A stretch of 26,979 nt of DNA. It comes from a virus. Location: IMG/VR virus record IMGVR_UViG_3300015171_000026, positions 1 to 26,979 of that record; one strand, 5' to 3'. The notes under the pieces are model-generated. The model had not been told where the DNA came from and searched no databases. It saw nothing but the letters and a program-made list of their open reading frames with translations. The position numbers and the translations under genes are program-made. Below are positions 1 through 26,979 of this stretch, piece after piece (the first letter of the stretch is position 1; every line of letters starts with the position of its first letter).

Positions 1-1967
1 GGTTCGTAGTTGTCGAACTGCAAAATGGTGTTCGCAGCCGCTGCGATGTCAGATAGGGAGTCAACTATTTGAGTTGGCGGGTTGGTGTTGGGTCCGGTGG
101 CGACGTAAGTGAAGTTAGGGAGACCTACATCCTGCCTGTAGTAATCAACCTTGTCCACTTGGGGGTCTGGGGAGTATTCGCAGGTAAGGGTGTTATTGAG
201 GACCGGAGTAAGTTGAGGAGTGGACGCTGGACCGGGATTCGAAAGCGCGCCAGTTGGGGAGCTGCGATATACAGCGCGGTAACTGACGTTGGTGCGGACG
301 CCTGCGGGGAGCGGGGGGATGACCACGCCGTTGCAGGTCATCTTCAACTTGCGCCCGGTGTGGAACCAGTAGTCGTAGTCGATTTCAACTTGGTAGGCTC
401 CAGTGCCGGGAACTGTGATGACGACCGAGCCGGTAAGGGTGCCACCAGTGCCGTTAATTGCACCGATAAAGATCAAGGGAAGCGCAGAGACCACGGTTTC
501 CGTCTGGCCGTTGTGGGGAGCAGTAGAGAAGGAGCCGGTTGGGGTGGCCCCAGTGACGCCTCCACCAATCCCCACCATGATCTGGTCTTTGTAATTGAAG
601 GTCAGGGTGTAGGTGCCTGCGTTGGGAAAGAAGATGCTTCCCACCACACACATATTGAAATCTTGATAGCCTTCGCTTTCGAGCGCAGGGGTAAAGACGG
701 GGATAGAGCCAGTGACGGTTCCTGCGGAGTCGAGGGTGTCCCAGAGGAAAGGAACCGTTCCATCTTCGGGAGATGAATCGAATTGCCATGAGTTATTGGA
801 AGCGCTCCCCGCCGCCGTGCCGATAGACTTCGCAATGCCTGTTCCGGAGTCGTTAGGATTCTTCCAGATATAAGTTGCGACCGGGCCTGAGTGTGGAGAG
901 TCGCCCCAGAAGTAGGTAGTAACATCCCCGAGGGTAGAGACCTTGGTGGCAATGGCGGAGGTGACAAGGGTCCATGCAATAGAGAAGGAACCACTGTTTG
1001 CACTAAATGTGTTCGCAGCAGAGTCGAGGCCGACTTGGAATTGAACCGCCCCCGCAGGAACGATGAAGGTTCCTCCATTGCTCACGCTGACCACGATGGG
1101 GACCGGACCGCCAGAAGGAAGGACGTTGCCGGAGACATCTGTGAACGCGCCCATAACTACAGCGGTTCCGAGGGCTACGAATTGACCGGGATAGGTCGCA
1201 GTAGTGTTGCCGGTATGCTGAGGCGGGACAAAGCCATAAGGTCCAACCGTAGCAGTGCCGGTCACAACGAGAGTTAGGGTCTGCGCACCAGCGGGGGTGG
1301 CAATGATGACTGGGGCCGTACCGTCCGCACCTGAAGTGTGGCCGTAGTTGTAGGAAGGATTTGCTCCTCCCACGTTTGTCCACGGAATCGTAGTAGCAGG
1401 TAGGGAATCGGTGCCGGTGGTGGTGGTGCCGGAGGTCGCGACGACAGGAGGTGTTTGAGGTTCCCTGATGCCCATTTTGTAAATCAGGCCATCGGAGCGA
1501 ACCTTCAGCATCCCAGAGCAGGCAAAGGTGGATGGGGATTGGTCGAGAGCAAATTTAGTGGTGATGGTGACGTTAGTGATGGTGCCTGCAGGGGATGCGG
1601 GGGAGTCGCCAATGTAGCCCCAAGGTTCAACTGACGCATTAGGACGGAAATTGACTACTGAAACTGGGTTGACGCTGAGGTTGGTAGCGATTACAGGGAG
1701 CGCGCCCGTAGTGCCGTAGTGAAGATTTCCGTTCGCTTCCTTGACGATGTAAGTAAAACCACCAGCGGGGCCTGCGGGGGTTGAGTCGTTCAGACGAGAG
1801 ATGGTTTGGATGGCGGCGGAGACATTCAGGATTGCATCGGTGAGGACGTTGCGGAGGGTGATGGCGGAGTTCCAATAGCCTCTCACATTGACGGCGAGCG
1901 CAATCTTCCCCACCAAACGGTTGATTGGGGATACTACATCAAACCCTCCGAAACCTTTGCGCGCCAC
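1..1967 (-). CDS. Large Ig/Fn3-like tail or fibre protein (partial, C-terminus outside window)
   Basis: My own reading of the minus strand gives an uninterrupted frame of about 655 codons that leaves the window at base 1. The only usable start is GTG at 1967, five bases after GGGAG; an ATG overlapping it (1969) hits a stop after 11 codons, and an in-frame TAG at 1979 closes the frame upstream. The protein is rich in Gly, Thr, Ser and Pro with a beta-sandwich look. A segment near residues 465-500 with Gly-Thr-Tyr-Thr-Leu-Thr-Phe and Lys-Asp resembles a PA14/GLEYA-type carbohydrate-binding fold. Near residue 580 an Fn3-like stretch includes YRSSPTGALSNPGPAS, and the visible end reads ILQFDNYEP. 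As the last gene of the leftward structural operon it is probably a tail, fibre or host-recognition protein. No catalytic motif is visible. The frame is certain; the function is inferred. Confidence 0.75.
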   Translation of the reverse strand, partial: MARKGFGGFDVVSPINRLVGKIALAVNVRGYWNSAITLRNVLTDAILNVSAAIQTISRLNDSTPAGPAGGFTYIVKEANGNLHYGTTGALPVIATNLSVNPVSVVNFRPNASVEPWGYIGDSPASPAGTITNVTITTKFALDQSPSTFACSGMLKVRSDGLIYKMGIREPQTPPVVATSGTTTTGTDSLPATTIPWTNVGGANPSYNYGHTSGADGTAPVIIATPAGAQTLTLVVTGTATVGPYGFVPPQHTGNTTATYPGQFVALGTAVVMGAFTDVSGNVLPSGGPVPIVVSVSNGGTFIVPAGAVQFQVGLDSAANTFSANSGSFSIAWTLVTSAIATKVSTLGDVTTYFWGDSPHSGPVATYIWKNPNDSGTGIAKSIGTAAGSASNNSWQFDSSPEDGTVPFLWDTLDSAGTVTGSIPVFTPALESEGYQDFNMCVVGSIFFPNAGTYTLTFNYKDQIMVGIGGGVTGATPTGSFSTAPHNGQTETVVSALPLIFIGAINGTGGTLTGSVVITVPGTGAYQVEIDYDYWFHTGRKLKMTCNGVVIPPLPAGVRTNVSYRAVYRSSPTGALSNPGPASTPQLTPVLNNTLTCEYSPDPQVDKVDYYRQDVGLPNFTYVATGPNTNPPTQIVDSLSDIAAAANTILQFDNYE

Positions 1968-1976
1968 ATGCTCTCC

Positions 1977-2258
1977 CTACGCTGACGGTTCATAGCAAAC
2001 GTCGATGATGTTACCTGCGGTTCCGAACAGGTATACGTTGTTCAGCAGGCAGCCGCGAGGGAAACTGAAGTCGCCCGTGACTGATCCTCCGCCAACGCCG
2101 ATTGAAATGCCGGAGGTTGCGGAGACCGTGGACCCACCCATGCGGAAAACGGCTGCGGCGTTGTCCTGCAAAACCAGCCATGAGGCGTATACGTTGGGCT
2201 GCCCTGCGGCGATGAGGGGAGTCTTACCAGCCCCGAGGGTTACTTGGAAATTGATCAT
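1977..2258 (-). CDS. Small structural-type protein, 93 aa, unknown function
   Basis: ATG at 2258 follows AGGAG with good spacing and overlaps the stop of the upstream 462-residue gene as ATGA, so the pair is translationally coupled. The product is Gly/Ser/Val-rich and without charge clusters, and ends in a hydrophobic strand-turn-strand (VYLFGTAGNIIDVCYEPSA) of the kind common in small phage head or tail proteins. No enzymatic motif is visible. A minor virion role is inferred from the position between neck genes and the large tail gene; I do not recognise a named family. Confidence 0.8.
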   Translation of the reverse strand: MINFQVTLGAGKTPLIAAGQPNVYASWLVLQDNAAAVFRMGGSTVSATSGISIGVGGGSVTGDFSFPRGCLLNNVYLFGTAGNIIDVCYEPSA

Positions 2259-3643
2259 GATTTCTCCTGTAGCGCAAATCTAGGCTCTGCTTGGTCTTCC
2301 TTGGAAATTGGCCTGCGAAGGTCCGTTGGGAAAATTCCAGATTCCTTCAGGTGGCGATTGGTTTCCATTGCGAATGAGATGAAGCGCTGGTGAAGGGCTA
2401 GGGATTCCTGAAACTCAGCCCCTCCCTCTTTGAACTGCGCCAGATGTTCCGCCTCATCAATGATGGCGTCCAGGACTTCGCGGGAGACTTGGATGAAGTC
2501 GGAGTCAGCAGTAAATACCGGCGCATTCGCAACCATCGAGAGCGTGACCGCCACAGACTCGCCTGCGGGGATGAGAGGGGAGACAGCAAAGAGGTCAATC
2601 CCTCCTCGGATGATTTGTGGCATGGCGTCAGGGTTCGACTGCCATTCATAGTCGTATTGGTCGGCTTCGTAGAAGGAGGGAGTATCCACTGGGACGTTGT
2701 TGATTCTAGCTTGCAACAACCAGGGCATCTCAGCCATCAGACGCACGCCTTCGGTGAAGCGTTGCTGGCAGTATTGCGCGCGCAGCAGGTCTTTCGATTC
2801 CGTCTCCTTGCTCAACATATCCGCCATCATTCCAAACTTCAAAACCCATGAGAAGTCGTTGGGGATGAGCAGAGGATCGGCGATGGGGATGGTGATGTTT
2901 CCGCCTGACAGAACACCGAGGCAATCGAGGGTATTGGGGACGTTCGGCTTGGCATCGAAGGTGATGTATTGCTGTGGAGAACCGAGAATATCCCAGCAGA
3001 GAGGGGTGCCGAAGAATTGCTCAAAGTCGTTGGTGAAATACTCGAAACTCATCGTGTCGTCGCGATAGAGGGTAACAGGGGGACCAAAGCCATCGGCAGG
3101 GACGTAGCGAATTCGACGCATGTCGAGAATAGATTGTGCCGTCGAGTCGGGAAGCTGGACGCGGTTGGTGCCGGGGAGGATTTCCAAGTTCGCGTCGAAC
3201 GGCCCCACGTTGCAATCGGCTATTTGAAGTATCTGGTCCCTGCGCCGCTGAAATCCATTGACGAAATCGGCGATGTTGAATTGGTTGGTGCCGGTCCAGC
3301 TACTTCCGGTAGGGGGTTCCAAGAGATGGTATTCAGCAATGGTGAAGACGTTGGAATCGGTGAGGGTCTGGTAGCGCGGGGATGTGGGGTTGTCTCCGAC
3401 GAGAGGATTGATGCCGTTGGCGGTTGATTGCCAAACCGGGAGAGAAGCGGGGTTGGTCTGGGTATAGGTGGTTGTCCAATCGACAATCCACTGCTGAGTT
3501 AGGCAGTTCCAAACCCGCACCGCCTCATTGAGGTAGTGATAAATCTCCCCCTTCGTCCATCGAACGTTCGAGACATCGTTGAGGCGCAGGGATACCTCCT
3601 GATTCGCCTGAAGCCACGTCTCGTTGCTAAATGTGGGCGACAC
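2255..3643 (-). CDS. Probable neck/adaptor or tail structural protein, 462 aa
   Basis: The start is GTG at 3643, directly after the TAA of the upstream 55-residue gene (TAAGTG) and preceded by AAGGGG. The N-terminus (RLNDVSNVRWTKGEIYHYLNEAVRVWN) looks like a helical adaptor: an Asp-Val-X-Asn-Val-X-Trp motif followed by a Tyr-X2-Glu-Ala-X-Arg helix, which I associate with phage proteins encoded next to head-tail connector genes. The middle is rich in Trp, Pro and Asn; residues 370-450 are helical and acidic. It lies between the lysine-rich protein cluster and the tail gene. A structural role at the neck is inferred, and no catalytic residues are visible. Confidence 0.75.
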   Translation of the reverse strand: MSPTFSNETWLQANQEVSLRLNDVSNVRWTKGEIYHYLNEAVRVWNCLTQQWIVDWTTTYTQTNPASLPVWQSTANGINPLVGDNPTSPRYQTLTDSNVFTIAEYHLLEPPTGSSWTGTNQFNIADFVNGFQRRRDQILQIADCNVGPFDANLEILPGTNRVQLPDSTAQSILDMRRIRYVPADGFGPPVTLYRDDTMSFEYFTNDFEQFFGTPLCWDILGSPQQYITFDAKPNVPNTLDCLGVLSGGNITIPIADPLLIPNDFSWVLKFGMMADMLSKETESKDLLRAQYCQQRFTEGVRLMAEMPWLLQARINNVPVDTPSFYEADQYDYEWQSNPDAMPQIIRGGIDLFAVSPLIPAGESVAVTLSMVANAPVFTADSDFIQVSREVLDAIIDEAEHLAQFKEGGAEFQESLALHQRFISFAMETNRHLKESGIFPTDLRRPISKEDQAEPRFALQEKS

Positions 3644-3811
3644 TTACCCCTTCTTCCTCTTTGCCCCGATGACCTTGGTTCCTCCTGCGAGCTTGAAGGG
3701 TGTGCCGGAGGGCTTCTTGATTTCCTTCGCTCCTGCGAGCTTGATGTCAGAGTTGGGGTTGTCTTTTTTGATGTGTGCGCAGTTACCGCCTTTTGATGTT
3801 GAATGTTTCAT
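3644..3811 (-). CDS. Lysine-rich small protein (KHST family), 55 aa
   Basis: This frame starts at ATG 3811 behind GAGAGGAAG and ends with TAA at 3644, immediately before the next GTG start. The ATG overlaps the TGA of the upstream 68-residue gene (ATGA). The protein begins MKHSTSKGG and ends GAKRKKG. It has 13 Lys and 1 Arg against 3 acidic residues and no hydrophobic core. Its N-terminus matches the 39-residue protein at 9503-9622 (MAKHSTEKNG), so the two are probably paralogues. It is too small and basic for an enzyme. A DNA-associated or virion-packaged role is inferred from charge and location. Confidence 0.8.
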   Translation of the reverse strand: MKHSTSKGGNCAHIKKDNPNSDIKLAGAKEIKKPSGTPFKLAGGTKVIGAKRKKG

Positions 3812-4014
3812 TTTCCACTTCCTCTCTTCTGTTTGGCTTCTTTCTTTCTCTGAGCAGAATCAATCTTGACCCGCTTTGGATCAGTCGAATGCTTGACGAC
3901 GTGGGTCTTCCCAGCAACGACAACATCCTTAGCCGTATCAGGAATGTCGTGAATATGTCGATAAGCGAGGTTCTTGCGATAGCCTTCCTTGCTGGCAAAG
4001 TGAAGGGTTGGCAT
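3808..4014 (-). CDS. Basic small protein, 68 aa
   Basis: ATG at 4014 directly follows the TAA of the upstream gene, and its TGA overlaps the next ATG. The product is His/Lys-rich: it starts MPTLHFASKEGYRKN, contains THVVKHSTDPKRVKIDS in the middle and ends in RKKEAKQKRGSGK. The central KHST tetrapeptide recurs at the N-termini of the 55- and 39-residue proteins. An overlapping alternative frame (3783-4037) breaks the exact tiling of neighbours and has a less gene-like composition, so it was not chosen. Function is unknown. Confidence 0.72.
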   Translation of the reverse strand: MPTLHFASKEGYRKNLAYRHIHDIPDTAKDVVVAGKTHVVKHSTDPKRVKIDSAQRKKEAKQKRGSGK

Positions 4015-4269
4015 TTAGTATCCACGCTTTCTACCAATGGATTTCCCCTCGTTCATGATGGGCTTCAGTTTCGCAGTAAACGGCTTCGATGCGGCGAGTC
4101 CCTTGGTCGAGTGACGAACAGAGAATATCTGAGCCTTCTTCAAAAGCGTCCCAGAGCCTTCAGGCGAGGCTCCTCCCTCGGGGAGATGTCCAAGGTCGTT
4201 CGACGACTTGAACGCGCCCTTGGTGGCGTCTGAGGTCACGCCAGAGGGGGTTGTATCAGGGAAGTTCAT
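4015..4269 (-). CDS. Basic small protein, 84 aa
   Basis: ATG at 4269 follows GAGGAAGAG and overlaps the TGA of the upstream 96-residue gene (ATGA); the gene ends TAA at 4015, one base before the next ATG. The first half is Gly/Ser/Thr-rich and probably disordered (PEGGASPEGSGT); the second half is basic and ends KSIGRKRGY. It fits the same short, basic-tailed group as its neighbours. No recognisable domain. Confidence 0.75.
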   Translation of the reverse strand: MNFPDTTPSGVTSDATKGAFKSSNDLGHLPEGGASPEGSGTLLKKAQIFSVRHSTKGLAASKPFTAKLKPIMNEGKSIGRKRGY

Positions 4270-4556
4270 CTCTTCCTCGGCATGGACTTAGTGGACTGGA
4301 CCTGAACCTTTGGCGCGACAGCAGGACGCGACTGAGCCTTGGTCTGGGTGGGGTGGATGAAAGACTTGTTGGCGTCCTGCACGGTCTTGTCGTCCGCCTG
4401 CTTATTCATGTCCTGAACGGCCTTGTCGTGGTCAGAGGGCTGCGCAGGCTTGTAGAAAGGCGTCGGAACCTTGCTCACAAGGTCGTTGGCCTTCTTGTAA
4501 ATCCCGCGAGCCATGTCCACTAGTCCAGAAGGTTCGTCGTCAAGTGGGTCGCCCAT
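4266..4556 (-). CDS. Basic-tailed small protein, 96 aa
   Basis: ATG at 4556 lies one base after the TGA of the 65-residue gene upstream and its own TGA overlaps the next start. The N-terminus is acidic (MGDPLDDEPSG); a short helical part follows (ARGIYKKANDLVSKV), then a Gln/Lys/Asp-rich low-complexity stretch with an imperfect KAVQDMNKQ / KTVQDANKS repeat, and finally a basic tail, STKSMPRKR. This is the longest member of the lysine-rich cluster. Function unknown; a structural or DNA-contacting role is inferred only from context. Confidence 0.78.
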   Translation of the reverse strand: MGDPLDDEPSGLVDMARGIYKKANDLVSKVPTPFYKPAQPSDHDKAVQDMNKQADDKTVQDANKSFIHPTQTKAQSRPAVAPKVQVQSTKSMPRKR

Positions 4557-4557
4557 G

Positions 4558-4755
4558 TCAGCCTTTCTTTCTCGGAGAGTCCTTGCTCATCGGGAACTTC
4601 GCCTGATTGGCAACACGCCCCGTGGATTTCGTGGCGTACTGCTTGGCCGACCCGACTTTGTGAATCATCGACTTTCCGGGGTTGCCGTTCAGGACACTGC
4701 CCTCCACAGAACGGTCAATAGGTTCGGACGTGGGGACTACTTTTACACTCTGCAT
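4558..4755 (-). CDS. Lysine-rich small protein with SPRKK tail, 65 aa
   Basis: ATG at 4755 is preceded by AGAGG with seven bases of spacing and follows the TAG of the 53-residue gene by three bases. The protein is polar throughout, with no predicted hydrophobic core, and ends PMSKDSPRKKG. The Ser-Pro-Arg-Lys-Lys end is the same tetrad type as in the 39- and 53-residue proteins and resembles the S/T-P-K/R-K/R minor-groove binding motif of histone tails. Confidence 0.78.
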   Translation of the reverse strand: MQSVKVVPTSEPIDRSVEGSVLNGNPGKSMIHKVGSAKQYATKSTGRVANQAKFPMSKDSPRKKG

Positions 4756-4758
4756 TGG

Positions 4759-4920
4759 CTACCTCTTCCGCTTCGGAGACTTCTTTTCCGCCGACTTTAC
4801 TTCATGCTTCATGGACTTCTTCTCGCCCTTGATTTTGTGCGCCATCCCTTCCGCTTTCTTCAGGAAGGATGAGGGGTGAGATTCAGCTTCGGATTTCGGT
4901 GTCTCTTCAGATTCTTTCAT
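4759..4920 (-). CDS. Highly charged small protein with SPKRKR tail, 53 aa
   Basis: The frame runs from ATG 4920 (AAAGGA upstream, seven bases spacing) to TAG at 4759. It begins MKESEETPKSEAESHPSSF and ends EKKSPKRKR. The N-terminus is acidic and the C-terminal two thirds strongly basic and helical (FLKKAEGMAHKIKGEKKS). It fills exactly the gap between two neighbouring small genes, which supports it in spite of its length. Function unknown. Confidence 0.78.
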   Translation of the reverse strand: MKESEETPKSEAESHPSSFLKKAEGMAHKIKGEKKSMKHEVKSAEKKSPKRKR

Positions 4921-4924
4921 TGGA

Positions 4925-5101
4925 TTATCCTTTCTTTCGCGAGATCGACTTCATATTCTGGGCAAATACTGCTTCCTTTTCCTTCACTCCCCCCGCTTTC
5001 TTTCCAGCAGCGATTTTCTTAGGGGTAGCCTTACCAAACTTTCCGAGGGTTCCTTTGGCCTTCATCTTATCGGTGGCCTTTTGTATCCAGTGATTTGCCA
5101 T
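4925..5101 (-). CDS. Lysine-rich HWIQKA-type small protein, 58 aa
   Basis: ATG at 5101 shares one base with the TGA of the 337-residue gene upstream (TGATG) and follows GAGGA with seven bases of spacing; TAA at 4925. It starts MANHWIQKATDKMKAKGTLG and ends NMKSISRKKG, with 15 Lys and 1 Arg against 3 acidic residues. A Trp-Ile-X-Lys-Ala start followed by K-x-A/G-K repeats is a pattern I associate with small proteins found in many phage genomes, usually without assigned function. Probably virion-associated (inference). Confidence 0.82.
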   Translation of the reverse strand: MANHWIQKATDKMKAKGTLGKFGKATPKKIAAGKKAGGVKEKEAVFAQNMKSISRKKG

Positions 5102-6114
5102 CACAAATTCCTCGATGCCACAGTACCCGTGGCGGGGTTGAAGGTGGCGACGATGCCAATGTTGGTAAAGCGGTTCATTTGAACGTAATACGCATCGTAA
5201 ATATCCCTGTCAATGCTTCGAATCTCATGCAATTGATCTTTGTATTCCGCGTTCGCAGATTGCATCAGGAAACGGTAGTCAGCGCCTTGGCCCCTTGGAT
5301 TCGCCTCGTTCTTGTTTGCCTCGGCCCATTCATATGCTTTTACCCTGCCCAAAGTCTTGACCAAATGCTCAGTCATGGGCGCAGGGACAGCGGATTGGCC
5401 GGGGATGTCGGTCAGGTCAGGTCCACCCCATGAGTAGCCCACCGTGTAGGTGTAGACGGCTTGGGGTTGGGGGTAGAGTTCGTAGACTGCATAGCCGGGG
5501 GTAGCGCTTCCCGGTCGGTTATCCACCCCATGCGGAACCACATTGCCGGGGTTAGAGAATATCTGCCGCTGAGGGTCCGCGATGTTTATCTTCTCCCACT
5601 GCCCGCGCCGATTATCCACGTCGAGATGGATGACATTGCGAACGTCCATGAAGAATTCCCATGCTTGAAAGTTCTGGACTGGCGCAACGATGTAAGGCTG
5701 GTAGATGGAGTAACCCATGCCGGGGCCGGAGTTGATGTCGATCCAGTTACGATCCAAGGTCAGAATGGCTTGCGCAGGGTTGGTGAAGTCGGCAGCGATG
5801 ATGTTGTAGATGGTCGATGCACCGATGCGGAACTGGCGTTGGGTCAGGAGAGAGTAGGGGTAAAGAGAAGATGTGGCTGCCCACGCTGCCGAGGCAATGG
5901 CGTCCCCCGTCACGGTGTTTGCGCCGAGGGTAGTTGTAGCAGACCCCGCGTTCATCACAGGCGGGGTGGCATAGCCGGTGTTCCCGACTTGGAAGGACCA
6001 GCCTTTAAGGTTGCGTATGTCAACCCACGCGTTGCGAAGATGGGTGCGAGCGAGAGCGGCGGAGTAATTGGGAACACAGCCCCTTTGCTCGCCAATCATT
6101 GAACTCAAACTCAT
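5101..6114 (-). CDS. Probable neck/head-completion protein, 337 aa
   Basis: ATG at 6114 follows a GGGGGATGGG stretch. The protein has a helical start (NYSAALARTHLRNAWVDIR), beta-rich Gly/Ala/Thr sequence in the middle, and a helical, highly charged C-terminal part (VKTLGRVKAYEWAEANKNE) ending in ATFNPATGTVASRNL. The architecture, helices bracketing a beta region, and the position just after the capsid and decoration genes suggest a connector or tail-tube-associated structural protein. I do not recognise a named family. It is preceded by a terminator-like hairpin (6125-6155), so its expression may depend on read-through. Confidence 0.75.
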   Translation of the reverse strand: MSLSSMIGEQRGCVPNYSAALARTHLRNAWVDIRNLKGWSFQVGNTGYATPPVMNAGSATTTLGANTVTGDAIASAAWAATSSLYPYSLLTQRQFRIGASTIYNIIAADFTNPAQAILTLDRNWIDINSGPGMGYSIYQPYIVAPVQNFQAWEFFMDVRNVIHLDVDNRRGQWEKINIADPQRQIFSNPGNVVPHGVDNRPGSATPGYAVYELYPQPQAVYTYTVGYSWGGPDLTDIPGQSAVPAPMTEHLVKTLGRVKAYEWAEANKNEANPRGQGADYRFLMQSANAEYKDQLHEIRSIDRDIYDAYYVQMNRFTNIGIVATFNPATGTVASRNL

Positions 6115-6124
6115 CCCATCCCCC

Positions 6125-6155
6125 TAAAAAGTAGGGCCGAAGGCCGAAGCCCCCA
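6125..6155 (-). terminator. Candidate intrinsic terminator or attenuator
   Basis: Read on the minus strand, a GC-rich hairpin (GGGCTTCGGCCTTCGGCCC; two alternative pairings around TTCG loops) is followed by TACTTTTTA. It sits in the 66-base gap between the 115-residue and 337-residue genes. Pairing is ambiguous and the T-run interrupted, so termination may be partial. Confidence 0.5.
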
Positions 6156-6180
6156 GCCCTGTCTCTCAAAGCTGTTTCCC

Positions 6181-6528
6181 CTATCGTCCGATGTAAACCA
6201 GTCGGACGGTTTGCGCGCTCAGGTCAGTGGTGGAGGTGACTTGGGTGAGCGATGGAACCCCTGCGGTGGCCGTGAGCCACACCAGTTTGAAGGTCTTGCG
6301 CGTTCCGCTGCCGGTGGGCTGGGCGATACACCAGTAGCTTCCACTGACCGCAAGGCCCACGACCAGTACCGCGTCGATAGTCGCGAGGCCCTGAAGGGTA
6401 ATCCCGGTCTGCGCGTTCGATGCGCCCAGAGTTTCGCCCCCGGTGGTGTAGGAGGAAGGCCCGGTATGGTCTACCGGAATTGCCTTCCCCGCTCCGATTG
6501 TGAACAGATCCAACCGTGTGTCGGCCAT
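6181..6528 (-). CDS. Small head decoration-like protein, 115 aa
   Basis: ATG at 6528 lies one base after the TAG of the 209-residue gene, so the two form a pair. The sequence is beta-rich and Thr/Gly-rich with a central hydrophobic strand (TIDAVLVVGLAVSGSYWCIA) and ends in TVRLVYIGR. Composition and placement directly downstream of the capsid and its likely decoration protein suggest a minor capsid or cementing protein. No enzymatic motif. The role is inferred. Confidence 0.75.
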   Translation of the reverse strand: MADTRLDLFTIGAGKAIPVDHTGPSSYTTGGETLGASNAQTGITLQGLATIDAVLVVGLAVSGSYWCIAQPTGSGTRKTFKLVWLTATAGVPSLTQVTSTTDLSAQTVRLVYIGR

Positions 6529-6529
6529 G

Positions 6530-7159
6530 TTAGTACCGTCCTTGGGACCGAGTGATGCGGATCAGGTTGCGGGCTGAGGCCGTGCCGGTGGCGACCAACG
6601 AGACGCCAAGGGTAAGGCCATTCTGTGCCGCGTTGGCTGCTCCTGTGCGGGTCACTGCACCCTGAGTTCCAGTCGAGAGCGAGATGACATCGCCAAAGGC
6701 CGTGGCTGCGGTCGCATCGAACAGGGCGGCTACCTTACCCTTCAACTGAATGAAGGCATAGGGATGAGATTTTCCGAAGTTCGAGTCGATGCTGATACCC
6801 GCGAAATCCGCGTTGGACGTGGTGTTCAAGGTCGTGACTTGGATGGCCGAGGAACCATCTTCCGCCGACTGAAGCCACGAGAGCGCAGTGCCGAGCGGAA
6901 TGGGGTCGGTGTTTACGGTGGGATCGAGCTGGACCCACATATAAACGCCGTCATAGAGTTGGCCCCAAGGGTAAGCGGAGGTCGGGGTGGTGTAGGAGAA
7001 CAACTTGGCTTGGTTCTCGCCGAGTTCGCGGAATGCTCCGACACCAAGGCCGGTGGCGATAGGGATGCCGGTGAGGACTTCCACCGAACCCGTGGAAACG
7101 GTTGAGGCCATGTTATTCAGGCCGTTTGCTCCGAGATAACCAACTACTGTGCGTGCCAT
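6530..7159 (-). CDS. Probable capsid decoration/structural protein, 209 aa
   Basis: ATG at 7159 follows AGGAG with seven bases spacing. The protein is Gly/Ala/Thr-rich; residues 60-150 hold alternating hydrophobic strands (GQLYDGVYMWVQLDP, YAFIQLKGKVAALFDATAAT), and the C-terminus (SLVATGTASARNLIRITRSQ) is the kind of end seen in head decoration or head-fibre proteins. It is the first gene after the major capsid gene, where phages often encode a cementing protein. Assigned by position and composition, not by a diagnostic motif. Confidence 0.75.
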   Translation of the reverse strand: MARTVVGYLGANGLNNMASTVSTGSVEVLTGIPIATGLGVGAFRELGENQAKLFSYTTPTSAYPWGQLYDGVYMWVQLDPTVNTDPIPLGTALSWLQSAEDGSSAIQVTTLNTTSNADFAGISIDSNFGKSHPYAFIQLKGKVAALFDATAATAFGDVISLSTGTQGAVTRTGAANAAQNGLTLGVSLVATGTASARNLIRITRSQGRY

Positions 7160-7215
7160 ATTTGACTCCTTTTGCCCTTGCTTCGTGGATGGCTAAACTA
7201 CGTGGAATCAGTCGT

Positions 7216-8394
7216 TTATCCGTTAAAACCGTAGCCTTGGCCGCTCTCGCGAGGGGCGGGGCTGTAGACGTTCAGCGCGAGGTTAATCAACAGCGCATCG
7301 TTCGTGTTGTTGTTGTAAACCTCGTTCTGGCGACGACCGAAGAGGAAATCCGGGTTGTCGGTGGGGCGATACTTCCAAGCCGCGCCAGTCAGGCTCCAGA
7401 TTGTCTCGCCGACTGTGATGACGGTGGAGGCAGGTAACTGGCTGGGGCTGTTGGTGCCGGTGGCCGTGGCGGCGGAGGTGAAGGTGGAGGTAAGGTTCGA
7501 TGTCCCGATGTAGTTGGTCGGAAACGCCTTGCCCCATGCCGCGCCAGGGGTCAGGATGTCGTCGTAAATCGTGGTTCCCATGAACGAGATGCCTTCAACG
7601 TCGGGGACCGAGGACAACGCCTTCATCGTCCAGTTGGTGGTGAATTGTTGCTGGGCCTGAAGGCAGGCGAGGATGTATTTCCAGCCGTTCGGGCCGGTGA
7701 TGGTGATTTCCGGTGTACGCCCATCGCAGAACTGACGCTGGTTGACCAGGAAGCCGATGAGGGCGCGAACCGAGATAGCTTGAGCTGTTCCGTCCGAGTT
7801 GCCGAAGAATACCGGGATGGAGTTGATCGTGTTCGACACCGCGCCGTTGCGAACCTGCGCGCCGTAGTTCACGTACACATCGCCATTCCATGAGTTGTTC
7901 AGGCCGTCGTTCAGAGCCTCGGCCATTCCATTGACGTTGTTGGTGCGATTGTTGGCAATCTGACCCGCGATAGCAGCCTGACCGTGCCAGTAGCAATCGA
8001 CTTCGACGTTGGTGGAGATGGCAGCGACGCCGTTGCGGAAGTACAAGTCAGTGAGCAGGATGCGGGCGTTCGGCCCCTTGTTTTGCACAGACAGGGAGAA
8101 CGTCTCCAGCATATCGCGGGAGGTATAGAGGCGTGGTGTAAACGCCAAGTCCGCGAGCTGCTGGTGATGCTCGATGTCGAAGTTTGAGCCGGGGGCCGCT
8201 GCACCCGCATCGGGCGAACCCATGATGAAGGGTTCACGCATGAGCACGCCGCCGCCAAAGGGGTCAATCGCCCCAATGGCCCTCATGTGCTGCTGATAGG
8301 CGGTTTTGACAAAGAAGTTGTCATAGGCTGCATCCGCAAGCATGTCGTCGAGGGTACTAGCCTGAAGGTCGCCGTTGTACGTGGGATCAGCCAT
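7216..8394 (-). CDS. Major capsid protein, 392 aa
   Basis: ATG at 8394 follows AAGGAG nine bases upstream. Length, composition and position directly after the scaffold-like gene are those of an HK97-fold major capsid protein. It starts with an acidic, helical N-arm (residues 1-40), continues with FTPRLYTSRDMLETFSLSVQ, and has a long stretch rich in Asn (residues 140-200) typical of capsid A-domain loops. The only lysines are scattered and no protease motif is present. It has no transmembrane or signal sequence. The fold is inferred; identification as the main capsid gene rests mostly on gene order (TerL, portal, scaffold, this gene, decoration). Confidence 0.85.
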   Translation of the reverse strand: MADPTYNGDLQASTLDDMLADAAYDNFFVKTAYQQHMRAIGAIDPFGGGVLMREPFIMGSPDAGAAAPGSNFDIEHHQQLADLAFTPRLYTSRDMLETFSLSVQNKGPNARILLTDLYFRNGVAAISTNVEVDCYWHGQAAIAGQIANNRTNNVNGMAEALNDGLNNSWNGDVYVNYGAQVRNGAVSNTINSIPVFFGNSDGTAQAISVRALIGFLVNQRQFCDGRTPEITITGPNGWKYILACLQAQQQFTTNWTMKALSSVPDVEGISFMGTTIYDDILTPGAAWGKAFPTNYIGTSNLTSTFTSAATATGTNSPSQLPASTVITVGETIWSLTGAAWKYRPTDNPDFLFGRRQNEVYNNNTNDALLINLALNVYSPAPRESGQGYGFNG

Positions 8395-8420
8395 TTCTTA
8401 TCTCCTTGAAATTACGTAAC

Positions 8421-9221
8421 TTAGTTCACCAAATTCGAGTATTTCTCCAGCCGCTGCTGAGTCGCCTTTTCGCGCCCTGCGGCTGTCTGCCAAAGTTGTT
8501 TGCGGCCTTCGTCCTGCCGTACCGCGTCCCATTTCGAGGAGCGGGGATTTACGGTCTCGGGGTTGACGCCGTTGGACTTCTGCCATTCGGCCTTCGCTTC
8601 ACTGAGCTTGGTCGCAGCGTAGTCGTCGAGTTTCTTCTGCTCTGCCGCTGCGGAGACCTTGGAGGCCAAACCATCGTGGTCATACTTGCGAGCGACGTAG
8701 GAGCGAAGGTTTTCCTGTGGGCGCTTGTTGCGCTCAAAGTCCTGATATTCGGTTTCGAGGTCCAGTTCGTCGCCGGTCAGTTTGCGATGGCGGTTCGAGA
8801 GGGAGACAAGGGCCATGTTGGTCTTGGCAATGTCCATCGTCCTCTCATCAAAGGTCTTGGAGTCGATTCCAGCAGGGATTTCCACTTTGGGGGTCACGGG
8901 AGCAGCGCTCGCCTCCAGATAGGCGTCGGGGATGTCGTATCCGGATTCCTTCAGGGATTTCATGTGCGTTTCAAGCGCGGAGAGCTTGGCTTGGGTGCGG
9001 GCAACCTTCTCGTCGGCAGCGCGGACGTAGGGGACCACCTGAGTTTCATTCCAGGTCTTCAGATTGGTCTCAATCTCCTGCGCTTTCATCAGCGCAGTCT
9101 TCCCCTGCTCGGCTTCGGTGATGAACGACTCCAAAAGGGAGGCGTACTCAGGCTTGTTAATCAGGTCGTCTACCTGCTGGTCATTCAAGCCGCGTGCTTT
9201 CAGAATCGCTTTGGTATCCAT
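8421..9221 (-). CDS. Scaffolding protein, 266 aa
   Basis: ATG at 9221 follows AAGGAG. The protein is almost entirely helical and highly charged, with coiled-coil heptads around residues 35-105 (KAQEIETNLKTWNETQ; ARTQAKLSALETHMKS) and a basic, Glu/Lys/Gln-rich C-terminus (RKQLWQTAAGREKATQQRL). This composition, its size and its place between the portal and major capsid genes match phage scaffolding proteins, which assemble inside the procapsid and leave before packaging. No Ser protease motif is seen, so there is no sign of a fused prohead protease. Confidence 0.82.
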   Translation of the reverse strand: MDTKAILKARGLNDQQVDDLINKPEYASLLESFITEAEQGKTALMKAQEIETNLKTWNETQVVPYVRAADEKVARTQAKLSALETHMKSLKESGYDIPDAYLEASAAPVTPKVEIPAGIDSKTFDERTMDIAKTNMALVSLSNRHRKLTGDELDLETEYQDFERNKRPQENLRSYVARKYDHDGLASKVSAAAEQKKLDDYAATKLSEAKAEWQKSNGVNPETVNPRSSKWDAVRQDEGRKQLWQTAAGREKATQQRLEKYSNLVN

Positions 9222-9235
9222 AATTCAGAATCTCC

Positions 9236-9496
9236 TTAGATGGGCGGTGCCTGGGTCTGGTCAGGCGATTGGGTCTGGGCCATCGACTGCTGGACTTGCT
9301 GGATCTGATTCTGAATTGCTTCAACCATTGGCGCGGAAGGGGGGTAGACAGCTTTAAGCATGGCGGCCAACTCGGTAATCCCACCGACAATCTGAACTAC
9401 GGCTGGGGTGGTTTGGGCAGTTGGCGGAGCCGGAGCACCTTGAGGGCCGGGAGGCGGCGCGCTCATCTGGCTCGGCATGGATGGAGAAGTAGCCAT
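9236..9496 (-). CDS. Pro/Gln-rich small protein, 86 aa
   Basis: ATG at 9496 lies six bases after the TAA of the 39-residue gene, with GAGGAAG upstream. The first 30 residues are almost all Pro, Ala, Ser and Gln (SMPSQMSAPPPGPQGAPAPP); a helix follows (VQIVGGITELAAMLKAVYP), then a Gln-rich helix and a disordered tail. Such proteins frequently lie between portal and scaffold genes in phages; the function is unknown but probably in head assembly. Confidence 0.75.
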   Translation of the reverse strand: MATSPSMPSQMSAPPPGPQGAPAPPTAQTTPAVVQIVGGITELAAMLKAVYPPSAPMVEAIQNQIQQVQQSMAQTQSPDQTQAPPI

Positions 9497-9502
9497 CGAG
9501 GG

Positions 9503-9622
9503 TTATTTCTTCCTCGGGGATTTCTTATCGCCGCCCAATTTCTCGTCCGTCATCTTGAAGCCGCCGTGAATCTTCAGCTTCCCAGATGTGGACCCATTCT
9601 TTTCTGTCGAATGCTTTGCCAT
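9503..9622 (-). CDS. Small basic protein with KHST start and SPRKK tail, 39 aa
   Basis: This short frame starts at ATG 9622, eight bases after AAGGAG, and ends TAA at 9503. It begins MAKHSTEKNG and ends GGDKKSPRKK. It shares the KHSTxK start and the GGFK segment with the 55-residue protein at 3644-3811, and the Ser-Pro-Arg-Lys-Lys end with other members of the cluster 5 kb away. It is the first gene downstream of the terminator at 9651-9687, so it opens the head module. Confidence 0.75.
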   Translation of the reverse strand: MAKHSTEKNGSTSGKLKIHGGFKMTDEKLGGDKKSPRKK

Positions 9623-9650
9623 TTTGTGCTCCTTCGCGTGAAATAGGACC

Positions 9651-9687
9651 AAAAAGAGAAAGCCCGAAGGCTATCTCGCCTTCAGGC
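9651..9687 (-). terminator. Strong intrinsic terminator between packaging and head modules
   Basis: On the minus strand GCCTGAAGGC and GCCTTCGGGC pair into a ten-base-pair stem with one G-U wobble and a six-base loop, followed by TTTCTCTTTTT. It lies about 90 bases below the end of the 74-residue gene and 30 bases above the next start codon. It would end leftward transcripts from terminase/portal unless anti-termination occurs. Confidence 0.8.
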
Positions 9688-9746
9688 CATGCTCCGGTCT
9701 CCGCGAAGGAGTGGAGAATCAGAATCCTGACAATGTGTTGATTGAG

Positions 9747-9775
9747 TTTAGAGCGAAGTAGTCCCCCCTTGTCAA
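9747..9775 (-). promoter_or_regulatory. Candidate leftward sigma70 promoter ahead of head module
   Basis: Minus-strand TTGACA (9775-9770), a 17-base spacer and TCTAAA (9752-9747). The -35 box overlaps the 3' end of the 74-residue gene. A transcript would begin near 9740 and meet the terminator at 9687-9651 before the first head gene, which suggests attenuation or anti-termination, or a short RNA product of roughly 90 nt. Confidence 0.55.
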
Positions 9776-9996
9776 GTTTTAGTTATCGACATCTTCTTTA
9801 TTTCCTCAAAAACCGCGTCAGTCATCCCCCCGTCGTTGAAATGAACGCGGAGATTGCCAAGCCATTTTTCCTTCTTGAGGAATTCGCAGAGAGCTTTTAC
9901 GGAGTCCGGGTTATGGGGGCCGGAGAAGCGCGCGTAAGCGTGGCCTTCTAACTTGGTGGTGAAGTCAGGGCCAGTTCCGTTGGGGGTCAATTCCAT
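9772..9996 (-). CDS. Small protein of unknown function, 74 aa
   Basis: The frame opens at ATG 9996, three bases after the portal stop TAG. TAGGAG touches this ATG directly, leaving no spacing; TTG at 9990 in the same frame sits six bases after AGGAG and may be the true start (72 residues). The product is compact and mixed alpha/beta in look (DSVKALCEFLKKEKWLGNLRVHFNDGG) with no recognisable motif. It closes the packaging module before the terminator. Confidence 0.75.
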   Translation of the reverse strand: MELTPNGTGPDFTTKLEGHAYARFSGPHNPDSVKALCEFLKKEKWLGNLRVHFNDGGMTDAVFEEIKKMSITKT

Positions 9997-9999
9997 CTC

Positions 10000-12108
10000 C
10001 TAAGATTCGGTGATAACTGCCCTTGGCCCGGATGCTGAGGCTTTTGTCTCCATATGGGGTGGCTTCTGACCGCTTGGAGGTCTACCCGGAGCGCCCTTGC
10101 TTCCACCAATCCCGTTGGGGAGCGGCGGTGCGGATGGACCTTGAGCGACCAGCGCCGTCTCCAACTCCTTCATCTTCACCGCAAATTCCAGCTTGATTTG
10201 CTGCTCTGATTGCCACTTTTCGAGGACCGTATTCCCGTCGAGATGGCCCCAGTTCGGCACATCGGCAGCATTCATCACGGTTTCAGAGTCGATTACCGCG
10301 CCGGAACGCTGCATTTGGATGAGCATCAGTTTGCGTCCGGTCTGGACTACTCCATGCAATTCTCCGGGGGCGATGGTCGCGTGAATAGCGGAGCAGAAGT
10401 TCTGCGTCCTCTGCATTCTGGTGTAGATTGACTTTCCATTGGCTGCGTCCTCGTCGGGCATGTGGCTTGGGACCAAGGATGCAGGGTCGAGGTCAAAGAC
10501 TTCACGGGATACGCCATCTGCTCCGACGTATTGCATGATGCGTCCAGTTGGGTAGTATTGGAGGACGTTCGACAAGCACATCATCATCATTTCCGACACA
10601 GGCTCGTTGCAGGAGTTGGAGATGTCCTTGACGATGGGACCGGCTTCTTCCAACGCTTTCAGGAGAGCGTCGTCTGCGCCGGAGACTTTGGCTTTGGCAA
10701 GATTGTCCATCGCGTTATTGCCAAGGAGGTAGTCTTCCAGTTTCTCCAGCTTTTCGAGGTACGCAAAGGCCCATTCAGGAATGGACATCAACTCTTCGGG
10801 CAGGGCGGTGCGGATGACGGTTTCCCCGATAGCCCCATCGACTCCGAGGCGGCCTCTCTCCTCATAGGGGTCAAACTGCTCCATTGTCTTGCGGTTGAGA
10901 CCCGCGTTCTTGTCGTAGAGAAAGGAAGGGTCAAAGCGTTGCTTGGCCGTTTGGTCGAGGCCCCGCATGAAGGCTTGTCTTGTTTGACCCAATGAGTCGA
11001 TGTCTTCCATCAGAGAGTAGCCCGGTTCCCAGGGCCATTCGTCGGCAGAGATCCTTACCAAAGGGTGCATCCCATGCCAGTCCCAGAAGGGTCCGTCATA
11101 AATAGGTCTCTTCATCCCGGTCTGGGAGATGAAGAGGCGCAGGTTGGGGTAGAGGTAGCAGTCTTCTTCAGCGGCCTTGCGAGTCTCGCGAACCATCGCG
11201 CCAGTTTTGGAGCGGGTCATGTTGCCGGTGGGGATCATCTGTCCAATGAAAGGAACGACATAGGATTCAAGCGCCCCCGGTTCCCCCATTGGTTTCGGCT
11301 GCTTGGATTCGTTCATGGTCAAATCGCGGACGGTGGTGTAGCGAAACTCCATCATCTGCTCGGTCCAATTCCCGCCCTGGGATTGACCAGCAGAGGTTCG
11401 CATGTCGTTGCGGAAACGCTCGGCGAGAGCAATGCGGTCCTTAGAGATATTGCCGCTGTAGCGTCGGCGCGCAATGGGCTTCAGATCAGCTTGAAACTTG
11501 GGGAACTTGGCATGACCCTCGTAAATAGGCATGAAGAGGATGCGGGTCCATGCGTAAGCCCCTTGGACGTTGTTATCGTCGGGAAGTTGGAAAGGGAGAC
11601 AATCTTGGCTACTGAATACGTCAAAGTCGATCCGTCGGGCAGAACGGGCTGACATTCGTAGATTGCGGTAAACGGGTGACATGTAGGAGTATCCACCCAC
11701 CCCCATCCATTGAACGGCGCGCTTGAACTTTCCAGGGAATTTAGATTCAAAGTACACCGCTTTCCAGACCTTGTTCAGCATGGAGAGGAAGGATTGGTAG
11801 GCAGGGTTGTCACTTGAATAGGCGTCGATGGTACGGATGTCGGAGATATTCGCAATTACTTCTCGCAACGCCCTCTTCTCGCGGGGAACTTTCAAATCTG
11901 AACGTTGCTGATTAGGTCTGTCTGCGACTCGACCAGAGATAAGGGAAATGCCTCGGGGAAGGTCGCGGGAGGATGTCAGGGAGGCGTTGAACTGTTCCCC
12001 CACACTGACGACCTGTTGAAGCCAATCCTGCCGTGCTGCCTGGTTATCCTTGCCTTCATTTGGAGGCGGTTGCCATTGGGTTAGTCCGGTTTCCCTGCGT
12101 GGTGGCAC
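10000..12108 (-). CDS. Portal protein, 702 aa
   Basis: The start is GTG at 12108, sharing one base with the TAG of the gene upstream (TAGTG) and preceded by AGGGGTGAG. Position between TerL and scaffold and a length of about 700 residues fit a portal, the dodecameric ring through which DNA enters the head. Visible features include a charged N-terminal wing, a conserved-looking WMGVGGYSYMSPVYRNLR segment (about 150-167), FMPIYEGHAKFPKF, a DWHGMHPLVRISADEWPWEPGYS loop (about 330), long amphipathic helices near 440-500 and 640-665, and a Pro/Gly/Lys-rich disordered C-terminus. The size is similar to P22-type portals; a podovirus-like virion is an inference. Confidence 0.85.
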   Translation of the reverse strand: MPPRRETGLTQWQPPPNEGKDNQAARQDWLQQVVSVGEQFNASLTSSRDLPRGISLISGRVADRPNQQRSDLKVPREKRALREVIANISDIRTIDAYSSDNPAYQSFLSMLNKVWKAVYFESKFPGKFKRAVQWMGVGGYSYMSPVYRNLRMSARSARRIDFDVFSSQDCLPFQLPDDNNVQGAYAWTRILFMPIYEGHAKFPKFQADLKPIARRRYSGNISKDRIALAERFRNDMRTSAGQSQGGNWTEQMMEFRYTTVRDLTMNESKQPKPMGEPGALESYVVPFIGQMIPTGNMTRSKTGAMVRETRKAAEEDCYLYPNLRLFISQTGMKRPIYDGPFWDWHGMHPLVRISADEWPWEPGYSLMEDIDSLGQTRQAFMRGLDQTAKQRFDPSFLYDKNAGLNRKTMEQFDPYEERGRLGVDGAIGETVIRTALPEELMSIPEWAFAYLEKLEKLEDYLLGNNAMDNLAKAKVSGADDALLKALEEAGPIVKDISNSCNEPVSEMMMMCLSNVLQYYPTGRIMQYVGADGVSREVFDLDPASLVPSHMPDEDAANGKSIYTRMQRTQNFCSAIHATIAPGELHGVVQTGRKLMLIQMQRSGAVIDSETVMNAADVPNWGHLDGNTVLEKWQSEQQIKLEFAVKMKELETALVAQGPSAPPLPNGIGGSKGAPGRPPSGQKPPHMETKASASGPRAVITES

Positions 12109-12614
12109 TATCTCACCCCTCTAACCAACTGATGAAGAGGATTTATGTCTTCATCCCTGAGTCCTGCGTGTTTTCCATTGGCGCGATGGCGAATGGTTTC
12201 AGCGTCATACTTCTCGATCTCAAGAGACGCCCTGCTCAAGTCTGGCTCACTAGCAAGCAACTTGTAAAGCAGTTCATCTTTGGATTCTAAGTTACGGAGA
12301 GTCATTCGGGTAGCATATTCGTCGGCAGCGGAGATGCAACCCTTCGCAAGTCGGAGGCGGCAATTGTTTTTCAACGATTCCCTTTTCTCCCGATAACGGA
12401 TATGCTCTTCGACTTTCATGGACCTGAATTTCGCAAACTCCTGCGCAGCCATTCGACGGGAGAAATTCTCAATCTCAGAGATGGTCCTGCATTCCACGCG
12501 ATGCCAGCCGGGGAATGGTTTCATCTTCGTATCGGGGGCGAGCATCAAGGTTCCGCCCGCATCAACCCAATACACCACGATTTCCTTTTCGCTGATTTGT
12601 CCTCGGGCGGTCAT
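12108..12614 (-). CDS. Unknown protein between TerL and portal, 168 aa
   Basis: ATG at 12614 overlaps the TGA of TerL (ATGA). The N-terminal 45 residues look beta-rich (KEIVVYWVDAGGTLMLAPD, then PGWHRVECRT); the rest is helical and strongly charged (EIENFSRRMAAQEFAKFRSM), with a coiled-coil-like middle. Small helical proteins at this spot are common in phages and often unassigned. No enzyme signature is seen; it could help packaging or portal assembly. Confidence 0.8.
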   Translation of the reverse strand: MTARGQISEKEIVVYWVDAGGTLMLAPDTKMKPFPGWHRVECRTISEIENFSRRMAAQEFAKFRSMKVEEHIRYREKRESLKNNCRLRLAKGCISAADEYATRMTLRNLESKDELLYKLLASEPDLSRASLEIEKYDAETIRHRANGKHAGLRDEDINPLHQLVRGVR

Positions 12615-14764
12615 GCGCTCTCCCCATAAAGCTCAAAAAATCTCTCCCCATCCGTGTTCACAATCGTTGGCCCCTTCCACTCAGCAGTATTCAGTTCCCA
12701 TTCCACTTCCCCGGTTGGCTTCTGGCACCGCTGATGTTCGCGTTCCATCATGGAGTCGAGGTCGTGGTTGGTGAAATAGGCCATTGCGATTCCGAAGAGT
12801 CGGTCATCATGTTTGCCGCGAGCGTGGTCGGCGCGGGTCTTGCCACCTTCCGTGACTCGCTGCTCGTGGCCTTCCATTTCCGCAAGGAGCCAGCGGGAAT
12901 TGACCTTGATCCAGCCGTTATCTACTGCGTACTTATATGCCGAAAGGAGCATAGGCCGGGACCATTCATTCGTGAACCATCCCTCGCGGGGGTTGATAGA
13001 AGGCCGGGGCCGCAAAGTCTTCTTGTCATACATCCTGAAGATATGATGATTCTTGAATCCATACAACTTCATTGCGTGGTAGACAGAATCGCCATACTTT
13101 CGCTTCTGCTCGATGATGATGCGAGGCGTCTCCCCTTCTTCATAATGTTGGCCGTACCAAGCAGCAATAGCAGTGGCCCACGCGGCGATTTCCACATTGT
13201 CGATGTCGTCGGAGGCGAATTCAGCAACCTGGATGTCGGGGAAACCAGCGTAGCCAGTTTTCACAACCTCGATGGCTGTGCGGTCACCGCCAACGCCCGT
13301 GCCGGGGTCAATGCCGATTGAGTAATGCTCGCCCTTCCTGGGGCGTTCATAGACAATCAGGCGCTTCAGGGGGTCGAACTTGGGGTCTTCCACATCCCCC
13401 GTCATCGGCATCAGCATCCATTCGAGGGGAATGGAATTGGGGGTTGTCCATTGGATGACGAGCCTTGAGCGGGAGTAATCAACTTCTATGGGAGCAGGAT
13501 CATGGCGTTCCTTGATACCGGAGCCAAGGATGCCAAAAGTATCAACCGTCTTCTCTCTCTTCTTGTTAATCTCCCCGATAGTCTCCATTCCATACACTGA
13601 GTCGTGCTCGCCTATCAGGGCCTCAAAGTCGTCGCAGGGCATCTGACGGGACCATGACTTTTCCATCCGGCGCATTCGAGAGTCTTCATAGTTGAATTGC
13701 CAGTACCACATTTGAACATCAGGAAGCCGCCAGTTCTTGCCGAGGATGCGATTCAGCATCTCGGTAGACTTGACGTAGAGTTCGCACTTGTCCGCCATCG
13801 CCTTGACTTCGCGGGTCTGGTCGCGTCTCCAGCCTGCGGGAAAGGGGAATTTCTGAATCCAGTTTTTGGTCGGATAGAGTTCAGGAGTCATGAACCACGG
13901 GAGAAAGAGAGGAAGCATCCTCGCGCGTCCCTGCCAGTATTTCTCCTTGTTCGCGCGCCACTGGTCAGCCCACCATCCGGTGTTGCCTTCGCCAGTGCTT
14001 TCGAGCACCATCAGAGTGTCCGGGGTGGTCGGGACGGCTTTGAATAGACCTTCTTCAATCTGTTCAATGGGATTGGTATATTGCGAGACTTCTGAGAGAT
14101 GGATTTTATTGGGTGTGGTGCCTTGGCCGATTCCGCCCCTCATTGCGCCGTGCTGAATGACGATCATCGTTCCAATGTGGCTGAATTGGAGCAGGGCGCG
14201 GCCACTACGCTTGTCGCGGGTCTGGGTTGGGGATAACCACCACGGAATGTGCTCCAAAGCCCCGTACATCATTTCCATCATGACCTGCGTCTTCTGGTCA
14301 TCAGCCGAACCAATGGATGCGCGGGTGCCGGGGACCATCAGGGATGAGTGGGTTATCAACCCCTCGGCGAGGGTGGAGATTCCCTGCTTACGCGCTTTGA
14401 GGCATTGAATGTCCTGCGATACTCCGAGGTCTTCAAGTTCCTGCAAGACGTTAAAGAAAGCTCGCTGCCCTGAGCGGAAAGCGAAGTGTTGGATGTCGGT
14501 TTCTGTCAGCCAGAAGTAGCGGGTAAGAAAGTATTCGGCGCTGAGAGCTGCCAATGCTCTTTCATTCTGGATGAAACGGTGCATCGCAGGAGTCAGCAGG
14601 GCGTCGTCGAAGTAGGAGCCGCCAGTTTTGGGGTGAATCTTTTCGAGCTTCTTCAGTCCCGAGTTGAAGCGGTCCACTTCATCGACACCATGGGGGATGA
14701 GACCCCAGCCGTACTTCTTCTTGAAGCGGTCGCATTTCTCAAGGACTTTTTGCTCGGAATACAT
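12611..14764 (-). CDS. terL: Terminase large subunit (ATPase and nuclease), 717 aa
   Basis: This is the packaging motor that cuts concatemeric DNA and pumps it through the portal. An ATPase domain fills about residues 60-290: Walker A-like KARKQGIST at 123-131, Walker B IHLSEVSQY at 221-229 and the coupling motif LESTGEGN at about 254-261. The nuclease domain follows with IGIDPGTGVGGDRTAIEVV (first catalytic Asp), IIIEQKRKYGD and the C-terminal KHDDRLFGIAMAY. The order and length are normal for a TerL. ATG at 14764 overlaps the TAA of the small-terminase-like gene. No truncation is visible. Confidence 0.95.
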   Translation of the reverse strand: MYSEQKVLEKCDRFKKKYGWGLIPHGVDEVDRFNSGLKKLEKIHPKTGGSYFDDALLTPAMHRFIQNERALAALSAEYFLTRYFWLTETDIQHFAFRSGQRAFFNVLQELEDLGVSQDIQCLKARKQGISTLAEGLITHSSLMVPGTRASIGSADDQKTQVMMEMMYGALEHIPWWLSPTQTRDKRSGRALLQFSHIGTMIVIQHGAMRGGIGQGTTPNKIHLSEVSQYTNPIEQIEEGLFKAVPTTPDTLMVLESTGEGNTGWWADQWRANKEKYWQGRARMLPLFLPWFMTPELYPTKNWIQKFPFPAGWRRDQTREVKAMADKCELYVKSTEMLNRILGKNWRLPDVQMWYWQFNYEDSRMRRMEKSWSRQMPCDDFEALIGEHDSVYGMETIGEINKKREKTVDTFGILGSGIKERHDPAPIEVDYSRSRLVIQWTTPNSIPLEWMLMPMTGDVEDPKFDPLKRLIVYERPRKGEHYSIGIDPGTGVGGDRTAIEVVKTGYAGFPDIQVAEFASDDIDNVEIAAWATAIAAWYGQHYEEGETPRIIIEQKRKYGDSVYHAMKLYGFKNHHIFRMYDKKTLRPRPSINPREGWFTNEWSRPMLLSAYKYAVDNGWIKVNSRWLLAEMEGHEQRVTEGGKTRADHARGKHDDRLFGIAMAYFTNHDLDSMMEREHQRCQKPTGEVEWELNTAEWKGPTIVNTDGERFFELYGESA

Positions 14765-15459
14765 TACTCACCCAAGTCCAAATACTCAATCTCAGGCGCA
14801 CCTTCTGGGATTTCTACAGGGATGACGGGTGCAGCAGGTGCAGATAGCTGGCGCGGCTTCCTTACGTCCTCAATTTCCATTAGCAGGGAGTCCATTGATT
14901 GCAGGGGAGTAAGTTCCACCTGCGGAACTTCGTCTGAATCCTTCTTGATGGTCTGGTTGAAGGTGAAGTTGGAACCTTTAGGCGTAGCCAATGCTCCGGT
15001 AATCTTGTGGAAGATTTCCATCGCCTTCACATCGCCATTGGTTCGGCCAACTTCGATATTCTCTCCATTCACGAAGGCCGTGATAGGAATTTCATCGGTC
15101 GCAGCCTTGACGGTTGACTTCAGAACCTTCAACTGCGACCTTGTGACAAAGAACTTCGACATATTCGATTCGTGCTCGAAGTTGGCCCCGGAAAGAATCT
15201 CCCAGAAGCGGGTAGTGGTTAATCCGCAGGCGACGATGACCTCTTCCAGTCTTACATTCTTCTTGTCGTGAGCAGACAGGCCATTCCATTTGGCCGCAAG
15301 TCTCTGCGCGTCAGGAGAGTCGTATCCTGCCAGCAGGTCAAACGCTTCCTGCACGCTTCCTGTGGCCTCCCTTACGGCCTTGGTTATCGACGGCACCCCC
15401 TCCATCTGAAGGTCCGTCACCCCCAAGCGGGAGCGTATCCCGCTCCGCTCGTTGCTCAT
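14764..15459 (-). CDS. Small terminase-like protein, about 231 aa
   Basis: The frame is open from 15615, but the first 52 residues there are out-of-frame sequence of the 115-residue gene, so ATG 15459 (MSNERSGIRSRLG) is the better start; GTG or ATG codons further in are also possible, since no strong ribosome site is present. Residues from there on contain a likely DNA-binding helical unit (VREATGSVQEAFDLLAG; VRLEEVIVACGLTTTRFWEI) and a mixed domain (IFHKITGALATPKGSNF), then an acidic Pro-rich tail. Location immediately upstream of TerL and size suggest the DNA-recognition subunit of the terminase. This is inference from position plus an HTH-like segment. Confidence 0.6.
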   Translation of the reverse strand: MSNERSGIRSRLGVTDLQMEGVPSITKAVREATGSVQEAFDLLAGYDSPDAQRLAAKWNGLSAHDKKNVRLEEVIVACGLTTTRFWEILSGANFEHESNMSKFFVTRSQLKVLKSTVKAATDEIPITAFVNGENIEVGRTNGDVKAMEIFHKITGALATPKGSNFTFNQTIKKDSDEVPQVELTPLQSMDSLLMEIEDVRKPRQLSAPAAPVIPVEIPEGAPEIEYLDLGE

Positions 15460-15685
15460 CGAATTGCCCGACTGTGCCAACGGGTTCGGAGATGGCTGGC
15501 TTAAGGAGGGATAGTCTCTCTGCCTCTGCTCGGCGGTCAATTTCGTCTTGCGAGTAGGCCCCTTTGTAATATTCGGCAGGGGATGCAGTTCGGGGCTTTG
15601 GCTCTCGACTGTCATTGAACCTTTTCAACTCCTTGGCTAAAAGAAGGATAGCACTGCTCAGTTTTGCTGCAACGGCGTCGTTCAT
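15338..15685 (-). CDS. Unknown small protein overlapping the small terminase-like gene, 115 aa
   Basis: ATG at 15685 overlaps the TGA of the upstream gene (ATGA), which supports the frame. The first 65 residues look genuine: a helix (AVAAKLSSAILLLAKELKRF) and a charged helix (SQDEIDRRAEAERLSLL). The C-terminal 40 residues are Gly/Asp/Arg-rich and overlap the next gene by about 120 bases in another frame. Either two genes truly overlap or a base error fused or split them. Function unknown. Confidence 0.6.
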   Translation of the reverse strand: MNDAVAAKLSSAILLLAKELKRFNDSREPKPRTASPAEYYKGAYSQDEIDRRAEAERLSLLKPAISEPVGTVGQFDEQRAERDTLPLGGDGPSDGGGAVDNQGRKGGHRKRAGSV

Positions 15686-16059
15686 GGCTTGGGCTTCTCA
15701 ATCCTCACCCTCCGCCGCTCTGGACCTTTGGGGGTTTGCACCATCACAGGAATGGGGAGGTCATGATCTTGGCGCGCGACGTTGGGACTTGGGGAAACGT
15801 AAGTGTCAGCTACGGTTGTTGCTCCAGCGGACTCAACTTCTCCATCTGTAATCTGTCCCGCATCGCCCCAGATGAGGGTTGGCTTGGTCAGGGAGCGCAG
15901 GTAGCCAATTTTGATGTCAAAGGTGGCAGAGAAACCTGCGTAAGCAAGTCCTCCCATGAGAGTACAGTCGCCGTCGAGGCGTTTTTTGATTACGGCAAGG
16001 ATGATTTCCTTGATTTCTCCGCCACTGAGGGGGTCGTTCAAACTTAACTCTGCGCACAT
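15682..16059 (-). CDS. Unknown protein, 125 aa
   Basis: ATG at 16059 follows TAGGAG, which includes the stop codon of the HNH gene upstream. The N-terminal half looks like a small folded domain (EIKEIILAVIKKRLDGDCTL, then AYAGFSATFDIKIGYL); the C-terminal half is polar and Pro-rich, ending RRRVRIEKPKP. Without the HNH gene it would directly follow the zinc-ribbon/HTH gene. No family recognised. Confidence 0.75.
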   Translation of the reverse strand: MCAELSLNDPLSGGEIKEIILAVIKKRLDGDCTLMGGLAYAGFSATFDIKIGYLRSLTKPTLIWGDAGQITDGEVESAGATTVADTYVSPSPNVARQDHDLPIPVMVQTPKGPERRRVRIEKPKP

Positions 16060-16067
16060 ATAGTCTC

Positions 16068-16724
16068 CTAACTAATACGAGCAAATGTTCCATGAAATTT
16101 AGGGAGAGCCGCAGCCCGCGCTTCGATTAGCGCCTCCAAAGAGGTTGATCTACGTCTCCAAACACGTTTACCCCCTGCGCAGATAACTGCACAGTATCCA
16201 TACTTGTACTTAAAAATCCCCTTAATTCCCAACTTGTTATTGGAGTATGTTCTAGAATTCCATCTATTCTCTGCACGAGTGGCAATCCGAAGATTTTTCC
16301 GACGGTTGTCAAGTCCATCACCAACCTGAACATGATCAATCTCTGCCCCGTCTCCACACTTAGCACCCACAATCTCACGGTGCATGAAAATAGTTCCCTG
16401 CTTTCCGTTCTCAACAGAGTGACGAACAGCATAGTGTGTTTTTGCCGTAGGATTCCAGCGAGATACCCAATAAAACTGACTCAGGTAAGCATAATCACAT
16501 TCATCCACAATAACGTACAGTCCTTTATCAATAGAGATCAGACGACAATAGACGCCATCAATCTTGAACCCACGTGCATCGCATACCTGATTGGTTTTTC
16601 GATGTCCATGAGCCTGATTTACCCACTTCCTATATCGACCCCTAACTGCCCCGTCACGAACGCAGGTGTATTTCCACCTCGCAGTCGCTTGTCCACAACC
16701 ACATTCGCAAATTCCCTCAGCCAT
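16068..16724 (-). CDS. HNH-AP2 homing endonuclease, about 218 aa
   Basis: This is a free-standing homing-type nuclease. The N-terminus carries a Cys cluster (ICECGCGQAT); the HNH core is MHREIVGAKCGD followed by EIDHVQVGDGLDNRRKNLR and ATRAENRWN; the C-terminal part (NNKLGIKGIFKYKYGYCAV) resembles an AP2 DNA-binding domain. ATG 16724 is chosen because AAGGA lies eight bases upstream; ATG 16733 in the same frame has no spacing from AAAGG. The gene overlaps the upstream HTH gene by eight bases, and its codon use is richer in A/T than the neighbours. Such genes spread by cutting phage lacking them. Confident family call; target site unknown. Confidence 0.9.
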   Translation of the reverse strand: MAEGICECGCGQATARWKYTCVRDGAVRGRYRKWVNQAHGHRKTNQVCDARGFKIDGVYCRLISIDKGLYVIVDECDYAYLSQFYWVSRWNPTAKTHYAVRHSVENGKQGTIFMHREIVGAKCGDGAEIDHVQVGDGLDNRRKNLRIATRAENRWNSRTYSNNKLGIKGIFKYKYGYCAVICAGGKRVWRRRSTSLEALIEARAAALPKFHGTFARIS

Positions 16725-17184
16725 TTTGAGCATCCTTTTGTGATTTCAGCAGGTTATCGAGGTCGGTGAAGGGGTTATCGGCACGAAAGGCGCTTCCTTT
16801 GTTGGTTTCCACCCAGATTCGCAGTTTCTCCATCAGCAATGGGTCTTTGGTGCTCCTTCTCTGCCTTCCATGCTCAATTGCTGCGATGGCAACGATGGAA
16901 GTATCGAATTTCTCTGCCAGTTGAGGCTGGGTAAGCAGTTTTCTGATACGGGTGTGCCGGATTTCCTCCCCAAAGGCTCCAAGTTCAGGAGTGAGAGGGG
17001 GTTTGGTGCTCTTTCCAGCCAGCCTCGCCAGCACTTCCGCTCTTGGTTTCCAGGGCCTCTGCCGCAGAATCTTCTGAGAATCAGAGAGCTTGGTCGATCT
17101 CCTGCAACGCGGGCATTTGTGGGGGCGATTTGGAGGTGGAGCGAGAAGATAATTGCAGAACGGACATTTATCGGGAGCCTTCAT
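16717..17184 (-). CDS. Zinc-ribbon plus HTH (XRE-type) regulator, 155 aa
   Basis: ATG at 17184 follows GGGGAGAA. The N-terminus is a zinc-ribbon-like module, CPFCNYLLAPP then CPRCRRSTKL (Cys8, Cys11, Cys24, Cys27). From about residue 75 comes a helix-turn-helix of the XRE/Cro type: GEEIRHTRIRKLLTQPQLAEKF then DTSIVAIAAIEHGRQR. It probably binds DNA as a phage regulator or late-gene factor. The combination of zinc ribbon and XRE HTH in a structural operon is unusual. Target unknown; the palindrome at 21,814-21,848 is an obvious candidate to test. Confidence 0.8.
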   Translation of the reverse strand: MKAPDKCPFCNYLLAPPPNRPHKCPRCRRSTKLSDSQKILRQRPWKPRAEVLARLAGKSTKPPLTPELGAFGEEIRHTRIRKLLTQPQLAEKFDTSIVAIAAIEHGRQRRSTKDPLLMEKLRIWVETNKGSAFRADNPFTDLDNLLKSQKDAQNG

Positions 17185-17642
17185 CTGGATTCTCCCCGGA
17201 AGTTGGGATCGGAAGGGCGTTGACCGTATTCGAGGGAGTCAACCTTGAATCCCCACTTGGCTACAAACCTTGCCCTGTCATTATCGGCTTCGGCTCTGAG
17301 CCTTCCCATCGTGAAGGGATCGGCAAGCCTGACTGACGCGCTTCCGTAGTGCCAATAAGGTGCGTTTAACTGCACTCCTCGAATTCCACAAGCTGCGACT
17401 CTCAAAGCAAGATCACAATCAGATACAAAGTGAACAAACTGCTCGTCGAAGAAGTACCCATCCTTCGCAACTACTGCCTCGAATGCCCAGCGTCTCACCA
17501 ACATCACGGCCATTGGAGTGTTCTCGCTGGAGGGCCTGAATGTGAGCGTCGTAGGCAGTCCTATCCCGAATCTCACTTCCCGTAACAAGCCCTCGGGGCC
17601 AGCGGAGGAATTCGCGATAGGTTGAGGGAGGAAGGATGACAT
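17181..17642 (-). CDS. GT2 glycosyltransferase, C-terminal part after a frameshift
   Basis: The second half of a family-2 glycosyltransferase: ENTPMAVMLVRRWAFEAV, then FVHFVSDCDLALRVAACGIR with the acidic SDCDL that corresponds to the catalytic-base region, and WHYGSASVRLAD. The nominal ATG at 17642 lies inside the other half; residues 1-35 of this frame look like shadow sequence. It must be joined with the 17419-17919 frame by skipping one base (a +1 shift) somewhere in about 17535-17575. Ends with TGA overlapping the ATG of the zinc-ribbon/HTH gene. Confidence 0.7.
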   Translation of the reverse strand: MSSFLPQPIANSSAGPEGLLREVRFGIGLPTTLTFRPSSENTPMAVMLVRRWAFEAVVAKDGYFFDEQFVHFVSDCDLALRVAACGIRGVQLNAPYWHYGSASVRLADPFTMGRLRAEADNDRARFVAKWGFKVDSLEYGQRPSDPNFRGESR

Positions 17643-17919
17643 CGTTGGGGATGGCTAAGACGTAGGGAGAGTTAACGAAGAGGGTCTGAAGCAGGGCATT
17701 GGCAACCTTGCAGGGACTCTCATTGTGGGTCATGTGCAGCACGGTCACGCGAGGGACTATCGCTCCGAGATCAGAAAACCACTGGCCGGTTCCATCGGTT
17801 GAGCCATTATTCACCACCACGAGGTCAACCCCGCCTTCGACATCCTGCATCAGCGCAGAGTCCACGGCCTGCTTGGTGAGCGATAGGTTGTTGTAGCAGC
17901 ACATCAGAATTGGGTTCAT
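17419..17919 (-). CDS. GT2 glycosyltransferase, N-terminal part before a frameshift
   Basis: The first half of the same enzyme: NPILMCCYNNLSLTKQAVDS followed by VDLVVVNNGSTDGTGQWF, the nucleotide-sugar binding signature of GT2, and LAIPNDVILPPSTY, where the Asn-Asp pair replaces the usual DXD. Sense ends about GLVTGSEIRDR; the remaining residues to the stop are out-of-frame. ATG at 17919 overlaps the TGA of the methyltransferase gene. No convincing slippery site is present, so this is more likely a recent one-base insertion, a sequence error or a pseudogene than programmed frameshifting. Confidence 0.72.
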   Translation of the reverse strand: MNPILMCCYNNLSLTKQAVDSALMQDVEGGVDLVVVNNGSTDGTGQWFSDLGAIVPRVTVLHMTHNESPCKVANALLQTLFVNSPYVLAIPNDVILPPSTYREFLRWPRGLVTGSEIRDRTAYDAHIQALQREHSNGRDVGETLGIRGSSCEGWVLLRRAVCSLCI

Positions 17920-18998
17920 AGGATGGTTATCACCTGATTGGGTAGGTTCATGGATTTGATGTCGCGCTTAATGGATTCTTTCGCAACCAGACTCGCAATC
18001 ACGATTGGCAGATTGGGGCGGACTTGATAAGGGAGTTCAACTCGGACTCCACACGCCACCTTCCCTTGCAGCGCAGGGTTGCGATCCACCACCTGAACAA
18101 TCTTCACTTGGCGGAAGATTGGAAGACTCGCGATGAAGGTCATGTACTCCCCTGCGCCCCAAATAGCGCATTCGGTGGCTGAGGCAGGTAAAGAGCGTCC
18201 AATAAAATCATCCATGCGCGCCAGTTCCGCCTGCGACTTCTTGATGTAAGTGTCGATGGACGCCTTCAGAGAAGGGCTGCGCTGGGCCAGAACCCAGATT
18301 GCAGGGTAGGGGCGGCCACTGGTCAGGGGCATGATTCTCCGCCCCGCGTGGAGGATGTGGAAGCCTTCGTATTCAAGCGCAGCTAAGAGATGAGGAAGAG
18401 AAAAGTGGTTGATGTGCTCGGAGTTGAAGTCGAGGAATGGGTTTTCAAATTCTGCGTAGCGGGAGGCATCAGGGACTTCGACGTAGAGCAACGGGGACTG
18501 AATGGACTTCAGCGCTCCCCGCACATCCTCTACGTGCTCAAGAACGTGCGAGAGGGTGGTAAGGTCGGCTTTGGGGGTGTGGCGTGAGCCGAGGTACCCA
18601 ATGGAGGCGTTGAAGCCCTTCCTGGCCGTCGCATCCACGCAATGTTGAGATGGGTCGATGCCGTAGAGATTGGTGAATCCAAGGTCGCGTAGAGCAGTCA
18701 GGAGACCACCCTGCGCACAGCCGATGTCAAGAATGGATGCGTCATATGGAATTTCGAGCGAGGCGAGCAGATAGGAAACTCCTTTCAGGCGCTGTTTATC
18801 GAAAGGCGATTCTCCGCTTCCAATTGCTCCGGGGAGGGAGTAGATGGATTCTTTGTCGTAATCTACTCCTCTTTCAACCGAGGCATAAACCATCCCGCAA
18901 TCGTTGCAGACGAGGATTGTTTGCGTGTCGCCGCAGGTCAGGGAGGAGGCGAAGATGGGGGTGCGGTCGATGGAGAAGCAGATTGGGCAGGATCTCAC
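17916..18998 (-). CDS. SAM-dependent (C-)methyltransferase with zinc finger, 360 aa
   Basis: A three-part enzyme. Residues 1-40 hold a zinc-binding pair, CPIC (4-7) and CNDCG (31-35). Residues 75-240 are a Rossmann methyltransferase with motif I ILDIGCAQGGLL (89-100), GIDPS (113-117) and LSHVLEHVEDV near 150. The C-terminal part contains AIWGAGEYMTFIASL and VVDRNPALQGK, as in the C-methyltransferase family typified by sugar C-3 methylases such as TylC3. The substrate is probably a nucleotide-linked sugar, consistent with flanking glycosyltransferases. The start is GTG at 18998, coupled to the upstream stop (GTGA). Sound family call; substrate unknown. Confidence 0.88.
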   Translation of the reverse strand: MRSCPICFSIDRTPIFASSLTCGDTQTILVCNDCGMVYASVERGVDYDKESIYSLPGAIGSGESPFDKQRLKGVSYLLASLEIPYDASILDIGCAQGGLLTALRDLGFTNLYGIDPSQHCVDATARKGFNASIGYLGSRHTPKADLTTLSHVLEHVEDVRGALKSIQSPLLYVEVPDASRYAEFENPFLDFNSEHINHFSLPHLLAALEYEGFHILHAGRRIMPLTSGRPYPAIWVLAQRSPSLKASIDTYIKKSQAELARMDDFIGRSLPASATECAIWGAGEYMTFIASLPIFRQVKIVQVVDRNPALQGKVACGVRVELPYQVRPNLPIVIASLVAKESIKRDIKSMNLPNQVITIL

Positions 18999-19171
18999 TT
19001 GACTATCCCTCTCAGTTCGTGGCGGGAATGGACATCGTAGATTTCGTAGATGGTCTGGGTGTAAGCCTGAATTGTTCGGGAAGCAAGGCCCGTGCGCTGC
19101 GCAATCTGGCGCGAGGTCAGAGGCTCAAGGAGGTAGGGGAGGATGCGGGCTAGGTAGGTGGGGAGAGTCAT
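18995..19171 (-). CDS. LuxR/GerE-type HTH protein, about 58 aa
   Basis: The frame is open from 19210, but ATG 19171 overlaps the TGA of the GT4 gene (ATGA) and is the likely start. The sequence is a bare LuxR-family DNA-binding domain: LTSRQIAQRTGLASRTIQAY followed by TQTIYEIYDVHSRHEL. It has no sensory or receiver domain. Placed inside the sugar cassette it may be a small regulator or a DNA-binding accessory protein. The target is not evident. Confidence 0.8.
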   Translation of the reverse strand: MTLPTYLARILPYLLEPLTSRQIAQRTGLASRTIQAYTQTIYEIYDVHSRHELRGIVK

Positions 19172-20364
19172 GCCAACCCTGCTTTCAACCACTTCTCGAA
19201 ATCTTGCCACAGATATTTCCAGTCAAGTCCAACCATCGAGGGAGAAGGATTACCCACAGCGTCATTGATGGGTCCGAACCAATCCTCTGCTTCGAAAATT
19301 GGGCGTAACAGATTCAGCGGTCCCTCTAGTTGCATCATCCGAGGCTTGACCAAACATCTATCAGGAATGAATTCGGCGTGCGCTCCATAACTTCCCGCAA
19401 CACATGGAGTGCCACAGAACCACGACTCCATGATTGGATAACCGTATCCTTCGCCACGACCAATTCCCAAAGTGACATCCATTGCCGAATAAGCAATAGC
19501 CATTGCTTCATCTGAAACGTTGCCCACAGTCACCATCGAGCACTGGAGTAACCCGTAGTCGCTCAACAATTCCAGAATTGACCATTCAGCCTTCATTCGA
19601 TCCGTGTGTATCCAAAAAAATACAGGACGAGTCTTCGCCAATTCTGAAACAACCTTAACTCCCGTACTGTAGCTTTTTCGGTTCTGGTTGGTCGCAACGA
19701 TTCCTATCCAAAGTGCATCCTCCACCACAGAGACGGGTTCCATCGGCCACTGGAGGACTGGGGCCATGACCTGCCCAATCTTCTCCCGCGCATCCTCCTT
19801 GGGGTAAGGATGGAAGGTGGATGTGTCCACGCCGTGAGGGATAGCTTCTACTGCAATGCCCGGCACGGTGCGCTCGCAGATTCCTTTGGCCCATTCACTC
19901 GGGACAAGACGGCGGTCGTAATGGGAAAGCGTGTGGCCTAGTTGCGAGCCTAGCTTCCCATCCTTATTATGTGCATCGACCGGGAAGTAGCCCCAGAGCT
20001 TCAGTTTTCCGCTTTGGCGCATCTCCGGCATCCATTGCGCAAAGTTGCGATCCATTGAGAACTGCGTATCGGCAAGGGCAAGAAATCTCTGGATGTCGCC
20101 GATGGTGAAAAGGATTCCGGGGTCGTCTCCGCAGAAGTCCCTCCATATATAAGGAAGCTCCAGTGGCAGGAAGTCGTCGCGCTGGTTCCAGTGGTATTGG
20201 GGAAAGGGAAACTTACTAGAGCCGCAGTGACCGTATCCAAGGGTGGCGACGCGGAAGGTATCGCCCAGATGCTCGTGGGTCTTGGTAGCGAGGTCTCGTC
20301 CAATCCTAGCAAGCCCTGAATTGGCTGCGATTGAGTCAGTAAAGAAGACAATTGGTGTGGTCAC
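19168..20364 (-). CDS. GT4-family glycosyltransferase, 398 aa
   Basis: A GT-B enzyme that transfers a sugar from a nucleotide donor. The N-terminal domain begins with PIVFFTDSIAANSGLARIGR (acceptor side); the domain boundary contains AIPHGVDTSTFHP; the C-terminal donor domain has GIVATNQNRKSYSTGVKV and the diagnostic GRGEGYGYPIMESWFCGTPC, including the E-x7-E pattern of GT4. The length is normal. The start is GTG at 20364, overlapping the upstream stop (GTGA). Together with the GT2 and methyltransferase genes it forms a modification cassette for the virion, phage DNA or the host surface; the target is unknown. Confidence 0.9.
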   Translation of the reverse strand: MTTPIVFFTDSIAANSGLARIGRDLATKTHEHLGDTFRVATLGYGHCGSSKFPFPQYHWNQRDDFLPLELPYIWRDFCGDDPGILFTIGDIQRFLALADTQFSMDRNFAQWMPEMRQSGKLKLWGYFPVDAHNKDGKLGSQLGHTLSHYDRRLVPSEWAKGICERTVPGIAVEAIPHGVDTSTFHPYPKEDAREKIGQVMAPVLQWPMEPVSVVEDALWIGIVATNQNRKSYSTGVKVVSELAKTRPVFFWIHTDRMKAEWSILELLSDYGLLQCSMVTVGNVSDEAMAIAYSAMDVTLGIGRGEGYGYPIMESWFCGTPCVAGSYGAHAEFIPDRCLVKPRMMQLEGPLNLLRPIFEAEDWFGPINDAVGNPSPSMVGLDWKYLWQDFEKWLKAGLA

Positions 20365-20666
20365 TTCTTCTCCGGCTTGGCTACGCAGATGGGGTCTTTG
20401 GTCTTGGGGTCAATCTGAAGGTCGAAGTCCTTGCCGCAGGCATCGCGCATTTGCTGCACAATCTTCATAAACGCTTCCTGCGAAGCCTGGGCGGCTTTCT
20501 GAGCTTCCTGTGCAGCTACCTGCGCCCTGACTGACTCCTCCGAGGCTTTGAAGAAGTCTTTCTGCATCTTGTCGGAGATGATTGGGGCAGCAGGTGCCTT
20601 ATTCTGCGAAACTGCGACAGGCTGTGCAACCTGCCCCATCATCATTGCGAGAATTATTCCAATCAT
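20361..20666 (-). CDS. Secreted coiled-coil protein, 101 aa
   Basis: The frame opens at 20720, but ATG 20666 has AAGGAA six bases upstream and overlaps the TGA of the preceding gene (ATGA), so it is the start. The N-terminus is a signal-peptide-like segment (MIGIILAMMMGQVAQPVA), followed by a Lys/Gln/Ala-rich coiled coil (residues 33-70) and a C-terminal pair of cysteines (DACGKDF, DPICVAKP) that could form a disulfide. It is probably exported to the periplasm or membrane. A spanin-like or superinfection role is possible but not shown. Confidence 0.75.
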   Translation of the reverse strand: MIGIILAMMMGQVAQPVAVSQNKAPAAPIISDKMQKDFFKASEESVRAQVAAQEAQKAAQASQEAFMKIVQQMRDACGKDFDLQIDPKTKDPICVAKPEKK

Positions 20667-20953
20667 CTTGATTCCTTTCCACGGTGGTGGAGTGCTAGGT
20701 CCTCCCGAGAGTAAACCCAATTGCAGAGTTCACAGTAGACTACACGCTCCATCGTGGCAGGGTCAGTTTTGGCCTGCCACCGATGAGGGCATTTCTGGGG
20801 ATCTTCCATCTCCTCCGGCACTTCAGGAGAAACAAACATGCGACGCTGCCATGCTGTACAAATTCTGGTGTAACCACCCGCAGGAGGACAATCACGAAGC
20901 AAGTCCCTTACCTGCTCATCTGTCGGCACAATCGGATAAATCAGAAGTTCCAA
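20663..20953 (-). CDS. Small zinc-binding-like protein, 96 aa
   Basis: The only start candidate is TTG at 20953; an in-frame stop at 20974 closes the frame above. A weak GAGTGG precedes it. The protein contains CPHRW (about 55-59) and CELCNWVYS (about 74-82), a plausible zinc site. The TGA overlaps the next ATG. It overlaps the upstream 42-residue frame by 38 bases. The function is unknown; the conserved-looking Cys/His spacing favours a genuine gene. Confidence 0.65.
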   Translation of the reverse strand: MELLIYPIVPTDEQVRDLLRDCPPAGGYTRICTAWQRRMFVSPEVPEEMEDPQKCPHRWQAKTDPATMERVVYCELCNWVYSREDLALHHRGKESR

Positions 20954-21044
20954 CCACTCGAACTCTCGACTTCATCTGAGCAGCAACTTCTGCCCAAACC
21001 GCCTTCAGCATCCCCTCTGGCACAACATACTTAGTCAACCCCAT
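20916..21044 (-). CDS. Small protein of unknown function, 42 aa
   Basis: ATG at 21044 follows GGAGG with good spacing; TGA at 20916. The start MGLTKYVVPEGMLKAVWAEV resembles a short N-terminal motif that recurs in small phage proteins. It overlaps both neighbours by 14 and 38 bases. No function known. Confidence 0.6.
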   Translation of the reverse strand: MGLTKYVVPEGMLKAVWAEVAAQMKSRVRVVGTSDLSDCADR

Positions 21045-21156
21045 TGAAATACCTCCAAACCCATCGGACGGTGAGGTAGAAGAGAACAATTGCGCAACTG
21101 CCTATAAGAAGGGGTGCCATAAAGAGGAGGGCGAGGAGAATTACGTCGCGGATCAC
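21031..21156 (-). CDS. Single-helix membrane protein, 41 aa
   Basis: A GTG start at 21156 with GGAGG five bases upstream overlaps the TGA of a 20-residue frame (GTGA). Residues 5-29 (VILLALLFMAPLLIGSCAIV) form one transmembrane helix; the C-terminus (RWVWRYFNGVD) is basic and aromatic and probably cytoplasmic. Size and topology resemble tiny phage membrane proteins (holin-, antiholin- or superinfection-type), but nothing identifies which. Confidence 0.6.
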   Translation of the reverse strand: MIRDVILLALLFMAPLLIGSCAIVLFYLTVRWVWRYFNGVD

Positions 21157-21215
21157 ATCACCCTCCAGCAGTACCACCAGTGTCGAAGTTTGTAGCGCAA
21201 CCAAGTCCAATTCAT
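21153..21215 (-). CDS. Trp-rich mini-ORF, 20 aa, coupled to membrane protein
   Basis: ATG 21215 lies one base after the stop of the 85-residue gene; TGA at 21153 overlaps the GTG start of the membrane protein. Five of 20 residues are Trp. Its translation could couple the flanking genes. It may simply be a leader, and the ribosome site (GCAGTGAG) is weak. Confidence 0.4.
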   Translation of the reverse strand: MNWTWLRYKLRHWWYCWRVM

Positions 21216-21216
21216 C

Positions 21217-21474
21217 TCACTGCCTCGTCATCACAATTGGGCTTACGGTCCTGCTGACGCCGTCCATTCTGATTGCCTGTTCCGCATCCACGACGACCCG
21301 GAAGAGCCTTCCAAGGATGTCGGACTTGCTAGCCGACTCGGGCAGGGACTTGTTGAGCGATTCCGCCAGTTGCCTGCTGGCGCAACGAATGTCAGCGATG
21401 GCATGGAGGTTCTCGGTGCTTTCGAGGTCATCCAGGTTGTCGCGAAAGATGCGGTTCAGATTGTCATTGTCCAT
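21217..21474 (-). CDS. Acidic helical small protein, 85 aa
   Basis: ATG 21474 shares one base with the preceding TGA (TGATG). The product is acidic and helical (LNRIFRDNLDDLESTENLHA; SRQLAESLNKSLPESASK) with a short C-terminal strand (SRTVSPIVMTRQ). No cysteine motif or signal sequence. It is the second gene of the leftward operon. Unknown function. Confidence 0.75.
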   Translation of the reverse strand: MDNDNLNRIFRDNLDDLESTENLHAIADIRCASRQLAESLNKSLPESASKSDILGRLFRVVVDAEQAIRMDGVSRTVSPIVMTRQ

Positions 21475-21815
21475 CAGATTCTCTCTCCCTTGGTATGTTT
21501 CACGTTGGCACCGTGTTTAGGCAGTCCGCAGCGGTAGGTTTCTCCGGTTTCCCCATCAAAGGCACTCACGGGACACATTTCTACCTCGGGAACGGAAATA
21601 CTCCCTACGTGAGTCTGGTTCAGATACAAGTCAACCCTATCCACGCCTTTCGGGATAGACTTCACAGCAGATCGCGCAATACGAGTCGTTCCTCTCGGGA
21701 TATCCCAGTAGGGGCTGTGGCAATCCGGACACTGAACCGGAGGCTCAGGTTTTCTCGGAAACCAGACATGACCACAGCGTTTACATGATCTTTCATCCAC
21801 TATGTCTAACATCAT
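21474..21815 (-). CDS. Zinc-ribbon protein, 113 aa (start uncertain)
   Basis: The first leftward gene. It carries CKRCGHVWFPRKPEPPVQC and CPDCHSPYWD: a Cys4 zinc ribbon in the N-terminal 40 residues, then a mixed region with CPVS and YRCGLPKHGAN. The frame starts with two ATGs (21815, 21812) that overlap the -10 box of the promoter at 21811-21840, so they would not be on that transcript. GTG at 21800 (sixth codon) lies only a few bases beyond the expected transcription start and gives VDERSCKRCGHVW, a leaderless or near-leaderless start. The role could be regulatory; unknown. Confidence 0.8.
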   Translation of the reverse strand: MMLDIVDERSCKRCGHVWFPRKPEPPVQCPDCHSPYWDIPRGTTRIARSAVKSIPKGVDRVDLYLNQTHVGSISVPEVEMCPVSAFDGETGETYRCGLPKHGANVKHTKGERI

Positions 21816-21840
21816 AGTCTATAGACATTGTCCCTGTCAA
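21811..21840 (-). promoter_or_regulatory. Main leftward promoter
   Basis: Minus-strand TTGACA (21840-21835), an 18-base spacer and TATGAT (21816-21811). An A-tract-rich stretch (AAAAAATAAAA on the minus strand, about 21849-21860) lies upstream like an UP element. It is well placed to drive the whole leftward operon. Confidence 0.75.
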
Positions 21841-21848
21841 TAGACTAT
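21814..21848. promoter_or_regulatory. 35-bp interrupted palindrome, candidate operator
   Basis: ATAGTCTAT (21814-21822) and ATAGACTAT (21840-21848) are exact inverted repeats; inside them GACA (21824-21827) pairs with TGTC (21835-21838) around TTGTCCC, with one mismatched position between arms. It covers both the -35 and -10 boxes. A related ATGTCTA at 21802-21808 is an inverted copy of TAGACAT at 21822-21828, so there may be several half-sites for one repressor. Confidence 0.65.
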
Positions 21849-22334
21849 TTTATTTTTTCCTCGTGTACCGAAATTAACACGTCTAAGCCTTCTCTCGTAA
21901 CCGTATCGAGACAACTAAAGACACCTATGTACAAGGTTAACTAAGTATATGCGTATCAATCGGTTACTCGTTCGATCCGTTGCTCGTTGCGCTGCTACAT
22001 GGAGTTGCTACATATATATAGATAGAGACAATGTGAGCGGACAATACAGAGGCGGATATGTATGCTCCCACACTCTCTTTACTCTCTACTCGTTCTGTTG
22101 CGCAGCGCCTAGCAGGATATGGGGGATCGAGCCTGGCAGCGCTGTGTTAGGCCGCATCTCATGGGATTGCTGACTGGCAATTGACTCTCTTTAGCTCTTT
22201 GCGCAACTATCAGCCCACATCTAATCACTCTCAAATACATAAGTGTAAGTAATCACTACTAGATATCCTGTGCATAAATAACTGTTGACAGACAGAGGGA
22301 TTAGTGGGACACTGTAGCTTCAATAGGGGTGAGT
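21849..22334. other. Intergenic control region, about 490 bases
   Basis: No convincing gene. It contains an AT-rich CATATATATAGATAG run (22011-22025), the short inverted repeat CGTGT...ACACG (about 21865-21882), ACTCTCTTTA twice (about 22072 and 22184), a TTGCGCAA-like word (about 22195), and one DnaA-box-like TGTGCATAA (22270-22278). The 74-residue frame in it (21949-22173) lacks a ribosome site and was rejected. It separates leftward late and rightward early genes, so it is likely regulatory; an origin is possible but unsupported. Confidence 0.55.
22285..22318 (+). promoter_or_regulatory. Weak candidate rightward promoter
   Basis: TTGACA (22285-22290) lies about 45 bases above the first rightward start codon, but no good -10 stands 16-18 bases downstream (GACACT at 17; TGTAGC further off). 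It is the end of AATAACTGTTGACA, which recurs at 26623-26636, so the word may be an operator or phage-specific promoter element. Confidence 0.35.
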
Positions 22335-22511
22335 ATGGCAAACGAAGCTAAAGCATGGGAACGGATGCAGAAAGCAATCTGGGAAGGCGAGATGGAGTCT
22401 AGGCGTTTGGACGCTATGCCCATCAAGCGCACCCATTCAGAGTCTTGCGCATATCATGCTGGTGGTGATTGCACTTGTGGTTTGACGCCATGGCCCGAAG
22501 ACGAAGCATAA
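22335..22511 (+). CDS. Small Cys/His protein, 58 aa
   Basis: ATG 22335 is preceded by AGGGG with spacing of about five; an in-frame GTG two codons earlier (22329) is possible but lacks spacing. Helical start (KAWERMQKAIWEGEMESRRL), then ESCAYHAGGDCTCGLTPWP with a Cys-x2-His-x4-Cys-x-Cys pattern that may bind zinc. First gene of the rightward operon. Unknown function. Confidence 0.7.
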   Translation: MANEAKAWERMQKAIWEGEMESRRLDAMPIKRTHSESCAYHAGGDCTCGLTPWPEDEA

Positions 22512-22552
22512 ACCGCACTCGATACAGAGTGTCTTTAGTTGAGGTGAAGAGT

Positions 22553-22774
22553 ATGACACAACGTTATCGCAACGCATTGAAAGCATTCCAATTAGCTGAT
22601 GATGTATGGTCAGCAGCCCTCCAACAGCACTATGGCGCCAAAGCTGGCGATGCGCGCTACAACAACAAGCTGAATGGCGCCACTCATCAGCTTGCCTACC
22701 TCAAAATCGAACGCATGGCTGCATTCAAGGAATATGAGTCGGCAAAGGCTGAGAGCAACGAGGTGAAGAGATGA
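22553..22774 (+). CDS. Helical small protein, 73 aa
   Basis: ATG 22553 follows GAGGTGAAGAG; upstream codons back to 22469 lie in another gene. The protein is helical and charged (RNALKAFQLADDVWSAAL; KIERMAAFKEYESAKAE), with a central AGDARYNNKLNGATHQLA loop of a type I recognise from small phage proteins. Its TGA overlaps the next ATG. Function unknown. Confidence 0.75.
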   Translation: MTQRYRNALKAFQLADDVWSAALQQHYGAKAGDARYNNKLNGATHQLAYLKIERMAAFKEYESAKAESNEVKR

Positions 22775-22974
22775 CGCAAATGATTTATCTACTCAAGCTA
22801 AACAACGGTTCAACGCAACGCTGGGATTGTCAAGCATTCGGCGATTGGTGCAAAGATAACGGATTACGCATCGGCCAAAACATGCAGACTCGACTCGTGC
22901 AGTTGCGCCAATACACCGGCCTTAACGTGATTGATTGGACCACCGACGAACTTAGGGATTACGAAATTCAGTAG
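22771..22974 (+). CDS. Unknown small protein, 67 aa
   Basis: ATG 22771 overlaps the preceding stop (ATGA) and is preceded by GAGGTGAAGAG, the same ribosome-site cassette as its upstream neighbour. The sequence (GSTQRWDCQAFGDWCKDNG; TGLNVIDWTTDELRDYEI) is mixed alpha/beta with two cysteines. The gene ends TAG at 22974. No domain recognised. Confidence 0.75.
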   Translation: MTQMIYLLKLNNGSTQRWDCQAFGDWCKDNGLRIGQNMQTRLVQLRQYTGLNVIDWTTDELRDYEIQ

Positions 22975-23062
22975 TTGCGCAACCACTCACTCGCCGCTGC
23001 AACTCGCGCATGGAGTTTCTACACGTTCGAGGTCTAAAGCCTGCGAAGAATAAGAGGATGAG

Positions 23063-23284
23063 ATGAGCACTTGGGTTATTACTCACGGATTGGCGCAACT
23101 GGTAGACGCTACGAATAGAGCTCGGCGCATCGATCCCGAGATCAGCACAACAGTGAAGCAGGGGAAGTTTCAAGTTGTGCGCGTCAAGTATGACAGAAAA
23201 GGCAAATCCACCGTAACGCCGGTCAGTGCTTGGATGGATATTGCATCGACCATTCGATTCATGGAGAGAATATGCGCGTCCTAG
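23063..23284 (+). CDS. Unknown small basic protein, 73 aa
   Basis: ATG 23063 follows AAGAGGATGAG. The protein reads THGLAQLVDATNRARRIDPE, then VKQGKFQVVRVKYDRKGKST and a helical end. It overlaps the methyltransferase-like gene start by 13 bases. A part of the DNA (about 23088-23112) looks like a tRNA D-arm but is coding. No known function. Confidence 0.72.
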   Translation: MSTWVITHGLAQLVDATNRARRIDPEISTTVKQGKFQVVRVKYDRKGKSTVTPVSAWMDIASTIRFMERICAS

Positions 23285-23898
23285 TGGCCTGCGAGTTCTC
23301 CGGCGTTGTGCGTGAAGCGTTTCGCAGGCGCGGGCATGATGCTTGGAGTTGCGACTTAACTGCGGCGCTTGATGGTTCGCCTTATCATTTTCAATGTGAT
23401 GTGCTGACGGTGCTCGACAAGGGGTGGGATCTGATGATTGGACACCCCGATTGCACTTTCATCACAAACGCCGGCGTCCGGCATCTGCATATTCACGTTG
23501 CATCTAGAAAAGGAAACCGCGCCAAGATATTCGGCGAAGCACGATGGATCGAAATGAGAAAAGCGTGCGAGTTTTTCAACAAACTAAAGGCTGCGCCTAT
23601 TGCTCGGATCGCACTTGAAAATCCTATCCCGCATCGGTATGCGAGGGAATTGATAGGTCGATACGACCAGTTAATTCAGCCGTGGCAATTTGGTGAGGGC
23701 GAAGTAAAAGCGACTTGCATTTGGCGAAAAAACCTCCCTGCGCTCATTCCGACACAAATCGTTGCCGGCCGCTATGCTCGATGCCATCTGCAATCGCCCG
23801 GCGTAAAGAATGGCCTTACGCGGGCGCAGCGGAGATCAATTACCTATCAAGGCATCGCAGATGCAATGGCCGAACAATGGGGCGACACAACCAAATAA
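23272..23898 (+). CDS. Cytosine DNA methyltransferase-like protein, 208 aa
   Basis: ATG 23272 has GGAGAG just upstream; longer readings to 23230 are less likely. It begins MRVLVACEFSGVVREAFRRR, the SAM-binding FSG motif of C5-cytosine methyltransferases. HPDC with Cys61 takes the place of the usual Pro-Cys catalytic motif, and LENP (115-118) replaces the ENV/ENP motif. No large target-recognition domain is present. It resembles the compact phage proteins annotated as DNA cytosine methyltransferases, which probably mark phage DNA against restriction. Activity is uncertain because the HPDC motif is unusual and no target domain is seen. Confidence 0.75.
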   Translation: MRVLVACEFSGVVREAFRRRGHDAWSCDLTAALDGSPYHFQCDVLTVLDKGWDLMIGHPDCTFITNAGVRHLHIHVASRKGNRAKIFGEARWIEMRKACEFFNKLKAAPIARIALENPIPHRYARELIGRYDQLIQPWQFGEGEVKATCIWRKNLPALIPTQIVAGRYARCHLQSPGVKNGLTRAQRRSITYQGIADAMAEQWGDTTK

Positions 23899-23912
23899 AC
23901 AGGAGGATTGAG

Positions 23913-24128
23913 ATGAAAATCAGACGTTTAAGTTGCTGCTGCTGTGGCGAGTCGTTTCAAGGCAGGCAATTCCACAATCAGGATACAGGCTTTGGGATGG
24001 GTGAATGCTGCGCTGATTGGGTGCTGAATCGCAGACCATTCGGTCACGATCCGATGACCTTGGAAGAGTTTGAGCGCACCTATGGTCGCAAGGGATTCAA
24101 CTTTGCAGTTGGGCAGGTGAGCCAATGA
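23913..24128 (+). CDS. Cys-rich small protein, copy A, 71 aa
   Basis: ATG 23913 has AGGAGG with seven bases spacing. It carries CCCCGESF near residues 8-15 and a second Cys pair in GECCADWVLNRRPFGHD, likely a zinc site, then a helix (MTLEEFERTYG). An almost identical copy lies at 25591-25806. Its stop overlaps the next start (ATGA). Function unknown. Confidence 0.8.
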   Translation: MKIRRLSCCCCGESFQGRQFHNQDTGFGMGECCADWVLNRRPFGHDPMTLEEFERTYGRKGFNFAVGQVSQ

Positions 24129-24322
24129 AGCGCACTTGGAATATCGACCGCGACATAATCATCAACTCGGGCACCGGGAACGATTACGACGATGTACGCG
24201 ACGTTTCCGCCCTGCACTACGAGGGCAAATCAGCCGACCAGATCGGTCACATCCTCGGTATGCGTCCAATCGTTGCGCAAGCCATCATTGACGATATTAC
24301 CGAATCGGAGGACGAACAATGA
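24125..24322 (+). CDS. Possible HTH small protein, 65 aa
   Basis: ATG 24125 overlaps the preceding stop. The C-terminal half, ALHYEGKSADQIGHILGMRP followed by IVAQAIIDDI, looks like a helix-turn-helix, so it may bind DNA. The N-terminus is acidic and Asn/Gly-rich. Its TGA overlaps the next ATG. Unverified. Confidence 0.7.
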   Translation: MKRTWNIDRDIIINSGTGNDYDDVRDVSALHYEGKSADQIGHILGMRPIVAQAIIDDITESEDEQ

Positions 24323-24504
24323 CTATCGAACAATTGACCATGCCACCTGCTGAAGTGCTCTACAGCATCGCAGCAAGGCTCAAGGCGCGCGCGCAGGCGC
24401 AGGAACGATGGATAGGGTCACTCGGACCCCAAACGATGCCTGACAGCCTGCAAACGCTGGGAAATGGGTATCTGATCGCCAATACGCAAGCTAACCAGGA
24501 TTAG
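24319..24504 (+). CDS. Unknown small protein, 61 aa
   Basis: ATG 24319 overlaps the preceding stop (ATGA), giving a chain of three coupled genes. The first part is helical (PPAEVLYSIAARLKARAQAQ), the rest polar. TAG at 24504. No known motif. Confidence 0.7.
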   Translation: MTIEQLTMPPAEVLYSIAARLKARAQAQERWIGSLGPQTMPDSLQTLGNGYLIANTQANQD

Positions 24505-24518
24505 ATGGGGAGGGGATT

Positions 24519-24647
24519 GTGATTATCAGCGCAAATGAGAATGGGATTACCTTGTATCGGGAGGATAGCGACCGGCGCATTTCGCATGAATCCACGGTCG
24601 TGCATCACATGCGGCGTTTGTTTGCGCGTCAAGAATGGCGAAGTTGA
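24519..24647 (+). CDS. Short frame overlapping the next gene, 42 aa
   Basis: GTG at 24519 has a strong GGGGAGGGGATT ribosome site, the same cassette as the GTG start at 25229. The frame reads VIISANENGITLYREDSDRR, then ISHESTVVHHMRRLF, and ends at 24647. Codons look normal. It overlaps the 24535-24873 frame by 113 bases. It may be a true overlapping gene or the N-terminus of one protein joined by a +1 shift. Confidence 0.45.
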   Translation: MIISANENGITLYREDSDRRISHESTVVHHMRRLFARQEWRS

Positions 24648-24873
24648 GACCTCACGCGGAGCAAGGTTCCCCGTGGAACACGCAAGGCGCGGCTTGGCAC
24701 TGGTAGACGCCGTTAAGGCATCCGGAGACGCATGGCAGCGCAATGGGCATACCTGCCACTTGGGCAATTACCAGATTGACCGCATTGACTCCAACGGCAC
24801 AGTACACGCCGGATGCCATGTTGTGACGTACAAAGCAATCGAGCGGATTCGAGAGCAGATTCTATCCGCCTAA
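24535..24873 (+). CDS. Small protein with HTCHLGNYQID core, start uncertain
   Basis: The C-terminal 80 residues (VKNGEVETSRGARFPVEHAR; NGHTCHLGNYQIDRIDSNGT; HAGCHVVTYKAIERI) look strongly coding and resemble a small phage protein family with Cys/His residues. The N-terminus is less sure: ATG 24535 or 24586 (which adds a Cys-x2-Cys-x2-Cys group) or TTG 24622 are possible, and none has a strong ribosome site. Function unknown. Confidence 0.7.
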   Translation: MRMGLPCIGRIATGAFRMNPRSCITCGVCLRVKNGEVETSRGARFPVEHARRGLALVDAVKASGDAWQRNGHTCHLGNYQIDRIDSNGTVHAGCHVVTYKAIERIREQILSA

Positions 24874-24909
24874 ACTTTCTCCTGCTTGCCTCCGTTTGGC
24901 AGGTGAGAC

Positions 24910-25191
24910 GTGGAGTTGGTAACTCTCAGGCAGGGTACGCAAGCCTTGCCAGAATTTGAGGATGAGATGACGGTTTCAGAGATGGCGCAACGGTTCGAAG
25001 CATACGACCATGAAACGCTCGCATTCACGTTTGGAGATTGGGTCAATATGACTTGGCTTGAACGCGATGTAAGACAGGCTGAAATTGACGCTAAACACAA
25101 CTACAAACATGGGTGGATTGTCATTGACGGTCAATCGTTCGACCGCTATCAGGCGTTCCCGAATCAGCAGTTTTCGAATGTGTGGGATTGA
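24910..25191 (+). CDS. Unknown acidic protein, 93 aa (or 74)
   Basis: GTG 24910 has AGGTGAG upstream. ATG 24967 in the same frame follows GAGGATGAG exactly as in the gene at 23063, so it may be the real start (74 residues). The sequence is acidic and helical at first (VSEMAQRFEAYDHETLAFTF), then DWVNMTWLERDVRQAEID and a polar end. No domain recognised. Confidence 0.65.
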   Translation: MELVTLRQGTQALPEFEDEMTVSEMAQRFEAYDHETLAFTFGDWVNMTWLERDVRQAEIDAKHNYKHGWIVIDGQSFDRYQAFPNQQFSNVWD

Positions 25192-25228
25192 CTATGTAAC
25201 TGATCGCCAGCAATAGTGGGAGGGGATT

Positions 25229-25420
25229 GTGAAACAGTTTGCGGCAATGATGGCTGAATGTGCCAGAGTTAGAGCGCAGTATCTTAGCTCACGTCAGCAG
25301 TATGCAGAAGCGCAACGCGAGTACAACGAACAAGCAATATGGCTAAAGGTAGCGAGTTCTTATGAAAAGGAGACGCGAGATGAGGAAACCTACCCACATT
25401 TTGTACAAAACAACGGATGA
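25229..25420 (+). CDS. Helical small protein, 63 aa
   Basis: GTG 25229 follows GGGAGGGGATT. The protein is a single long amphipathic helix (MMAECARVRAQYLSSRQQYA; EAQREYNEQAIWLKVASSYE). Its last 41 bases overlap the next gene. Possibly coiled-coil. Function unknown. Confidence 0.68.
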   Translation: MKQFAAMMAECARVRAQYLSSRQQYAEAQREYNEQAIWLKVASSYEKETRDEETYPHFVQNNG

Positions 25421-25586
25421 TGACTCGCCTGAGTCCATTTGTGATCGTAACGGCGAAGTGGTTCTTGGGCTATGTCGAGTATGCGGAGCTGGAGAAATTG
25501 AGCTAGATGAGCGTTGCGATGTTAGACAAAGGCGCTTGGATCTTGGAATAGGCTGGAAATGGTTGAACGCAAAAAGGGAGGGTTGA
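25380..25586 (+). CDS. Cys-rich small protein, 68 aa
   Basis: ATG 25380 follows AAGGAG with seven bases spacing; the earlier ATG at 25362 has no site. The reading MRKPTHILYKTTDDDSPESI leads to a Cys cluster (ICDRN, LCRVCGAG, RCDVR) that may bind zinc. Several unassigned phage proteins have this build. The gene ends TGA at 25586, four bases before the second CCCC-protein gene. Confidence 0.72.
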   Translation: MRKPTHILYKTTDDDSPESICDRNGEVVLGLCRVCGAGEIELDERCDVRQRRLDLGIGWKWLNAKREG

Positions 25587-25590
25587 AGGG

Positions 25591-25806
25591 ATGAAAATCA
25601 GGAGATTAACCTGTTGCTGCTGCGGTGAATCGTTTCAAGGCAGGCAGTTTCACAATCAGGATACCGGGTTCGGCATGGGTCCATGCTGCGCCGATTGGGT
25701 GCTGAATCGCAGGCCATTCGGTCACGATCCTATGACATTGGAAGAGTTCGAGCGGACCTATGGCAAGCGGGGAGTCAATTTCATAGTCGAGGAGGTTACG
25801 GCATGA
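25591..25806 (+). CDS. Cys-rich small protein, copy B, 71 aa
   Basis: 61 of 71 residues match copy A at 23913; the ten changes are S/T, E/P, R/K, K/R, F/V, A/I, G/E, Q/E, S/T and Q/A. Many nucleotide differences are silent, which suggests selection to keep the protein. The site GGAGGG-x-GAAGGG precedes ATG 25591. The CCCCGESF and CCADWVLNRRPFGHD parts are the same. The stop overlaps the next start (ATGA). Confidence 0.8.
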   Translation: MKIRRLTCCCCGESFQGRQFHNQDTGFGMGPCCADWVLNRRPFGHDPMTLEEFERTYGKRGVNFIVEEVTA

Positions 25807-25919
25807 AGTCAGAACTGGAGCAATACCGGGAGCTGGTCGAGGAGTTGCAGGGGATCATAAAGGCGAGAGATGAGGAGATTGCCATACTGGAGACTCGCCT
25901 GACTAAAAAGCCCCTTTAG
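25803..25919 (+). CDS. Coiled-coil mini-protein, 38 aa
   Basis: ATG 25803 overlaps the TGA of copy B. It reads MKSELEQYRELVEELQGIIK, then EEIAILETRLTKKPL, with a heptad pattern. The stop codon TAG lies in the loop of the terminator at 25905-25945, so translation runs into the hairpin. Confidence 0.7.
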   Translation: MKSELEQYRELVEELQGIIKARDEEIAILETRLTKKPL

Positions 25920-25927
25920 GATATACT
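25899..25927 (+). promoter_or_regulatory. Candidate promoter for HNH gene, inside terminator
   Basis: CTGACT (25899-25904), a 17-base spacer, and TATACT (25922-25927). The transcript would start near 25934 and its first bases AGGGGG (25934-25939) would be the ribosome site for ATG 25948. The -10 lies in the loop of the terminator hairpin. Confidence 0.5.
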
Positions 25928-25945
25928 ATTCCTAGGGGGCTTTTT
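25905..25945 (+). terminator. Bidirectional intrinsic terminator
   Basis: AAAAAGCCCC (25905-25914) pairs with GGGGCTTTTT (25936-25945), with an inner AGGA/TCCT stem, so T-runs flank both sides. It ends rightward early transcripts and could stop leftward transcripts from the minus-strand gene at 26351-26578. Confidence 0.85.
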
Positions 25946-25947
25946 GC

Positions 25948-26370
25948 ATGGGCGCTAAGTGGGTACACAGACTTTCAAACATAGATTCAATTGCCCGAAC
26001 TGCCGATTGCATAGTATGCGGAAGAGTCTCAGTCAAGCGAAGAATGGGAAAAACTGAGAAAGCCCCTTATAGATGGGCGTGCAAGAAAAGAGAAAAGGAT
26101 TTCTCTTCTTACGTGTCGTCTGGGCATTCAAGAAAACAAACAGCCGTCGAATATAAGGGCGGAGAATGCCAGATATGCGGGTATAAAAAGTGCTTAAAAG
26201 CATTACAATTTCATCATTTAGACCCATCCAAAAAAGAACACGGAATCGCCGTAATTACACAGAGAGCACACAGGTTTGAGAATGCTAGAAACGAACTAGA
26301 TAAATGTATTCTTCTTTGTGCCAATTGCCATGTAGAGGTTCATGCAGGCATTACCCCGCTGCCCGCTTAA
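25948..26370 (+). CDS. HNH endonuclease, 140 aa
   Basis: A zinc-containing HNH nuclease: CIVCGRVSV near residue 21, CQICGYKKCLKALQFHHLDP (the HH catalytic pair) and KCILLCANCHVEVHAG (final Asn/His motif with Cys-x2-Cys). ATG 25948 is eight bases after AGGGGG. The DNA is clearly A/T-richer than its neighbours, as expected of a recently arrived homing endonuclease. It overlaps the convergent minus-strand gene by 20 bases at its 3' end. Free-standing, with no intron visible. Confidence 0.9.
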   Translation: MGAKWVHRLSNIDSIARTADCIVCGRVSVKRRMGKTEKAPYRWACKKREKDFSSYVSSGHSRKQTAVEYKGGECQICGYKKCLKALQFHHLDPSKKEHGIAVITQRAHRFENARNELDKCILLCANCHVEVHAGITPLPA

Positions 26371-26578
26371 CCGCCACAGCTCTCTCTCTGTCGTATTCCC
26401 TGTTCGCAGTTGTGCATTCGTCGCAACGGCACCCGTTGTTGTAGCTCGCCCGGATGCCATGTGTGAGGTTCTTGCCCGGACGGTTGACGTAATCCTTCCT
26501 GGCCCTCCTGCAGCGCTTGCAGCGGCACTTCCCATTCGTATAGTTGGCGTACGTTCCGTGCTTAGATCTTGACTTCAT
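26351..26578 (-). CDS. Tandem Cys-motif protein, 75 aa
   Basis: ATG 26578 with GAGGGG very close upstream. Two copies of one motif: HGTYANYTNGKCRCKRCRRA (residues 7-26) and HGIRASYNNGCRCDECTTAN (about 40-59), each with three or four cysteines, likely zinc binding. The C-terminus is basic (REYDRERAVAVKRAAG). It is the only minus-strand gene in the right arm, convergent with the HNH gene and divergent from the gene at 26682. Nucleic-acid binding is likely; the target is unknown. Confidence 0.75.
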   Translation of the reverse strand: MKSRSKHGTYANYTNGKCRCKRCRRARKDYVNRPGKNLTHGIRASYNNGCRCDECTTANREYDRERAVAVKRAAG

Positions 26579-26586
26579 AACCCCTC

Positions 26587-26615
26587 ATGGTAGCGAGTTG
26601 AATTTATTTCGTCAA
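26587..26615 (-). promoter_or_regulatory. Leftward promoter of the tandem Cys-motif gene
   Basis: Minus-strand TTGACG (26615-26610), a 17-base spacer and TACCAT (26592-26587). The transcript would start about 26580, almost at the ATG 26578, so the message is near-leaderless. Confidence 0.5.
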
Positions 26616-26635
26616 CAGCTATAATAACTGTTGAC
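26611..26635. promoter_or_regulatory. Inverted repeat shared by divergent promoters
   Basis: GTCAACAG (26611-26618) and CTGTTGAC (26628-26635) are perfect inverted repeats nine bases apart. They contain the -35 boxes of the leftward promoter (26587-26615) and the rightward one (26631-26659), so a regulator bound here could control both. Confidence 0.6.
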
Positions 26636-26659
26636 AAGGAATCAGACTTGGATTAAGGT
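26631..26659 (+). promoter_or_regulatory. Weak candidate rightward promoter
   Basis: TTGACA (26631-26636), 17 bases, then TAAGGT (26654-26659), which keeps only three consensus positions. The gene at 26682 follows at a normal distance. The AATAACTGTTGACA word is the same as at 22277-22290. Confidence 0.4.
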
Positions 26660-26681
26660 GGATTCAAGTTTGGGAGGGGAT

Positions 26682-26879
26682 ATGACAAAGTATCAATTTC
26701 GCAAAGGGATGAGGCTTTTAGATCACGCAATTGAGCATCTTGGCCCTACAAGTCCTTGCGGATTGCTGATTCAGGACGGGATGATAGTCGGCAATCTACC
26801 CGCAACTTCAAACAACGCCGACATTACTCGCGCAGTACTAGTAACTGCCATGCTCAAATTAATGAAGGAAGCCGCATGA
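26682..26879 (+). CDS. Unknown small protein, 65 aa
   Basis: ATG 26682 follows GGGAGGGGAT, the third use of this cassette in the right arm. Reads MTKYQFRKGMRLLDHAIEHL, then GPTSPCGLLIQDGMIVGN and a helical end. The TGA overlaps the next ATG. No known domain. Confidence 0.72.
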   Translation: MTKYQFRKGMRLLDHAIEHLGPTSPCGLLIQDGMIVGNLPATSNNADITRAVLVTAMLKLMKEAA

Positions 26880-26956
26880 AACACATGCTACCAATTGCTG
26901 CAATCTTTATCATCCTTGTGCTGATCGCGGCCTACGTCGCGGGATTGAGGGTGTGA
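26876..26956 (+). CDS. Single-helix membrane peptide, 26 aa
   Basis: ATG 26876 overlaps the preceding stop (ATGA). Nearly the whole product is one hydrophobic helix (LPIAAIFIILVLIAAYVAGL). Its stop shares a base with the next ATG (TGATG). Coupling on both sides makes it credible despite its length. Confidence 0.6.
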   Translation: MKHMLPIAAIFIILVLIAAYVAGLRV

Positions 26957-26979
26957 TGAGTAAGATTGATTACGGCACC
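26956..26979 (+). CDS. Start of a further gene (8 codons, leaves window)
   Basis: ATG 26956 shares one base with the TGA of the membrane peptide gene and the frame (MSKIDYGT) stays open to the window edge. Nothing can be said about function. Confidence 0.5.

Follow-up and report, generated by a model that had tools for sequence, protein, structure and literature searches.

Tiny basic proteins in the late module of an uncultured phage end in similar C-terminal tails that may act as a docking tag

The window analysed here is a 26,979-nucleotide fragment of an uncultured virus (IMG/VR record IMGVR_UViG_3300015171_000026), whose source is an uncultured, podovirus-like soil phage with a probable host in the Acidobacteriota. 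All late genes of the window are on the minus strand, where they follow the order terminase, portal, a 74-aa gene, S8, an 86-aa gene, a 266-aa gene and the MCP, then two small structural-type genes, gp337, the cassette of seven tiny genes S1 to S7, gp462 and further late genes (Table 1). The 266-aa gene has no family match, and gp337 has no match in the PDB. Neither flank of the cassette carries a basic tail: gp337 ends in VASRNL, and gp462, whose homologues are structural proteins in Tunturi_1 and Tunturi_2, is acidic (pI 4.5, net charge -27). The MCP is also acidic, with a pI of 4.7.

Table 1. Late-module features of the window (coordinates are positions in the 26,979-nt window).
Feature	Coordinates	Strand	Remarks
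Terminase large subunit	12611..14764	-	PHROG terminase matches, E 4e-4
Portal protein	10000..12108	-	Relatives 60-80% identical; annotated Tunturi_1 portal 32% identical
S8, 39 aa	9503..9622	-	N-terminus MAKHSTEK, core LKIHGGFK; tail SPRKK
266-aa gene, probable scaffold	8421..9221	-	Upstream of MCP; assigned by position only
MCP	7216..8394	-	Relatives 71-92% identical; annotated Tunturi_1 major head protein 30% identical
gp337	5101..6114	-	Upstream flank of cassette; Tunturi_1 homologue annotated tail protein
S1, 58 aa	4925..5101	-	WIQ-type small basic protein; tail ISRKKG (SISRKKG)
S2, 53 aa	4759..4920	-	Tail SPKRKR
S3, 65 aa	4558..4755	-	Tail SPRKKG
S4, 96 aa	4266..4556	-	Tail SMPRKR
S5, 84 aa	4015..4269	-	Contains RHST; tail GRKRGY
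S6, 68 aa	3808..4014	-	Founder of a widespread small family; tail KRGSGK
S7, 55 aa	3644..3811	-	N-terminus MKHSTSK; tail KRKKG
gp462	2255..3643	-	Downstream flank of cassette; weak PHROG_399 (structural protein)

The eight tiny lysine-rich ORFs (39-96 aa) and their tails are as the first-pass annotation described them, as is the tight packing of the cassette, with junctions that range from -4 nt (overlap) to +4 nt (gap). The ATG of S1 at 5101 overlaps the stop of the 337-aa gene, and short ATGA/TGATG overlaps of this kind join gp337 to S1, S4 to S5 and S6 to S7 in the window and in relatives, a chain that suggests translational coupling through the cassette. S8 stands apart, between the portal gene and the 86-aa gene. 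The eight proteins are strongly basic (pI 9.4-10.6, K+R 15-30%); hydrophobic residues (I/L/M/F/W/V/C) make up 13-22% of them, so that the earlier description of several as nearly free of such residues was too strong. Basic residues are concentrated at the C-terminus, where the last five positions hold 25 K+R in total against 9.5 expected from composition-preserving shuffles of each protein (0/20,000 shuffles), and a triple K/R run falls within the last seven residues of seven of the eight proteins (0.43 expected from such shuffles). The tails are thus not a by-product of composition.

A second shared element, [KR]HST, is found in half of the proteins (S5, S6, S7 and S8), a count that none of 3000 shuffles attained, with the comparison made over 4-mers of four distinct residues. 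Three of these cases had been seen before, and the fourth, RHST in S5, had been missed. In S6 the element is part of a conserved VKHS strand, and outside the S6 family it is rarely seen except in S5, S7 and S8 of the window group. When the bodies are compared with one another (28 pairs), only S4-S5, through their N-terminal 22 residues, and S7-S8, through KHSTxKxG, are clearly above shuffles. The idea of a small paralogous family therefore holds for these two pairs and fails for the others; the bodies are mostly unrelated and do not form one such family.

Conserved neighbours of the type whose absence would have spoken against the first-pass annotation are present in related phages. Six IMG/VR relatives (L001-L006), with MCPs 71-92% identical, carry the module. 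In L001 and L006 the stretch from gp337 to gp462 has S1, S3, S4, S5, S6 and S7 in the same order (S1 identity 81% and 72%, respectively). L002-L005 retain, of S1-S7, S6 alone, by itself or with one or two further small ORFs, and S6 is accordingly present in all six. S1 has distant relatives in L021, L040, L059 and L084 and none in a collection of 50,697 phage records; S2 is missing in L001, with weak relatives in L041 and L057; homologues of S4 occur in L001 and L006, and those of S5 in the same two phages end in GRKRF. Homologues of S8 occupy the same slot, between portal and 86-aa gene, in L002, L003, L004, L006 and the L001 contig, and in our scan are confined to this close group. Searches of Pfam and PHROGs gave nothing significant for any of S1-S8. 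In comparisons of the window, L001 and L006, pN/pS is 0.11-0.26 for S1 and S6 and 0.27-0.63 for S3, S4, S5 and S7, with the MCP as yardstick at 0.12-0.20. S1-S8 are genuine genes, and S1 and S6 are under strong purifying selection.

ORFs that by eye are HNH-like (homing-endonuclease-like) lie in or near the late module of the window (16068-16733), L006 (15332-15805) and L002 (7643-8311); the one in L006 sits between S5 and S6 and leaves the tags unbroken. In L001 the gp337 gene (3164-4399) matches in two parts, 3164-3478 and 3707-4399, separated by some 230 nt, which resembles an insertion or intron.

S6 is widespread. An alignment search found it at 74 IMG/VR loci, and also on two MAG contigs, whose labels are Candidatus Acidiferrales and Patescibacteria. 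Its constant body is HFxSxEAYRKxxAYRHIHGI...VVVxGKxHKVKHS, for which a confident AlphaFold model predicts a strand-helix-hairpin-helix arrangement (pLDDT 87) without a fold match in Foldseek or VIA-align. There are no matches to S6 in Pfam, PHROGs or the PDB and none among 50,697 cultured-phage records, and S6 is thus the founder of an undescribed family. For phages that bear S6, no proteomic data were found. A small protein with the motif YPMPDxxHA (phrog_16160, weak DUF6582) often lies beside S6 or in its late module (L027 6932-7162, L013 3564-3767, L014 5576-5791, L085 7220-7474, Tunturi_1 25539-25742); its body belongs to a different family from that of S6.

Small genes often hitch-hike in phage operons, and the tiny genes could accordingly be accessory, non-virion genes that have settled in the late operon and serve lysis, anti-defence or take-over of the host, their tails being incidental. 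The variable membership of the cassette, with S2 lost from L001 and only S6 of S1-S7 found in L002-L005, fits such an origin. Against it, S6 stays in the late modules of very different phages, where its neighbours are, depending on the phage, gp462-like genes, terminase and a P22-like portal, an endolysin, or tail and neck genes. We regard accessory genes of this kind as highly improbable.

The first-pass annotation read the tails as the SPKK minor-groove motif of histone tails. Lysine-rich bodies with SPKK-like tails would then bind packaged DNA and neutralise charge in the head, as in histone-like condensation, with which both the basic composition of the proteins and the position of their genes in the virion module agree. 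The tetrad S-P-[KR]-[KR] is indeed present in three of the eight (S2, S3 and S8), but it differs from the motif of histone H1 and H2B tails in being unrepeated within a protein and unconserved in homologues: the S-P tails are replaced in relatives by PMRKKG and VARKKD (the S3 homologues of L001 and L006, respectively), PARKRD, AQRKR and AERKK. Moreover, S6 is predicted to be a small folded domain and not a disordered histone tail, and elsewhere its family ends in ..SAFFGE or SDTxAFVAG, the former being aromatic and non-basic, so that it cannot be a minor-groove motif. The SPKK argument thus fails on conservation, while histone-like DNA binding by the lysine-rich bodies is possible; as an account of the tails, we consider condensation unlikely.

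The tails might instead have their cause in the DNA. If the last codons of each gene must hold AGGAAG or AAAGG to supply the following gene with a Shine-Dalgarno sequence, they will be read as R, K and G, and the tails would be functionless. The sequence directly upstream of each next start is purine-rich, and AGA/AGG account for 28 of 43 tail arginine codons (65%) compared with 316 of 1227 (26%) in long genes (p 1e-7), so that the tails do double as the Shine-Dalgarno of the following gene. However, where the gap to the next gene is at most 12 nt, 103 long genes show no K/R enrichment (0.089 vs 0.077, z 1.0), tiny genes with gaps of 13-30 nt keep theirs, tags are present in L053 and L058 with hundreds of bases between them and the following gene, and in FFGE tails the peptide is unchanged although GGAG is gone (GGCGAA). 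The Shine-Dalgarno sequence as sole cause of the tails is thus refuted, and functionless tails are very unlikely; we accept that it contributes to the choice of codons. An origin of the tails by recent duplication of local DNA, or by recombination at junctions, was likewise rejected, as identical tail residues have identical codons in 114 of 239 cases, against 110.6 expected from codon usage, indicating that the tails are not recent DNA copies.

Across S6-bearing phages, the tail of S6 resembles those of its small neighbours in the same phage. With genes on the relatives called by our own simple caller, and with permutations that treat phages as independent of each other and ignore kinship, the mean score of the S6 tail against own-phage small-neighbour tails is 3.97, compared with 1.11 +/- 0.50 against those of other phages (0/2000 permutations). 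The match persists when permuting within K/R classes (0/1000); if the FFGE and window groups are left out, it is equalled in 3/1000 or fewer. Large genes show no such effect (-1.44 vs -1.52) and internal segments only a small one (-0.63 vs -1.24 +/- 0.43).

The shared strings are often specific. In L027, L034 and L035, three or four genes of the S6 locus, among them the PHROG_16160/DUF6582-like gene that neighbours S6 in several phages, end in an [AQP]F[FY]GE-type (SAFFGE-type) string with differing codons, an ending found on no other ORF in the read stretches of these three genomes (G001-G003). Six small late genes spread over 27 kb of G018 end in KKRV[SA]xK-like strings (0.24 expected), L059 has the tails AAKRYGK and SSKRYGK, and L044, L047 and L113 have tails of the KRSSRRx and GKRTSKRA types. 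No neighbour of S6 with a matching tail was found in L005, L013, L014, L016, L084 and L085. A module GGKVxKTGxAxVHKGExV also recurs in small late proteins, each with a basic or phage-specific tail (L001 5685-6050, L002 13268-13612, L010 2805-3065, G018 67152-67418, L138 6155-6436); the L001 protein has a weak match to a tape-measure PHROG.

When every small gene was taken from a separately drawn set of 48 non-redundant phages with gp462, some of which also bear S6, tail sharing was not significant (mean -1.09 vs null -1.43, 54/400). The tag is thus not a general rule and is tied to S6 or basic cassettes. The tag of the window is a simple one of few residues, and some of the resemblance among tails there comes from basicness alone.

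Such tails could also arise by generic stabilisation, in which disordered tiny proteins acquire charged ends that resist C-terminal proteases, or by lineage bias, likeness within a phage reflecting its composition. Tiny proteins are generally richer in K/R at their ends than long ones, and the null result in gp462-bearing phages also speaks for this. It accounts poorly for own-phage matching that survives K/R stratification, for the small or absent effect in internal segments and large genes, and for the recurrence of specific strings such as KRYGK, SAFFGE and KKRVSxK, and we think it unlikely. Tails follow the phage and bodies do not, and the tails are kept at the peptide level.

The match between the S6 tail and its small neighbours, conservation at the peptide level, purifying selection and the place in the virion module together lead us to a tentative reading, plausible though somewhat short of probable, in which the C-terminal tails are a shared docking tag that recruits the tiny proteins to a single partner, in the virion or in assembly. 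In many S6-bearing phages several unrelated tiny proteins have the same few residues at their ends ([S/A/P]-RK[KR]-[G/R] in the window), with which they would bind a common partner while the particle is assembled. This would most likely be an acidic surface on proteins of the capsid, scaffold or neck, and the tiny proteins would so be carried into or onto the particle; the last codons would at the same time act as the Shine-Dalgarno of the next gene. That the proteins are in the virion, which partner they have and what their bodies do are points that we infer, and the acidic MCP and gp462 are candidate partners in the window. Of the two ideas in the first-pass annotation, a tail that serves as a capsid-entry tag is the better fit, being shared within a phage and different between phages, with the capsid as a putative destination.

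A short sequence common to otherwise unrelated head proteins is also known from the T4 internal proteins IPI, IPII, IPIII and Alt, in which an N-terminal sequence of about 10 residues carries almost any protein attached to it into the head (PMC7697877). The docking tag would act as this sequence does from the other end of the protein, being C-terminal, only 4-8 residues long and different from phage to phage. At the N-terminus, only S7 and S8 have KHST in common. In those virion-module genes that we examined, we recognised neither a prohead protease nor a site for processing by a protease. Encapsulin cargo-loading peptides, which are short, often C-terminal and direct cargo to an HK97-fold shell, are similar in being short C-terminal peptides. 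Here, in contrast, the operon has no encapsulin shell gene and instead encodes the terminase, portal and MCP of a tailed phage, the tag is on several tiny proteins and not on enzymes, and shell binding is putative. T7 gp6.7, gp7.3 and other small podoviral virion proteins are similar to S1-S8 as very small products encoded in the head/tail region, and we know of no shared tail among them. The cargo protein resolved in crAss001 is held via internal segments of a large protein and not by a shared short tag. We found no described case of shared C-terminal tags on phage virion proteins in the literature.

The nearest cultured relatives are Tunturi 1 and 2, podoviruses of Tunturiibacter (PMC11924767), which share the module at 25-33% identity; mass spectrometry is not mentioned in the paper that describes them (PMC11924767). 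As a positional counterpart of the cassette they have four packed genes (33-67 aa) upstream of the gp462 homologue, from which an opposite-strand HNH gene parts them. Three of these have basic ends, and a strongly shared tag is absent. A small basic gene also fills the S8 slot, ORF5 being the positional counterpart of S8 in Tunturi_1. The two phages offer a practical test system for the docking tag.

In its broader form, which is conceivable rather than probable, many uncultured tailed phages would encode unrelated tiny proteins, S6 being constant among them, that share a phage-specific C-terminal address, with a receptor in the virion or assembly machinery that co-evolves with it. Such an address would be a modular counterpart of the T4 capsid-targeting sequence, fast-evolving and swapped between genes. 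S6 gives a name and a fold prediction to a conserved late-module family absent from every catalogue searched. If the docking tag is right, it would provide a simple rule to spot small particle proteins missed by gene callers and proteomics, as well as a portable, phage-specific address peptide that is a candidate for loading reporters into phage heads, and the choice of tiny phage proteins for the particle would become a testable question.
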